64,000 bases of DNA from NCBI GenBank assembly GCA_003149575.1, contig QCWG01000001.1:1425387-1489386 (forward strand), given 5' to 3'. The stretch comes from Altererythrobacter sp. XM-24bin4. Its GTDB lineage: Bacteria; Pseudomonadota; Alphaproteobacteria; Sphingomonadales; Sphingomonadaceae. The position numbers and the translations under genes were made by a program. How positions within the stretch are numbered: the stretch's first letter is position 1; the number at the start of each line of letters is the position of its first letter. Below the pieces are notes generated by a model. It saw only the letters and a list, made by a program, of their open reading frames with translations. It was not told the origin of the DNA and made no database searches. Below are positions 1-64,000 of the stretch, piece by piece.

Positions 1-194
1 TGTACGAAAGCTTCTCGGCGCGGTCACAGCATGAAATTGCATGGACTCAGGATTGCTCTCGATACCCATGCATCCGGTCTATCGGAGGCTGGCTGAGTAG
101 GAAAACACCTGTCTACCTACCGCTATTGGGGTGGAAAGCAGAGGTCCACCAATGCCGCGTGACAAATCCTGAGTTTGTGGCTAGGCGCGCTGAG
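1..194. other. Window edge, no gene recognised
   Basis: I recognise no gene here. The frame of the following DUF2946 gene stays open back to base 3, but the upstream translation does not resemble a signal peptide or a known domain, so I treat it as non-coding leader. Bases 126-139 carry a 14-base string, TTGGGGTGGAAAGC, that recurs at 27912-27925 inside a palindromic repeat, so a degraded copy of that repeat may lie here. Confidence 0.4.
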
Positions 195-641
195 ATGGAA
201 GCTGCGTCAAATCTTGCCTTATTAAGACGCTTTGTGACCTTCGGGCTTATTTCTTTAGTGCTGCTCGCCAGCGCCATAATTCCTCGCGGATACATGATTG
301 CGCCGTCCGAGGCGGGTGGCTTGCACGTCACAGCCTGCCGAGAGACCAATCCGCTCGCGCGCATGATGGTGCAGCGCCAGAGTGAGGAGCAGCGCCTCGC
401 TCACGCGGCCATGGGGCACGATATGGACCACTCTGACGAGGAGGCTCCATCCGCCAGCCAGGCCAGCGGTGATTGTGCATTCGCAGGGTTTTCAGTCCAA
501 GGTATCGCGCAGGCAGGGTACGCCTGGGATGCTCCATTTGAAGCCTACGTGGCCTTGGCACCTCCTTTCATCGAGGACCGAACCGAAGCGCGCGCTTTGC
601 GACTGCGCCCGCCCTTGCGAGGGCCTCCGAACCGCGTCTGA
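195..641 (+). CDS. DUF2946-family membrane-anchored/exported protein
   Basis: About 148 residues from ATG 195; an in-frame ATG at 126 exists but adds residues with no family resemblance. The N-terminus has a hydrophobic segment (roughly residues 14-32) ending in IIPRGYM, the typical start of DUF2946 proteins. A central Met/His/Asp-rich stretch contains MGHDMDH, followed by the family hallmark DCAFAGF and the C-terminal RPPLRGPP. DUF2946 genes very often sit just before TonB-dependent receptors and are often linked to copper, as here. The His/Met stretch would suit metal binding, but the function is not established and that role is an inference. It is probably co-transcribed with the receptor that starts 76 bases downstream. 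Confidence 0.75.
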   Translation: MEAASNLALLRRFVTFGLISLVLLASAIIPRGYMIAPSEAGGLHVTACRETNPLARMMVQRQSEEQRLAHAAMGHDMDHSDEEAPSASQASGDCAFAGFSVQGIAQAGYAWDAPFEAYVALAPPFIEDRTEARALRLRPPLRGPPNRV

Positions 642-717
642 CTCACTCCCGTTCAGATACGTGCGCTCGCCTCTGGGCTAGAGCGCGATGGCTCATGCAA
701 ATTTCGGATATAATACA

Positions 718-2862
718 ATGGCATTCCACCCATTTGGCAGAGCGCTTGCGCTTGCCTCTCTTTCGCTCATTCCATTCCAAGCCGTACTGGCTAACGAAAG
801 CTCAACCGCCGACGGTTCTGATCCGGGACCCGATGATCCGGTTCTGACCGACACCATTGTCGTCAGCGCGGTTCGCACCGATTCCGCAACGCGACTAAGC
901 CAGGACAATTTGGCTATGCCCGAGCAGATCGCGCTTCCTGCTGATGCGACCACCATCGCGGCGCGCGTGCCGGGCGGTGCGTTCTTCGGAAACGGGGCGC
1001 TGTCGGGGCAATTGTCCTATCGTGGTCTTGCCGGACAGCGCGTTCTGGGCCGCGTCAATGGCCAGCGCTTTGCAACCGGCGGCCCAAACGCGATGGACCC
1101 GCCGTTTCACTACGCGCCTTCGGTTTTGGTCGAGAGTATTGACGTGGCGCGTGGCGTCGCTCCTGTCTCGCAAGGGCCTTCGCTCGCTGGCGCCGTCAAC
1201 GCACAATTGTTTGAAACGGACTTTGGCGATAGCGCGAATTGGTCCCCTGATCTCCGCTTCACCAGTCAATATCGCAGCGTCGACAACAGCTACGCTGTCG
1301 GCTCAATGGCCGGTGTATCGAACGAGCACTGGCGCTTCGGGGTCATTGCCAGCCGCGAAGAAGGCGACGATTACGATTTTCCCGGAGGCACGGCGGTCGG
1401 AACCTCATTTGAGCGTAACCTTTATGGCATGCATGCCGGTTTCCAGACCGGGGCGGGTGAGCTGTATATCGAGTACCGGCGGAGCGCAACCGATCCAACC
1501 GGCAACCCGCCCTTCTTCCTAGATATCGTGTTTTTCGACACCGATTTCGTGCAGGGCGGATTTCGCGGCCAGATCGCGGATGATGTGCAGCTCACACTCA
1601 GATTGGGCCATGTCTCGATCGCTCACCTGATGGACAATCAGACCACCCGCAAACCGGTGGCTCCGCCGGACCGGGCGCGCGCAACCTTTGCCGATGCGGA
1701 TACGAGTACCGCTGAACTGGTCGTGCGGTTTGGCCAGGCGAATTCGTATATTCAGATCGGTGCGGACATTGAACTGACCGACAAGTTTGTAACAATAACC
1801 AATCTCTTCAACGACGCGTTCTTTTTGGAATCGCAACCCAACGTTCAAGCTGAACGCGCAGGCGCGTTTGTGCAGTGGCGAGGCGGGCTTGGACGTGCTC
1901 AGTTTGAGCTGGGCGCTCGGATCGACAGTACAAAACAGACTGCCGGCGCGCCCCAGATTGGGGCAACGGTTCCCATGGGGCCTAGGATGCTAGCTACCGC
2001 CTTTGCTGCCGCGGATCGCGAAACCCGCCAGACAACTGTGGACACCGTGCTTCGTGCTTGGATGCCGCTGGGAGCAATAACTCCGCGAGCGACACTTGCG
2101 CGAAAGGAACGGGTTGCCAGTTTGCTGGAACGGTTTGGCTGGCTGCCGACCGAAGCCAGCTTTGGTCTTGCTGATGGCAACATCTATGTGGGAAATCTGG
2201 ACCTGGACCCAGAGACTGGCTGGATTGCGGAACTTGGCTTCGACCTTGAGACCGACGCCTTCTCCCTGCGTCCCACAGCCTTTTACCGCCGCGTTGATGA
2301 TTTCATTCAGGGTGTTCCCTTCGACGATACAATCGGCGTGATCGACAGTCCGGTCGAAATGATCGCTTCGATGAACGGGGATCCAACGCCGCTTCGTTTT
2401 GGCAATGTGGATGCCGAGTTGTTCGGGGTTGATCTCGACTTCGCTGTGAGGCCCGTGGACCGGATTGAGCTGAGCGGAACGGCGAGCTTTGTCAGAGGTA
2501 AACGGCGCGATGTGAACGACAATCTTTATCGTATTCCACCAGCAAACCTACGCTTGTCGGCAGCCTATCAAGGCGACGCCTTCTCGTTTGGTGCAGAGCT
2601 CTTTGCGGCCGCAGATCAGAACGATGTGTCGGCTTTTAACGGTGAGCAGGCGGCCGAATCCTTTGCCGTTGTTGGTCTGTTCGCGCGCTATGGGCTGACT
2701 GAGGCGTTGGCCATTGAAACGGGTGTCGAGAACCTCCTTGACGAGTTCTACCAGCCCCACCTCGCCGGGCGCAGCCGGTTCGGCGCGTCTGACGTCCCAC
2801 TCTTCGACCGGCTGCCCGGTCCGGGCCGTGGTGTATGGGCGCGGATCACAGGGCGTTTCTAA
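718..2862 (+). CDS. TonB-dependent outer-membrane receptor
   Basis: About 714 residues from ATG 718, which begins a clean signal peptide (MAFHPFGRAL, hydrophobic core, cleavage near VLAN). An ATG at 688 would add ten polar residues and is less likely. A TonB-box-like DTIVVSAVR at about residues 45-53 precedes the plug domain (to about 160). A long beta-barrel follows and ends in the terminal phenylalanine (RITGRF) typical of BAM substrates. The receptor would take up a metal chelate or other large ligand across the outer membrane using TonB energy. The adjacent DUF2946 gene suggests copper or another metal, but the ligand cannot be read from the sequence. No FecI/FecR-type signalling extension is seen at the N-terminus. 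Confidence 0.9.
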   Translation: MAFHPFGRALALASLSLIPFQAVLANESSTADGSDPGPDDPVLTDTIVVSAVRTDSATRLSQDNLAMPEQIALPADATTIAARVPGGAFFGNGALSGQLSYRGLAGQRVLGRVNGQRFATGGPNAMDPPFHYAPSVLVESIDVARGVAPVSQGPSLAGAVNAQLFETDFGDSANWSPDLRFTSQYRSVDNSYAVGSMAGVSNEHWRFGVIASREEGDDYDFPGGTAVGTSFERNLYGMHAGFQTGAGELYIEYRRSATDPTGNPPFFLDIVFFDTDFVQGGFRGQIADDVQLTLRLGHVSIAHLMDNQTTRKPVAPPDRARATFADADTSTAELVVRFGQANSYIQIGADIELTDKFVTITNLFNDAFFLESQPNVQAERAGAFVQWRGGLGRAQFELGARIDSTKQTAGAPQIGATVPMGPRMLATAFAAADRETRQTTVDTVLRAWMPLGAITPRATLARKERVASLLERFGWLPTEASFGLADGNIYVGNLDLDPETGWIAELGFDLETDAFSLRPTAFYRRVDDFIQGVPFDDTIGVIDSPVEMIASMNGDPTPLRFGNVDAELFGVDLDFAVRPVDRIELSGTASFVRGKRRDVNDNLYRIPPANLRLSAAYQGDAFSFGAELFAAADQNDVSAFNGEQAAESFAVVGLFARYGLTEALAIETGVENLLDEFYQPHLAGRSRFGASDVPLFDRLPGPGRGVWARITGRF

Positions 2863-2917
2863 TGAAGCGCCTTGGGTTCCCTCGGGCAGTTAAGTTGAGA
2901 ACCGAGGGTCAGAAATT

Positions 2918-2948
2918 GGGTCGAATGCGGATAGTCCGCATTCGACCC
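2918..2948. terminator. Perfect 14-bp hairpin between convergent genes
   Basis: Bases 2918-2931 and 2935-2948 are exact reverse complements (GGGTCGAATGCGGA and its mate) around a 3-base TAG loop. The hairpin lies between the stop codons of the TonB receptor (+) and ettA (-), so it could end both transcripts. There is no T-tract on either side, so intrinsic termination would be weak. The flanking AATTGGGTCG matches the repeat at 28371-28402, so this may be a REP-type element recruited as a terminator. Confidence 0.6.
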
Positions 2949-2959
2949 GCAATTCGGTA

Positions 2960-4633
<1,674 letters not shown>

Positions 4634-4974
4634 CGGGCGGATCCTTCGAATTCGAAATTTGTATGTGAGATTTGCGGGCCAAATAGAGGGTGGGGCGGAC
4701 AAGGGCAAGCCGAGGATTGATCTGAGCAAGGCAATTGACGATTTCGCAACTGCACAGAAACAGAATCGGCCTGAATTGTTCGTCGAAATTGACCTTTCGG
4801 TTGTTCGACGCAAGAGAAGCACCAGTTTCTTAATGCTACAGGTGCAATCACTCGGTTTGCGTCCCACCTCTTTTAATCAGTTGACTGCACGATCCAGCTA
4901 AAAAGGGTATCATGTTCATGCGTTTCTGCCGCTATCTATCAACTGTCGCAAGTGGCGGCTAACCGTGCCGCTGC
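4634..4974. other. Intergenic region, no gene seen
   Basis: 341 bases between the ettA start and the end of the MATE gene, both on the minus strand. Frames on either strand give no recognisable protein. The region must hold the ettA promoter, but I see no convincing -35/-10 pair. I see no hairpin with a T-tract for the MATE transcript. Confidence 0.5.
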
Positions 4975-6306
4975 CTAATTGCTGAAGCTGCGGCGTATCA
5001 GGCTCGGCATCATAGCGGCCTGAAGGCCGGCCCTGACAGCCAGAAACAGCACGAAGCTGGCCCACAATCCTAGCGGCCATGTCAGCCAAAGGGAAAGCGC
5101 GAACAGCATGCTTGCGCCGACCATGGAAAGTAGCATGGCCCGTGTCCAGCTTGCGCCAACAAACACACCGTCGAACACAAAACTTGCAACTCCGGCGAAG
5201 GGGATGACGATTAGCCACATCGCTTGATCCTGCGCGATGCGTGCGACTTCGGGTGTAGCTGCAAAGCTGGTCACGATGGGGTTCGCGAACAGGATGAATG
5301 CAAAGGAGAGGAGCGCAGCGGCAGCGACGCCGCGCCAAAGGATTGCCTTTGTATATGCAGAAAAACCCGCTCGGTCCCTGTCGCCCTTGCGCTCTCCATT
5401 GAGCACTTGCGCTGCATTCTCAAATCCATCCAGCAGCAGCGCAGTGAAGACAAACAACTGATAGATGACCCCATTGGCCGCGAGCACTTCTGGCCCGCGC
5501 TCTGCGGATAGGCGCGTAATTGCAGCCAGCGCTACTGTGAGCACTAGCGTGCGAAGGAACAGATCGCGATTGGTGGAAAGAAATGGTCTAAGTCTGGACC
5601 AGCTGATTGTGGCCTTTTCAAACAAAATCCCTATCACACGGCGACCGGACGAAGGATACAATACGAGCGCGATCAGGATTGTGAGCTTGGCATATTCAGC
5701 GATGAAGCTGGACCAGCCGATCCCAGCGATACCCCATTCAAGCTCTAGCGCCAGAAACAATCCCAAGGCGACGTTCAGAGCGTTGTAGATGACTTCGATG
5801 ATCAAGACAGCGGTCATCTGGCGGCGGCCGACCAGAAACCCGATCAGGGCCAAATTCAGCATAACGCCCGGCGCGGTCCAATAGCGGATGCCAGCATAAA
5901 TACTCGCCGCCTCCAAGACGTCACCTTGTGCGCCCAATGCCGAAAGAAACAGCGGCATCAAAAGGGGCTTTAGCAGCACCAGCAGCGCCGCGATCATTGT
6001 GCCGATCACTAGACCGCGGGCCAGCAAACGAACTTGCTCTGTGGTTCCGTCTCGAGTTCCCGCTTGCGCGACCAGACCGGTTGTACCGGTTTTCAGGAAA
6101 GACATGATAGTGAACAGCACGGCAAACAGCCGTGCTCCGACATCTACGGCCCCTTGGGTTGCTGCATCCTCGAGCCGACCAACGATCCACATGTCGCCGA
6201 TACCGATTAAAGCGGTCGCGACATTGGTCAGCATCGCAGGGATTGCAATCGCCCAAATGGCGCGCGTATCGACGCTGGGTAATGTGGTGGATGACGAATG
6301 TGACAC
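4975..6306 (-). CDS. MATE-family multidrug/toxin exporter (DinF-like)
   Basis: 443 residues from the ATG at 6306. The protein is almost wholly hydrophobic, with about 12 predicted membrane spans, and starts with the typical [19 protein letters not shown]. The DMWIVGRL motif in the first repeat and GTTGLVAQ in the second resemble the DinF branch of the MATE/MOP superfamily. It would export cationic drugs or metabolites across the inner membrane in exchange for Na+ or H+; the substrate is unknown. It lies directly downstream of two tRNA genes on the same strand, 34 bases from tRNA-Pro, and may be read partly from their promoter. Confidence 0.88.
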
Positions 6307-6339
6307 GTGTGGGTTTCTCCCCTGGTGCCTGGCGAAAAC

Positions 6340-6416
6340 TGGTCGGGGAGAGAGGATTCGAACCTCCGACCCCTTGTACCCAAAACAAGTGCGCTACCTG
6401 GCTGCGCCACTCCCCG
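6340..6416 (-). tRNA. tRNA-Pro (anticodon TGG)
   Basis: The reverse complement gives a 77-base cloverleaf with acceptor arms CGGGGAG and CTCCCCG, a T-arm containing GGTTCGAATCC, and an anticodon loop TTTGGGT on the stem CTTGT/ACAAG. That places TGG as the anticodon. The CCA end is encoded (TGG on the plus strand at 6340-6342). It is next to a second tRNA gene on the same strand. Confidence 0.95.
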
Positions 6417-6461
6417 ACCGATTTCGCGCATCACATGCGAACCACAAAGTCCCGCTGCCGC

Positions 6462-6538
6462 TGGTGGGCCCGGCAGGACTCGAACCCGCGACCTAGCCGT
6501 TATGAGCGGCCAGCTCTAACCAACTGAGCTACAGGCCC
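6462..6538 (-). tRNA. tRNA with CAT anticodon, probably tRNA-Ile2
   Basis: 77 bases on the minus strand with acceptor arms GGGCCTG and CGGGCCC (one G-T pair or mismatch), T-arm GGTTCGAGTCC, encoded CCA, and anticodon loop CTCATAA. The GGCCG-CTCATAA-CGGCT arm resembles tRNA-Ile2, whose C34 is converted to lysidine by TilS to read AUA, more than elongator or initiator tRNA-Met. Automatic annotation may label it Met. Confidence 0.9.
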
Positions 6539-6641
6539 ATCAGGCAGCATGCGTGCGATGCGGCGAGCCCCCTACAATGGTCATCGCAATGAAACAAGCG
6601 CAGATATGCATTTATTGGCGATTGTTGCGCACCAAGCAGGT

Positions 6642-8405
6642 TCAGAGCAAGTCAGTGGCTTCGCGCACATCGCCGTCCGGCAGTTCCGTTTCGCCTGATG
6701 CCACTGCTGTCAACGGCAGCGAGAGCACCAGCCGTTCTTCATCCTGAACCAAGCTGCCGCCAGCGCCAGCGGCCTCTGCGCCGGCCAGTCTCAGGCTGAA
6801 ACCGGCTCCAAACAATCCTGCGCTGATGTCATGAGTGGTTGGTTTAACCTCGGCTGCGAAGACGTCGTCTTCTGCGATCAGCTGCGCCGGAATCTGGCAC
6901 CAGAAGGTCGCTTGGTCTGCATCGGTTTCAATTTGCGCAAGGAGCAGCTCTCCGGTGTTGGTTGATCCGGCCAATGTGGCAAGCATTCGCCAGATCAGCG
7001 CCTCGGCTTCGTCCGGATCAATTTCCACCCAAGCACTGCGGGCCTTGGTCGCCGTGATTTCGATACCGGCCATGCGCGGCGCCAGAACATGGCTAAGTTG
7101 ATCGGTCATCCGCTTGGTGAGCGAGATCAGATCGGTATTTCCGCCGCCAAGTGACTGGACGCCGCCTTCAAGCTTGGCCAGTCGTTCCAACTCGTCAAGG
7201 CCTGCCAGAATGCTCGCCGCGTCGCCTGCGATTGTCGCGGCCAACGCACGGTAAGCGTTTGGCACCGGGCCATACAGTTGCTGATGGATCAGTTCCGCAA
7301 AACCCTGAACCGCGTTGACCGGTGTGCGAAGCTCGTGAAGCAATTGCCGCAACCGATCCGCTTCGGTCTGCGCACCGCTAGCCCTTGAAGGATCAAACGG
7401 TCTGCGAAACCGCCCGACGTAGCCATGGAAGCGCCCACCGCTGCGCGAGAAGCGCGGATGGGCATCGACGATCCATTCGCCTCGAATGGCCTCTGCACCT
7501 TCTAGCACGCGCGCTGCGCGCTCGATTGGCTGCTGCTGGCCGAATGCGGTCGCTATCGGGTCTGCCGGACTGCCTTTGTCCAGATATCTGGGATCTGTCA
7601 GCCGCTGACCTATGGTCATCGGGGCAACCGATGCATCAGCCCAGATGATGCGGCCTTGTGCATCGCTTTCGAAGGCGAAGCCTGTCACATCGTGGTGTGG
7701 CTCTGACGTTTTTTCGCCAAGCGGCAGGCGGGGCGACAGGTCATCTGTGGATGGAGCAGCGTGATCCCGGCGGAATTGCGCGATGCGTTCGATCGTCGCA
7801 GCGATCACGCTTTTTTCATCGCTGCCCGTCGCAACCGATGGGCGGTGCCGCATTGGCGCGGCTGGCGGTTCGGCACCAGGCTTGGGCCCGGCGTCGGGCA
7901 GGGGCGGGGCCTCTACCTCAAGCTCTATGATCTGATCGTCTTCGACCGTATCCGCTTCGACAACGGGCTGTGGCAATCCGCGATCATGAATACCCAGCTG
8001 ATCGAGCAATCGCTGGGCATCATTTGGCAAATCGCGCCGATTACGCAGCAGGCCACGGGCACGGATCGGCATGCGCGGGATCAGCGCGGTCCATTCCACT
8101 TCCGTCAGCTCGGCTCGCTGAAGCGCGGCTGATGCTACCTGTGGTTCGTCTTCCGCCAGATGCGCCGCCAATTGCGCATTGCGAAAGCGCCAGCTGGGCT
8201 CGTGAATGATACGCGCCCGTTCGTCAGCGGGAATTTGCTCCCCTAATGCACCCAGTCTTAACCATGCTGCGGCAAGCAGGCTGTCATCACGGCCATGCTT
8301 TCTGTTGCCTAACAGATCGAGCAACTGGCGGAACTGTGTGCGCGCGCCACGCTCACTGGTGGCGCGGTGGCGCAACACAGTAGCAAGGCGGTCATCAAAG
8401 AACAT
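6642..8405 (-). CDS. Soluble, divergent sensor histidine kinase-like protein
   Basis: About 587 residues; the start is one of two adjacent ATGs (8408 or 8405). The N-terminal 120 residues form an alpha-helical repeat-like region rich in Arg and Leu. A low-complexity acidic/Pro linker follows (about 150-200). A PAS-like segment (about 220-330) includes GFAFESDAQGRIIWADASV. HisKA follows, with phospho-acceptor His in LLHELRTPVNAV (about 370). The C-terminal ATPase-like region is degenerate: where an N box is expected the sequence reads WRMLATLAGSTNTG, and only GAGFSLRLAG recalls a G box. No membrane span is seen, so it would be cytoplasmic. No response regulator lies nearby. It may be a weak kinase, a phosphatase or a phosphotransfer protein. 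Confidence 0.75.
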   Translation of the reverse strand: MFFDDRLATVLRHRATSERGARTQFRQLLDLLGNRKHGRDDSLLAAAWLRLGALGEQIPADERARIIHEPSWRFRNAQLAAHLAEDEPQVASAALQRAELTEVEWTALIPRMPIRARGLLRNRRDLPNDAQRLLDQLGIHDRGLPQPVVEADTVEDDQIIELEVEAPPLPDAGPKPGAEPPAAPMRHRPSVATGSDEKSVIAATIERIAQFRRDHAAPSTDDLSPRLPLGEKTSEPHHDVTGFAFESDAQGRIIWADASVAPMTIGQRLTDPRYLDKGSPADPIATAFGQQQPIERAARVLEGAEAIRGEWIVDAHPRFSRSGGRFHGYVGRFRRPFDPSRASGAQTEADRLRQLLHELRTPVNAVQGFAELIHQQLYGPVPNAYRALAATIAGDAASILAGLDELERLAKLEGGVQSLGGGNTDLISLTKRMTDQLSHVLAPRMAGIEITATKARSAWVEIDPDEAEALIWRMLATLAGSTNTGELLLAQIETDADQATFWCQIPAQLIAEDDVFAAEVKPTTHDISAGLFGAGFSLRLAGAEAAGAGGSLVQDEERLVLSLPLTAVASGETELPDGDVREATDLL

Positions 8406-8631
8406 CACAGCTCCAAATCGCGCGAATCGCGCATGGCATCAGGCGCAGATATTCCGCGCCAAGTCTTCCATAACAGCAATAATTATCTCTTGCGGAGCGC
8501 CATTCTCGATGCGTTGCAAAGCGGGACAATTGCTGGCAAGAACAATAATATTAGTTTTGAGCCTGCTTAAAGGGCACATGTGTTTCATTTGGGTCCGATT
8601 CGGAGCCGATCTGGGGATATGAGGGTAATTT

Positions 8632-9093
8632 ATGGCCAGTCTGGACGAAATTGACCGCCGCTTGCTGGCTGAATTGCAGAATGAAGGCCGTGTAACAAAC
8701 GTCGAATTGGCACAACGTGTCGGTCTGACTGCCCCTCCATGTCTGCGCCGCGTGCGCGGGCTTGAAGAAGAAGGCGTCATTCGCGGCTATCACGCCGATC
8801 TGGACGCCTCCAAGCTAGGCTTTGCGATTACAGTCTTCGCGATGGTCAGTCTCAAGAGCCAGGCGGAAAGCGCATTGCGGGAGTTTGAAGACGCGATGCG
8901 CGAGCTGCCCGAAGTTCGTGAAGTCCATATGCTCAACGGCGAGATCGACTTTATCCTGAAGGTTGTCAGCCGCGATTTGCAGAGCTTTCAGGAATTCCTG
9001 ACCAGCAAGCTCACACCGGCACCGAATGTGGAAAGTGTGAAGACCTCGCTAACTATCCGAACCGCGAAGCATGAACCGGGCGTACCGCTGTAG
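8632..9093 (+). CDS. Lrp/AsnC-family transcriptional regulator
   Basis: 153 residues. An N-terminal winged helix-turn-helix (LDEIDRRLLAELQNEGRVTN, about residues 3-60) is followed by the alpha/beta RAM/AsnC effector domain (about 70-145). The order and length are those of Lrp-type feast/famine regulators, which bind amino acids and oligomerise into octamers. It is divergent from the histidine-kinase-like gene across a 226-base region that probably holds both promoters. No amino-acid transport or catabolic gene is adjacent to identify its effector or target. Confidence 0.92.
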   Translation: MASLDEIDRRLLAELQNEGRVTNVELAQRVGLTAPPCLRRVRGLEEEGVIRGYHADLDASKLGFAITVFAMVSLKSQAESALREFEDAMRELPEVREVHMLNGEIDFILKVVSRDLQSFQEFLTSKLTPAPNVESVKTSLTIRTAKHEPGVPL

Positions 9094-9281
9094 CGGTAAG
9101 CCTTCTCAAGGCATTGAAACAAGATAGTTTCCAGGCCCAGTTCTCACAGCCCTCGGAGCGACTCAGGCCCCGCTCAACAGTAACGAATTCTACATGCCTT
9201 CGTTGTAACCCAACTGTCATAAACAAAGCCAGTTGAGGAACTAAGGGTAAAAGCCCGGGCTATAACAGGGGTCGCAAGGGT

Positions 9282-9460
9282 ATGGCATTCAGCCTCAACG
9301 AGCGAGTGCGCCAGTCAAAGAAGAGCAAAAACGTATCCGGAAGCCCTGCGTCGCACGCGAGGCCTTCCGAAGTGTTGGTTCAAGTTGAAGCAACCGGAAT
9401 AGGATCGTTTTGGGCCACCAACGCTGAAGGTAATCTGATCTACCTGTCGAATAATGCCGC
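9282..9460 (+). pseudogene. Truncated 5' end of a PAS (probably PAS-GGDEF/EAL) signalling gene
   Basis: ATG 9282 is preceded by a G-rich ribosome-binding stretch and opens a frame of about 60 residues. It ends in ATGIGSFWATNAEGNLIYLS, which reads like the first beta strands of a PAS domain in sphingomonad PAS-GGDEF-EAL proteins (typically GxFWATDAEGxLTYLS). After residue 57 the similarity stops: the frame runs into the 3' end of accC on the other strand and ends at 9509. The rest of the PAS domain and any catalytic domains are missing. It resembles the front of the protein whose later part is seen as a relic at 35356-35640. Family identity comes from motif memory, not alignment. Confidence 0.55.
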
Positions 9461-10810
9461 TCAATCTTCGCGCTTTGCCAGCCAGTCTTCGAGCCATTTG
9501 ATCGAATAGTCACCGCTGAGCACATCATCCTGATGCAGCAATTCCTGATGTAGCGGGATATTGGTCTTTACGCCTTCGACAACCATTTCCTCCAGCGCGC
9601 GGCGAAGGCGCATGATGCAGCCTTCGCGATTGCGGCCATAGACGATCAGCTTGGCAATCATGCTGTCATAGTAAGGCGGGATTGAATAACCGGCATAGAG
9701 CCCAGAATCGACCCGCACATGCATGCCGCCAGCCGGATGATAGTATGTCACCCTGCCTGGTGATGGAGCGAAGGTGAACGGGTCTTCGGCATTGATGCGG
9801 CATTCGATCGCGTGGCCGTTGAACTCGAGGTTTTCCTGCGCGACCGATAGCGGCTTGCCCTCTGCAATGCGGATTTGTTCGCGCACAAGATCAACGCCGG
9901 TAATCGCCTCGGTCACCGGATGTTCGACCTGAAGCCGCGTGTTCATTTCGATGAAGTAGAACTCGCCGTCTTCCCATAGGAATTCGATTGTGCCTGCGCC
10001 GCGATAACCCATGTCGCGCATGGCCTTGGAACAGACCTCGCCCATGCGCATCCGCTCTTCACGGCTGATTACGGGGGAGGGGGCCTCCTCCAGCACTTTC
10101 TGGTGGCGGCGCTGGAGCGAGCAGTCGCGCTCACCCAGGTGGATCGCATTGCCTTTGCCATCGCCGAACACCTGAAATTCGATGTGGCGCGGATTGCCGA
10201 GATACTTTTCAATATAGACCGTCGCATCGCCGAAAGCGGCTTTCGCTTCGCTGCCCGCCTGCTTCATCAGCGTTTCGATGGTGTCTTCGCTTTCGCAGAC
10301 CTTCATGCCCCGGCCACCGCCGCCAGACGCTGCCTTGATGATCACCGGATAGCCAATTTCCTTGGCGATCTTCTTGGCTTCATCATAGTCGGAAACCGCG
10401 CCATCGCTGCCCGGCACCAATGGCAAGCCCAGAGCACCGGCGGTTTGCTTGGCCGCGACCTTGTCACCCATTGTGCGGATATGTTCAGGCTTGGGGCCGA
10501 TCCACTTGATGTCATGCGCTTCGACGATCTCGGCGAATTTCTCATTCTCCGAGAGAAAACCATAGCCTGGATGGATAGCGTCACATTGCGACACTTCGGC
10601 CGCCGAAATGATGTTTGCAACATTAAGGTAGCTGTCCGTCGCGGCCGGTGGACCGATACACACGGCGTGATCCGCCAGCCTTACATGCATCGCGTCCGCA
10701 TCGGCAGTGGAGTGCACTGCGACTGTTTCTATCCCCATCTCGTGCGCCGCGCGGTGGATGCGCAGCGCAATTTCGCCGCGATTGGCGATCAGTATGCGTT
10801 TGATTGACAT
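9461..10810 (-). CDS. accC: Acetyl-CoA carboxylase, biotin carboxylase subunit
   Basis: 449 residues from ATG 10810. It starts with [14 protein letters not shown], and has the ATP-grasp glycine loop [12 protein letters not shown] (about 158-169), the [14 protein letters not shown] motif (about 288-301) and the carboxylase C-terminal domain. It carboxylates the biotin carried on AccB using ATP and bicarbonate, the first half-reaction of fatty-acid synthesis. It lies 9 bases after accB, in the order aroQ-accB-accC that is common in proteobacteria. The alpha and beta carboxyltransferase genes (accA, accD) are not in this window. Its 3' end abuts the truncated PAS gene on the other strand. Confidence 0.97.
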
Positions 10811-10819
10811 CGCGCTGCC

Positions 10820-11335
10820 TCAGCCGATTACAACGAGCGGCTGGTCAAATTCGACCGGCTGCCCGTTATCGATCAGGATAGCTTTGATAGTGCCGGCCTT
10901 GTCGGCTGTGATCGGGTTCATCACTTTCATCGCCTCAACGATCAGAAGGGTGTCGCCTTCTTTCACGCTGTCACCGACGGCGACAAAGTTTGACGCTTCC
11001 GGCTCGGGCGCGAGATAGGCCGTGCCGACCATGGGCGACTTGACCGCATCGCCATGATCGTCCGCGGGTGCTGCTTCAGCTGCCGCCGCAGGAGCCGCCG
11101 CAGGAGCCGCCGCCGAAGGCGCCGCTGCGGGTGTCGGATCTGGCGCTGCGACCATCTGAGCAGGCGCAGCCGATGCCACAACACCGCCGCGTGCAACGCG
11201 GATCTTGCGGTCGTTATCTTCGACTTCGATTTCGGTAAGCCCGGTTTCATTGAGCAGTTCGGCAAGCTCGCGAACAAGCTTGCTATCGATATTCATGCCG
11301 GAATTGCGACCACCGGCAGATTTACGTTCGGCCAT
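10820..11335 (-). CDS. accB: Biotin carboxyl carrier protein of acetyl-CoA carboxylase
   Basis: 171 residues. ATG 11335 is supported by a GAGGGG Shine-Dalgarno about 6 bases upstream, although a second Met ([15 protein letters not shown]) could also serve. The N-terminal domain (about 15-50) is followed by an Ala/Pro-rich flexible linker (about 52-95). The biotinyl domain has the lysine motif EAMKVMNPI (about 135) that BirA biotinylates. The carrier swings between AccC and the carboxyltransferase. Operon: aroQ upstream, accC 9 bases downstream. Confidence 0.96.
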
Positions 11336-11439
11336 TATTGCCCCTCAATATTTGGTTGCAGGCGTGACTATTCTTGCAAATTGTGGCTGGCAAGAGGCAC
11401 TGTACGACTTTTCGCAAACTGGCCTCTACGATTGGCAGG

Positions 11440-11889
11440 TCAAACTTCTCCGTTTGCGACCGCTTCCAAGGCGATAAGATAGCTCTTTGCCCCGTGACCT
11501 TGCACGCATTTCGCGGCGGCTTTGCCGACATATGAAATATGCCGGAATTCTTCGCGAATGGTGGGATCGGACAAATGCACCTCAATAACTGGCGTGCGGA
11601 TGGCCTTGATCGCATCGAGCAGCGCGATCGAGGTATGGGTATAGGCCGCTGCATTCAGCAGCACGGCGCGCGCATCCTCGGCCTGCGCCTCATGCAGCCA
11701 ATCGACCAGCATGCCTTCGTGATTGGTCTGCCGCATGTCGATTTCAAAACCGAGTTCGCGCCCGCGATCCTCCAGCATGCCCGCAATGTCATCAAGCGTA
11801 TCCGAGCCGTAAATATCCGGCTCGCGCAGACCGAGCAGGTTCAGGTTCGGCCCGTTTAGGACGTAGATGGTGTTGGTCATGTCAGTCAT
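11440..11889 (-). CDS. aroQ: Type II 3-dehydroquinate dehydratase
   Basis: 149 residues. It has the active-site Tyr/Arg region near GPNLNLLGLREPDIYG (about 13-28), LNAAAYTHTSIAL (about 79-91) with the substrate-binding Asn, and VHLSDP (about 103-108) with the catalytic His. It dehydrates 3-dehydroquinate to 3-dehydroshikimate in the shikimate pathway. The type II enzyme is a small flavodoxin-like dodecamer unrelated to AroD. Start at 11889 or the second ATG at 11880. It leads the aroQ-accB-accC cluster, with a 104-base gap to accB that may hold an internal promoter. Confidence 0.95.
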   Translation of the reverse strand: MTDMTNTIYVLNGPNLNLLGLREPDIYGSDTLDDIAGMLEDRGRELGFEIDMRQTNHEGMLVDWLHEAQAEDARAVLLNAAAYTHTSIALLDAIKAIRTPVIEVHLSDPTIREEFRHISYVGKAAAKCVQGHGAKSYLIALEAVANGEV

Positions 11890-11943
11890 AGGCTTGGCCT
11901 AGCGTTTGCAGGCTGCGCTGAAAAGCGGAAGATGCGCTTGGTC

Positions 11944-13482
11944 TCACTCGGCTGAATTCGCAACCATATCCTGCTGCAGGGTCCGTCCAGCCAGTAAATA
12001 ATGCAAAGCCGCCCAGGCATAGCCGCAGATAAAGATCACGATTGACCATTGTAGCCCGCGCGCATCCGCGCTGGCGCAGGCGGCGATCTCGCTCGCTTGA
12101 GCTGCAGTTGCTGTAACGCTCACGTCGGAAGCAATGGCAAGCAATGGTTTGCACGCCTCCAGAGTCAGGCCCAGACCCCGCGCATCCAGAAACGCTGTCT
12201 TTAGTAGCGTCGACAATGCTCCGATTAGTGGTGGTCCCAAGCCATACCCCAGCAGATTGACTACGAAAAGCGTGATCGCAACCGATGTCGCGCGCATCCG
12301 GCTGTCGGCGACCCCGCCTGAGACAGCATACATCGGGCCGAGGTAGAAATAATGGATCATTGCCGCGATCATCAGCGGCGGCATCGCGAGCCACAGGTTG
12401 TCTGTCAGGAAACCAAACGCATAAAGCGGTACCGAAGTGGCCATTCCCAAAGCCGGAATCCACGACAATGCCTTGGGATAGCGCTTGGCCAGTTTGTCCG
12501 AGAGCCAACCAGAGCTGAAAACACCGATTGCAGCCATCAAGCCCAAGATGATGCCGAACAGCAATGACGCGGTCTGGATTGAAAGCTCGTGGGTCCGGAT
12601 AAGGAACGAGGTCGTAAACTGCCCTACGCCATAGCCCACGAAAGACGCGAGCGTCGCGCCGATCACCACATGGCGATAGGCAGGCTTTTTCATCAGCACG
12701 CCAAGCGCTTCCTTGAAGCTCGCCTTTTCCAGTCCCTGCAGGGCAGCCGGATCAGTGTAGCCGCGCGGAGGTTCCTTTATACTGCGCCAGACGATCAATG
12801 ACAGCAGCAGGCCCGGGATGCCAACAACAACAAAGGCGATCCGCCAGCCTTCGACCTGTGACCAGTCAAGGTCGCCGAACAGACCGCCTAGGCCGATCGA
12901 GGCGATCCATGCGCCAAAGTCCGCGCCTTGCATCCCCGCGATTTGTCCGCCGAATACCGATGCGAGCATGCCGCCTAGCGGGACGCCCAAAGCGTAAATC
13001 GAGACCGCGGTCGCTCGTTTTGAGGGTTTGAAATAGTCGGCGATCAGCGATTGTGCCGGTGGTGTGCAGCCAGCCTCGCCAATGCTCACTCCTACGCGAA
13101 ACAGAAACAGCATCAGAAATGACATGGCAAACCCGCACAACGCCGTAAACAGGCTCCAGACGGCCACTGCCAGCGCAATGATAACCACCCGGTTCTTGCG
13201 CTCTGCCACGCGGGCAATCGGCAATCCCAGGAATGTATAAAGCACCGCGAATGCCGGGCCGCCCAGCAGCCCCATCTGCCAATCTTCCAGACCGAAACTC
13301 AGCTTGATCGGCTCGGTCAGTATGTTGACGATCGTTCGATCGATGAAATTGAAGATGTAGACGATCAGCAGTGCGCTCAAGACGTAAGCCCGATAGCCTG
13401 GCGTGCCAAAGCCTTCAGAGGCAGGAAGGCCCTGTGCCGGCATTTCAGCGGGCGCGGCTGCGCTCAATTCTGCGATGATCAT
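11944..13482 (-). CDS. MFS transporter, spinster-like family
   Basis: 512 residues with about 12 membrane spans. The N-terminal half contains FNFIDRTIVNILTEPIK and the MFS signature region near GLPIARVAERKNRV between spans 2 and 3. A large loop (about 195-225) precedes the second bundle of six helices. The N-terminal IVYIFNFIDR motif is typical of spinster/Spns-type MFS proteins, which are abundant in sphingomonads and often carry lipid-like or aromatic compounds. The substrate is unknown. The ATG 13482 has GGGAGAATG spacing (revcomp of the plus strand), a good ribosome-binding site. Confidence 0.85.
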   Translation of the reverse strand: MIIAELSAAAPAEMPAQGLPASEGFGTPGYRAYVLSALLIVYIFNFIDRTIVNILTEPIKLSFGLEDWQMGLLGGPAFAVLYTFLGLPIARVAERKNRVVIIALAVAVWSLFTALCGFAMSFLMLFLFRVGVSIGEAGCTPPAQSLIADYFKPSKRATAVSIYALGVPLGGMLASVFGGQIAGMQGADFGAWIASIGLGGLFGDLDWSQVEGWRIAFVVVGIPGLLLSLIVWRSIKEPPRGYTDPAALQGLEKASFKEALGVLMKKPAYRHVVIGATLASFVGYGVGQFTTSFLIRTHELSIQTASLLFGIILGLMAAIGVFSSGWLSDKLAKRYPKALSWIPALGMATSVPLYAFGFLTDNLWLAMPPLMIAAMIHYFYLGPMYAVSGGVADSRMRATSVAITLFVVNLLGYGLGPPLIGALSTLLKTAFLDARGLGLTLEACKPLLAIASDVSVTATAAQASEIAACASADARGLQWSIVIFICGYAWAALHYLLAGRTLQQDMVANSAE

Positions 13483-13716
13483 TCTCCCTCACCTGCACGG
13501 ATAGCGAAGTCCGGTCTTCCCGAATGCATCCTGCGGGGCTGTCTTCTCCTGCAACCATCTTCACCCTTTTCCGCCTGCCGTAAAGCGCGATAATCGCTTG
13601 CCCGGCAAATGTCCGGGCCCGGGCACCGGTTCTGGTGTTTGATGATTACCCCCTTTCAATTTGCCCGATTGGCGCGCAGACATGCGGCTTTTTGGCGAAG
13701 GGCAAGGGGTAAACAG

Positions 13717-14112
13717 ATGCAGTCCAAAGTTCACAATCCAACACCATGGCTTCAAGGCTTTGGCCTCAACCATGCGGTCGAAGTGCAAGGTGCCACGGGA
13801 ACGCTTTACCTGAGCGGCCAGACCGCGACAGATGCAGATGGTCATGCGATGCATGCCGGAGACATCGTCGCGCAATACAAGCTCGCCTGGCAAAATCTGG
13901 TCGATGCGCTCGATTCGGCCGGGATGACACCTCAGAATCTGGTGCGCCTCAACTTCTACACCACTGATGTGGACGCGTTCGTGGCCTCGGCCGAACAGAC
14001 CATGGCGCTTCACGGCGCAGCCGGGGCACAAATTTCAGCAACCCTGCTTGGTGTAGAGCGCCTTTTCGATCCTGACATCATGATCGAGATCGAAGGAACC
14101 GCTGTCGCTTGA
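13717..14112 (+). CDS. RidA-family (YjgF/YER057c/UK114) protein
   Basis: 131 residues from ATG 13717; the frame is open upstream but the family N-terminus begins here. It has LYLSGQTATDADG (about 28-40), AWQNLVDALDSAGM (about 56-69) and VRLNFYTTDVDAF (about 75-87). RidA proteins form trimers and hydrolyse reactive enamines/imines made by PLP enzymes. The C-terminal Arg-binding motif of canonical RidA (usually IEIEAIA) reads IEIEGTA, so this may be a Rid2-7 subgroup member with a different activity. It is convergent with the AMP nucleosidase gene, 6 bases apart. Confidence 0.85.
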   Translation: MQSKVHNPTPWLQGFGLNHAVEVQGATGTLYLSGQTATDADGHAMHAGDIVAQYKLAWQNLVDALDSAGMTPQNLVRLNFYTTDVDAFVASAEQTMALHGAAGAQISATLLGVERLFDPDIMIEIEGTAVA

Positions 14113-14118
14113 TCCAAA

Positions 14119-15567
14119 TTACCTAAACGGCGGCTCGTTGAACGCGCGCAACTTGCGGCTATGCAAACGGTCGCCTTCATCGCGCAGGTGATTGCAGGCC
14201 TCCAAGCCGATCTGGAGGTGTGCAGCGATCGCTTCCTCGTAGAACTTGTTCGCCTGGCCCGGCAGCTTTATTTCACCATGCAGCGGCTTGTCCGAAACGC
14301 ATAGCAGCGTGCCGTAAGGCACTCGGAAACGATAGCCCTGGGCGGCAATAGTGGCGCTTTCCATCTCTACCGCAATAGCGCGGCTTTGCGAGAAACGCTT
14401 GGCAGAGCTGGAATAGTGCAGCTCCCAATTGCGGTCGTCTGTGGTCACGACTGTGCCGGTGCGCATGCGTTGTTTGATGTTGGCACCTTGTACGCCGGAA
14501 ACTTGTTCCGCCGCGGCTGCCAGCGCTTGCTGTACTTCGGCAATCGGCGGGATCGGAATTTCGGGAGGTAGGACATTATCCAGCACGTGATCATCACGCA
14601 GATAGGCGTGCGCCAGCACGAAATCGCCGATCTTCTGGCTTGAGCGAACCCCGCCGCAGTGGCCAATCATCATCCAGGCATGAGGGCGCAGCACAGCCAG
14701 GTGATCGCAGATTGTCTTGGCGTTGGACGGTCCCACGCCGATATTGACCAGCGTAATGCCTTTGCCGTCTTCACGAATGAGGTGATAGGCGGGCATCTGG
14801 TGTCTGCGCCAGGCAGTGTCGTTCAGTTGCTCCTGCGCATTGTCGATGCACTCGCTGATATTGAGGCCGCCCGCGCCTGTCAGACTGGTATAACCGCTGC
14901 CATCATCCTTGGTGCAGATTTGCTGCGCGCCCCAGTTTACGAACTCATCGACGTAGCGGTGATAGTTAGTGAACAGGATGAAGTCCTGGAAATCCTCCAC
15001 GCGCGTGCCAGTGTAATGTGCCAACCGCGCAAGCGAGTAATCGGTCCGCAGCCCGTCAAACAGGGACAGCGGCATCGCCTCGTCTTCGTGAAACTCGATC
15101 CCGTCCGCCAGCTCGTCTCCGATTAGCGACAGATCGGTTGAAGGAAAATGCTGCGCGATATCCTGCGGCGCGAAGCCCACCATCGCCGCGCCAGCTTCGC
15201 CGTCCAGCACATAGGGGAAGGGTATCTCCTGCCGTGATTTCCCGACTTCCACCTCGATCTCATATTCATCGGCGATTAGCTCGAGCTGCTCTGCCAGAAA
15301 CGGAGCGAACAGGTCAGGACGCGTGACTGTGGTGGTATATGTTCCCGTCGTCTCGAGCCGTCCGAATGCGCGGCTGCGATCATTGATCTCGCTAACTCCC
15401 GAATAATGCAATGTGAGCTGCGGATAGGCATAGCTGCCATCCTCTCGCTTGCGCTGTGGTGGCACTGTGCCGTCACGTCCGAAAGCGATCACGTCTTCAC
15501 GAAGCGTCGAAACGGCTTCGTCATAGGTGTGTTGCAATTGTTCGAGAATTTGCGGGATTGGGGTCAT
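14119..15567 (-). CDS. amn: AMP nucleosidase
   Basis: 482 residues, the usual length for the family. The N-terminal half is the AMN-specific domain. The C-terminal half is a nucleoside-phosphorylase fold with NIGVGPSNAKTICDHLAVLRPHAW in the nucleobase/phosphate region (cited as key words INIG, GPSNAKT, and IGHCGG) and VEMESATIAAQGYRF near residue 410, where the Glu-Met-Glu contacts ribose. The enzyme cleaves AMP to adenine and ribose 5-phosphate, adjusting adenylate pools. The gene is transcribed alone, convergent with RidA; 124 bases separate it from the rplI stop. Confidence 0.93.
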   Translation of the reverse strand: MTPIPQILEQLQHTYDEAVSTLREDVIAFGRDGTVPPQRKREDGSYAYPQLTLHYSGVSEINDRSRAFGRLETTGTYTTTVTRPDLFAPFLAEQLELIADEYEIEVEVGKSRQEIPFPYVLDGEAGAAMVGFAPQDIAQHFPSTDLSLIGDELADGIEFHEDEAMPLSLFDGLRTDYSLARLAHYTGTRVEDFQDFILFTNYHRYVDEFVNWGAQQICTKDDGSGYTSLTGAGGLNISECIDNAQEQLNDTAWRRHQMPAYHLIREDGKGITLVNIGVGPSNAKTICDHLAVLRPHAWMMIGHCGGVRSSQKIGDFVLAHAYLRDDHVLDNVLPPEIPIPPIAEVQQALAAAAEQVSGVQGANIKQRMRTGTVVTTDDRNWELHYSSSAKRFSQSRAIAVEMESATIAAQGYRFRVPYGTLLCVSDKPLHGEIKLPGQANKFYEEAIAAHLQIGLEACNHLRDEGDRLHSRKLRAFNEPPFR

Positions 15568-15637
15568 ACGTTAATCCATATTGTTGTTATTTTACGTTGG
15601 AAAGACGGGCCAGCATAGCCGGACAGGTCCTTCTTAC

Positions 15638-15665
15638 AAAAAAGGCGCGACCTCTCGGCCGCGCC
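15638..15665 (-). terminator. Intrinsic terminator of the rpsF-rpsR-rplI operon
   Basis: On the minus strand the arms GGCGCGGCC and GGTCGCGCC (one G-U pair) close a GAGA tetraloop, followed directly by six Ts (15638-15643 as As on the plus strand). It lies 27 bases after the rplI stop codon, a textbook rho-independent terminator. Confidence 0.9.
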
Positions 15666-15691
15666 CCCTTGAGCCAAGAAGTTAGAGCCAA

Positions 15692-16372
15692 TCAGGCTTC
15701 ATCTTCCTTTGTTTCTTCAGCAGGCGCTGCCTCTTCGGTTTCTGCATCGGCGGCCGCTTCGATATTCTCGACAGCGGCATCTTCCAGCATGTCAGCAGGG
15801 ATTTCGCCCGGCTCAAGACCTGCGTTGTCGATACGGGTATCTGCTGCAGCTTCTTCGATCTCTTTTTGCTCTTCTTCGAAGATCTGTGCGAGAACATCGA
15901 CGCCTTGGCTTTGCAGTTCGGCTTCGTCTTCACTGCGCGCCACATTGGCTTTCACAATGACGTGAACCTCTGGGTGCAGGGCAACGGTTACATCGTGCAT
16001 ACCGATCGTCTTGATCGGTGCGCCCATGATAACCTGCTTCTTGTCTATCTCATGGCCTTGAGCGGTCAGGCCAGCGACCATGTCACGCACGTTGACTGAA
16101 CCGTAGAGCTGGCCAGCGTTGGACGATGCACGCAGCAGAACAACTTCTGCGCCTGCAACTTTTTCGCCCAGCTTTTCAGCTTCGCCGCGCTTTTCAGCGT
16201 TTTCTTTTTCCAGACGTTCGCGGTTCGCTTCGAAGACCTTCTTATTGGCTTCGTTCGCGCGCAGCGCTTTGTTCTGCGGCAACAGGAAGTTGCGCGCATA
16301 ACCGTCTTTCACCGTAACAACGTCACCGATCGTGCCCAGCTTCTCGATACGTTCGAGGAGAATGATATCCAT
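15692..16372 (-). CDS. rplI: 50S ribosomal protein L9 with long acidic tail
   Basis: 226 residues, against about 150 in most bacteria. Residues 1-50 are the conserved N-terminal RNA-binding domain ([17 protein letters not shown], then [15 protein letters not shown]). A connecting helix rich in Glu and Lys runs to about 75, and the C-terminal domain to about 150. The last 75 residues are an acidic, Ala-rich tail (for example AEETKEDEA at the end) with no fold apparent. L9 bridges ribosomes and limits frameshifting. Last gene of rpsF-rpsR-rplI, followed by a strong terminator. Confidence 0.95.
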
Positions 16373-16386
16373 GTCGTCTTCTCCTC

Positions 16387-16611
16387 TTACTTAACAATGT
16401 ACGGCAGCAGGCCGATGTGGCGCGCGCGCTTGATCGCCTTGGCGAGTTCGCGTTGCTTTTTCGCGCTGACGGCGGTGATGCGGCTTGGGACAATCTTGCC
16501 ACGCTCGGACATGAAGCCCTGCAGCAAGCGAGTGTCTTTGTAATCGATTTTCGGCGCACCTTCACCCGCGAACGGGCAGGATTTGCGGCGACGGAAGAAA
16601 GGACGTGCCAT
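16387..16611 (-). CDS. rpsR: 30S ribosomal protein S18
   Basis: 74 residues, the standard size. It has the basic S18 core: [19 protein letters not shown], then [20 protein letters not shown] and [10 protein letters not shown], and a [12 protein letters not shown]-terminus. It binds 16S rRNA next to S6, with which it forms a heterodimer. Its ATG overlaps the rpsF TAA by one base (TAATG), so translation is probably coupled. rplI follows 14 bases downstream. Confidence 0.97.
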
Positions 16612-16976
16612 TAGTCGCGCTCCTCACGGTCAGAGCGACGCTTACGGTCGCGGTCATTCTTGCGCATCATGACAGACGGGCCTTCTTCGTGCTCGTCAAC
16701 GCGGATCGTCATATAACGGATCACGTCTTCGTTGATACGGGTTTGGCGCTCCAGCTCTTCAACAACGCTGCCCGGGGCATCGATGTTCAACAGCACAAAG
16801 TGTGCCTTGCGGTTGCGGTCAATCTTGTAGGCGAGGGATTTAAGGCCCCAGGTCTCGGTTTTGGTAACCTTGCCTTCGTTCTGCTCGACGATTTCGGTCG
16901 CCGAAGCCGCCAGCGAATCGACTTGAGCCTGGCTCAGGTCCTGACGCGCGAGAAAGACATGCTCATAGAGAGCCAT
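16611..16976 (-). CDS. rpsF: 30S ribosomal protein S6
   Basis: 121 residues from ATG 16976 ([16 protein letters not shown]), preceded by GGAAG. An upstream in-frame start gives unrelated residues. The ferredoxin-like S6 fold covers about residues 1-95, including [19 protein letters not shown] basic tail ([14 protein letters not shown]) follows. S6 pairs with S18 on the small-subunit platform. It is the first gene of the operon; the 204 bases to the divergent DUF808 gene would hold both promoters and any S6:S18 autoregulatory leader, which I cannot identify with confidence. Confidence 0.97.
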
Positions 16977-17180
16977 CTTGCTTCCTTTCAATTTATGCCG
17001 ATCGTTGGCTAATCCCGCGCGGATCGCAGGGCCCCTCCGGCTTTCTTCACAAACACCCCCATATCGGCACTCCGACGCAAGGGATGCGCGCACATAACGG
17101 TTTTGACCGCGAATGCAAGCCTTGCGATGCGCGCAAAGCAAGGGCAGGGCAGGCGCAGCAATTCAAGAGGGAGATACGCT

Positions 17181-18149
17181 TTGCCGGGTGGTTTAATGGC
17201 TTTGCTGGACGATGTCGCGGTAATTGCGCGGGCGGCAGCGGCTTCTATCGATGATGTAAGCATTGCCGCGAGCAAGGCGGGGACCAAGGCCGCAGGTGTT
17301 GTGATCGATGATGCGGCGGTAACGCCCGGTTATGTGACCGGGCTAAGCCCGAAGCGCGAACTGCCTATCATTTGGAGCATCACCAAGGGTAGCTTGAAGA
17401 ACAAGCTCCTGATCTTGTTGCCGGGCGCGCTGGCGTTGAGCTGGTTTTTGCCGCAAGCGATCATCTTTCTGCTGATGCTTGGCGGTGGCTATCTGTGCTT
17501 CGAAGGCGCGGAAAAGGTTATGGAGAAGCTGGGCGGAGCAAAACACGGGAAGACCGTGGATGATGAGATCAAAGACCCTGCGAAGTTCGAGCAGGAGCGG
17601 ATCAACGGCGCAATCCGAACCGACCTTATCCTGTCAGCTGAAATCATGGCGATTTCACTGAACGAGATAGCGACCATCAGTGAAAGTTTCTGGGTGCGCG
17701 CGGCGGCGCTTGCGCTGGTGGGTATTGCGATCACGATTGCGGTCTACGGCGCAGTCGCGTTGATCGTGAAGATGGACGATGTCGGGCTGCAACTGGTTCA
17801 GCGCAAGAGCGGTTTTGCGCTGACTTTCGGTTATTTCTTGTTGCAGGCGATGCCCAAGTTGTTGGTCGCGCTGTCCTTCGTCGGGACCATCGCCATGCTG
17901 TGGGTTGGCGGGGGAATAATCCTGCATGGCACGCATGAAATCGGGTTCCATTTGTTTTCGGATCTGGCGCATGGCGCCGAACATGCGGTTGCCGGTATGA
18001 CAGGGGCCATGGGCGGAGTGTTTGGCTGGCTGACATATGCCGGGGTCTCGGCGATTTTCGGGTTGATCCTGGGCGCGGTCATCGCCTTTGCGCTGCACAA
18101 TGTCGCGCATATGGGTCATGGATTTGGCAAGAATGCGGAGGCCCATTGA
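17181..18149 (+). CDS. DUF808 (YedI-like) inner-membrane protein
   Basis: 322 residues if started at the TTG at 17181, which follows a GAGGGAG Shine-Dalgarno by 7 bases and yields the family N-terminus (PGGLMALLDDVAVIARAAA). The nearest ATG (17196) lacks such a site. The N-terminal DUF808 motif (LLDDVAVIARAAAASIDDV), then DDAAVTPGYVTGL and SPKRELPIIWSI, precede five or six membrane spans. Family function is unknown. The stop overlaps the ATG of the following GST gene (TGATG), so the two are translationally coupled. Confidence 0.88.
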   Translation: MPGGLMALLDDVAVIARAAAASIDDVSIAASKAGTKAAGVVIDDAAVTPGYVTGLSPKRELPIIWSITKGSLKNKLLILLPGALALSWFLPQAIIFLLMLGGGYLCFEGAEKVMEKLGGAKHGKTVDDEIKDPAKFEQERINGAIRTDLILSAEIMAISLNEIATISESFWVRAAALALVGIAITIAVYGAVALIVKMDDVGLQLVQRKSGFALTFGYFLLQAMPKLLVALSFVGTIAMLWVGGGIILHGTHEIGFHLFSDLAHGAEHAVAGMTGAMGGVFGWLTYAGVSAIFGLILGAVIAFALHNVAHMGHGFGKNAEAH

Positions 18150-18802
18150 TGAGCGCCAAGCCAACACTTTACACATGCGCGCGTTCACGCGGGCTGCGCG
18201 CGACATGGGCTGCGGAAGAAGCAGGCGTCGATATCGACCTGAAAATTTTGCCGTTCCCGCCGCGCTACCTCGCGCCTGAATATCTGGAGATAAATCCGTT
18301 GGGCACTGTACCCATGCTGGTTGATGGTGATGCGCAGATGACCGAAAGCTGCGCCATCGCGCATTATCTGGCGAGCAAGGACGGGCCGAGTGACCTGGTC
18401 ATCGCGCCGGGCGAGGTCGATTACGCGCAATATTGCGATTTCACTTATCACGCGGATGCCACGATCACTTTTCCGCAAACGGTCTATATGCGGTTCGCGA
18501 TCTTCGAAAAGGGCAAGGGCTGGGCCGAAGCGGGCGAGGCCTATGCCAAATGGTTCTGGAAACGATTGGTGAAGCTGGAGCAGCGGCTGGATGGGCGTGA
18601 GTATTTGTGCGCTGACCGGTTCACCGTGGCGGATATCTGCTGTGGCTATGCGCTGATCCTGGCGAAGAGCGTCGGGCTGGATGAGGGCGTGCCGGATAGT
18701 CTTAAGGCCTATCGTGACCGGCTAACCTCGCGCGACGCCTACCAACGCGCCTTTGCCCGCGAAGAGGAAGGGCGGAAGGCACTGGAAAGCAGTGGGAACT
18801 GA
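18149..18802 (+). CDS. Glutathione S-transferase family protein
   Basis: 217 residues. The thioredoxin-like N-terminal domain (about 1-80) starts LYTCARSRGLRATWAAEEAG, has the cis-Pro region NPLGTVPML (about 50-58) and the glutathione-binding TESCAIAHYL (about 66-75). The helical C-terminal domain (about 90-210) includes DRFTVADICCGYAL, the N-capping box motif. It would conjugate or use glutathione on an unknown electrophile. The start is the ATG overlapping the DUF808 stop. The gene ends at a copy of a 15-base repeat (18800-18814). Confidence 0.87.
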   Translation: MSAKPTLYTCARSRGLRATWAAEEAGVDIDLKILPFPPRYLAPEYLEINPLGTVPMLVDGDAQMTESCAIAHYLASKDGPSDLVIAPGEVDYAQYCDFTYHADATITFPQTVYMRFAIFEKGKGWAEAGEAYAKWFWKRLVKLEQRLDGREYLCADRFTVADICCGYALILAKSVGLDEGVPDSLKAYRDRLTSRDAYQRAFAREEEGRKALESSGN

Positions 18803-18814
18803 ATGTCTGCTTTT
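18800..18814. repeat. Partial copy of REP-like repeat
   Basis: TGAATGTCTGCTTTT, identical to 27899-27913, which forms the left arm of a palindromic element there. The right arm (AGCGGACATT) is missing here, so this is a half or decayed copy. It begins within the stop codon of the GST gene. Confidence 0.5.
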
Positions 18815-18857
18815 CGCTGGCGAGGGCTAATTCTGGTCCTAGTTTACAACAACGATC

Positions 18858-20384
18858 CTAGGCCGCCTGATCGGGCGTGACCGGGCGCTGGCTTAGCTCC
18901 AGCCGCTGCAATTTGCCCAACATGTCGCGAGGTAACTGGTCAACAAACTCGATGTAGCGCGGGCGCTTGTATCCTGCGATCTGTGACTTGAATCGCGTGG
19001 TAATTTCCTCCCGGGTTAGCTCCATTCCGGGTTTCAGCACAACGAAGGCTTTTACCGCTTCGCCCCATTGTTGGTCCGGCACGCCGCAGCATCCCGCATC
19101 GGCGACTTCATTCATCCCTTGGAACACCGCATCGACTTCGGCCGGATAGACATTTTCGCCGCCGGTCTTGATCAGCTCCTTTGACCGGCCAAGCAGATAG
19201 ACAAGCCCGTGCTCGTCCATCGTGCCCAGATCGCCGCTGCGCAGCCAGCCATGGCCGAGCGCGGCTTCGGTCGCATCAGGATTTCGCCAATATCCCAGCA
19301 TCACAGTTGGCCCGCGCATGCAGATTTCGCCTTCTTCGCCGGGCGGCAGCTGGTTGCCATCCGGATCAAGCATTGTGAATTCGACATGCGGCATGGCCCA
19401 GCCGATCGAGCGCGGGTGATTACACATGTCGGGATAGTCGATGGCGGTGGCAAAACCGCAAATCTCGGTCTGGCCATATCCGCCAACCACCTCGCAATCC
19501 CATTCCTGGCCGAGGAATTCGTAGAGCGGGACAAAGCCCGGGCCAGCGCCGCCGGTGTAATTCGTCAGCGGGATCGCGCCATCGCGCAGCGGCTCCATCG
19601 CGCGCCATGGCAACAGAATTTGCGGGAAGGCGCTGGTGGTGGTGCAATCCTCACGGTGGAGCAGGTCGAGCATAGCCGCCGCGTCATCATCGCGCCCGGC
19701 AAACACCATCGCTCCGCCGCAAGCAATCATCGCCGCTATCTGTTGCATGCCCACGACATGGAACAGTGGGTTAACCGAGAGCAAGCGCTCGCGATGCATC
19801 CAGCCGCGGCGGGTGCACATGCCGAGCGCGGACGTTGCGACCGCGCTGGAGGCTTGCAGGCACCCCTTGGGCCGCCCCGTCGTGCCACTGGTATACATCA
19901 TGTATAGAGGGCGATCGGGCGTTAGTTGAGGCAGCGTCTGGCGTGGCTGATCACTGGCGACGATGCTTTCGAACGCGCTTTGTGGATAGTGTTGCTCATC
20001 GACCAGCACCACTTCGCCGGCTTCGCTCTCACCAAGGAGGTGCTTGAAGCGCGCATTGGCGAACGTCAGGCTCGGCTCGGCATTGCCCATGATCCAGCCG
20101 ATCTCGCCCGGGGCGAGCCGCCAGTTGAGCAGCACCGCAATCGCGCCGATCCGCCCGCAAGCGAGCAGAGAGGTGACAAATGGCGTACCATCGGTGAGGA
20201 GAAGCGCGACACGATCGCCCGCTCCAATACCTTTTGCGAGCAGCCAATGCGCAAGGTTCTCTACCCGCTGGTCGAGTTCGGCCCAGGTCAATCGTTGCAA
20301 GCCATCCACTGTCACTTCGCGGTTCGCGAGCCGCAGCGCATTGGCGCGGAACAGCGTGTCGAGGGAGAAATCGCGTGGTGTCAT
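18858..20384 (-). CDS. Class I adenylate-forming acyl-CoA synthetase
   Basis: 508 residues. It has the AMP-binding P-loop-like motif YMMYTSGTTGRPKG (about 162-175), the A5-type GGYGQTEICG (about 299-308), the A7 motif RSGDLGTMDEHG (about 386-397) with the ribose-binding Asp, and A10 with catalytic Lys in PRDMLGKLQR (about 485-495). It would activate a fatty or aromatic carboxylate to the acyl-CoA through an acyl-AMP. Substrate length is not readable; similar sphingomonad genes are annotated as long-chain fatty acid-CoA ligases or cyclohexanecarboxylate-CoA ligases. It is alone on the minus strand, 22 bases from the Mur ligase gene upstream. Confidence 0.88.
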   Translation of the reverse strand: MTPRDFSLDTLFRANALRLANREVTVDGLQRLTWAELDQRVENLAHWLLAKGIGAGDRVALLLTDGTPFVTSLLACGRIGAIAVLLNWRLAPGEIGWIMGNAEPSLTFANARFKHLLGESEAGEVVLVDEQHYPQSAFESIVASDQPRQTLPQLTPDRPLYMMYTSGTTGRPKGCLQASSAVATSALGMCTRRGWMHRERLLSVNPLFHVVGMQQIAAMIACGGAMVFAGRDDDAAAMLDLLHREDCTTTSAFPQILLPWRAMEPLRDGAIPLTNYTGGAGPGFVPLYEFLGQEWDCEVVGGYGQTEICGFATAIDYPDMCNHPRSIGWAMPHVEFTMLDPDGNQLPPGEEGEICMRGPTVMLGYWRNPDATEAALGHGWLRSGDLGTMDEHGLVYLLGRSKELIKTGGENVYPAEVDAVFQGMNEVADAGCCGVPDQQWGEAVKAFVVLKPGMELTREEITTRFKSQIAGYKRPRYIEFVDQLPRDMLGKLQRLELSQRPVTPDQAA

Positions 20385-20406
20385 TCAGGCGGGTTAGCCG
20401 CCTGCG

Positions 20407-21846
20407 TCAATCTGCTCCATCATCGATTTTGCTCAGGATGGAGCGGGCAAAGCTTGTCAGCGTGTCGTCCCGCGCGCCCATCACCACGATCCGGTCGCCC
20501 GGTTGAGCGATTTGGGCAATCCTTGTGCCGCATTCCTCACGCGATGCGATGTGCTCTGCTGTTCCGCCCGCGTCTGTGATCATCGCGATGATCCGCTCGG
20601 TGCCTTCGTTGCGGTCGACCGTGCCGCCGAAATAGACCGGATCGCACATGATCGCGATGTCGTCGGCGTCCAGTTCACGGGCGAAAGTCTCGGCCAGTTC
20701 CGCGCCCATCTGGCGAAGCGGACCGTATCCATGCGGCTGGAAAAATGCGATCACGCGGCCGGGAGATGACTTGAGCGTGCGCAATGTCGCGGCGCATTTC
20801 TCCGGATTGTGGCCGAAATCGTCGATCACGGTCACGCCACTGCGCGAAGTGCCGATGATATCGAAACGGCGGGCCAATCCCGCAAAGCTCGCCAGCGCTT
20901 CTACCGCCACGCCAACCGGCACGCCTGCACAGGCTGCGCCTGCAATCGCGGCGAGTGCATTCGAGAGATTGTGCCGCCCAGGCATATGCAGGACCAGAGG
21001 GTGTTCACTGCCATCGTGGCGGTCCACCACCACTGCGGCTTGCCGGATCGGGCCATCGGCAATGCTCCCCGGCACGATGCCGATTTGCGCTTTTTCCTGT
21101 TCGATTCCGAAGGTGATCACTTCCTTTGCATGCGGTAGCAGTGCGAGCGCCTCTGCATCGTCGGCATTGATTGCGGCGATCCGGCTGCGGTGAAGATATT
21201 CCGCGAAAAGCACGCGCAGTTCGTCCATGCTCTTGTGGTCGAGGCTGACGTTTAGCAACACGCCGACAGCAGGGCGATAGAGCGCGATCGAACCGTCGCT
21301 TTCATCTACTTCGCTGACGTAAATGCTGTGTCCGCCCACAACCGCGCTGGCAATCGGGTGATCTTCAGTGACGAAGTTCTTCATCACCGCGCCGTTCATG
21401 ATCGTTGGCCCGCGGCCCGCGGCATGCATGATCCAGCCTAGCATGCCGGTAACGGTCGATTTGCCGCTGGTGCCGGCAATCGCGATCCCCGCACCGCTGG
21501 TGTTGAACAGGATAGAGTTCAATTCTGCGCGGGTCAGCTTCAAGCAGCCAAGCTCTTTCGCCCGCACCATTTCGGGCACGGTGTCTTCCACTGCGGCGGA
21601 AGCGACGAGGATTTGATCCTTGGAGGTGATCCCGCTGCCATCTTGCGAGAACAGCTTGAAACCCTGAGCTTCGAGCGCAGCAAATTTCTCAGACGTGCGG
21701 CCCTGATCACGCGAACGGTCAGAGCCTGCCACTTTCGCGCCTTGCCCGGCCAGGATTTGCGCCAGCGGCAGCATGCCTGAACCGCCAATCCCGCAAAAGA
21801 AAAAGGGACGCTGCAATAATTCGTCATAGGTGGGGAATTCACTCAT
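20407..21846 (-). CDS. Mur ligase family protein (MurC/Mpl-like)
   Basis: 479 residues from ATG 21846 (MSEFPTYDELLQRPFFFCGI). The N-terminal UDP-binding domain has GIGGSGMLPLAQIL. The central ATPase domain has the P-loop GIAIAGTSGKSTVTGML (about 108) and the SEVDESDGSI motif. A C-terminal domain has DDFGHNPEKCAATL (about 345). It resembles UDP-N-acetylmuramate-L-alanine ligase (MurC) and the recycling enzyme Mpl. The normal murC lies in the dcw cluster. Here the neighbour, divergent by 53 bases, is an LD-carboxypeptidase, which cleaves recycled tetrapeptide to tripeptide, so an Mpl-type recycling role is the better guess. Confidence 0.82.
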   Translation of the reverse strand: MSEFPTYDELLQRPFFFCGIGGSGMLPLAQILAGQGAKVAGSDRSRDQGRTSEKFAALEAQGFKLFSQDGSGITSKDQILVASAAVEDTVPEMVRAKELGCLKLTRAELNSILFNTSGAGIAIAGTSGKSTVTGMLGWIMHAAGRGPTIMNGAVMKNFVTEDHPIASAVVGGHSIYVSEVDESDGSIALYRPAVGVLLNVSLDHKSMDELRVLFAEYLHRSRIAAINADDAEALALLPHAKEVITFGIEQEKAQIGIVPGSIADGPIRQAAVVVDRHDGSEHPLVLHMPGRHNLSNALAAIAGAACAGVPVGVAVEALASFAGLARRFDIIGTSRSGVTVIDDFGHNPEKCAATLRTLKSSPGRVIAFFQPHGYGPLRQMGAELAETFARELDADDIAIMCDPVYFGGTVDRNEGTERIIAMITDAGGTAEHIASREECGTRIAQIAQPGDRIVVMGARDDTLTSFARSILSKIDDGAD

Positions 21847-21899
21847 ACGCGGTGCGGTATTGAGTTGTGCGCAGCAAGACAAGCGGGCACAGTAGCAAG

Positions 21900-22730
21900 A
21901 TGACCAGAATTGCTGTCTGCGCACCTGCCACTGCGATCACCCGCGAGCATGCCGAAGCGGCCGAAGCGCTGGTGGCTGACGAATTTCCGCAGCATTCGAT
22001 CCATTTTCACGAGCAGTGCTTTCTGGGCGCCGGGCATTTCGCGGGAACGGATATCGAGCGGCTCGAAGCCTTGGTCGAATTGGCCAATGACCCGCAATAT
22101 GACGCTATCTGGTTCGCCAAGGGCGGTTATGGTTCCAACCGGATTGCAGAAGCCGCTGTTGCCCGAATGAACGCGGCTGCACGCGCGAAGACTTATGTCG
22201 GCTTTTCCGACATGGGTTATTTGCTCGCAGCCTTCTATCGGCACGGCATCGGCCAACCGGTCCACGGCTCGATGCCGGTCAGCGCGCGAAGCCAGACTGG
22301 CCGCGAAGCAGTGCGGCGCGTGTTGCGCTGGTTCTCGGGTGATGGCAGCGGGCTGGAGCCGAGCCTTGATGGGCAAACTCCCGCAGTTGCATTTAACCTC
22401 ATCACGCTTGCGATGATCGTCGGGACACCACTGATGCCCAAGCTGGACGGGCATGTCGTGATGGTCGAGGAAGTGAGCGAACATCTCTATTCGGTTGACC
22501 GGCTGTTTTTCCACATCGCCAATGCGCTGCCCCGGATTGCGGGCTTGAGGTTGGGCAGCGTTACCGCTGTTCCTGAGAATGATCGCGAATTCGGGCAAGA
22601 AGCTGAAGATATTACCAAATTCTGGTGCGCGCGAGCCGGAATACCCTATCTTGGACGGGCACAGATTGGCCATACGGCAGAGAACCGGATTGTGCCCTTT
22701 GGCCTTGCGAGTCCGCCGACCGGCGACTAA
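21900..22730 (+). CDS. LD-carboxypeptidase (S66 family, muramoyl-tetrapeptide carboxypeptidase)
   Basis: 276 residues from ATG 21900 (MTRIAVCAPATAIT). S66 motifs are present: AKGGYGSNRI (about 87-96), nucleophile Ser in YVGFSDMGYLL (about 108), catalytic Glu in MVEEVSEHLYSVDR and His in AQIGHTAENR near the C-terminus. The cytoplasmic enzyme removes the terminal D-Ala from murein tetrapeptides during recycling. It is divergent from the Mur ligase gene (shared promoter region of 53 bases), and the two make a plausible recycling pair. fabD follows 24 bases downstream. Confidence 0.9.
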   Translation: MTRIAVCAPATAITREHAEAAEALVADEFPQHSIHFHEQCFLGAGHFAGTDIERLEALVELANDPQYDAIWFAKGGYGSNRIAEAAVARMNAAARAKTYVGFSDMGYLLAAFYRHGIGQPVHGSMPVSARSQTGREAVRRVLRWFSGDGSGLEPSLDGQTPAVAFNLITLAMIVGTPLMPKLDGHVVMVEEVSEHLYSVDRLFFHIANALPRIAGLRLGSVTAVPENDREFGQEAEDITKFWCARAGIPYLGRAQIGHTAENRIVPFGLASPPTGD

Positions 22731-22754
22731 CCGGCTCCCCAAGAGGAGACGTTG

Positions 22755-23693
22755 ATGAGAGCTTTCATTTTTCCAGGGCAGGGCAGCCAGAAGGTTGGCA
22801 TGGGTGCCGAACTTACTGAAGCCAGCGTTGCCGCGCGTGAGGTTTTCGAAGAGGTAGATGAAGCGCTGTCGCAAAAGCTTTCCGCGATCATGCGCGACGG
22901 CCCCGAAGATCAGCTGACACTTACTGAAAACGCTCAGCCCGCGATCATGGCCAATGCGATTGCGACCTTGCGTGTGCTTGAGCGCGAATTCGGCGTGTCG
23001 CTGGCAGAGAAGGGCTCTTGCGTGGCAGGCCATTCGCTGGGCGAATATTCGGCGCTGTGTGCGGTTGGCGCATTCTCGCTGGCTGACACTGCGCGGCTGC
23101 TGAAACTGCGCGGGCAGGCGATGCAAGCAGCTGTTCCGGTTGGTGTGGGCGCGATGGCGGCCTTGCTTGGTGCTGACATCGATAAAGCTACTGCCTTGGC
23201 TGAAGCTGCCGCTGACGGGGAATTCTGCGAGGTTGCCAATGACAACGACCCAACTCAGGTCGTGATCAGTGGCCATAGAGGCGCGATTGACCGCGCGATT
23301 GCGCTTACCAAAGAGCACGGCATCAAGCGCGGGATTGCGTTGCCGGTGTCCGCACCCTTCCATTGTTCGCTGATGCAGCCTGCAGCTGACCGTATGGCCG
23401 AAGCCTTGGCAGCGACACCACCGGGCGCATTCAGCTTACCGGTTTTTGCCAATGTGACGGCGGCGAAGGTCACCGATCCGGCAGAGGAACAGCTCTTGCT
23501 GGTGGAACAGGTTACCGGCCGGGTTCGCTGGCGTGAAAGCGTGCTGGCAATGCGCGATGACGGGGTGGAGCACTTCGTTGAATTGGGTGGTAAGGTGCTT
23601 GGGCCGATGGTTGGCCGGATAGACAAGGTAGCTTCAACTTCCAGCCTTATCACAATGGAAGATATAGAGAATTTTGCGAAGGAGATCGCCTGA
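22755..23693 (+). CDS. fabD: Malonyl-CoA:ACP transacylase
   Basis: 312 residues from ATG 22755 with GAGGAG 7 bases upstream; the TTG just before it is not needed. It starts with RAFIFPGQGSQKVGMGAEL and has the nucleophile motif GHSLGEYSAL (about 93-102), the malonyl-binding Arg in LRGQAMQ (about 118) and the His in PVSAPFHCSLM (about 200). It moves malonyl from CoA to ACP to start chain elongation. Its stop overlaps the fabG ATG (TGATG), so the pair is translationally coupled. acpP and fabF, which often follow, are not here. Confidence 0.96.
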   Translation: MRAFIFPGQGSQKVGMGAELTEASVAAREVFEEVDEALSQKLSAIMRDGPEDQLTLTENAQPAIMANAIATLRVLEREFGVSLAEKGSCVAGHSLGEYSALCAVGAFSLADTARLLKLRGQAMQAAVPVGVGAMAALLGADIDKATALAEAAADGEFCEVANDNDPTQVVISGHRGAIDRAIALTKEHGIKRGIALPVSAPFHCSLMQPAADRMAEALAATPPGAFSLPVFANVTAAKVTDPAEEQLLLVEQVTGRVRWRESVLAMRDDGVEHFVELGGKVLGPMVGRIDKVASTSSLITMEDIENFAKEIA

Positions 23694-24454
23694 TGTTCTC
23701 ATTGAATGGCATGAATGCGCTGGTTACCGGCGCAAGTGGCGGGATTGGCTCGGCGATTTGCAAGGCGCTGGCTGGCCAAGGTGCACGGCTGGCCATCTCA
23801 GGATCAAATGCAGCCAAGCTTCGCGCGTTTCGCGATCAACTCAACGACGAATATGAGCACGACAATGGTGAGCATGTGGAGATTACCTGCAACCTGTCTG
23901 ACACCACACAGGTCGAAGAACTGATTCCGGCCACGCTCGATACGCTGGGTGGGATCGATATTCTCGTCAACAATGCGGGTATCACGCGCGATAATCTCGC
24001 ATTGCGGATGAAGGATGAGGAATGGGACGATGTGATCCGCATCAACCTCGAATCGACCTTCCGCCTGATGCGTGCCTCTGCCCGACCGATGATGAAGAAC
24101 CGCTTTGGCCGGATCATCTCGATCACCAGTGTGGTCGGCGTTACGGGTAACCCGGGTCAGATGAACTATGCCGCTGCCAAGGCGGGCATCGTCGGTATGA
24201 CCAAGAGCTTTGCGCAAGAAGTTGCGAGCCGCGGCATTACCGCCAATTGCATCGCGCCGGGCTTCATCCGTACCGCCATGACCGATCAATTGCCCGACGC
24301 GCAGAAAGAAGCGCTTAACGCCCGCATCCCTATGGGACGCATGGGCGAGGGCGACGATATCGGCGCTGCAGTGGCGTTTCTGGCCAGCCGCGAGGCCGGC
24401 TACATCACCGGCGAGACCATGCACGTAAACGGCGGCATGGCGATGTTGGGTTGA
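23693..24454 (+). CDS. fabG: 3-oxoacyl-ACP reductase FabG
   Basis: 253 residues of the classical SDR fold. NADPH-binding TGASGGIGSAI (about 13-23), NNAGITRDN (about 93), catalytic Ser in SITSVVG (about 142), and YAAAKAG (Tyr and Lys about 157-161) are all present. The C-terminal GGMAML is typical of FabG. It reduces 3-oxoacyl-ACP in fatty-acid synthesis. Coupled to fabD upstream; a 166-base gap separates it from dnaN. Confidence 0.96.
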   Translation: MFSLNGMNALVTGASGGIGSAICKALAGQGARLAISGSNAAKLRAFRDQLNDEYEHDNGEHVEITCNLSDTTQVEELIPATLDTLGGIDILVNNAGITRDNLALRMKDEEWDDVIRINLESTFRLMRASARPMMKNRFGRIISITSVVGVTGNPGQMNYAAAKAGIVGMTKSFAQEVASRGITANCIAPGFIRTAMTDQLPDAQKEALNARIPMGRMGEGDDIGAAVAFLASREAGYITGETMHVNGGMAMLG

Positions 24455-24620
24455 TTTGTCCGGGATTGGGGCAGAATTTCCCCTTTTTCCCCAAGGAATC
24501 GCCGCTCAAAGCCGCATGAACTTGCCGCCTTTGCTGCTTGCGCTAAGGTCAGTCACGGTTTTCCGGCGCTGGGGAGCGATTCCGGCCCTCAGTGCGCACT
24601 AGAAGGATTGAGTAGGACCG

Positions 24621-25748
24621 ATGAAGGCCACAATCGAACGCGCGACGCTGCTGCGTTGTCTCTCTCACGTTCAGTCGGTGGTAGAGCGCCGCAACACTAT
24701 CCCCATTCTGTCAAATGTTCTGATCGACGCGAGCGACGGCGGCACGCTGAAAGTGATGGCGACTGACCTTGATCTGCAAGTGGTCGAGAACATGGCCGCG
24801 GCCTCAGTGGAAACGCCCGGTGCGATCACTGTATCTGCACACTTGCTGTTCGACATCGCACGCAAACTGCCCGAGGGCAGCCAGGTAAGTCTGGAGACAG
24901 CCGACAATCGCATGGAAGTTAGAGCAGGGCGCAGCCGCTTCAAGCTGCCCACTTTGCCGCGCGATGATTTCCCGGTCATTGTTGAGGGCGACCTTCCGAC
25001 AAGTTTTGAACTACCAGCCAAACTATTGGCCGAGTTGATTGACCGCACGCGGTTTGCCATCTCGACCGAGGAAACACGGTACTATCTCAACGGTATCTTC
25101 CTGCATGTTACGGACGATGATCAACCTGTGCTGAAAGCTGCAGCGACCGACGGCCATCGTCTTGCGCGCTTCACGCTTGCTCGTCCCGATGGCGCGGAAG
25201 GCATGCCTGACGTTATCGTGCCTCGTAAAGCCGTGGCCGAATTGCGCAAACTGCTGGAAGAATCCATGGACGGTAACGTCCAGATCGATCTGTCTGCCAG
25301 CAAGATCCGCTTCACGCTGGGCGGTGAAGGCGGTGTTGTTCTGACCAGCAAACTGATCGACGGGACTTTCCCTGATTACAGCCGTGTTATTCCGACAGGC
25401 AATGATAAGCTGCTGAAAGTCGATCCAAAAAGCTTTTTCCAAGGCGTCGATCGTGTGGCAACAATTGCCACGGAGAAAACCCGCGCGGTCAAGATGAGCC
25501 TGGATGCAGACAAGGTCACTCTTTCCGTCACTTCGCCTGACAATGGCACTGCAGCGGAAGAGCTGGCGGCGGATTACAGCGCGGACCCGATCGAGATTGG
25601 CTTCAACGCCAATTACCTGAAGGATATTCTGAGCCAGATCGACAGCGACACGGTGGAGTTACACCTTGCCGATGCCGGCGCGCCAACGCTGATCCGCAAG
25701 GATGACAAGAGCCCGGCGCTCTATGTTCTGATGCCAATGCGGGTATAG
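24621..25748 (+). CDS. dnaN: DNA polymerase III beta sliding clamp
   Basis: 375 residues: three similar clamp domains of about 120 residues each, starting MKATIERATLLRCLSHVQSV and ending YVLMPMRV, the usual clamp terminus. The dimeric ring tethers polymerase to DNA. It is not next to dnaA or recF here, as is common in this group. I see no DnaA-box cluster or AT-rich unwinding region in the 166 bases upstream, so there is no sign of an origin here. Confidence 0.97.
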   Translation: MKATIERATLLRCLSHVQSVVERRNTIPILSNVLIDASDGGTLKVMATDLDLQVVENMAAASVETPGAITVSAHLLFDIARKLPEGSQVSLETADNRMEVRAGRSRFKLPTLPRDDFPVIVEGDLPTSFELPAKLLAELIDRTRFAISTEETRYYLNGIFLHVTDDDQPVLKAAATDGHRLARFTLARPDGAEGMPDVIVPRKAVAELRKLLEESMDGNVQIDLSASKIRFTLGGEGGVVLTSKLIDGTFPDYSRVIPTGNDKLLKVDPKSFFQGVDRVATIATEKTRAVKMSLDADKVTLSVTSPDNGTAAEELAADYSADPIEIGFNANYLKDILSQIDSDTVELHLADAGAPTLIRKDDKSPALYVLMPMRV

Positions 25749-25796
25749 CATTGGAATAAAGTGATTTATTAAGGCCAAGGGCTTTAGGGCGCTTGC

Positions 25797-26201
25797 ATGA
25801 AACATATCATTCTTGCGATCGCCTTGGGCCTATTGCCCGCTTCACTTCATGCTGAGGAAGCTTCCACCGCTCAAGATCCCATTCAGGATGCCAGCCCCGA
25901 ACAGGACCTCGACTGCGCAATATTTTTCGCGTTGGTCGGTGGTAAGTCAGAGGGAAGCCGGCAAGCTGGAGTCATTGCGGCTATGTCTTATTTTATCGGA
26001 CGCTTTGAAGTAGTGTCGGAGATCGATTTCAGTACCGCCGCTGCTGAACATCTGGAGCTTGCGAGCCTGGCAGAGATCATTGCTGAGAGCGATGACTGCA
26101 TTTCCCGGATGGAAGCGTTCTCGGTAAGACTGAATGAGTTCGGCGATGCCTTTAAGGGCTTGCAGAGCGAACTCGATAACGCAGATTCTTCGGGCGAATA
26201 A
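25797..26201 (+). CDS. Small exported protein of unknown function
   Basis: 134 residues. It has a clear Sec signal peptide (MKHIILAIALGLLPASLHA, cleavage before EEAS). The mature part is helical and has two cysteines (DCAIFF and DDCISR), possibly a disulfide. The DLDCAIFFALVGGK pattern recurs in small periplasmic proteins of sphingomonads that lack a named domain; I do not recognise a function. It is 48 bases after dnaN, and its stop is immediately followed by the ATG of the broken GST gene. Confidence 0.75.
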   Translation: MKHIILAIALGLLPASLHAEEASTAQDPIQDASPEQDLDCAIFFALVGGKSEGSRQAGVIAAMSYFIGRFEVVSEIDFSTAAAEHLELASLAEIIAESDDCISRMEAFSVRLNEFGDAFKGLQSELDNADSSGE

Positions 26202-26743
26202 ATGGTGACCGCCGAAGTCCGTATCTTTGGCACCGTCATTTCGACCTATACCCGCATCGTTCAGATCACCTGCGAAGAGGCGGGCCTTAGCCACGAGACG
26301 GTCCCCACTCCCGCGCATTCGCCGCAAAACCGCCATCCATTCGGCAAGGTTCCGGTGGTGGAATTTGACGGGCTCGAACTGATCGAAAGCGTCAGCATCA
26401 CCCAGTATCTCGACAACGCTCATAGCTCCGGCGCATTGCAGCCACGCGACCCTGCGGCACGCGCGGTGATGGATCGCTGGATCGCGAAAAGATTGAACAA
26501 GCGCTGCCCTATATGTCCCGCGCATTGGCATTTCTGGATGCCGAAATCGCAAAGGATGGCGCCTGGGCAACAGGCAGTTTCGACCTGGCAGATTTCTTCC
26601 TCTACTGCGTTTAGCGCGGCGTCCAGCTGACCCCGCAGGGCAAGGTCGGGATCGCGCAATGCCCGCATTTGTCAGCGTGGATGGCCGTGACTCAGCAACG
26701 CGAATCAATCCGTCCAACACGCTGGGAAACCGAGCCGGAATAG
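26202..26743 (+). pseudogene. Glutathione S-transferase pseudogene (frameshift and stop)
   Basis: The first 95 codons give a GST thioredoxin-like domain (IFGTVISTYTRIVQITCEEAG, then FGKVPVVEFDG and LIESVSITQYL). Near 26487-26490, in an A-run (GCGAAAAG), the frame is lost: a net loss of one base. The continuation in another frame (IEQALPYMSRALAFLDAEIA, then GSFDLADFFLYC) is the normal GST helical domain, but it meets a TAG at 26612-26614. It then resumes in the same frame (QLTPQGKVGIAQCPHLSAWM) to a stop at 26741-26743. Two independent lesions make a functional full-length product unlikely. The truncated 142-residue reading is not a GST C-terminus. Confidence 0.88.
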
Positions 26744-26773
26744 GTTAGGCAGGGTTCAAGAGGAGACCCGAAT

Positions 26774-27856
26774 ATGCCGACTCAAGTCCATGTAGGCCGC
26801 GATGATCTGAACTCCGCCACACTGGTCGAAGGGCCCTCGACCAAGCTTGCAGATGGCGCGGTGCGGCTGGAGGTCGAAAGCTTCTCGGTCACATCCAACA
26901 ATATCACTTACGCAGTGGTGGGCGAGCAAATCGGCTATTGGAAGTTTTTCCCTGCGCCGGATGGCTTCGGCATCGTACCCATGTGGGGTCACGCCAAAGT
27001 GATCGAGAGCAACTCGGATGAAATTGCCGTGGGTGAGCGTGTCTATGGCTATCTGCCAATGGCGTCGCATCTCGACGTGGTGCCCGGCAAAGTCTCGGCC
27101 AGTGGCTTCGTGGATATGACTGACTATCGTCAGCCGCTGCCGCCGATTTACAACCAGTATTCGCGCCTCAATGCCGATCCCGAACATGATCTGGCCCGCG
27201 AAGGCGAACGTATGATCTTCGGGCCGCTGTTCAAAACCGGTTTCCTGATCGACTATTTCATGCGCAGCGAAGGTTGGTTCGAGGCAGACCGGGTTATCAT
27301 GACCAGCGCCTCTTCCAAGACCGCGATGGGCCTCGCCAGCGTCGCCAAGCAGAATTCGCCGCATATAAAGCGCATTGGACTGACATCGGAAGGCAATGTC
27401 GATTTTGTCGAGGCGACGGGTCTCTATGATCAGGTGTTCGCTTATAAAGAGGTCGGGCGGATGTCGCTTGGCCCAGCGGTGTCGGTCGATTTCGCCGGGA
27501 ATGGCAAAGTGCTGGCGAACATTCACGAACACTTCGGAAAGAATCTGAAATACTCATGTCTTGTGGGTGTTACGCATATCGAGCAGCGCCGCGGGCCAGC
27601 GGGTGAAGCGGGTGGACTTCCTGGACCGACACCTACGCTGTTCTTTGCACCTGACCATGCGGTTGCCCTGTTCAAGGAGCACAGTCCGCAGGATGCCGGC
27701 GCTATGATGGCCAAGGCGTGGAAAGGCTTCCTTGCCGATGTTGGTGACAGTGTAACGATCGAGAAGCACTCAGGGCTGGAAGCCGCGCGTCAGACCTATC
27801 TGGAGATGGTCGGCGGCAAGGTCGATCCCTCACAAGGGATCGTGATCGAACCTTAG
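26774..27856 (+). CDS. DUF2855 family protein
   Basis: 360 residues from ATG 26774 with AAGAGGAG upstream. It resembles zinc-free medium-chain dehydrogenase-like proteins of DUF2855: VESFSVTSNNITYAVVGEQIGYW (core words SVTSNNITYA and GYWKFFP), then GERVYGYLP and DRVIMTSASSKTAMGLA, which corresponds to the cofactor-binding strand-turn-helix. The mark of the family is the FFPAP motif. Function is unknown; an NAD(P)-linked reductase role is a guess from fold similarity. It is intact although the genes on either side of it are broken. Confidence 0.85.
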   Translation: MPTQVHVGRDDLNSATLVEGPSTKLADGAVRLEVESFSVTSNNITYAVVGEQIGYWKFFPAPDGFGIVPMWGHAKVIESNSDEIAVGERVYGYLPMASHLDVVPGKVSASGFVDMTDYRQPLPPIYNQYSRLNADPEHDLAREGERMIFGPLFKTGFLIDYFMRSEGWFEADRVIMTSASSKTAMGLASVAKQNSPHIKRIGLTSEGNVDFVEATGLYDQVFAYKEVGRMSLGPAVSVDFAGNGKVLANIHEHFGKNLKYSCLVGVTHIEQRRGPAGEAGGLPGPTPTLFFAPDHAVALFKEHSPQDAGAMMAKAWKGFLADVGDSVTIEKHSGLEAARQTYLEMVGGKVDPSQGIVIEP

Positions 27857-27898
27857 GTGCGCGTGCCGCGTCTCCCGTTGGCCAGTTTCGTTGGCTCG

Positions 27899-27936
27899 TG
27901 AATGTCTGCTTTTGGGGTGGAAAGCGGACATTGCCA
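27899..27936. repeat. REP-like palindromic repeat
   Basis: The arms AATGTCTGCTTTT and AAAGCGGACATT flank GGGGTGG, forming an imperfect palindrome (AATGTC-pyrimidine-GC pairs with GCGGACATT). The left 15 bases recur exactly at 18800-18814 and the centre at 126-139. A related palindrome is at 28371-28402. It lies between DUF2855 and the broken SnoaL gene. Confidence 0.6.
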
Positions 27937-27980
27937 TGTTCCAATCCTAGTCTTAGGCTTTGTCGACTAAGGAGGAGCGA

Positions 27981-28346
27981 ATGCGGACGCTATTGATTGT
28001 CGCTGCAGCGGCATGCATTTAATTGACTGGCTGCACTGATGTTGCATCAGAAACAGAAAGCTCAGGGGCAGTTGAAGACAACACAGAACGTAACAAACGC
28101 CTAGCGCGGGAGTTCTACGAGAACCTATGGTTTGAGCAAAACACCGAAGTCTTCGCAGACTATGTAGCCGATGAATATGTTATCCATGACATCGGGGATA
28201 CCAAAGGTGCGATGCCGACCGAGCCCGCTGTTACTCAGAAAGAGATAGCAGATCGCTTTCATAGTTTCGGCAAGATCACCGAAATCTGGAACCATCGGCA
28301 CGATGTTAGTCTTCCAAGACCACCTGGAGGATCAAGGCCAAACTAG
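27981..28346 (+). pseudogene. SnoaL-like lipoprotein pseudogene
   Basis: ATG 27981 follows a strong AAGGAGGAG ribosome-binding site. It opens MRTLLIVAAAACI, then hits TAA at 28020-28022, and continues in the same frame as LTGCTDVAS, a textbook lipobox. So the stop lies inside a lipoprotein signal peptide. Downstream, NKRLAREFYENLWFEQN and ADYVADEYVIHDIGD are the start of a SnoaL/NTF2-like polyketide-cyclase fold, and KITEIWNHRHDV is its last strand. The usual 45-60 residues between the two are missing. The nonsense codon and the internal deletion together mark a pseudogene. Confidence 0.8.
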
Positions 28347-28370
28347 CCAAAGTTAGTTGGCTGCTGGCCA

Positions 28371-28402
28371 GAAATGTCCGCAATTGGGTCGTTAGCGGTC
28401 TG
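28371..28402. repeat. REP-like palindromic repeat, second form
   Basis: AAATGTCCGCAATTGGGTCG followed by TTAGCGGTCTGTCCGC: the arms TGTCCGC and GCGGtctg/GCGGAC-like sequences form an imperfect hairpin. The core AATTGGGTCG is shared with 2915-2924 beside the perfect hairpin between the TonB receptor and ettA. It sits 24 bases past the SnoaL relic and before the convergent deacylase gene. Confidence 0.5.
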
Positions 28403-28426
28403 TCCGCTTTCGTCCCCCTTTTCAAT

Positions 28427-30181
28427 CTATTCAGCCGCTTCAGCCATTTCCGCTCGTTGTGGTCCGCGGATAAGGCCGCCGGGTGTCTCGCCGGTCCATT
28501 TGCCGTCGCGGAAGGTTACGTGGCCGTTCTTGATCGTGCAGACATAGCCATCCGCCTTTTGCAGCAAGCGCTTGCCGCCGGCGGGTAGGTCAAATGCCAG
28601 CCACGGTTTGCCCAGCTTCAGCCGATTCATATCAATTACGTTGAGATCCGCCAGATAGCCCGGCGCGATGATCCCGCGATCTTCCAGCCCATAGAGCCGG
28701 GCGGTGTCCCAGCACTGGCGCTTGATCGCATTCTCCAGGCTGATCTTATCCCCGCGCTTGCGATCGCGGACCCAGTGCTCAAGCATGAATGTGGGTGAAG
28801 CGGCATCGCAAATCGTGCCGCAATGCGCGCCGCCATCGGACAGCGAATTCACTGTGTCATCGGCGTGTTGCAGCGGGTGGAGGAAATCGAGATTGCCATC
28901 CGCATAGTTCAGGATCGGCAGGTAGATGAAACCCTTGCCATCGTCCGCGCACAGCATGTCATAGGCATATTCCTGAGGGTCGATCCCGGCCGCTTGAGCG
29001 CGGGCATTCACGCTGGCTGACGCATCCGGTTCGTAATCAAAATCGGGGTCCATTTCGTACTGGAGCGCCCAACCTTGGGTGATCACCATAACCACGCCGA
29101 TAATGTCCATTGGCGCTTCGGAATAATCATTGGACTCGCTCAGCAATCGCGCTTTGAACGCCGGGTCGAGCAGCCTAGCTTTTTGTTCCTCCCACGGAAG
29201 TTCGCTGATCGCTTGCCAGCTGGGGCGATACACGAAGGGGTTCACAGTACCTTGCCATGCCATGATGATGCCGTTGCCGCGCAGCGCAATCTGCGCGACG
29301 ATGTTGGCGCCATTGTCATTTTCTGCACGCATGGTTTCGATCTGCTCTTTGAGCGGCATTTCCTTGGCGATGGATTCCAGCGCAGCGAAGGTGACGGGCA
29401 GGCCGGTCTCGCGGCTGAGATTGCCCATCCATTCGAACTCGTTCCAATCGCGGTTGAGATCGCTCGCCATTTCGAACACGCCATGGCCTGCGCGGCCCAT
29501 AGCACGGCCGATCTCGATCAGTTCTTCCTTCGTCGCAGTCGTACCGGGTACGAGTTCTCCATCGACCGATTTGTGCAGCACTGTACGGCTGGTGGAGAAG
29601 CCAAGCGCGCCCGCGCGAACCCCTTCCTCTACGATCCGGCTCATCTCTGCGATGTCTTCATTTGTCGGAACGGCGCCGGGTTGTTCGCGGTCACCCAACA
29701 CGTAAGCACGCACGGCACCATGCGGCACATGCGTGCCCACATCGACCGCGCGCGGCATTTTCTCCAGAGCGTCGAGATACTCAGGGAAGGTTTCCCAGTC
29801 CCATGTAATGCCTTCGGCAAGCGCGGTTCCGGGAATGTCCTCCACCCCTTCCATCAGGCTGATCAGCCATTCGTGCCGGTCTGGCTTGGCAGGCGCGAAG
29901 CCTACGCCGCAATTGCCCATCACGACGGTTGTCACTCCATGCCAGCTGGAAGGGGCCATTTCCGGGTCCCAGGTGGCTTGGCCGTCATAGTGGGTATGGA
30001 TATCGACGAAGCCCGGGGTCACAACCATGCCGGTCGCGTCGATTTCTTCTGCTGCATTGCCAGTCACATCGCCGACTTGCGCGATCAAGCCATCTTTGAC
30101 GGCGACATCGCCTGTAAAGCGCTCCTCGCCCGTACCATCGACAATGGTGCCGCCGCGAATAATCAGATCGAACATGGCCAT
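28427..30181 (-). CDS. N-acyl-D-amino-acid deacylase family amidohydrolase
   Basis: 584 residues from ATG 30181 (GGAGAGAG upstream); the frame is open much further upstream but that part is shadow of the divergent hydrolase. It starts [18 protein letters not shown]. Metal ligands in the amidohydrolase barrel are visible: DIHTHYDGQ (about 60-68) and SDGGAHCG (about 450) with the catalytic Asp. The [12 protein letters not shown] segment (about 91-102) is typical of the D-aminoacylase branch (AmdB/DAA family), whose members cleave N-acyl-D-amino acids, dipeptides or related amides. Substrate unknown. Divergent from the alpha/beta hydrolase by 69 bases. Confidence 0.88.
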
Positions 30182-30250
30182 CGAAACTCTCTCCAATTTC
30201 TGTTTGAAACTTACATAGCACAGCGAAACGCCTGATGCTAAGCTCGCACA

Positions 30251-31147
30251 ATGGACAGGCAAACAAGCTGGGAGCCCGCGCCGGATAGCGGGATTGCGAT
30301 CAAGTGGCTCGAGGCGAACGGGCTGACCTTTGAGGTCGCTGAGGCAGGGCAGGGCGACAAGCTCGCGCTGTGCCTGCATGGCTTCCCTGAGCTGCACTTT
30401 AGCTGGCGACACCAGATGCCTTTGCTGGCGGAGATGGGGTACTGCGTGTGGGCACCCAATATGCGCGGTTATGGCGAGACGACACGCCCGCCGAACAAGA
30501 AGGACTATCGGCTCGACAACCTGACTGCTGACGTTGCAGCGCTGATCGATGCCAGCGGCGCGAAGGAAGTGACGCTGATAGCGCATGACTGGGGCGCGAT
30601 CGTTGCTTGGCAGTTTGCGATACAGAAGCTTCGCCCGCTGACCCGGCTTGTGATCATGAACGTGCCGCATCCGCTGTGTGCGCGGCGCGAACTCAAGACC
30701 TGGAAGCAGCTGAAGAAGAGCTGGTACATATTCTTTTTCCAGTTGCCCAAGCTGCCCGAGATACGGCTGGGCCAGAACGAAGCCGCGGCGATCGGCCGAC
30801 TTTTTCGTGAGACTTCGGTCAACAGGGAGCGCTTTACCCGAGAGGAAAGCGAGCCCTATCGCAAGGCGGCGGCCAAGCCCGGTGCGTTGACTGCCATGTT
30901 CAATTATTACCGCGCGCTGCTGCAGACGCCCGACGCGCGCCAGATCGGCGATGGCAAGGTGCATGTGCCGACGCTGGTCATCTGGGGCGAACAGGACGTG
31001 GCGATCGACATTGCCTGCCTCGATGGCACGGGGGACTATGTCGATGATCTGACCGTGCGCCGCTATCCGCATGCATCACACTGGGTGCAGCAGGACATTC
31101 CGGATGAGGTGAATGCGGCGCTGAAAGACTGGTTGCCGCCGGCCTAG
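30251..31147 (+). CDS. Alpha/beta hydrolase, epoxide-hydrolase-like
   Basis: 298 residues. The oxyanion motif LCLHGFPELHFSW (about 42-54), the nucleophile elbow LIAHDWGAIVAW with Asp (about 117), the charge-relay acid in GEQDVAID (about 250) and the His in YPHASHWVQQD (about 277) are in place. HGFPE plus HDWG with an Asp nucleophile and MRGYGETTRP is the pattern of epoxide hydrolases and haloalkane dehalogenases. HDWG and the lid sequence favour epoxide hydrolase. The stop codon overlaps the stop of the convergent reductase gene. Confidence 0.85.
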   Translation: MDRQTSWEPAPDSGIAIKWLEANGLTFEVAEAGQGDKLALCLHGFPELHFSWRHQMPLLAEMGYCVWAPNMRGYGETTRPPNKKDYRLDNLTADVAALIDASGAKEVTLIAHDWGAIVAWQFAIQKLRPLTRLVIMNVPHPLCARRELKTWKQLKKSWYIFFFQLPKLPEIRLGQNEAAAIGRLFRETSVNRERFTREESEPYRKAAAKPGALTAMFNYYRALLQTPDARQIGDGKVHVPTLVIWGEQDVAIDIACLDGTGDYVDDLTVRRYPHASHWVQQDIPDEVNAALKDWLPPA

Positions 31148-32460
31148 TTCTTTGCGCGGATCATCGCTTCGACATCGACGAATTTCTCGCGCGGGGCGCC
31201 TTCGCGCGCGGCGCGTTCTTCGGCCTCTTCGATCTTTTTCCAGTCGCGGAATGTAACCACATCCAATCCGCGCTCTGCAGCGATGGCATCAAACCCCTCG
31301 CGCCCCTTCTTGTCCGCCCGCCCAAGCGTGCCCGCATCGATATCCTCTGCGATCTTCTCGACGACGCTGTAGCCGTCGGGGCGATTGGTGCCGATGGTGC
31401 CGGATGGACCGCGCCTGGCCCAGCCAACGCAATAGATTCCGCGCAGGATGCGCCCTTCGTCATTGGCAAACTTGCCCGCGCGTTCGTCAAACGGCACGTC
31501 GGGAATGGGGGAGGAGCGATAGCCGATGCAGCTGACCACGATATCGGCCGGCACGGTGTACATTTCGCCCGTTCCTGTCGCGCGGCCTTGATGCACTTCG
31601 GTTCGTTCAACCTTTACCCGCTGAACCTTGCCATCACCTTCAAAGCCTTGCGGGCTGGCGAACATATCGAAATGGATTTCGATCGGTTTTTCGGCATGCA
31701 CACTTTCAGGAATGGCTGCGAAGCTGCGCAAATGATTGACCGATTTTCGCAGGCCCGGTTCCAGGAGCATGTCTTCCTCTTCTTCGGGCAAGTCATCGCG
31801 ATCAACCCGCGGCGAGGCACGTTCGAGCGCCGCCAGCTCACCCAACTCCTTAGGCGTCATCATGATCTGATGCGGGCCGCGGCGGCCCAGGATTGTAATG
31901 GCCTTGACGTTTGAGGCTATAAGGCTTTGCAATGCGTACGTAACGATGTCTGCGCCTTCAAATTCCGCTTCGGTCTTGGACAATATCCGTGCGACGTCGA
32001 GCGCCACATTGCCCATTCCGATCACGACCGCATGCTGGCCGGAGAGATCCGGGTTGAGGTCGTTAAATTGCGGATGGCCGTTATACCAGCCGACAAAAGC
32101 AGCGCTGTCGAAAATGTTGCTCAGATCCTTGCCGGGTAGATCCAGTTCGCGATCATTGGGCGCACCTGTTGCGAGAATGACGGCATCATACAACTGCATC
32201 AATTCGGGCACGGTAACATGCTCGCCGACTTTGACGTTACCGATGAAACGCACATTCTCGTTGAGTGCAGTCTTCTCGTAACGGCGCGAGACGCCTTTGA
32301 TCGATTGGTGATCCGGTGCAACGCCAAAGCGGATCAGGCCATAAGGTACGGGCAGCATGTCGAAAATGTCGACTTGCACGTCATCACCCCAAAGCTTCTG
32401 CGCCGCTTCTGCGGTGTAATAACCTGCCGGACCTGAACCGATTATCGCAATGTGCCGCAT
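31144..32460 (-). CDS. FprA-type ferredoxin/adrenodoxin-NADP+ reductase
   Basis: 438 residues. FAD-binding HIAIIGSGPAGYYTAEA starts the protein. DMLPVPYGLIRFGVAPDHQ (about 34-52) is the adrenodoxin-reductase signature, and the NADP-binding GMGNVALDVARIL is at about 148. GRRGPHQIMMTPKEL and GWARRGPSGTIGTNRPDG (about 348) complete the family pattern. It moves electrons from NADPH to a ferredoxin, often for a P450 or Fe-S assembly. It is the third gene of phaC-phaZ-fpr on the minus strand, 33 bases after the depolymerase, though the functional link is unclear. Confidence 0.92.
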   Translation of the reverse strand: MRHIAIIGSGPAGYYTAEAAQKLWGDDVQVDIFDMLPVPYGLIRFGVAPDHQSIKGVSRRYEKTALNENVRFIGNVKVGEHVTVPELMQLYDAVILATGAPNDRELDLPGKDLSNIFDSAAFVGWYNGHPQFNDLNPDLSGQHAVVIGMGNVALDVARILSKTEAEFEGADIVTYALQSLIASNVKAITILGRRGPHQIMMTPKELGELAALERASPRVDRDDLPEEEEDMLLEPGLRKSVNHLRSFAAIPESVHAEKPIEIHFDMFASPQGFEGDGKVQRVKVERTEVHQGRATGTGEMYTVPADIVVSCIGYRSSPIPDVPFDERAGKFANDEGRILRGIYCVGWARRGPSGTIGTNRPDGYSVVEKIAEDIDAGTLGRADKKGREGFDAIAAERGLDVVTFRDWKKIEEAEERAAREGAPREKFVDVEAMIRAKN

Positions 32461-32493
32461 GATGAACTCTCTCCCCCCATGCGGCTCAATGAC

Positions 32494-33378
32494 TTAGGCC
32501 GCTTTTGCTTTCTCTTGCTGCTCCGGCTCGTCAAGGAAGCGGTGAATAGCTTCGACGCATTCATCACTGTGGCTGAGCAGGAACAGATGCCCGCCACCAC
32601 GCAGAACCAGCAATTCACTGTTCGGAATGAGTTTGTCGAGGAACCAGCCATTAGTGAGCGGCACGATGTGGTCTTCGTCGCCCATCATAATCAACGTCTT
32701 CTTGCGCATGAACGGTAAAGCGGGCACGCTGGTCCAACCAAGCATTGCCATCAATTGGTAGAAATATCCGCGCGGGGAAGGGGGCTTTAGCCGATGGATG
32801 TGCTCCATCTTGTTCATCGCCTTGCCCAATGCCCCGCCGTACAGCGTCTGGAAGTGCTCTTCCATAAAAGCAGAATCGATATAGCGGCGCGGATCCGCCA
32901 TCTTGCTGAGCGAAGCGGGATTTCCTGGCATCATGATCATGCCCGCTGTTGTGGCGGCCAGGATAAGGCGGCGCGTGCGGCCGGGGTGCTGGATGGCGAA
33001 ATGCTGTGCCATGGCGCCGCCCCAGCTGACACCCATCACATCGACCTTGTTGAGGCCCAGCTTGTCGAGAAGCTGCGTGGTCGTCCAAGCCATAGTGACG
33101 GTGTTGTAAGGGACAACCGGCTCGGGTGAGCCACCAATGCCCGGCATATCGAACATGATGAAAGCGCGATCAGGCAGCGCCTCAGCCAATGGTGCGACCG
33201 CTTCGATATTGGCGCCAATGCCGTTGAAGAACAGGATCGGCAAGTGCTCGCTTGGCTGATCCAGTCGCCAAGTCGCAACACGCAGCGTTCGCCCGCCAAC
33301 GCTTTCCATCGTGATGGTTGCATCGCGCATCGCTTCGTCGAGCGCCTCATCCAGCACTTTTTCGCGTTTGTCCGCCAA
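32494..33378 (-). CDS. Intracellular PHA depolymerase (PhaZ-like alpha/beta hydrolase)
   Basis: 294 residues. It has LPILFFNGIGANIEAVAPLA (about 46-65), FDMPGIGGSPEP, the nucleophile elbow GVSWGGAMAQHFA (Ser about 116), RRLILAATTAGMIMMPGNPA, acid Asp in GDEDHIVPLTN and His in GGGHLFLLSH. This set is that of intracellular medium-chain-length PHA depolymerases (PhaZ of pseudomonads). It would release hydroxyacids from stored granules. It directly follows the PHA synthase gene (40 bases), supporting the call. Confidence 0.85.
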   Translation of the reverse strand: MADKREKVLDEALDEAMRDATITMESVGGRTLRVATWRLDQPSEHLPILFFNGIGANIEAVAPLAEALPDRAFIMFDMPGIGGSPEPVVPYNTVTMAWTTTQLLDKLGLNKVDVMGVSWGGAMAQHFAIQHPGRTRRLILAATTAGMIMMPGNPASLSKMADPRRYIDSAFMEEHFQTLYGGALGKAMNKMEHIHRLKPPSPRGYFYQLMAMLGWTSVPALPFMRKKTLIMMGDEDHIVPLTNGWFLDKLIPNSELLVLRGGGHLFLLSHSDECVEAIHRFLDEPEQQEKAKAA

Positions 33379-33418
33379 ATTTCCGTCCTGTCCTGCGACC
33401 CCTACAGGGGACTTTTGG

Positions 33419-35113
33419 TTATCTTTCTTCCACTACGTAGAGACCGGGGGCCGGATCCAGAGGTTTATACTCTTCGTTCCCCAGTTCTGTTGGAGCGGAT
33501 TTCATTTTGCCGGAGCGCTTTTTCATCCATTCCATCCAGTACGGCCACCAGCTACCGGCCACTTCCTCCGTGCCTTGCAGCCATTCGTCAGCGGTTTCAG
33601 GCAGCTTGCCTTTCTTCTTCTGAACGAAGTATTTGGCCTTGGGATTGCCCGGAGGGTTCAGGATCGCCTGCATGTGACCTGACTGCGAAAGCACATAGGT
33701 GACGTCCTTGGAGCCAAACAGATTGGTCGAGCGATAGGTCGCCTTCCATGGGGTGATGTGATCCGTCACGCCGCCCAGAATGAACATGTCAGAGGTGGCC
33801 TTGCTGAGATCAATCTTGTGGCCGGCCATCTCGACCTCGCCCTTCTTCGTGAAGGCGAGCGTTTCGAACAGGGTCAGGAAATCGCCCATCAGGCTGGCGG
33901 ACAGATTTGTCGCGTCAGAATTCCAGTACAGAACGTCAAACGCGGGTGGATCTTGCCCCAGCAGATAGTTGTTGATAACATAGTTCCAGATCAGATCATT
34001 GGGCCGCAGCCATGCGAAACCGCGCGCCAGATCATCGGCTTTTATGATGCCTTTTTTCGCTGCGCGCTGTTTAGCTAGCTTCATGCCATTCTCAGATACC
34101 AGAGAACCGGCTTCGATATCGCGCTCTTTCGGGTGGAGCACGCAAACCATCAGCGTCAGCGAGCCGAGGATGTCATTCTTTTGGGCGGCCAGTTTGGACG
34201 CGAGCACGCTGGCGGTTTGGCCGCCAGAACAGCCCGCGGATACATTGACCTTCTTCGAGCCTGTAATGTCGCTGACCGCTTGTATCGCTTCTTCGCAAGA
34301 GCGGATGTAATCATCCATGCCCCAGAAGCCCTGTTCCTTGGACGGGTTGCGCCAGGAGATAACGAAGGTCTGAATACCGTGATCGACCTGATATTTGATT
34401 ACTGACTTCTCCGGAGAAAGGTCATTGATATACATCTTGTTGATCTGCGGCGGGATTGTCAGCTGAGGGATCTCGTGCACTTCATCCGTGGTCGGCGCGT
34501 AATGCACCAGCTCGAACATCTCGGTGCGGTGTACGACAGAGCCCTTTGATGTCGCTATATTCTCGCCCAGCTTGAATGGCCGCTTGTCGACCTGGCTGAC
34601 CATTCCCTTGTTTTCGGTGATGTCCTTGTATGCGTTTTGCAAACCCTTGATCAGCGAAAGGCCACCACTGTTGATCACCTGCTTTTGTGCAACCGGGTTG
34701 CCAACCAGTGTGTTGGTGGGGGCCAGGCTATCGATGATGATGTTGGAGATGAAGTTCGCGCGGTCTCGCTCGAGATCATCCAGCTCCAGTTCCTGAAGCC
34801 AGTTCGACATACCCTTTTGCACGGCAAGATAATATTGCGCGCCGGCCCGGAAAAACGGGTTGTACTGCCAGGCCGGGTCCATGAAGCGCTTGTCTTTGGG
34901 ATCGGGTGCGAGATCGGATTTGCCGGTCATGATCTTGACCATGTCTTCGCCCATGGTTTGGGCGTGTTTCATCAGGCGCTTGGGGTCAGACGCACTTTCG
35001 CGCAGCAATACCGCGACGGCACCTACAAAATCTTCTCTTGCAACGCCGATGAGCGGCCCCAAAGCATTGGTTGACTGTGCGGCTTCCTTTTCGAGTTTGC
35101 TACTCTGCGACAT
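33419..35113 (-). CDS. phaC: Polyhydroxyalkanoate synthase
   Basis: 564 residues from ATG 35113 (MSQSSKLEKEAAQ). It has the DPAWQYNPFFRAGAQYYL N-domain signature, the catalytic region NVSAGCSGGQTAS with the nucleophile Cys (about 310), the Asp of LGGVTDHITPWKATY (about 470) and the His of LSQSGHMQAILNPPGNP (about 497). The Cys box reads AGCSGG, closer to class II synthases (ACAGG/ACSGG) than to the class I GxCxG (usually GYCVGGT), while the length fits both. It polymerises hydroxyacyl-CoA into storage granules. No phasin, phaR, phaA or phaB is adjacent; 3-hydroxybutyrate dehydrogenase lies 24 kb away. Confidence 0.92.
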   Translation of the reverse strand: MSQSSKLEKEAAQSTNALGPLIGVAREDFVGAVAVLLRESASDPKRLMKHAQTMGEDMVKIMTGKSDLAPDPKDKRFMDPAWQYNPFFRAGAQYYLAVQKGMSNWLQELELDDLERDRANFISNIIIDSLAPTNTLVGNPVAQKQVINSGGLSLIKGLQNAYKDITENKGMVSQVDKRPFKLGENIATSKGSVVHRTEMFELVHYAPTTDEVHEIPQLTIPPQINKMYINDLSPEKSVIKYQVDHGIQTFVISWRNPSKEQGFWGMDDYIRSCEEAIQAVSDITGSKKVNVSAGCSGGQTASVLASKLAAQKNDILGSLTLMVCVLHPKERDIEAGSLVSENGMKLAKQRAAKKGIIKADDLARGFAWLRPNDLIWNYVINNYLLGQDPPAFDVLYWNSDATNLSASLMGDFLTLFETLAFTKKGEVEMAGHKIDLSKATSDMFILGGVTDHITPWKATYRSTNLFGSKDVTYVLSQSGHMQAILNPPGNPKAKYFVQKKKGKLPETADEWLQGTEEVAGSWWPYWMEWMKKRSGKMKSAPTELGNEEYKPLDPAPGLYVVEER

Positions 35114-35355
35114 GCTGTATCCCGGCAAATGCAAAAAGACGTCAAATTTGAGCGTCCTAGATGACGCTACGGAAGCAAATTGGCAAGTTCTCAAAATAGC
35201 AGGGAAACCGGATCAACTTGTCGCGACCGCCATAGTTATCGGTTTGGCAAGAAATTTCCTTTACCTGCGATAACCAGAAACACGGTCATCCACCAAATGA
35301 TCAGGCAAGAGCAAAGTTAAGTTGGCGAGGCCGCTTTCAGCTTTGAGAGAAATAA

Positions 35356-35640
35356 TCGCCAATCGTCGGCAAGCCGCAATTCAATTCGTTTGGCGAATTC
35401 ACGGGCTATCGCGGTAGCGCCAAAGATATCAGGCATAGCCGCACGGAGGCGGCTGCGAATGACCGTCGCACACAGGTTGATACGTTGACGGGCCTTGCAA
35501 ACAAGACCCAGATCAAGCGCTCTCTCTCCCACAACTTGCGTGTATTTCGAAACACAAAGTAATCCTGTGCTGTGCTGATGATCAATCTCGATCGTTTCAA
35601 GCAGGTCAACGAAACACTGGGCCAGGCGGCGGATTGGGCA
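35356..35640 (+). pseudogene. Decayed PAS-GGDEF gene fragment
   Basis: In one plus-strand frame 35356-35559 reads FNSFGEFTGYRGSAKDIRHS, the end of a PAS domain (usually GRFxGYRGSGTDIT), then RTQVDTLTGLANKTQIKRSL, the start of a GGDEF domain (DSLTGLANR). A TAA follows at 35560-35562, and the same frame continues LMINLDRFKQVNETLGQAA, the hallmark LDLDRFKxVNDTLGHxAGD of diguanylate cyclases. Similarity is lost after about 35635. There is no start codon, the GGDEF signature itself is gone, and a stop (TAA 35353-35355) precedes the fragment. It is a clear relic lying between phaC and lepA. Confidence 0.8.
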
Positions 35641-35796
35641 ATGGGGCGAGCGTGCCGAAGTTCTCTTATGCCCCTGTCGGTTCCTACGAAGCAGCCTGAT
35701 TTACCGCATTGCATGCATTCGGCGGGCTGACATGCCGGACAAGGGCGGCTAAAGGCGTCGCAAAGCGCTATTTCGCGCGAACAATTAGCGACAAAA

Positions 35797-37614
35797 ATGA
35801 CTGACCTCTCCAAAATACGCAATTTCTCGATCATTGCTCACATCGATCATGGCAAATCCACGCTGGCGGACCGCATGATTCAGCATTGCGGCGGTTTGAC
35901 CGAACGTGAAATGTCCGAGCAAGTGCTTGATAATATGGACATCGAGAAAGAGCGCGGCATCACGATCAAGGCGCAGACCGTGCGGCTCAATTACACCGCC
36001 AAGGATGGCGAGACGTATGAGCTCAACTTGATGGACACGCCGGGCCACGTCGACTTTGCCTATGAGGTTTCGCGTAGCTTGGCCGCTTGCGAGGGCGCGC
36101 TGCTGATCGTGGACGCGGCGCAAGGCGTGGAAGCGCAAACGCTCGCCAACGTCTATCAATCGATCGAGCATGACCATGAAATCGTGCCTGTGATCAACAA
36201 GATTGACCTGCCCGCGGCCGAGCCGGAGAAAGTCCGCGCCGAGATCGAGGATATCATCGGCCTCGACGCGTCAGAAGCCGTGCTCACCAGCGCCAAATCG
36301 GGCATCGGCATCGAGGACGTGCTGGAAGCGGTCGTCGCCAAGATCCCCGCACCATCGGGCGATCGCAATGCGCCGCTCAAGGCCAGCCTCGTCGACAGCT
36401 GGTATGACCCTTACCTCGGCGTGGTGATCCTGGTCCGCGTGATCGACGGTGTCATCACCAAGGGGCTGAACGTCAAATTCATGCAGGGCGGCACACAGCA
36501 CCTGATCGACCGGGTCGGCTGCTTCACCCCCAAGCGCACAGACCTGCCCGAAATCGGCCCCGGCGAAATCGGCTTTATCACCGCGCAAATCAAAGAGGTG
36601 GAGCAAGCCCGCGTGGGTGACACCATCACCACGGTGAAGGGCGGGGCGAACGAAGCGCTGCCCGGATACAAGGAAGTGCAGCCGGTGGTGTTCTGCGGCC
36701 TGTTCCCGGTGGATGCGGCCGAGTTCGAGAAACTGCGCGAGAGCATCGGCAAGCTGCGCCTCAACGACGCCAGCTTCAGCTATGAGATGGAAAGCAGCGC
36801 GGCGCTCGGCTTCGGCTTCCGCGCGGGTTTCCTTGGCCTGTTGCACCTTGAGATCATTCAGGAGCGCCTGAGCCGCGAATACGACCTCGATCTCATCACC
36901 ACCGCGCCTTCGGTGGTGTACCGCGTGCACCTGTCAAAATCGAAGAATGAAGACGCCAAGGTGATCGACATTCACAACCCCGCCGACTGGCCCGACGTCA
37001 ACCGGATCGACATGATCGAGGAGCCGTGGATCAAGGCGGTGATCTACACGCCCGATGAATATCTCGGCGCGATCCTGAAACTGTGTCAGGACCGGCGCGG
37101 CATCCAGACTGACCTAACCTACGTGGGCGGCCGTGCGCAGGTGACTTACGAGCTGCCGCTGAATGAAGTGGTGTTCGATTTCTATGACCGGCTGAAAAGC
37201 ATCTCTAGAGGGTATGCCAGCTTTGACTATGAACAGATTGGCCTGCGCGAAGGCGATCTGGTGAAGATGAACATTCTGGTGAATGCAGAGCCGGTCGATG
37301 CTCTATCGCTGATCGTGCACCGCAACGTAGCGGAAGAGCGCGGGCGCGGCATGTGTGAACGGTTGAAAGACCTGATCCCGCGCCACCTGTTCAAGATCCC
37401 GATCCAGGCAGCCATAGGGGGCAAGATCATCGCGCGCGAGACGATCGCCGCGCTGCGCAAGGATGTGACCGCGAAATGCTATGGCGGCGACATTACGCGT
37501 AAGAAGAAACTGCTCGAGAAGCAGAAGAAGGGCAAGGCCCGCATGCGCGAGTACGGAAATGTTAGTATTCCGCAGGAGGCCTTTATTGCAGCGTTGCGGA
37601 TGGGTGAAGAGTAG
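35797..37614 (+). CDS. lepA: Elongation factor 4 (LepA)
   Basis: 605 residues, the normal length. GTPase motifs are [13 protein letters not shown] (G1, about 15), [12 protein letters not shown] (G3, about 77) and NKIDLP (G4, about 131). The EF-G-like domains II, III and V follow, with the LepA-specific C-terminal domain ending near residue 600 ([19 protein letters not shown]). EF4 acts on stalled or initiating ribosomes. The upstream region carries the GGDEF relic; the stop is directly followed by the methyltransferase-tail fragment on the other strand. Confidence 0.97.
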
Positions 37615-37800
37615 CTACTCGCCCTTCCGCTTCCGGTTCCGGGCGGTGCGCTTGTTCTGCTTTTCGGCATCGGAAAGCGGGTTCAACAGCTTTTCGTAGA
37701 GGCCGAAGAGGTGCTCGACCCGGTCACGGTCGCTGTCGAAGGGCGCGCGGCGGTAGAGCCGGTCCACCGCCTGATCGAGCGCCTTGTGCGCCTTGCTCGA
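37615..37800 (-). pseudogene. C-terminal fragment of a DNA methyltransferase (probable)
   Basis: Sixty-one codons on the minus strand, between an in-frame stop at 37801-37803 and a stop at 37615-37617, read AHKALDQAVDRLYRRAPF, then RVEHLFGLYEKLLNPLSD and a basic tail ending RKRKGE. The pattern LDxAVDRLYR...ERVEHLFxLYEKL is what I remember as the extreme C-terminus of large class I SAM-dependent DNA methyltransferases of the MmeI/type IIL kind. No start codon and no catalytic part is present, so this is a 3' remnant of a roughly 900-residue gene. Codon pattern looks coding. The identity needs alignment to confirm. Confidence 0.5.
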
Positions 37801-37897
37801 TCAAACAGTGCATCTGTGATCAATTGGATTTTGGCGCTTGGACAGTGCTCCATGTGTTCCATCCTGTTGGATTTGGGGAGGGGAGGCTTTGTGTTCC

Positions 37898-37915
37898 GCG
37901 CGCCATCCGGCGCGC
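37898..37915. other. 7-bp hairpin in the bamD upstream region
   Basis: GCGCGCC, ATCC loop, GGCGCGC is a perfect stem with no T-tract. It lies in the 255-base gap between the methyltransferase fragment and bamD, where I see no other feature. It could be a remnant of a terminator or a leader structure. Confidence 0.3.
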
Positions 37916-38055
37916 AATATCCTCGCGCAAGCGCTGCGGGCGCCCAGTCGGGCTTTGACTGCCGTGACCAAGAGGAGAATTCGTCACACCTATCTACACA
38001 AACCCTCTCAACTTCACTTGGCGTTCAGGGGCGCGCTGGTTATAGGCCATCTCTT

Positions 38056-38862
38056 ATGAAAAGAGAGAAACGCGTGACATTCAAACCCGTTCTTGCTGCC
38101 GCGATGGCTGGCGCAACCTTGCTGACCGCTGCTTGCGCGGGCTCTGGCGGATCGACCAATGAAGACGTGGCCTATGTCGCGCGCGATGTGGAAACGCTTT
38201 ATTCAGAGGCGAAGTCGCGGCTGGATAACGGCAACACGCGGCTTGCAGCGGCGCTGTTTGACGAAACCGAGCGTCAGCACCCCTATTCGCCCTGGGCGCG
38301 CCGCGCGCAGTTGATGAGTGCGTTCAGCTATTACGTGGCGCAGGATTACAACGCGGCAATCTCCAGCGCGCAGCGGTTCCTCTCGATCCACCCGGGCAAC
38401 AAGGATGCGCCTTACGCCTATTACCTGATCGCGCTGTCCTATTACGAGCAGATCAGTGACGTGTCGCGTGACCAGTCAATCACAGAGCAGGCGCGGGTTG
38501 CGCTGCGCGAAGTGGACCGCCGTTTCCCGACCAGCGAATATGCCGCCGATGCGCGGTTGAAGCTGGACCTCGTCAACGATCACCTTGCGGGCAAGGATAT
38601 GGAGATCGGCCGCCATTACCAGCGCAACGGGCAATGGCTGGCGGCGACATTGCGTTTCCAGAACGTGGTCAACGAATATGAGACGACCAGCCACACGCCC
38701 GAAGCGCTCTATCGTCTGACTGAAAGCAGCCTGGCGTTGGGTGTGCCGAGCGAAGCGGTGAAATATGCCGCGGTGCTGGGCACGAACTATCCGGGTAGCA
38801 AGTGGTATGAAAAGGCATTTGATCTGGTGCAGGAATATGCGCCGCACGCCACCGCGAGCTAG
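38056..38862 (+). CDS. bamD: Outer membrane assembly lipoprotein BamD
   Basis: 268 residues from ATG 38056; the frame is open upstream but the signal peptide begins here (MKREKRVTFKPVLAAAMAGA). Lipobox LLTAAC puts the lipidated Cys at about residue 27. The mature part is a chain of TPR-like helices: YSEAKSRLDNGNTRLAAALF, ERQHPYSPWARRAQLMSAF and later HYQRNGQWLAATLRFQNVV. BamD is the essential lipoprotein partner of BamA that recruits unfolded outer-membrane proteins. recN follows after 327 bases. Confidence 0.95.
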   Translation: MKREKRVTFKPVLAAAMAGATLLTAACAGSGGSTNEDVAYVARDVETLYSEAKSRLDNGNTRLAAALFDETERQHPYSPWARRAQLMSAFSYYVAQDYNAAISSAQRFLSIHPGNKDAPYAYYLIALSYYEQISDVSRDQSITEQARVALREVDRRFPTSEYAADARLKLDLVNDHLAGKDMEIGRHYQRNGQWLAATLRFQNVVNEYETTSHTPEALYRLTESSLALGVPSEAVKYAAVLGTNYPGSKWYEKAFDLVQEYAPHATAS

Positions 38863-39189
38863 GCCGAAAAGGCCGCTTCAAGAAATCTGACCGATTTCAT
38901 CCGATTTTTGGAAACCCTGCGCTGCGTTCTGCATTATACGGGTGCGGGCCGGGCCGCTCTGGCAAGATCACCCAATTGATCTTGTGATGTCGGACCGCAT
39001 CGGATTGCCGGTTTCTTCCTGTTACGTTCGGCGCTGCCGACAGCGGAAGAAGCGCAAGCCATGGCAGACCCGGAAGCCAAGGCGGAACCCGCCGAATAAG
39101 GCCGGTCTCTAGTCAACAAGGAAAAATCCACAAGAGGGGCGCGCGCCAAGCGGTGACGCGCCCCTTTTGCTGCGCTAGAGATAGGCGCA
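38863..39189. other. Intergenic region, possible small gene relic
   Basis: 327 bases between bamD and recN. A plus-strand frame ending in TAA at 39097-39099 reads IAGFFLLRSALPTAEEAQ, then an Ala/Glu tail, and looks coding by composition, but a TGA lies upstream near 38975 and no start codon fits. I do not recognise it. A terminator follows at 39135-39168. No RNA gene is evident. Confidence 0.35.
39135..39168 (+). terminator. Intrinsic terminator before recN
   Basis: AGGGGCGCG (39135-39143) pairs with CGCGCCCCT (39157-39165) and is followed by TTT. The T-run is short, but the nine GC-rich pairs make it a likely rho-independent terminator for bamD or for whatever small gene preceded it. Confidence 0.7.
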
Positions 39190-40853
39190 ATGCTCACGCG
39201 ATTATCCATCAGAAACATTGTTCTTATCGAAGCGCTCGATCTGGATTTCGGGAGCGGGCTGGGCGTGCTGACCGGAGAGACAGGCGCGGGCAAGTCAATC
39301 CTGCTTGATGCGTTGGGCCTGGTTCTGGGCGACCGCGCAGATAGTGGCCTCGTGCGCGCAGGGGCAGACAAGGCCAGCGCGACCGCCAGCTTTGAATTCG
39401 CCAAATTGCCGGCTTCTATTGCCGAAACGCTCGACGATGCGGATATCGAATTGGAACCGGGCGAGCCGTTGATCATTCGTCGTCAGTTGAAAGCAGATGG
39501 CGGGAGCAAGGCGTTCGTCAATGACCAGTCGGTTGGTGTGGCGCTGCTGCGTGAGATTGCGGGGGCATTGGTGGAATTGCACGGCCAGCATGACGATCGC
39601 GGATTGGTCAATCCGCGCGGTCATCGGGCTTTGCTCGATCGCTATGCCGGGACCGACGTCGATGGCCTTGCTACCAAATGGCGAGAGTGGCGCGCAGCTG
39701 AAGAGCGGTTGGAGGCTGCACGCGGCCAGGTTGAGCAGGCGAAGCTCGATCAGGATCTGTTGATCGCGCATCTGGCCGAGCTCACGTCGCTAGAGCCGCA
39801 GGCTGGCGAAGAGGCGCGGCTCGCGGAAACACGCGCAACCATGCAAAAGGGTGAGAAGCTTTCCGGCGATCTGGAGGAGCTGCGGCACATCTTGGAAGGA
39901 TCGGATTCGCCGCTTGCAAGTTTGCGGGTTGCGGCGCGCAAGCTTGACCGGATTGGCGGAGAGCATCCCTTGCTGGCCGAAGCCTTGGCGGCACTCGATC
40001 GCGCTGTAATCGAGGCCGGCGAGGCGGAAGACAAATTGGCTGCGGCAGCTGAAGCACTGGTTCACGATCCGCAAGCTTTGGATGAGGCCGAAACCCGGCT
40101 GTTCGAATTGCGCGCGCTGGCCCGCAAGCATCGCTGCGAGGTTGACGAATTACCTGAAAAGATGGGCGAAATGCGCAGCTTCCTGAATGCGATCGAAGGC
40201 GGCGAGGCTGAGCTGGACGCGCTGGAAGATGCCGCGCGTAAAGCGAGCGAAGCTTATGCCACGAAGGCAGAGGCCGTTCACAAGGCGCGATTGGCAGCCG
40301 CGAAGAAGCTGGACAAGGCAGTCGCGGCTGAACTTGCGCCATTGAAACTGGATGCCGCGCGTTTCCTGACCGCGGTGGGCAAATTGCCGGAAGAGAAATG
40401 GGGAGCAGGTGGGATCGACAGCGCCGAATTCCTGATCGCGACCAATCCGGGGGCGGACTTTGCACCGTTGAACAAGATCGCCTCTGGCGGCGAGCTGTCG
40501 CGCTTTATCCTAGCGCTAAAAGTCGCGTTGGCAGAGCAGGGCGGGGCCGCAACGGTGATTTTTGACGAGATTGACCGCGGCGTGGGTGGTGCAGTCGCGA
40601 GCGCGATTGGCGAGCGGCTGGCACGGCTGGCGGATGGCGGACAACTGCTCGCTGTGACACACTCACCACAAGTCGCGGCGCGTGGAGGCACGCACTATCT
40701 GATCGCCAAATCTTCATCCGGCACGGTTACCAAGACCAGCGTCGCGCTGCTCAATGAGGCTGGGCGGCAGGAAGAGATCGCGCGGATGCTTAGCGGCACT
40801 GAAGTTACGCCTGAAGCGCGTGCACAAGCGGATCGTTTGCTGGAGGGTGCGTG

Positions 40854-40854
<1 letters not shown>
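39190..40854 (+). CDS. recN: DNA repair protein RecN
   Basis: 554 residues of the SMC-like family. Walker A LTGETGAGKSILLDAL (about 29-44), the VELHGQHDDRGL motif (about 128), a long helical coiled-coil centre with many Ala, Glu and Arg (about 160-370), signature ASGGELSRFILALK (about 428) and Walker B TVIFDEIDRGVGG (about 455). It works in double-strand-break repair with RecA. Its stop overlaps the start of the next small gene (TGATG), which in turn overlaps ligA, so recN, the small protein and ligA form a tight operon, with the CinA-like gene at the end. Confidence 0.96.
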
Positions 40855-43731
<2,877 letters not shown>

Positions 43732-43849
43732 CAGCTTCATCTTTCTTAGAGTGTTCAATTCGACAAGCAACATTGACCTTGCCAGGCACTTCGTCTTGAT
43801 CTGCGTGTTACCAAAACCAATGCTTTCAGATACCAACAGGGACACTCCA

Positions 43850-46474
43850 ATGACAGGTCGATTTTTAAGTCGGATCGCAATTGTGTTGGCCGCCTTCGCT
43901 TTCACGGCCCCGCCTGCCATGGCGCAGTCCTATCTCGATGGCGATTTCGATGCGTCTGTTCCGACATTGTCTGAAAAGGTTGGCCATGCGCCGGGCACAC
44001 GGATTACCTCCCCCAGCGAAAGCCTGACCTATCTTGAAGCCCTGGTGGAAGCCGCGCCTGATCGCGCCCGGCTGGTGCAATATGCGACCAGTTGGGAAGG
44101 GCGCCCGCTGGTATACGTTGTGATCACCGCTGCTGAAAACATGGCGCGGATCAACGCAATCAAAGCGGATTTGGCCAATGTCGCGGCCGGCCGCCCAAGC
44201 AATGGCGACGCATTGCCGGTCACGTGGCTTGCCTATGGTGTGCATGGCAACGAAGTGACTTCCACCGATGCGGCGCTGATGATGGCTTATCATTTGCTCG
44301 CTTCACAGGGCGATGCGCGGGTGGACCAGATCATGCGCGAAAGCATTGTGATCATCGACCCATCGCAAAACCCCGATGGCCGCGCGCGCTTCGTGCACAA
44401 CTTTCGCGCCGCGCTGGGCCTGACGCCTTTTGGCGATCGGCAGGCGGCCGAGCATGATGAACCATGGCCGAGCGGCCGTTTCAACCACTATCTGTTCGAT
44501 CTGAACCGTGACTGGTTCACGCTGAGCCAACCGGAAACGCGTGGCAAGATCGCGGCCATGCTCGAGTGGAGTCCAGTGGTGGTCAAGGACATCCACGAAA
44601 TGAGCGGCGATGACAGCTATTTCTTCAGCCCCGCAGCTGATCCGTTGAACCCTAATCTCACACCCGCGCAGATCCGCCTGTACGAGCTGATTGGCCGCAA
44701 CAATGCCGCCTGGTTTGACCGCATGGGTGAACCCTACTTCACGCGCGAGGTCTTTGATCTGTTCTACCCCGGCTATGGGGACACATGGAATGCGCATCAG
44801 GGCGCAATTGGGAGTACATACGAGCAAGGATCGCCGCGCGGGCTGGTATGGGAACGACGCGATGGCACGGAACTGACATATGCAGACGGTGTTCGTAATC
44901 ACTTCGTGGCCAGCCTATCCACTGCTGAAGCAGTGGCCAGCAATGCTGATCGTTTCATGAGTGATTATGCGGCTTACCGTGCGGAAAATGCGAATGGTGC
45001 GGCAGGGCGCGGTGCGTACCTGATCGATCTTGCCGAGCGCCGGTGGAATGCAGAGGCGCTGGGCCGCAGGCTGGCCGCGCAAGGGATCAATGTGCTGCGC
45101 CGCGATGGTGCAGCGACGGTATGCGGCAAGAGCTATCCGCAGGGCTATCTGGCTGTGCCGCGTTCTCAACCCGCTGCGCGTCTCGTGCGCAGCCTGCTGG
45201 ATGCAGACACGCCATTGCCGCGTGAATTCGTGATCGAGCAGGAACGCCGCCGCAGCGATGATTTGCCGCATGAATTTTATGACGTCACCGCTTGGTCGGT
45301 TGGCATGATGGCTGGAACGCAAGTGCAACTTTGCGGCTCTGCGGTTGGCGGTGATCCGTTGTCGGCAACGTCTTCGATTGCGCCAGTGGCAGAAGGCAGC
45401 GGCAGCTTTGGCGTTGCTGTGCCCTGGAGCGATAGCGGGCAGGCCCGCCTGGTAGCGCTGGCGCTGCGCGAAGGAGTTGTCGGGCGCGCAACCGATGAAG
45501 CTTTCACCATGGGTTCGCGCACCTTCCCGCGCGGCACCGTGGTATTTAGCAATGCCGCAAATGGCGCGGACAAGATGGCGCGTTTTGCGGAACTCGCGCA
45601 GGAAGTCGGCGCGCATACTGTAGCGCTTGAATCGAGCTGGGTCGAGGATGGCCCCAATTTCGGCAGCGACGCCTTTGTGCGGCTGGACCCGCCCAAGGTT
45701 GCCATCGCCTGGGATGATGGCGTCTCACCGCTGAGCGCAGGCGCGCTGCGTTATGTATTGGAGCAACGCTTGGGCGTGCCGGTGACTCCGATCCGCACAG
45801 CGCAGCTGAGGAATGCGGATCTATCTGACTATGATGTTCTGCTGATCCCCGACGGCTCGCCGGCAGGTGCGCTGGGCGAAAGCGGCGCAAGCACCATCCG
45901 CGAATTCGCGGGCGAAGGCGGCGTAGTGGTCGTGATTGGCGATAGTCTGGACATGCTGGCAAGTGGTGACAGTCCTATGCTGGCGGTCAAACGCGAAGCA
46001 GCGCTAGGGCTGGAGCCGGGCGAAGATGCAGATGCAGGCAGCAGTCTGGCTGAAGCGGTCGAGATCACTAGCGAAGCCGAATATCGCACCGCCATTCGTG
46101 ACGAGAATGCATTGCCAGACACGATGCCCGGCGCGTTGGTGAACACTGTCGCAGACTGCAATCACTTCCTGTCGGCTGGATATGATGGCGGCGCAATCGT
46201 GCTGGCAACGGGTTCACGCATATACACTCCGCTTGACCGAGCGGACGGGGTGAATGTGCTGCGCTTCGCAGCCGCAGATGATTTGGTGGCCAGCGGATAT
46301 GTGTGGGAAGAAAACCGCCGCCAAATGGCTTTCAAACCCTATCTGATGGCGCAACCGACTGGCCGCGGCATGGCGATAGGTTTTGCCCATGATCCGGCTG
46401 AACGCGCTTACCTGGACGGGCTGGATCTGTTGCTGGCCAATGCGGTGATCGTTGCGCCAGCGCGGGTTCGCTAA
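43850..46474 (+). CDS. M14-family zinc carboxypeptidase, exported
   Basis: 874 residues from ATG 43850 (AGGGACACTCC upstream). It has a signal peptide (MTGRFLSRIAIVLAAFAFTAP, cleavage after AMAQ). The M14 catalytic domain (about 35-330) has the zinc motif YGVHGNEVTSTDAA (His and Glu), SQNPDGRARFVHNF and a later His in VVKDIHEMSGDDS. The remaining 500 residues include a class I glutamine-amidotransferase-like Rossmann part (about 640-760, VLLIPDGSPAGAL). Family members in sphingomonads and Bacteroidetes are periplasmic or secreted and lack a known substrate. The stop overlaps the convergent DUF2459 gene by 4 bases. Confidence 0.9.
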   Translation: MTGRFLSRIAIVLAAFAFTAPPAMAQSYLDGDFDASVPTLSEKVGHAPGTRITSPSESLTYLEALVEAAPDRARLVQYATSWEGRPLVYVVITAAENMARINAIKADLANVAAGRPSNGDALPVTWLAYGVHGNEVTSTDAALMMAYHLLASQGDARVDQIMRESIVIIDPSQNPDGRARFVHNFRAALGLTPFGDRQAAEHDEPWPSGRFNHYLFDLNRDWFTLSQPETRGKIAAMLEWSPVVVKDIHEMSGDDSYFFSPAADPLNPNLTPAQIRLYELIGRNNAAWFDRMGEPYFTREVFDLFYPGYGDTWNAHQGAIGSTYEQGSPRGLVWERRDGTELTYADGVRNHFVASLSTAEAVASNADRFMSDYAAYRAENANGAAGRGAYLIDLAERRWNAEALGRRLAAQGINVLRRDGAATVCGKSYPQGYLAVPRSQPAARLVRSLLDADTPLPREFVIEQERRRSDDLPHEFYDVTAWSVGMMAGTQVQLCGSAVGGDPLSATSSIAPVAEGSGSFGVAVPWSDSGQARLVALALREGVVGRATDEAFTMGSRTFPRGTVVFSNAANGADKMARFAELAQEVGAHTVALESSWVEDGPNFGSDAFVRLDPPKVAIAWDDGVSPLSAGALRYVLEQRLGVPVTPIRTAQLRNADLSDYDVLLIPDGSPAGALGESGASTIREFAGEGGVVVVIGDSLDMLASGDSPMLAVKREAALGLEPGEDADAGSSLAEAVEITSEAEYRTAIRDENALPDTMPGALVNTVADCNHFLSAGYDGGAIVLATGSRIYTPLDRADGVNVLRFAAADDLVASGYVWEENRRQMAFKPYLMAQPTGRGMAIGFAHDPAERAYLDGLDLLLANAVIVAPARVR

Positions 46475-47154
46475 TCGCCTTTGGACTCAGGCACCCATTT
46501 CATGACGCCGCCTACCATCGGGGTCCACCATCCGGTTTTGATTCCGGCAGCGGCGAGCGCGTTGCTGACCCATTGGTTGCAGGTATTGCCAAGGTGATAG
46601 GTGCCGGGCGCATCATAAAACACGTCATAATCTGAATAGCCACGATAGACCGTGCGTTCAGACGCATGCAAAATCTCGCGCTCGATAATCGCGATCAGAC
46701 GCGCATATTCTGCATGGCTGATCGTCAGCTGACGATGATCGGGCGAGGGGGCAGGGCGGATGTAGTGGCTGACATGCAGCAAGCCTTCACCGCCCGTTGC
46801 TGCGCCAAAAACTGTTGGCAGAGACAGGTCCCACCAGGTTGGCGTGTTAAGGAACACTTCGCGTTCACCCCAACTCACCGAGACATGCGTGTAGGGACGG
46901 TTCGGCGCGAGCACATCATCCGCGGGAAAATCCGCGCGCCAATCCTTTTGAGCAGAGACTGCAGGCATAACGATAGCGGTGTGCACGCCATTGGTTTCGA
47001 TCATGATCTGGACCCCGGCTGCGGGTTGTTCCCAATCATCATTGCGGGCAATGGAGGAACCGATCCACGCGGTCAGCAGGAAAACAAGTGCAAACGCCGC
47101 CAACACAGCGAGCGGCCAGAGGAGCAAGCGCTTTAGCGTCGTTTGCGCAGCCAT
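46471..47154 (-). CDS. DUF2459 / TIGR02117 family protein
   Basis: 227 residues with an N-terminal membrane anchor (about 8-32, LLLWPLAVLAAFALVFLL). The periplasmic part has IETNGVHTAIVMP (about 52), YTHVSVSWGEREVFL, and a conserved C-terminal Cys in YHLGNTCNQWVSNAL. The pattern (His early, Cys in NTCNxWV) is that of DUF2459/TIGR02117, often near PHA genes in other alphaproteobacteria. A papain-like or NlpC-like hydrolase role has been suggested by the His/Cys pair, but I cannot confirm it. The start overlaps the end of prmA by 22 bases. Confidence 0.85.
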   Translation of the reverse strand: MAAQTTLKRLLLWPLAVLAAFALVFLLTAWIGSSIARNDDWEQPAAGVQIMIETNGVHTAIVMPAVSAQKDWRADFPADDVLAPNRPYTHVSVSWGEREVFLNTPTWWDLSLPTVFGAATGGEGLLHVSHYIRPAPSPDHRQLTISHAEYARLIAIIEREILHASERTVYRGYSDYDVFYDAPGTYHLGNTCNQWVSNALAAAGIKTGWWTPMVGGVMKWVPESKGD

Positions 47155-48032
47155 AGAATGGACCAGTTTCCATTGACGCGGCGCTCGGCGAGACGGAAGC
47201 CCGCTTGGCGATAGGCTCTGCGAACCGCGGGTTCCTGTCGTTCCAGCAAACCGGCCAGCAGGATACTGGCGCCAGGCGTTACAGCGGCTTCAAAATCTGG
47301 TGCGAGTTCCACCAAAGGCGCAGCCAGTATGTTCGCGATCAGGAGATCGTATGGCCCGCGCGCTTCGAGGAGCGGGTCCGCCATCCCGTCAGCGATCACC
47401 ATGGTCAGCTGACCGCGATCTGCGCCGATTGGCAGGCTGTTCAGCTCCGCGTTGTCGGCCACCACGCCTACACACACATCATCGATGTCGGATGCGGTAC
47501 AGAGCGCTCTCGGCCACAAGCGCATGGCAGCGATCGCAAGCAGGCCTGTGCCCGTGCCAATATCGGCGATATTGCGGCTGACTACGCCGCGTTCCTTCAT
47601 TGCGTCCAGCATCTCCAGGCAACCGGCGGTCGTCTCGTGGTGGCCGGTGCCGAACGCCTGGCTGGCTGGGATCTCTATGTTCATTGCGCCATCAGCCGGT
47701 GGATAATCGGATGTATGGACGTAAAAGCGGCCTGCGCGGATCGGTTCGGCCCCTTGCTGGCTCAAAGTGATCCAGTCCTGTTCAGGCAATTTCTCGACAG
47801 TGAAAACCGGCACGTCCCCGTCAAATAGACCGGCTATGTCTGCCTGTTGCGCTTCGCTCGGCTCGTGCGAATACCATGCCTCCAACACCCATTCTTGCGG
47901 GCGATCCTCCACCACTTCGCTGCCTGAAATGACAACTTCCGGGTCCCAATCGTCGATCTCTTCATGATAAAGCAGAGCCGCCTGTATGACAGGCTTTGCT
48001 GCAAAGGCAGAGAGTTTCCAGCTCTCGCTCAC
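47133..48032 (-). CDS. prmA: Ribosomal protein L11 methyltransferase
   Basis: 299 residues from a GTG at 48032 (SESWKLSAFAAKPVIQAALL). The C-terminal methyltransferase has the AdoMet loop NIADIGTGTGLLAIAAMRLW (about 158), CTASDIDDVCVGV and the NILAAPLVELAP motif (about 235). It trimethylates L11. The GTG overlaps the stop of the metallo-beta-lactamase fragment (GTGA), so prmA translation is now coupled to that relic; its native leader may have been lost in the deletion that cut the lactamase. Confidence 0.93.
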   Translation of the reverse strand: MSESWKLSAFAAKPVIQAALLYHEEIDDWDPEVVISGSEVVEDRPQEWVLEAWYSHEPSEAQQADIAGLFDGDVPVFTVEKLPEQDWITLSQQGAEPIRAGRFYVHTSDYPPADGAMNIEIPASQAFGTGHHETTAGCLEMLDAMKERGVVSRNIADIGTGTGLLAIAAMRLWPRALCTASDIDDVCVGVVADNAELNSLPIGADRGQLTMVIADGMADPLLEARGPYDLLIANILAAPLVELAPDFEAAVTPGASILLAGLLERQEPAVRRAYRQAGFRLAERRVNGNWSILWLRKRR

Positions 48033-48412
48033 TCTGCGTTGCCCGCGACATGGTCAAAATGTTCGTGGCTCATCAGGATATAGCCGATGTCGGTCGGGTC
48101 AAAGCCAAGCTTGCGGATGTTTTCCAGGACCGATGGCGCGGCACCCTCTACACCGCTGTCCAAAAGGATATAACCGTCGTCTCCGGTGACCAGAATGGCA
48201 TAGATTCCGCAGGTTCCCACGTAATATGTGTTGCCATGTATCTGGAATGGAGGCGCTGTCTTGTCCCACTCGTCCCATGTCTCGCAGCTTTGAAGGAATG
48301 CGTTCTTACCGACCCCCTCTGCCGGTTGAAGCGTGGCAGTCTCTTCCGCTTGGGTGGGCAAAGCCAGACAACTCGCTGCGAGAAGACATAAGGGAAGTGA
48401 TTTAACGTACAT
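48029..48412 (-). pseudogene. Truncated subclass B3 metallo-beta-lactamase
   Basis: 127 residues from ATG 48412 (MYVKSLPLCLLAASCLALP, a signal peptide ending TQAEE). It has the B3 features NAFLQSCETWDEWDKTAPPF (about 35-55), YYVGTCGIYAILVTGDDGYILLDSG (key words GTCGI and LLDSG) and the zinc motif SHEHFDHVAG (HxHxDH). Two residues later it stops (NAE, TGA). A B3 enzyme needs about 150 more residues with two further zinc ligands, so this is a 5' remnant, cut exactly at the prmA start. It may still be translated and exported but cannot be an active lactamase. Confidence 0.88.
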
Positions 48413-49112
48413 AACTGGCTCCATTGGCGTCGATCACCGCGCCAGTCATGCTTTCCGGGGCATCAAGCGAGCAGAATTCGATAATACGTGCAATTTCAGC
48501 GGGTTCTGCCACACGTCCCAGCGGGATATCGCGCAACAGCTGTTCGCCCCCGCGGCTCTCCAGATAATCGCCCGCCATTGCGGTGTCGGTAAATCCCGGT
48601 GTGATTGCAAAACTCACAATCCGCTGCGCCGCGTAACCGCGCGCAATCGTCTTGTGCATGGCCAGCATCCCGCCTTTCGCCGCTGCATAGTGCCAATGTG
48701 CCGGCGAATCGCCGCGATATCCCGCGCGGCTTGCGACATGCACGATCCGGCCAGGAACTCCGCGATCCAGCCAGTGATTTACGGCAAAGCGACTTAGCTG
48801 TGCCGCAGCGGTCAAGTTGATCCGCAGCGTCTCTTCCCACCCATCCAGCCATTCAATATCGGAAGAATCGAGAGCGGTCGCCTTGAACAGCCCGGCATTG
48901 TTGACCAGCACATCGATATGTCCGTTCGCCCGGTCTAAAGCTTCTTCCCACAATATTTGTGGGGCAGAAGGTTGAGAGAAGTCTGCTGGAATTGTGTTTT
49001 CGTCAGCCGCGCTGGTCGCGTGGCCGATCACCTTTGCCCCGCGCTTTTCCAACGCTTCACGCGCTGCAGCACCGATTCCGCGGCTTGATCCGGTAAGGAG
49101 AATTGCACTCAT
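48402..49112 (-). CDS. Short-chain dehydrogenase/reductase
   Basis: 236 residues from ATG 49112 (MSAILLTGSSRGIGAAAREA). Cofactor motif GSSRGIGAA (about 8-16), NNAGLFKATA (about 76), catalytic Ser in VHVASRAGY (about 130), Tyr and Lys in WHYAAAKGGML (about 145-149), and PGFTDTAMAGDY. Substrate unknown. Its last 11 bases overlap the start of the lactamase fragment. It is divergent from sdhC across 119 bases. Confidence 0.88.
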   Translation of the reverse strand: MSAILLTGSSRGIGAAAREALEKRGAKVIGHATSAADENTIPADFSQPSAPQILWEEALDRANGHIDVLVNNAGLFKATALDSSDIEWLDGWEETLRINLTAAAQLSRFAVNHWLDRGVPGRIVHVASRAGYRGDSPAHWHYAAAKGGMLAMHKTIARGYAAQRIVSFAITPGFTDTAMAGDYLESRGGEQLLRDIPLGRVAEPAEIARIIEFCSLDAPESMTGAVIDANGASYVR

Positions 49113-49231
49113 TCGAACACCTATCTGAAACTTTGCAGCCCAAGTCGAGCGGAACTGGTTGAAAGGCGGGTTGTCACACGCGCTGTGGACGCTAAGTGGA
49201 GTTGCAACAGTGTTTACCGGACGAATTGAAT

Positions 49232-49615
49232 ATGTCGAACAACAGACCGCTCTCACCGCACCTCCAGATCTGGAAATGGGGCCCGCATATGCTGGTTTCC
49301 ATCCTTCACCGGGTTAGTGGAGATGGAATGGCGCTGGTCGGGTTGTTTGTGCTGGTTTGGTGGCTTGGCGCGCTGGCAAGTGGGCCTGCCTATTACGAGA
49401 CTTTCAGCGGGTTGATGGCGAGCATTCCAGGTTTCGTCGTTCTTGTCGGCCTGAGCTGGGCCTTTTTCACACATTTGATGAGCGGGCTTCGCCACTTTGT
49501 GCTCGATATCGGCGCGGGCTATGAGCTCAACACGAACAAGGTGTGGTCGATTGCCTCGCCGCTGATCGCCATCCTCCTGACAGCGGGCTTTTGGGCCCTC
49601 ATCCTAAACAAGTAA
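49232..49615 (+). CDS. sdhC: Succinate dehydrogenase cytochrome b556 subunit
   Basis: 127 residues from ATG 49232. The family signature RPLSPHLQIWKWGPHMLVS and SILHRVSGDGMAL (about 26-38, with Ser/Arg quinone ligands) precede three membrane spans. The heme-ligand His is in the second-helix region near LSWAFFTHLMSGLRHFVLD. It anchors complex II and, with SdhD, binds heme b and reduces ubiquinone. First gene of sdhC-sdhD-sdhA. Confidence 0.95.
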   Translation: MSNNRPLSPHLQIWKWGPHMLVSILHRVSGDGMALVGLFVLVWWLGALASGPAYYETFSGLMASIPGFVVLVGLSWAFFTHLMSGLRHFVLDIGAGYELNTNKVWSIASPLIAILLTAGFWALILNK

Positions 49616-49626
49616 GGCAGCTAGAA

Positions 49627-50013
49627 ATGGCTCACGATACTCCTATCAAGCGCGTGCGCGGGCTGGGCTCGGCGCATCACGGCGCGCATCACTGGCTGGT
49701 ACAACGCTTTACCGCCATCGGCAATCTGGTGCTCAGCATCTGGCTGATCGCCAGCATTATCGGTTTGCCTGATCTGAGCTACGCAACGGTCAGCAAATGG
49801 CTGGCTCAGCCAGTATCCGCGACGGCCATGATCTTGCTCGTTATCAGCACGTTCTGGCACGCGCGCCTTGGCCTGCAAGTTCTGATCGAAGATTATCTCC
49901 ACAACTCCGGCACCAAGTTCGCTGCGCTCGCCGCGCTAAACCTCACCGTCATTGGCGGCGGTGCCTTCGCCATTTTCTCTGTTGCCAGCCTTGCCTTTGG
50001 AGGAGCCGCCTGA
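49627..50013 (+). CDS. sdhD: Succinate dehydrogenase hydrophobic membrane anchor subunit
   Basis: 128 residues from ATG 49627, 11 bases after sdh[21 protein letters not shown] is the SdhD N-terminus. Three spans follow, with the heme His and quinone Tyr/Asp region in [18 protein letters not shown] (about 78-95). Its stop overlaps the sdhA ATG (TGATG). Confidence 0.94.
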
Positions 50014-51836
50014 TGGCCGACACCTCAGCTTACAAGATTATCGATCACACCTATGACGTTGTTGTTGTGGGAGCAGGCGGCTCTGGCCTGCGTGCGACCA
50101 TGGGCGCTGCCGAAGCGGGCTTGCGAACCGCCAACATCACCAAGGTGTTCCCGACCCGTAGTCACACTGTGGCGGCCCAGGGCGGCATCGCCGCTTCGCT
50201 GGGTAACAACACGCCTGATCACTGGTCATGGCATATGTATGACACAGTGAAGGGGGCAGACTGGCTGGGTGATCAGGACGCGATTGAATATCTCGCTCGT
50301 GAAGCGCCAGCAGCGGTTTACGAGCTGGAGCATGCAGGCGTGCCCTTCAGCCGCAACGAAGATGGCACGATTTACCAGCGCCCGTTTGGCGGCCACATGC
50401 AGAATATGGGTGAAGGCCCGCCGGTGCAGCGTACTTGCGCTGCGGCTGACCGTACCGGCCACGCCATGCTTCACGCGCTGTATCAGCAGAGCCTGAAGTA
50501 TGATGCGGACTTCTTCATCGAATATTTCGCGCTTGACCTGATTATGGCGGGCGAGGGCGCTGATCGGAAATGCGTCGGCGTGACCGCAATGCGCCTCGAT
50601 GATGGCACGATCCATCGTTTCCGCGCGCAGTCCGTAGTGCTGGCAACCGGTGGTTATGGCCGCTGCTATTTCACCGCGACGTCTGCGCACACCTGCACTG
50701 GCGATGGTGGCGGCATGGTCCTCCGCGCCGGCTTGCCGCTGCAGGATATGGAGTTTGTACAGTTCCACCCGACCGGTATTTACGGCGCGGGCGTGCTGAT
50801 CACAGAGGGCGCGCGCGGCGAGGGTGGTTACCTCACAAACAGCGAAGGCGAGCGCTTCATGGAGCGTTACGCTCCAAGTGCTAAGGACCTTGCATCGCGC
50901 GACGTTGTCAGCCGTTCGATGGCGCTGGAAATGCGCGAAGGCCGCGGCGTAGGCCCCGACGGTGACCACATCTACCTGCATCTGGATCACATTGATCCCA
51001 AGGTGCTGGGTGAGCGGCTGCCGGGGATCACCGAAAGCGGCAAGATTTTTGCCGGCGTTGATCTGACGCGAGAACCGCTGCCCGTAACGCCTACGGTGCA
51101 CTACAATATGGGCGGCATCCCCTGTAATTATCACGGGCAGGTTGTGACACTCGGCCCTGATGGCGATCCGGATCATGTTGTGCCGGGGCTTTATGCCGTA
51201 GGCGAAGCGGCCTGCGTATCCGTACACGGCGCGAACCGCCTCGGTTCCAACTCGTTGATCGACCTGGTGGTGTTCGGCCGCGCAACCGGCTTGCACCTGA
51301 AAGACAACATCACGCCCAACGGCAAACAGGACGAACTGCCTGCGGACAGCGCGGAAATGTCACTGACGCGGCTTGATCACTTCCGTAATGCGGATGGTGG
51401 TTCACCGACCGCCGAAGTTCGCAGCGAAATGCAGAAGGCGATGCAAAAGCACGCGGCGGTGTTCCGCGACAGCAAGCTATTGTCCGAAGGTGTTGATGCG
51501 CTGAAATCCGTTAATAAGCGGATGGAAGATATCAAGGTGTTTGACCGCTCGCTGATCTGGAACAGCGATTTGATCGAGACGCTTGAGCTCGACAATCTGA
51601 TGGCGCAGGCGAATGTTACCATGGCGTCGGCTGAAAACCGCAAGGAAAGCCGCGGTGCTCACGCGCATGAGGACTTCCCCGATCGTGACGATGCGAACTG
51701 GATGAAGCACACGATCGCATGGTTCGAAGGCTGGGGCGGCAATGGTGGCGCGGTGAAGATCGACTACCGTCCGGTGCACGAATACACGCTGACGGATGAC
51801 GCCGAGTACATCAAGCCGAAGAAGCGGGTGTATTAG
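50013..51836 (+). CDS. sdhA: Succinate dehydrogenase flavoprotein subunit
   Basis: 607 residues from ATG 50013. FAD-binding [20 protein letters not shown] (about 15-34), covalent-FAD His in [17 protein letters not shown] (about 49-65), active-site [20 protein letters not shown] (about 250), [10 protein letters not shown] (about 360) and [18 protein letters not shown] (about 400). It oxidises succinate to fumarate in the TCA cycle. The iron-sulfur subunit gene sdhB, which normally follows sdhA, is absent here; the next genes are a small membrane protein and a C13 peptidase. Confidence 0.97.
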
Positions 51837-51864
51837 AGTTCAGGCGCGCGGTGGGAGGGCGCCT

Positions 51865-52386
51865 TTGACTTCCAAACCCGCACTGACAAAACGCCTAGAC
51901 GGCTATTGGAAGATGGAGCTGGGCAATGTCTGGCTGCTTCCCGTCTGCATGGTGTGGGCGGCCTATTTCCTCGAGTATCCGTTGGGTTGGCTGAGCTGGA
52001 CTTCAATGGTGCCTATGTGCGGTTTGCTGCTGCTTGGCGGGCTATACTGGCGCGCGAAGCTTCGGCTTCTTCAAGGCCAAAACCAACCATTGGCGATTCT
52101 TTTGCCATGGGCGCGCTCTTTGCAATGGCCGTTCGCCATCGCCAGTGCGATTGTGTGCGCACTTTGTCTGGCGAGCTGGATCACAGGTGAATTTGCCTTG
52201 TCTCTGGGCGACCGGATCACGGCCAGTATCGCTGCCTCGCTCGCGATGCTGGAGTATGTGAACTACTATCATCGCCAGTTGCAGCACTTTGACCATGCGG
52301 CGGACTGGAAACGGTTACTCGAAGGCAGAGGCTTCAGAGCGTCGCAAATGGCGACAGATTTGCAGCGTCTTCGTCAAAAGCGATAG
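51865..52386 (+). CDS. Membrane protein of unknown function after sdhA
   Basis: 173 residues if started at the TTG at 51865, which follows a GGGAGGG Shine-Dalgarno by 5 bases; the first ATG (51913, MELGNVWLL) lacks one. Three or four hydrophobic segments lie at about 25-45, 50-65, 85-110 and 120-135, followed by a charged C-terminus (HHRQLQHFDHAADWKRLLE). I do not recognise the family. The position directly after sdhCDA suggests co-transcription with complex II genes in the place usually taken by sdhB. Confidence 0.7.
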   Translation: MTSKPALTKRLDGYWKMELGNVWLLPVCMVWAAYFLEYPLGWLSWTSMVPMCGLLLLGGLYWRAKLRLLQGQNQPLAILLPWARSLQWPFAIASAIVCALCLASWITGEFALSLGDRITASIAASLAMLEYVNYYHRQLQHFDHAADWKRLLEGRGFRASQMATDLQRLRQKR

Positions 52387-52433
52387 GCATCAGGTCTTGA
52401 CCAGAACGCTGTTCTCGCTGCACCTTCCCGGCT

Positions 52434-53423
52434 ATGAAGAGGGGCGCTTTTTTCTCAATTGGTTTGGCAGCAGCGGTGGCGATCACAGCACCGGCGCTGG
52501 CACAAGAAGCGTCCACATCAGAAGACAACGCCTCCACTCATAGCGCGCGGTGGCCCAGCCTCGGCTCGGGCTCCACGCCACAAGACATGCAGCAGAGCCT
52601 GGAACAAGGGCCAGAGCTTAACCGCAATCTTTCCGCGCTCGATCTGCTCGAGCAGCGCCGAAGGCTGGACAGCGCTCTCGCAGCAATTGCGCCGCAGCGG
52701 GCGGGGCAGGTCGATGCATATGTCGTCGCGATCGCGCTCGACAGCGATCCGGTATTCGCTCGCGAGGCGCGCGAAGTCGGTGAGGTATTGAAGCATCGCT
52801 ACAACGCCCAGGACCGGACGCTGGTTCTCGCCGGGCCTGACGGTGAAGATGATGGCCTGCCGCGCGGTTCGATCCGCTCGCTTTTGATCGCGCTCGCCAG
52901 CATCGCTGAAAAGATGGACCCGGCTGAAGACGTGCTGGTGCTCTATTCTACCAGCCACGGACTGCCACAAGGTCTGGCCTATCACTACGAAGATAGCGGC
53001 TATGGCGTGCTATCGCCCAAACTGCTGAAAGACACCTTCGCAGAGCTAGGAATCGAGAAACGCTTGCTGCTGCTCTCGGCATGCTACTCCGGAGTTTTCG
53101 TGCCAAAACTCGCAGGCGAGAACACCGCGATCATCACCGCGTCGGCTGACAATCGCACGTCTTTTGGCTGTCAGCCAGACAATGACTGGACGTTTTTCGG
53201 AGACGCGCTGGTCAACCGCGCAATGCGAAAGCCGCAAACGCTACTGATGGCGCACCGCGAAGCTGTGCTTTCGATAGCGGATTGGGAATCACGCATGCGG
53301 TTGCCCGCCAGCTTGCCGCAGGCGCGGATCGGCAATGGGGCGATGAGCTGGCTCAGCGCAATCGAAGCGAGCATGCCGCGGGTCGCGACAGTGCCCACTG
53401 GCAAGCCGGCTATGGGCGAATAA
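52434..53423 (+). CDS. C13-family (legumain-like) cysteine peptidase, exported
   Basis: 329 residues. A signal peptide (MKRGAFFSIGLAAAVAITAPA, cleavage after LAQ) is followed by a linker rich in Ser, Asp and Glu (to about 60). The peptidase C13 domain has the catalytic His in VLVLYSTSHGLPQGLAY (about 174) and Cys in LLLLSACYSGVFVPKLA (about 215), the caspase-like clan CD arrangement. Legumain-type enzymes cut after Asn or Asp; bacterial members are scarcely studied. It follows the unknown membrane protein by 47 bases and may be in the sdh transcript. Confidence 0.87.
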   Translation: MKRGAFFSIGLAAAVAITAPALAQEASTSEDNASTHSARWPSLGSGSTPQDMQQSLEQGPELNRNLSALDLLEQRRRLDSALAAIAPQRAGQVDAYVVAIALDSDPVFAREAREVGEVLKHRYNAQDRTLVLAGPDGEDDGLPRGSIRSLLIALASIAEKMDPAEDVLVLYSTSHGLPQGLAYHYEDSGYGVLSPKLLKDTFAELGIEKRLLLLSACYSGVFVPKLAGENTAIITASADNRTSFGCQPDNDWTFFGDALVNRAMRKPQTLLMAHREAVLSIADWESRMRLPASLPQARIGNGAMSWLSAIEASMPRVATVPTGKPAMGE

Positions 53424-53425
53424 AA

Positions 53426-54970
53426 CTATTCTGCCGCGTCAACGCGCCGCACATTTACGATCTCAATTGGCTTCGCAAGCATCTGGCCTTTGAGGAAGCC
53501 TTCGCCTTTGTCCGGATCGGTGGGCGTAGCGTGAATTGCGTGAACGACATCAATCCCGCCCACTACATAGCCAAACACGGCAAAGCCGGGGCGGCGACCG
53601 GGGTCATCAGATTCCGGATAGGCATCCAGCCCGCGTTGATCGCGGATCATGATCGAGAAGTCACCTGTCGCGCTGCCCGGTTCAAACCGCGCCATCGACA
53701 GTGCGCCATCGGTGTGGCTGAGCCCGGTTTCATTGGTCGGTTCGTGAGTAATGCCGTCAAGTATCCGTCGCGGATCGTTTTGTGTTCCACATTGCAGGAA
53801 GCCGCTCAGCTCCTGGCCGCCTGTCACCCGCATCGCGCGATAGCATTTGGTGTTGTCGTATCGATCTTCATCGACATAGCGCAGGAAGTTGGCGGCAGTA
53901 ATCGGTGCGCGTTCAGTCTCGAGCGAGACCGTGATGTCACCCATGGAAGTTTCCAGCACGACCAGTTCGGTTGCATAGACCTTTGGCGGGACGCCCGGAG
54001 CAGTCGCGGCGCGCTGACTGACCTGAAATTTCATCAGCAAGGTCCGCTGATCGCTGGAGAAATTGTTGTCTGATACAATGTAGAGAAAGGTCTCTTCGCC
54101 TTCTTCGCGCACCGCGATCCCTTCGAAATTGTCGATCGAAAGCGACGTGTCCCAGACGGCGAGTGTCTCATCCAGTCCGTCCGGACCGATTGCGATGATT
54201 GCAGCCGAATTTCCGAGTTCCCGAGACCAGCTGCGGAAGAGTACGAAACACACACCATTGCTCGCGCAATCGGCATCGGTCGGGACACCTCCGCGCGTGT
54301 CCAGCGGAGCTGGGGGCTCGAGCTCGAAATTGACTAGACCAACATTGTCTTTCAGCACACAGTTTGGCTGCGCTTCGCCCGCCCATTCGCCGCACGCAAG
54401 GTAGCCGTTCGACGTTACTGCCAGCGTTTCCAGACCGCTGTTTGATGGCGCATTGGCAACATGCGTGACGGCCTCATAGGCGGCAGGTTCCGCTGGCCCC
54501 GCCAAGCTGGCATAGCGCCAAACTCGGTGATCCTGTTCAAACGATACCAGCCAGCCACCATCGCTAGAGCGGGTTATCGCTTCGGCATCGCTGTCGGCTT
54601 TCCCGCGCAGGGGCTTTCCACGCTCGTCATTCAGTGCGCCGACTTCGATCTCGATCAAATCGACGAGTGTGCCGCGGATCTCGTCTGTTTCGATGGTCAA
54701 CCAGCGCCCGTCATCCATCACGCCAACCAAATGTCCGTCGTGCCATTCCAGGCCCGATATCCCGCCGATTTCCAGTTCGCCGGCTTCGATTTCCAGACCG
54801 CCACGATAGATCAGCTCACCGAGTTTGACGTTGTCGGCATCATTGGGGTCAAGCGAAACCGGCAAGGTCTCGGGCATCACTGTGCCTGTTTCCGCGAAGG
54901 AGGGGGCGTGCATAACAGCGGCCGTTGCCGCAACGCCGAATGCGAGTGGGAGTGCTAACTTCCAAGTCAT
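53426..54970 (-). CDS. Fusion of phytase-like esterase domain and cyclophilin-type peptidyl-prolyl isomerase
   Basis: 514 residues with a signal peptide (MTWKLALPLAFGVAATAAVM, cleavage after SFAE). Residues 50-335 match the 'esterase-like activity of phytase' beta-propeller (GGISGLEWHDGHLVGVMDDG, then SDAEAITRSSDGGWLVSFEQ and FEGIAVREEGEETFLYIVSD). A short linker (ATAPGVPPK) leads to a cyclophilin domain (about 348-514: VVLETSMGDITVSLETERAP, then TAANFLRYVDEDRY, GALSMARFEPGSATGDFSIM and FAVFGYVVGGIDVV). The fusion is in one frame with no sign of a joined error. It is periplasmic or secreted. Role unknown. It is divergent from blaI by 149 bases containing the operator-like pair. Confidence 0.85.
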   Translation of the reverse strand: MTWKLALPLAFGVAATAAVMHAPSFAETGTVMPETLPVSLDPNDADNVKLGELIYRGGLEIEAGELEIGGISGLEWHDGHLVGVMDDGRWLTIETDEIRGTLVDLIEIEVGALNDERGKPLRGKADSDAEAITRSSDGGWLVSFEQDHRVWRYASLAGPAEPAAYEAVTHVANAPSNSGLETLAVTSNGYLACGEWAGEAQPNCVLKDNVGLVNFELEPPAPLDTRGGVPTDADCASNGVCFVLFRSWSRELGNSAAIIAIGPDGLDETLAVWDTSLSIDNFEGIAVREEGEETFLYIVSDNNFSSDQRTLLMKFQVSQRAATAPGVPPKVYATELVVLETSMGDITVSLETERAPITAANFLRYVDEDRYDNTKCYRAMRVTGGQELSGFLQCGTQNDPRRILDGITHEPTNETGLSHTDGALSMARFEPGSATGDFSIMIRDQRGLDAYPESDDPGRRPGFAVFGYVVGGIDVVHAIHATPTDPDKGEGFLKGQMLAKPIEIVNVRRVDAAE

Positions 54971-55040
54971 TCATCCATCGTGGTCGGTCGCTCGCAGAGT
55001 TTCAACCCCTGTAATTCGCCGTTAATCCACGCTTCGTGTT

Positions 55041-55071
55041 TACAGCCGTAGTCGAAATGACTACAGACGTA
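55041..55071. promoter_or_regulatory. Paired BlaI-type operator-like sites
   Basis: TACAGCCGTA (55041-55050) and TACAGACGTA (55062-55071) each match the TACA-N-GTA half-site symmetry of BlaI/MecI/CopY operators (TACA/TGTA). Their starts are 21 bases apart, two helical turns. Between them GTAGTC (55049-55054) and GACTAC (55060-55065) form a perfect inverted repeat. They lie 49 bases upstream of blaI, where an autorepressor would bind, and would also overlap the promoter of the divergent fusion gene. Confidence 0.65.
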
Positions 55072-55119
55072 ATCGTCAATTCGTAACCGGACTGATCGAG
55101 CGTCTATCGGAGGAAGCAA

Positions 55120-55509
55120 ATGGGACAGGGTAGTAACGCAAAACCCGAACGCATTAGCGAGGCCGAGCACGCCGTTATGGAGGTGCTGTGGGATAGAAAC
55201 CCGGCAACCGCCGCTGATGTATCGGATGCGCTGGCACAGAATCGCGGCTGGAGCCTGGCCACAGTCAAAACGCTGCTCGGGCGACTGGTCCAGAAGCACG
55301 CCATTTCTGCCAGTCCAGACGGCAGGCGCTATCTCTATACGCCGCTGATCGAACGCTCGGACTATATCGGAACCGAGACCAAAAGGCTGGTCGACCGGCT
55401 GTTCGGAGGTCGTGCCGCCTCACTGGTGGCGCATCTGGCCGATCAGGAAGCGCTGACAGAAGATGATCTGACGGAAATCGAAGCCCTGTTGAAGGAGCTG
55501 AAACGATGA
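55120..55509 (+). CDS. blaI: BlaI/MecI/CopY-family transcriptional repressor
   Basis: 129 residues. The winged helix-turn-helix spans about 10-80 (ISEAEHAVMEVLWDRNPATA, then GWSLATVKTLLGRLVQKHAI), followed by the dimerisation helices (about 85-125). The usual cleavage site of BlaI lies near residue 100 in the family. It would bind the operator pair just upstream and be cleaved when the M56 sensor fires. The stop overlaps the ATG of the M56 gene (ATGATG), so translation is coupled. Confidence 0.92.
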   Translation: MGQGSNAKPERISEAEHAVMEVLWDRNPATAADVSDALAQNRGWSLATVKTLLGRLVQKHAISASPDGRRYLYTPLIERSDYIGTETKRLVDRLFGGRAASLVAHLADQEALTEDDLTEIEALLKELKR

Positions 55510-57110
55510 TGGACTGGCTAACCGATACATTCATTTGGACCGCGGCATTGATTGCGCTGGTCCTGCTCATTCGTCGCCCTGTGGCACGGCATTTCGGCCC
55601 CCAAGCGGCCTATGCACTGTGGGCTCTGCCGCTGATAAGGTTGGTTCTCCCCCCACTGACCTTGCCCGCATGGATGGCGCCGTCGGAGCCAGCAACTGCG
55701 CTTGCGACTGAGGTTGAGCCACTTGATGTCTTTGCGCTTGTCGCTGAGCGCAACGCTATTCCTTTTCCAGGGTCAGACGTAACTCTCAGCCAGCCCTTGC
55801 TGCCGTTCAATCTTTCAGAATTCGTGCTGGCCATTTGGCTGGCGGGTGCTGCGACATTCCTTTTCCTGCGCTTCCGAGCCTATAGCCGGATGCGGCAGGA
55901 GCTTCTGGCCGAAGGACGCGACGTCGGCCAGGCCGGCAAGGTGCGCCTGATCGAAACCCCTTTGACCAGCGCGCCCCTTGCCTTCGGCGTAATCGACAAA
56001 GTTGTGGCGCTGCCCGAAGGTTTCATGGCCAGTTGGTATCGTGATGCCCGAGATCTGGCGCTGGCACATGAGTTGGCACACCACAAAGGGCACGATCTTG
56101 CAATTAACATGGCTGTGCAGCCCCTGTTCGCGCTGCATTGGTTTAATCCACTTGGCTATCTTGGCTGGCTCGCGCTGCGGCGTGACCAGGAAGCGGCCTG
56201 TGACGCGCGCGTGATTGCGAAGCGCGCGAAGGAAGACCGCGCGACCTATGCGCAAGTGATCGCCAGTTTTGCTGCCGGACCCAATGTAGCGCTTGCTGCG
56301 CCGATGACGTGCCCAGTGCTCGGGGACAAATCGATAATTCACCGTTTGAGGAGCCTTAAAATGAACAATCAATCAACTAAGCGCCGCATGGCTGGACGCG
56401 GCCTATTGGCTGCTGCCTTGGTTGCCTTGCCGCTAACGGCGACTGTCACCTATGCTGACAGCACGAGCTTTGACGATGTGTTTGCCGATGTGCCGGCACC
56501 GCCAGCACCTCCAACACCCCCGACACCAGGTACAGCCGTTCCGGCACCTCCTGCGCCGCCCGCTGCGCCCGAAGCGCCCGAGGCTCCTGAAGTTGAAGAG
56601 AACGTATGGGTTGAGAAAGACGAAGACGGCGTTGAACGCCGATATGTCATCCGCAAGGCGGTGCATGTCGATGGCCAGCATGACGACCACGAGGTGCATC
56701 GCGAAGTAAAGAAGTACCGCATCGTGCGGGTCCAGCGCGAAGGTGAAGGGCTTACCGAAGAGGAAAAGCGCGAAATCCTGATCGAAGTTCGCGAAGGATT
56801 AGAAGAAGCGGATGTTGCTCTGAGGGAAGCATTCGCAGAACAGAGCATGGCGTTCGCAGAGCTAGAGAATGGTGAAGGCAACTTCACCGTTGTTGAAGTC
56901 AACTGCCACACCGGAGGCAAGGGCAAGAAGCTGATGCAGGACGGTGAGGAAGTGACTGTGATTTGCAAAAGTGAAATCATGGCCAGCGCACTGTCCGGAC
57001 TGAAAGAGGCTCGCAAAGCGCTCGCAAGCAACCCCGAAATGCCAGAGGATATGCTCAAGGAAGTGATCGCGGCATTGGATGAGAAGATCGCAGCCTGGGA
57101 AAGCCGCTGA
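55506..57110 (+). CDS. BlaR1-like M56 metallopeptidase sensor without a penicillin-binding domain
   Basis: 534 residues. Membrane spans at about 10-25, 35-55 and 105-125. The zinc motif ALAHELAHHKGHD (HELAH at 188-192) and DQEAACDARVIAKR (the third ligand region) form the cytoplasmic-facing M56 protease. A fourth span follows (about 290-310, GLLAAALVALPLTATV). The C-terminal part is not the beta-lactam-binding domain of BlaR1. It is Pro-rich (about 325-355, PAPPAPPTPP), then a charged helix region (about 370-530) with two Cys (VNCHTGG and VICKSE). So the signal it senses is likely not a beta-lactam. Cotranscribed with blaI; terminator at 57158. Confidence 0.87.
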   Translation: MMDWLTDTFIWTAALIALVLLIRRPVARHFGPQAAYALWALPLIRLVLPPLTLPAWMAPSEPATALATEVEPLDVFALVAERNAIPFPGSDVTLSQPLLPFNLSEFVLAIWLAGAATFLFLRFRAYSRMRQELLAEGRDVGQAGKVRLIETPLTSAPLAFGVIDKVVALPEGFMASWYRDARDLALAHELAHHKGHDLAINMAVQPLFALHWFNPLGYLGWLALRRDQEAACDARVIAKRAKEDRATYAQVIASFAAGPNVALAAPMTCPVLGDKSIIHRLRSLKMNNQSTKRRMAGRGLLAAALVALPLTATVTYADSTSFDDVFADVPAPPAPPTPPTPGTAVPAPPAPPAAPEAPEAPEVEENVWVEKDEDGVERRYVIRKAVHVDGQHDDHEVHREVKKYRIVRVQREGEGLTEEEKREILIEVREGLEEADVALREAFAEQSMAFAELENGEGNFTVVEVNCHTGGKGKKLMQDGEEVTVICKSEIMASALSGLKEARKALASNPEMPEDMLKEVIAALDEKIAAWESR

Positions 57111-57157
57111 TTCGCATGAGCTAGACCCATCATACTGTTTAAGCGGTGTGATGAATG

Positions 57158-57193
57158 AAGAGCGGGGGTGTACGGCCACTCCCGCTCTTTTTT
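57158..57193 (+). terminator. Intrinsic terminator after the M56 gene
   Basis: AAGAGCGGG (57158-57166) pairs with CCCGCTCTT (57181-57189) and is followed by six Ts (57188-57193), 47 bases after the stop codon. It separates the blaI-M56 transcript from creD. Confidence 0.92.
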
Positions 57194-57213
57194 GTTTGAG
57201 CTGCTTTTGGGCA

Positions 57214-57255
57214 TTCACAACACATTCATTTCATCGTTCACAAAGCACGGTTCAT
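57214..57255 (+). promoter_or_regulatory. cre-tag-like repeats upstream of creD
   Basis: TTCAC (57214-57218), six bases, TTCAT (57225-57229), then TTCAT (57230-57234), TTCAC (57237-57241) and TTCAT (57251-57255). The first pair differs at one base from the cre/blr tag TTCAC-N6-TTCAC bound by CreB or BlrA in enterobacteria and aeromonads. It lies 24-65 bases upstream of the creD start, where a promoter site would be expected. The region is T/C-rich, so chance repeats are possible. Confidence 0.4.
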
Positions 57256-57278
57256 CGCAAGAATAAGGAGGATAAACT

Positions 57279-58664
57279 GTGCTGAAGAACCGCTCCCCGG
57301 GAATGAAACTACTGATTGTCGCGCTGATAGGTGGCGCGCTGATCATACCGTTATTGTTTGTCTACGGATTGGTCAGTGATCGCCAGCATCAGGCGCGGGA
57401 AGCGCAGGATTCGATAGCTGCAGGTTGGGCCGGCGCACAGGCCGTTTCCGGCCCGGTGCTGATGCTACCCTACAGTAAAGATCACATCACAACGGAGATT
57501 GTCGAAGGCCGAAGCATGCGCCGTACCGTGCGCGAGCGGCACAATCTCTTTCTCTCTCCGGAACAGCAAAGCGTTGAAGCGCAGATTGACCCGCAGGTGA
57601 AGGAGCGCGCGATCTATCGTTCGGTTCTGTATCGCGCTTCAATCAACGGTTCGGCACGTTTCGAATTGCCCGATGATCTGACCGGGCTTGGCATCGATCG
57701 TCAGGACCTGTTGCTTGATGAAGCTGAGTTGCGTTTCGGAATGAGCGATCCCCGCGGTTTGCAAACTGATGCGCGGCTGGTTGTAAACGGAGACGCAATG
57801 GAGCTGCACCCAGGGCGCGGGCCAGCCTCAAGCGGTGGGACAGGTGTACATGCTATGCTCGATTGGACGGGTGGTGAGACACTTGACCTGCAATGGTCCT
57901 ACAGCCTGCGCGGCAGCCGCAGCTTCGGCTTTGTACCGCGCGGTCAGTCGACTGAATGGACCGTCACTTCAAGCTGGGCGCACCCGAGCTTCGTTGGCAG
58001 CTTTCTGCCTGATGCCGATGCCGCGCAGATCAGTGACGAGGGTTTCTCCGCTAGCTGGTCCATCTCCAATCTGGCCCTGGGGCAACCGATGGTATCGCAA
58101 AATGACTTCGGCCCGGCACAGTTCGAGCAATCACCGGTCGAGGTTGCAAGTGACAATGGTGCCAGCAAAATGGCGACGATCCGATTGGTCGAGCCGGTTG
58201 ATCTCTACAGCCTGGTTGACCGTTCCGTGAAGTATGGCTTCCTGTTCATCGGCTTCACATTTCTGGCCTTCCTGATGTTTGACATTATTGGCGGCGCGAA
58301 AGTTGCGAGCGCAGAATATCTTCTGAGTGGCGCTGGCCTGATCCTTTTCTTCGTTATGCTGCTGGCATTTGCAGAGATGATCGGGTTCGCTTGGGCATAC
58401 ATTGTCGCCAGTGGTGCGATTATCGGATTGCTCACCAGCTATAGCGCTGCGGTGCTGAAAAGCTGGCGCCGCGCGAGCATGATCGGTGGCTTGCTCGTGG
58501 GCCTGTATGTCATGCTCTACGTACTGCTGAACCTCGAAGGCCTATCGCTAGTGATCGGTTCAGTGATCCTGTTCTTTGCACTGGCAGGGGTGATGTACAC
58601 GACCCGCGATATCGACTGGAGCGATGGTGGTAGCAACGACGGCGAAGTGACTGGCTACGCCTGA
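57279..58664 (+). CDS. creD: Cell envelope integrity inner-membrane protein CreD
   Basis: 461 residues from the GTG at 57279, which follows AAGGAGG by 9 bases. The N-terminal span is at about 10-32 (MKLLIVALIGGALIIPLLFV). The periplasmic beta-rich CreD domain (about 35-310) contains GPVLMLPYSKD and SWAHPSFVGSFLPD. Five or six C-terminal spans follow (about 330-450). CreD marks envelope stress and beta-lactam responses in gammaproteobacteria. Here it lies just after blaI and the M56 sensor, behind its own terminator-separated leader with cre-tag-like repeats. A terminator follows at 58691. Confidence 0.9.
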   Translation: MLKNRSPGMKLLIVALIGGALIIPLLFVYGLVSDRQHQAREAQDSIAAGWAGAQAVSGPVLMLPYSKDHITTEIVEGRSMRRTVRERHNLFLSPEQQSVEAQIDPQVKERAIYRSVLYRASINGSARFELPDDLTGLGIDRQDLLLDEAELRFGMSDPRGLQTDARLVVNGDAMELHPGRGPASSGGTGVHAMLDWTGGETLDLQWSYSLRGSRSFGFVPRGQSTEWTVTSSWAHPSFVGSFLPDADAAQISDEGFSASWSISNLALGQPMVSQNDFGPAQFEQSPVEVASDNGASKMATIRLVEPVDLYSLVDRSVKYGFLFIGFTFLAFLMFDIIGGAKVASAEYLLSGAGLILFFVMLLAFAEMIGFAWAYIVASGAIIGLLTSYSAAVLKSWRRASMIGGLLVGLYVMLYVLLNLEGLSLVIGSVILFFALAGVMYTTRDIDWSDGGSNDGEVTGYA

Positions 58665-58690
58665 TTCGCGCGGCTGAATCGGAAAGAATG

Positions 58691-58720
58691 GGGCGGGGGT
58701 GTCAATTGCTCCCGCCCTTT
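58691..58720 (+). terminator. Intrinsic terminator after creD
   Basis: GGGCGGG (58691-58697) pairs with CCCGCCC (58711-58717), followed by TTT, 27 bases after the creD stop. Confidence 0.85.
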
Positions 58721-58737
58721 CCCGTTTGGCTACCCGA

Positions 58738-59139
58738 TCAGTCGAACTGGAAGTAGCGGTCGCAGACAGAATCGTCCGCACTCTCTAGCCCCGCGCGCAA
58801 AGCGTCCATGCGCTCTGCACTTGTTCCATGCGTGAAACCTTCGGGATTGATCCGCTGACCGGCATTGCGTTGCAGCGTATCATCCCCGATCGAGCTGGCC
58901 GCGCGCATCCCTTCTTCCAGATCGCCGCGCTCGATCAGCTGGCGGTTCTTGCGTGCCCACACACCAGCATAGCAATCCGCCTGCAATTCCATGCGAACCT
59001 GCAGCTCGTTTGAACGCCGCGGGTTCTGCTGCTGCGCGCTGCGAACTTGCGCCGCGAGGCCGGTCAGGTTCTGGATATGGTGACCATATTCATGCGCGAT
59101 GACATAAAGCCGCGCAAAATCGCCTCCTGTTCCCGCCAT
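58738..59139 (-). pseudogene. C-terminal half of a neutral zinc metallopeptidase (YpfJ family)
   Basis: 134 residues from the first ATG at 59139; the same frame runs back to a TGA near 59187. LYVIAHEYGHHIQNLTGL holds the HExxH motif, then MELQADCYAGVWA with the third ligand region, and TSAERMDALRAGLES near the end. This is the C-terminal half of the YpfJ/KPN_00272 zinc peptidase family, which is about 290 residues and begins with a transmembrane span and a Cys-rich part. The membrane anchor and first 150 residues are missing; upstream lies the 5' region of 3-hydroxybutyrate dehydrogenase on the other strand. The upstream-most residues (SCAGSTHQRFQLAQ) do not match the family. It is a truncated relic. 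Confidence 0.85.
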
Positions 59140-59302
59140 CTGTGCCAGCTGAAATCTTTGATGTGTCGAACCTGCGCAGCTTCATCCTCAATCCCTCCGA
59201 TTCGCCGAATTGCCCCTTGTTTTGGTGGTTTTAACGCTGGACAGGCGCGCGCGTTACGCCAAAAGCTGTAGTCCGAATCGTATCGTGCAACAGGGGAAAC
59301 TG

Positions 59303-60058
59303 ATGTTCCTTCAGGGAAAACGCGCTCTGGTAACCGGATCCACCTCGGGAATCGGGCTTGCGATTGCGCGGGCCTTGAGCAGCGAAGGCGCAGAAGTGAT
59401 CCTGAATGGTTTCGGTGACAGGTCCGAGATTGCGTCACTATGCGATGAAATGGGTGCGACGCATTCGGCCGCCAATCTGCTCGACCCGTCCGATATCGAG
59501 GCAATGATGGCGGACGCGGGTGAAATCGACATCCTTGTCAATAATGCCGGAATGCAGCACGTCTCGCCGGTCGAAGAATTCCCGCAAGACAAGTGGGACG
59601 CGATCATAGGGCTCAACCTTAGCGCGGTGTTCCACACTACGCGGCACGCGGTGCTTGGCATGAGGGCAAAGGGTTGGGGACGGATCATCAACACGGCCTC
59701 TGCGCATTCCAAAACGGCGTCACCGTTCAAAAGCGCATATAATGCGTCGAAACACGGCGTGGACGGTTTCACCAAGACTATCGCGTTGGAGCTTGCGCAG
59801 ACCGGCGTGACTGCCAACTGCATTTCGCCTGGTTATGTATGGACACCGCTGATCGAAGGGCAGATCCCAGATACGATGAAAGCGCGCGGGCTTAGCCGCG
59901 AAGAAGTGATCAATGATGTGTTGCTGGCCAAGCAACCGACCAAGAAATTTGTGCAACCGCATGAGATTGGCGCGCTGGCGGTGTTCCTTTGCCGTGAAGA
60001 GGCGGGCAATGTAACCGGTGCGAACTGGAGCATCGATGGCGGCTGGACCGCTGAATAA
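59303..60058 (+). CDS. 3-hydroxybutyrate dehydrogenase
   Basis: 251 residues from ATG 59303 (AGGGGAAACTG upstream), SDR fold. Cofactor motif VTGSTSGIGLAIARAL (about 10-25), NNAGMQHVSPVEEFP (about 84-98; MQHV is typical of D-3-hydroxybutyrate dehydrogenase), catalytic Ser in TASAHSKTAS, Tyr and Lys in SAYNASKHGVDGF (about 150-154), and the substrate motif CISPGYVWTPLIEGQIPDTM. It oxidises (R)-3-hydroxybutyrate from PHB breakdown to acetoacetate. It pairs functionally with phaC and phaZ at 32-35 kb. Confidence 0.92.
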   Translation: MFLQGKRALVTGSTSGIGLAIARALSSEGAEVILNGFGDRSEIASLCDEMGATHSAANLLDPSDIEAMMADAGEIDILVNNAGMQHVSPVEEFPQDKWDAIIGLNLSAVFHTTRHAVLGMRAKGWGRIINTASAHSKTASPFKSAYNASKHGVDGFTKTIALELAQTGVTANCISPGYVWTPLIEGQIPDTMKARGLSREEVINDVLLAKQPTKKFVQPHEIGALAVFLCREEAGNVTGANWSIDGGWTAE

Positions 60059-60083
60059 CGGATTTGAGGCTTTGGGGGCCATA

Positions 60084-61556
60084 ATGATCGAGAGACGAAC
60101 TTTTGCTGCCTTCGCAATCGCATTGACTTTATCGGCTTGCGCAAGCACTGGCCTCAAAGTTTCGGATTCAGAGTTCACCTCGCTCGAAAACAGGATCGAT
60201 CAGCATATCAGCGTTCTGGCCAGCGATGAGTTTGCAGGTCGCAGACCCGGCACAATTGGCGAGACGAAAACGCTTGATTACATGCGGTCGGTGCTAGAGC
60301 CGGCTGGCTTTGTTTCAGGCACGAATGACCCGGCCAATCCATGGAATGCACCAGTCTTGTTGGCCAATATCAAAGGCGAAAGCGCCCTCGCGCAGTTCAA
60401 GATCGGAAGGCGCGTGATTCCAGTCGATCCCGAAGCGATTGCCGCTGCTACGGAAGCGCGCCGAGCCTTGATGGAAGACGCGGACACGTTGTTCGTGGGT
60501 TATGCCGATGGTGACGTTGACGAGGCGGTTGTGAGCGAGCGTGTCGTGATCATGTTAAGCGATCCGGGAAAAAGCCCGGCACGCCGGGCTGCGCTGCAAG
60601 AGAAAGGCCCGGTTGCAGTTGTGACAGTAGTGGAGTCGGCAGAAAGCACCGCGCAAATCCGCCAATTCCAGATGCGAGATAGGCTAGCCCTCGCATCGCA
60701 AGCGGACGAAAATGTTTCTGTCTTTATGGCCCGGGAAGTTCTTGCAAACGTTCTGGGTGAAACGAGATGGGCTGAACTGCTGGAATTGGCCGATGCGAGC
60801 AAGGGTGCCAATGACTTTGTGCCGATACCGCTGAGCGCCAAATTGACCCTCGACATACGTACAGACAGGCGTGAAGTGCCATCGCGCAATTTCCTCGCCA
60901 AGCTTCCCGGGACAAACCCTGATGCCGGAGCGGTGTTGCTTCTGGGCCATTGGGACCATTTCGGCGAATGTGGACCGGAAGGTGCTGAGGACCGGCTTTG
61001 CAATGGCGCGGTCGACAATGCCAGCGGGATTGGCCTGATGATGGAGCTTGGCAAGCGTCTGGCAGCTGGCGAACCGATGGAGCGCGATCTCTACATCCTT
61101 GGGACGACGGCAGAGGAGTGGGGCTTGTTGGGTGCGCAAGCCTTTGCAGATCAACCGCCGCTGCCGCTCGAAAATATCGTCGCGGCATTCAATTTCGACA
61201 CCGTGGCGATTTCGCCCAGAGGTAGCCCGGTCGGCTTTATCGGCGAAGGGCGAACGCCGCTTGATGCGATCATAAAGGAAGCAATCAACGATATAGGACG
61301 TGAGTTAGCGCCACGTGAGCTGTCAGAGCCGTTCTTGCAGCGTCAGGACGGCTGGGCGTTGCTGCAGCGTGACGTGCCGTCAGTGCTATTGTCCAATGCA
61401 TTCGGTTCAGAGGAGAAACTGACCGAGTTTCTTTCGGGGGACTATCATCAGGCATCCGATAACCCCGGCGATATCGAGCTAGGCGGAGCGGTGGATGACC
61501 TTCTGTTGCACGAGTTGCTGATCCGCCGGGTGGCCGATAGCGCGGTGTATCCCTAG
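60084..61556 (+). CDS. M28-family zinc aminopeptidase lipoprotein
   Basis: 490 residues from ATG 60084. A lipoprotein signal (MIERRTFAAFAIALTLSAC, lipidated Cys about 19) leads to a PA-domain-like insert (about 110-240), and the M28 catalytic domain with zinc ligands in LLLGHWDHFGECG (about 295), CNGAVDNASGIGLMMELGKR (about 312), GTTAEEWGLLGAQAF (Glu pair, about 350) and a late His in FLSGDYHQASDNPGD. It would trim peptides at the outer membrane. A 25-base gap from the dehydrogenase suggests one transcript. The late His in DYHQASD fits the M28 pattern. Confidence 0.9.
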   Translation: MIERRTFAAFAIALTLSACASTGLKVSDSEFTSLENRIDQHISVLASDEFAGRRPGTIGETKTLDYMRSVLEPAGFVSGTNDPANPWNAPVLLANIKGESALAQFKIGRRVIPVDPEAIAAATEARRALMEDADTLFVGYADGDVDEAVVSERVVIMLSDPGKSPARRAALQEKGPVAVVTVVESAESTAQIRQFQMRDRLALASQADENVSVFMAREVLANVLGETRWAELLELADASKGANDFVPIPLSAKLTLDIRTDRREVPSRNFLAKLPGTNPDAGAVLLLGHWDHFGECGPEGAEDRLCNGAVDNASGIGLMMELGKRLAAGEPMERDLYILGTTAEEWGLLGAQAFADQPPLPLENIVAAFNFDTVAISPRGSPVGFIGEGRTPLDAIIKEAINDIGRELAPRELSEPFLQRQDGWALLQRDVPSVLLSNAFGSEEKLTEFLSGDYHQASDNPGDIELGGAVDDLLLHELLIRRVADSAVYP

Positions 61557-61611
61557 GTGTAGCTTTTCCCGTAGATGCCTCGGGGGCAAAAAAGGCCGCT
61601 CCTACCACTAG

Positions 61612-63129
<1,518 letters not shown>

Positions 63130-63138
63130 AGCCATACG

Positions 63139-64000
63139 ATGACCCCCGCGGCACGTGTGCAAGCGGCAATCGAGCTGCTCGATCAAATCATCGATGCGGC
63201 GAAAAGCAAAGGTGCGCCCGCAGACCGCTTGATTGCAAACTATTTCAAGCAGCGTCGCTATGCCGGATCGAAGGATCGCCGCGCCGTGCGCGAGCTAGTT
63301 TATGCAGCAGTGCGGGCTTGCGGGCCCATTCCCGTTAGCGGACGGGCAGCGATGTTGCGTCTGGCAGAGCAAGACGACACGATCGCAGCATTGTTTGATG
63401 GCTCGGCACACGCAGCGGCGGCGATTGGCGATGAAGAGAAGCCAGCACCAGACGGTGTGGCGCCCGATTGGCTGACACAAGCTCTTACCGCGTCCGGGAT
63501 CGATCAAAACGAGGCCGCCGCGCTGCTCGATCGCGCGCCGCTCGACATTCGCGTGAACACGCTCAAGGCAGACCGCTCAGGCATAGAACTTCCCGAGACC
63601 GGCGGGCCGCTCGCGGCATCGCAGGCTCTGCGTTTTTCAACCGGTACTTCGGTCGAGCAATGGCCGGCCTATCGCGATGGTCGGATCGAAGTGCAGGACC
63701 ACGGCAGCCAGCTGGTGTGTGAGGCGTTTTCGGCCAGACCAGGCGAGACCGTGGTCGATCTGTGCGCCGGGGCAGGGGGAAAATCGCTCGCGCTAGCATC
63801 GGCCATGCAAAACCAGGGCCGCTTGCTGGCATGTGATACCAATCGCGGTCGATTGTCACGGCTTGCTCCGCGTGCGGAACGGGCAGGGGCTGGTCTGATC
63901 GAAACTCTGTTGCTCAATCCTGATCGCGAATTGGAAATGCTGGCTGAGTGGCGCGGTGTTGCCGATGCCGTGTTGGTGGATGCGCCGTGTTCGGGGACTG
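63139..64000 (+). CDS. RsmB-like 16S rRNA m5C methyltransferase (partial at window end)
   Basis: The reading frame is open from ATG 63139 to the window edge, 287 codons so far, so the C-terminus is outside. The N-terminal NusB-like helical part spans about 1-130 (QAAIELLDQIIDAAKSKG, then FKQRRYAGSKDRRAVRELVY). The Rossmann part has AdoMet loop VVDLCAGAGGKSLALASAM (about 205-223) and the catalytic DAPCSGT (about 280), the NOP2/Sun Cys pair being cut at the edge. It would methylate C967 in 16S rRNA or an equivalent. Probably co-transcribed with guaB. Confidence 0.9.
   Translation, partial: MTPAARVQAAIELLDQIIDAAKSKGAPADRLIANYFKQRRYAGSKDRRAVRELVYAAVRACGPIPVSGRAAMLRLAEQDDTIAALFDGSAHAAAAIGDEEKPAPDGVAPDWLTQALTASGIDQNEAAALLDRAPLDIRVNTLKADRSGIELPETGGPLAASQALRFSTGTSVEQWPAYRDGRIEVQDHGSQLVCEAFSARPGETVVDLCAGAGGKSLALASAMQNQGRLLACDTNRGRLSRLAPRAERAGAGLIETLLLNPDRELEMLAEWRGVADAVLVDAPCSGT

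Follow-up and report, generated by a model that had tools for sequence, protein, structure and literature searches.

In other bacteria, membrane proteases of the BlaR1 kind detect penicillins and degrade a gene repressor. The sensor domain of BlaR1 is related to class D beta-lactamases, and in S. aureus the blaZ gene diverges across the operators. M56 proteases for signals other than beta-lactams were already known before the locus described here: in the available text of PMC7896320, cyanobacterial PetP is an M56 protease serving such a signal, and PetRP answers copper and controls petE/petJ. For creD, the available text of PMC4689548 gives TTCACN6TTCAC as the known cre/blr tag, and TTCACN6TTCAA, off at the last base, as the tag of S. 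maltophilia.

We analysed a window of 64,000 nucleotides from Altererythrobacter sp. XM-24bin4 (contig QCWG01000001.1), in which a blaI-type gene, an M56 sensor gene and creD are adjacent, as an earlier note had claimed, with a gap of 168 bp before creD as an added detail. The features of the locus are:

53426-54970, minus strand: divergent gene for an esterase-like (phytase) domain plus a cyclophilin-type prolyl isomerase (Pfam PF13449, PF00160)
55021-55037, plus strand: degenerate direct repeat GTTAATCCACGCTTCGT just 5′ of operator 1; relatives often have TTCAN-N6-TTCA
55038-55053, plus strand: operator 1, GTTTACAGCCGTAGTC; TTTACA at 55039-55044 is the probable -35 element
55059-55074, plus strand: operator 2, GACTACAGACGTAATC; TACAGA at 55062-55067 is the probable -10 element, with a 17 bp spacer
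55120-55509, plus strand: blaI-type repressor, 129 aa (Pfam PF03965 Penicillinase_R, 119.7 bits against a cut-off of 22.6)
55506-57110, plus strand: M56 (BlaR1-like) membrane metalloprotease sensor, 534 aa (Pfam PF05569 Peptidase_M56, aa 8-282, 143 bits against a cut-off of 31)
56067-56081, plus strand: HELAH zinc motif, aa 188-192; E229 in DQEAACDA is the candidate third ligand
56388-56459, plus strand: fourth hydrophobic span, aa 295-318, predicted to lead to the periplasm (hydropathy 295-315 and 299-318)
56466-56747, plus strand: Pro-rich linker and variable charged region, aa 321-414, of low identity
56748-57107, plus strand: two-cysteine helical module, aa 415-534, both Cys invariant in 75/75 sensors (AlphaFold model)
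57157-57190, plus strand: hairpin plus T tail resembling an intrinsic terminator, in the sensor-creD gap, 14 pairs, 8 of them G-C
57214-57229, plus strand: cre/blr-tag-like box TTCACAACACATTCAT before creD, TTCACN6TTCAT, last base off the known tag
57279-58664, plus strand: creD, inner-membrane protein, neighbour gene (Pfam PF06123 CreD, 401.1 bits against a cut-off of 23)

The 3′ end of blaI overlaps the 5′ end of the sensor gene by 4 bp, blaI is a single copy in the genome, and the sensor gene is the only M56 gene found there. blaI lies directly 5′ of the sensor gene in 30/30 loci (this one included) and in all 76 readable loci among the best 80 of 577 candidate stretches, a choice of relatives that favours close ones and in which the sensor was not extracted from L086, L145, L157 and L159.

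As had been claimed, the sensor has retained HELAH and its hydrophobic spans, of which there are four (residues 2-28, 35-55, 98-125 and 295-318), and with its Peptidase_M56 domain, HExxH motif, distal Glu and hydrophobic spans it belongs to M56 as MEROPS and Pfam describe that family. H188, E189, H192 and E229 are invariant in 75/75 sensors. The top Foldseek matches of the sensor are the S. aureus BlaR1 structures 8exq, 8exp and 8exr, and helix 291-311 in the AlphaFold model matches the region of the fourth span. The C-terminal 214 residues contain 18 Pro, 47 Asp/Glu, 25 Lys/Arg and exactly two Cys, C467 and C487; mean pairwise identity is 32% over aa 321-440 versus 69% in the protease core. 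The motifs KTG/KSG and SxN/YxN are absent from aa 321-534, which hold one SxxK at 497; no transpeptidase or beta-lactamase Pfam family matched the sensor up to E = 1; and the NCBIfam model blaR1_generic aligned aa 9-320 with positions 5-334 only of its 585, at 90.7 bits versus a cut-off of 400, so that NCBIfam does not assign this homologue to beta-lactam sensing. The sensor thus has no recognisable C-terminal penicillin-binding domain (SxxK, KTG) of the BlaR1/MecR1 kind, and the view of the earlier note that a Pro-rich, charged C-terminus with two cysteines replaces that domain is supported by composition, motifs, family search and an AlphaFold prediction that is mostly helical and has no visible beta-lactam-binding fold. 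A hidden penicillin-binding fold was sought with Pfam, NCBIfam, motifs and two AlphaFold models, and none was seen.

The AlphaFold model predicts for the module a long helix, a three-strand hairpin with C467 and C487, and a helix pair (mean pLDDT 80.4), the hairpin being the least certain part with pLDDT of 59-74. Few parts of the sensor vary as much as this module, yet both cysteines are invariant in 75/75 sensors at a mean pairwise identity of 31%, and they are spaced 19-22 residues apart, on the predicted hairpin, in 73/75. Cysteine invariance in alignment A4 proves nothing because that alignment was picked for two cysteines, and alignment A2 was not picked in this way; A2 is without the near copies L112 and L140, and A3 is without L104 and L154 (cysteine spacing outside 15-25). 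Among more distant sensors, 31/34 have at least two Cys behind the protease. The sensors of L240 and L245 have neither cysteine, and a search of their 9 kb with a module profile gave no separate gene for it, hence the pair is not indispensable. The two residues of this invariant pair most likely form a disulfide, so that the signal is most likely a periplasmic redox or folding state or a protein partner, not a beta-lactam. Since the outer domain is a different one with two unchanging cysteines, what the sensor monitors is probably not a drug but the condition of the cell envelope.

We therefore favour, with a probability of roughly 0.55, a BlaR1-like repressor-protease circuit that has been re-tooled to read the periplasmic state via the two-cysteine module. 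BlaI would bind the two dyads over the promoter of its own operon and keep the operon off, possibly covering the start of the divergent cyclophilin gene too; TM4 would relay a periplasmic change read by the module to the cytoplasmic zinc protease, and cleavage of BlaI by this protease would release the promoter; and creD, an envelope gene preceded by a cre/blr-tag-like box, would have a promoter of its own. Alternatively, the input might be a metal (copper or zinc), an idea already put forward for PetP, and the ligands would then be the two cysteines or the cytoplasmic C269. This would have a precedent in PetRP (PMC7896320, available text), and C269 is, like both periplasmic cysteines, invariant in 75/75 sensors, while BlaI scores 97.6 bits with the NCBIfam CopY/TcrY model, below its cut-off of 121.95. 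However, the module has no conserved His, the cysteine spacing and the predicted hairpin speak against metal ligands, and there is no metal gene among the five family-typed genes of the window; we consider metal sensing improbable.

No confident Pfam, NCBIfam or PDB match to the module was found: NCBIfam gave none in 36 members, no PDB sequence matched below E 0.6, and Foldseek with the C-terminal model against PDB gave nothing at E <= 0.001 (best 0.14). VIA-align 2 on 988 Foldseek candidates gave a best Z of 5.3 for Bacillus subtilis PadR (66 residues at 2.8 Å), with which a dynein chain ties, a level typical of common helical arrangements; a family missing from this candidate list is not thereby excluded. 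Weak Pfam matches (73 members, E <= 0.1) were spread over 71 families and were rejected; HAAS was the commonest with 12/73 (best E 2.5e-4), every other family had at most three members, and with the module core alone (36 members, E <= 0.01) three Pfam families had one member each and HAAS was absent. The module was found almost only in Sphingomonadales. It was detected in 7/385 genomes drawn from the class, five of the own family and two marginal (E 5.4e-4 and 8.4e-4, helices only), in a scan that scored at most 13 first-look candidates per genome and may thus miss distant members. Among the matches listed by a literature search outside subscription journals, there was no paper on a two-cysteine M56 sensor.

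A new observation is that some relatives encode the module on its own, as a small secreted-looking protein; its gene lies beside blaI-M56 in 8 loci, and in 6 of these the sensor is without the module. Sensors without periplasmic cysteines and with a two-cysteine protein gene alongside are those of L221, L223, L224, L225, L227 and L253. These separate Sphingomonadales proteins share the Cys-hairpin-helix-helix module of the sensor and have a signal-peptide-like start in place of the M56 domain; ten of them gave no Pfam match over cut-off. We tentatively suggest, as a possibility at less than even odds, that the module is an independent signalling protein of the periplasm, acting on M56 proteases either fused to them or as a separate secreted partner. 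If so, it would constitute a periplasmic input of a new class for proteases of the BlaR1 type, analogous to the sensor domain of BlaR1 itself, and the blaI operon and creD could form one envelope-stress programme in which BlaI is a second lock on the blaI operon, the basis for one programme being that TTCAN-N6-TTCA stands before both in many relatives, for a regulator of the CreB/ChvI/CenR type.

The operator pair that had been placed upstream of blaI consists of two BlaI-type dyads 21 bp apart (55038-55074, starts 55038 and 55059), and such TACAnnTGTA-type dyads together with the Penicillinase_R domain put the repressor with BlaI/MecI/CopY. Judged from the putative -35 and -10 elements, the pair probably overlies the blaI promoter. 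YTACANNYGTARTC occurs exactly twice in the whole 2.53 Mb genome, both times at the blaI operators. Pairs 20-23 bp apart are present in 71/80 loci and a single site in the other 9 (best 80 of 577, at most 3 mismatches per site), and 34 more distant orthologous loci have 24 pairs, 9 single sites and 1 none (at most 2 mismatches); for the operator consensus, 11/81 regions were dropped (upstream DNA absent, or more than 7 mismatches at 21 bp spacing). Across eight genomes, 17/19 exact sites are at blaI, and by eye no gene could be recognised at two exact sites of relatives that lie away from blaI (L050 and L051). A wider BlaI regulon found no support: the own genome has 226 places with at most 2 mismatches on both strands versus 494 for the reversed pattern. 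With 1 mismatch the pattern has seven further places there, so a weak site at a beta-lactamase or low-affinity PBP gene is possible. The direct repeat next to operator 1 has 2 mismatches in the window versus the consensus of relatives; TTCAN-N6-TTCA is present in 40/79 blaI upstream regions, and other spacings from 2 to 13 occur at most once each.

The closest solved relative of this BlaI is MecI, with which it aligns without gaps, H105-L106 falling on N101-F102. Known BlaI proteins have a nearly invariant Phe at the residue aligned with the P1′ Phe102 of MecI/BlaI, whereas Leu106 is found in 55/55 relatives of the present BlaI and the site region reads A-[HQY]-L-A; because of this replacement, cleavage of BlaI by the sensor protease is not assured. 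The divergent cyclophilin gene, whose product has by eye a signal-peptide-like start, is a candidate second operator target by its position, and its frame begins exactly 68 bp from operator 1 in 20/81 loci. Nevertheless it cannot be the general target, because only 32/81 loci have the frame 145 bp or less from the operators and a cyclophilin relative was found in only 4/60 loci of a wider set.

The creD product scores 403.5 bits with NCBIfam CreD (cut-off 275), and creD is probably its own transcription unit, judging from the sequence before it. Terminator-like hairpins were overall found near the shuffle rate (4 versus 3.2), and 16/23 homologous sensor-creD gaps have a T run preceded by a hairpin of at most -13.8 kcal/mol. 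Apart from the last position, the window has the cre/blr tag before creD, and TTCAN-N6-TTCA is found in 22/23 gaps and 19/30 creD loci (shuffles expect 0.04 and 0.02), 60-79 bp before the matched gene start in 18/19 loci that have it, and also in 5/8 creD loci of genomes without a detected sensor relative. Among the best 80 of 577, creD lies directly downstream of the sensor on the same strand, at 132-195 bp, in 22/76 loci; 15 more have it 3.5-6.2 kb upstream (from the sensor end), likewise on the sensor strand, and around 39 the DNA examined yielded no creD. The earlier note had proposed a three-gene module, and in such a module under BlaI creD would be co-transcribed with blaI and the sensor as the output; the same-strand positions favour this, as does the role of creD in envelope integrity in S. 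maltophilia (PMC4689548, available text), but creD has its own box, hairpins intervene, most of the loci do not have creD directly downstream, and the 300 bp before creD hold no BlaI-type site (at most 3 mismatches) in any of 38 creD-bearing loci. The proposal was not supported, and we give it little credence.

The creD box is probably read by a CreB/ChvI-type response regulator. No creBC is present in the window neighbourhood; the genome has 15 matches to E. coli CreB, the five that were read are OmpR-type regulators with none over the CreB cut-off, and the best (211.4 bits versus 273) has a PEP carboxykinase gene and a ChvG-like kinase next to it. Rhodobacter CenR reads TGA-N8-TGA (PMC9275681, available text), which matches the TCA-N8-TCA core of the box in spacing; TTGC-N3-GCAA, reportedly read by Caulobacter ChvI (PMC9731502, available text), does not fit. 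TTCAYN6TTCAK has 19 exact matches in the own genome (reversed control 6), 14 inside called frames and 5 in gaps, and 2 of these 5 lie within 250 bp before a frame, one of them 65 bp before creD and the other 117 bp before an M23 peptidase. A genome-wide regulon of the box was rejected; GTTCATCN5TTCAT with 2 mismatches, at 198 places, is uninformative.

The M23 peptidase gene with the same N6 box, the BlaI-type control and the creD neighbour would also suit indirect sensing of cell-wall damage or beta-lactams, for instance through a module that binds muropeptides or cell-wall fragments, and for B. licheniformis a report describes a peptidoglycan fragment as the trigger of beta-lactam resistance (PMC3305447, available text). 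However, both exact operators of the own genome stand before blaI and none at a beta-lactamase, low-affinity PBP or cell-wall gene, and neither Pfam nor NCBIfam matched the module to a cell-wall-binding family, making indirect cell-wall reading doubtful.

For the re-tooled circuit, the M56 part steers automatic annotation to 'beta-lactam sensor' and the part that faces the signal differs, a caution that blaI-blaR1-creD neighbourhoods are not to be taken for resistance operons. A large share of one bacterial order has this fast-evolving outer domain with only two fixed residues, which is a separate protein in some relatives, and the signal of non-beta-lactam BlaR1-type proteases is directly testable here with two cysteines, one promoter and one repressor.

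Compared with known systems, the locus shares with BlaR1/MecR1-BlaI/MecI of S. aureus and B. licheniformis the membrane M56 protease with HExxH, the adjacent BlaI-family repressor and TACAnnTGTA-type dyads over the promoter, and, as in S. aureus, a gene diverges across the operators. Unlike in those systems, blaI comes first in gene order, no exact operator lies at a beta-lactamase gene of the own genome, and the outer domain is the two-cysteine helical module instead of a penicillin-binding domain. With PetR/PetP, likened here by published description, it shares a BlaI-family regulator and a BlaR1-family protease, which here, too, probably serve a signal other than a beta-lactam. With CreBC-CreD and BlrAB of E. 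coli, Aeromonas and S. maltophilia it shares a creD preceded by TTCAN-N6-TTCA and differs in that no creBC lies near creD in the window.

Pfam and NCBIfam gave the same family for blaI, for the gene of the M56 membrane protease (the sensor) and for creD, which are arranged as follows.

Features of the locus (window coordinates)
53426-54970, minus strand: fusion of an esterase-like (phytase) domain and a cyclophilin prolyl isomerase, diverging from the operators
55038-55053: operator 1, dyad, GTTTACAGCCGTAGTC
55059-55074: operator 2, dyad, GACTACAGACGTAATC, 21 bp from operator 1
55120-55509: blaI, sharing 4 bp with the M56 gene
55506-57110: M56 sensor gene
57279-58664: creD, 168 bp past the sensor end

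The earlier note had described this gene order, an operator pair and a sensor without a penicillin-binding domain, and these features are real and well conserved. The genome search of G000, the 2.53-Mb genome of this strain, found a single BlaI gene and a single M56 gene, and the closest named relatives of the sensor among the best 80 database loci come from Erythrobacter, Altererythrobacter and Pontixanthobacter. Upstream lies a C13 (legumain/caspase-like) peptidase gene (52434-53420, plus strand), whose cluster was seen again in 25/81 neighbourhoods; downstream lies an IMP dehydrogenase-like gene (by eye; 61657-63129, plus strand), and because its cluster recurs in 45/81 neighbourhoods, we regard the locus as a stable chromosomal site.

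The top structural matches of the sensor in Foldseek are S. aureus BlaR1 entries, with a TM-score of 0.67 by target length for the membrane and protease part against 8exr_A. Residues H188, E189, H192 and E229 are invariant in 75/75 sensors (the window's own and 74 from the best 80 database loci, a choice that favours close relatives). The part behind the fourth hydrophobic span (TM4, aa 295-318) starts with a Pro-rich linker, continues with a variable, charged region and ends in a two-cysteine module (aa 415-534), and the only invariant residues behind TM4 in the 75 sensors are C467 and C487; mean pairwise identity is 31% for the module versus 69% for the protease core. Prediction of the C-terminal structure, which the earlier note had proposed as a check, gave a long helix followed by a three-strand hairpin and two helices, and structure searches returned no confident fold match for this module. 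Moreover, no NCBIfam family matched it, no sequence relative in the PDB was found below E 0.6, and its Pfam matches were weak and scattered, HAAS being the commonest (12/73 members). Among 34 more distant sensors, two or more cysteines lie behind the protease in 31 and none in three (L240, L245 and L253). We class the sensor with the BlaR1 kind, as a variant limited to one lineage. Almost no variation is seen in the cytoplasmic loop before TM4 (aa 262-284; window 56289-56357; window sequence LAAPMTCPVLGDKSIIHRLRSL), cysteine 269 included; by its position this loop should match the autocleavage loop of BlaR1.

The module is also encoded separately. Its profile matches 121/246 Sphingomonadales genomes, and some of the matching proteins are small and begin with a signal-peptide-like sequence. 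In 20 loci taken from the match list for a short frame or a distant sensor, a separate two-cysteine gene adjoins blaI-M56 in seven, either upstream of the operator pair (L221, L223, L224 and L225) or downstream of the sensor (L227, L232 and L233); five have such a gene with blaI absent within 6 kb (L220, L222, L226, L228 and L229), three match the module through helices alone (L230, L231 and L234), and in five the module is joined to M56 (L235-L239). L253 is an eighth locus with the separate gene adjoining blaI-M56, and there, as in L221, L223, L224, L225 and L227, the sensor is free of cysteines beyond TM4 and its C-terminal end is a long, charged stretch. Thus, the module can occur in cis or in trans, and these arrangements suggest that the separate protein may act on the sensor. 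The L235 genome has two blaI-M56 pairs in tandem, with the module in one sensor and absent from the other. The two-cysteine proteins at L226:3035-3919 and L227:2346-3218 have an extra C-terminal part, similar in both by eye, which had no Pfam match.

A dyad pair at 20-23 bp is present in 71/80 database loci and a lone dyad before blaI in the other 9/80, allowing up to three mismatches per dyad. A further 20 loci contained 23 dyads versus 0.4 in shuffles, and 34 more distant orthologues of the locus show two sites in 24 cases, one in nine and none in one. Exact operator sites lie at blaI in 17/19 cases across eight genomes, and in 2/2 in G000. Dyads were absent from six loci whose BlaI and M56 are only remotely related. 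L274-L279 form a second, distant M56/BlaI group within this family; their C-termini, with repeats and coiled coils, differ greatly, and no dyads of the window type were found. TTTACA in the first dyad and TACAGA in the second are spaced by 17 bp, so that the pair probably overlies the -35 and -10 elements of the operon's own promoter. The N6 box (TTCAN-N6-TTCA) precedes blaI in 40/79 upstream regions, although the copy in the window is degenerate; shuffled sequences gave 0.09, and no other spacing gave more than one.

Among the 76 readable loci from the best 80, creD lies directly downstream of the sensor in 22; in 15 it lies upstream, 3.5-6.2 kb from the end of the sensor, and in 39 it was not found in the examined DNA. 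No dyad with three or fewer mismatches was found within 300 bp before creD in the 38 of the best 80 loci where creD has the same orientation. Of the 23 sensor-creD gaps (one from the window, 22 from the loci with creD directly downstream), 16 hold a hairpin that is followed by a T run and folds at -13.8 kcal/mol or lower. The N6 box occurs in 22/23 gaps and in 19/30 creD loci from a family search, versus 0.04 and 0.02 in shuffles, counts that are not independent because the loci are related. Other spacings from 2 to 14 gave 0-2, except N11 (12/23 gaps and 5/30 creD loci), a puzzling signal that comes from a second conserved stretch (TTCATCG, CTCACAAAGCACG, TTCATCG) next to the N6 box in creD gaps, for example within window 57214-57265. 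For eight of the 30 creD loci the sensor search had no match in the genome of origin, and five of these (G051, G054, G061, G064 and G092) have the box; the same pattern was missing at creD in G009, G049 and G088. On these grounds we read creD as a neighbouring gene under separate control; the reading of three genes under BlaI is thus corrected to, probably, two units. The known cre/blr tag is TTCACN6TTCAC, and work on S. maltophilia places a TTCACN6TTCAA homologue about 65-80 bp before creD (PMC4689548); here the box lies 60-79 bp ahead of the matched creD start in 18/19 loci and 125 bp in L075.

A single regulator could possibly be common to the N6 boxes of blaI and creD. Searching the genome with E. 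coli CreB gave 15 places, and the best five are all OmpR-type regulators. The nearest CreB relative (211.4 bits versus the CreB cut-off of 273) adjoins a PEP carboxykinase gene and a ChvG-like kinase (326.2 versus the ChvG cut-off of 740); the other four are PhoB and CtrA, both over cut-off, a PmrA/QseB-like regulator and an orphan. In Caulobacter and Agrobacterium, ChvGI is reported to respond to stress on the envelope and cell wall (PMC9731502, PMC9731437), and work on PBP1a depletion in Agrobacterium lists CreD with the altered envelope genes.

On the other side of the operators, the distance from operator 1 to the start of an opposite-strand cyclophilin frame is exactly 68 bp in 20/81 loci and at most 145 bp in 32/81, the start being the farthest ATG of the frame, which may differ from the true start. 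In many relatives the esterase part is missing and a shorter cyclophilin frame occupies this place, often again 68 bp from the operator. Because a cyclophilin relative was found in just 4/60 loci of the wider set, this gene may have joined the regulon only locally.

In the mechanism we consider most likely, BlaI would keep the operon shut when there is no signal. A change in the periplasm would alter the two-cysteine module, TM4 would pass this change to the protease, and the protease would cut BlaI, allowing expression of the operon and perhaps of the cyclophilin gene. S. aureus BlaR1 cuts BlaI directly at the Asn101/Phe102 bond (PMC9834060). An ungapped alignment of window BlaI with MecI places His105-Leu106 on Asn101-Phe102, and this Leu, which differs from Phe102 of MecI, is found in 55/55 BlaI relatives; hence, if the cleavage mechanism is kept, the protease pocket should have changed along with it. 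Cyanobacterial PetP demonstrates that a protease of this type can work with other signals (PMC7896320).
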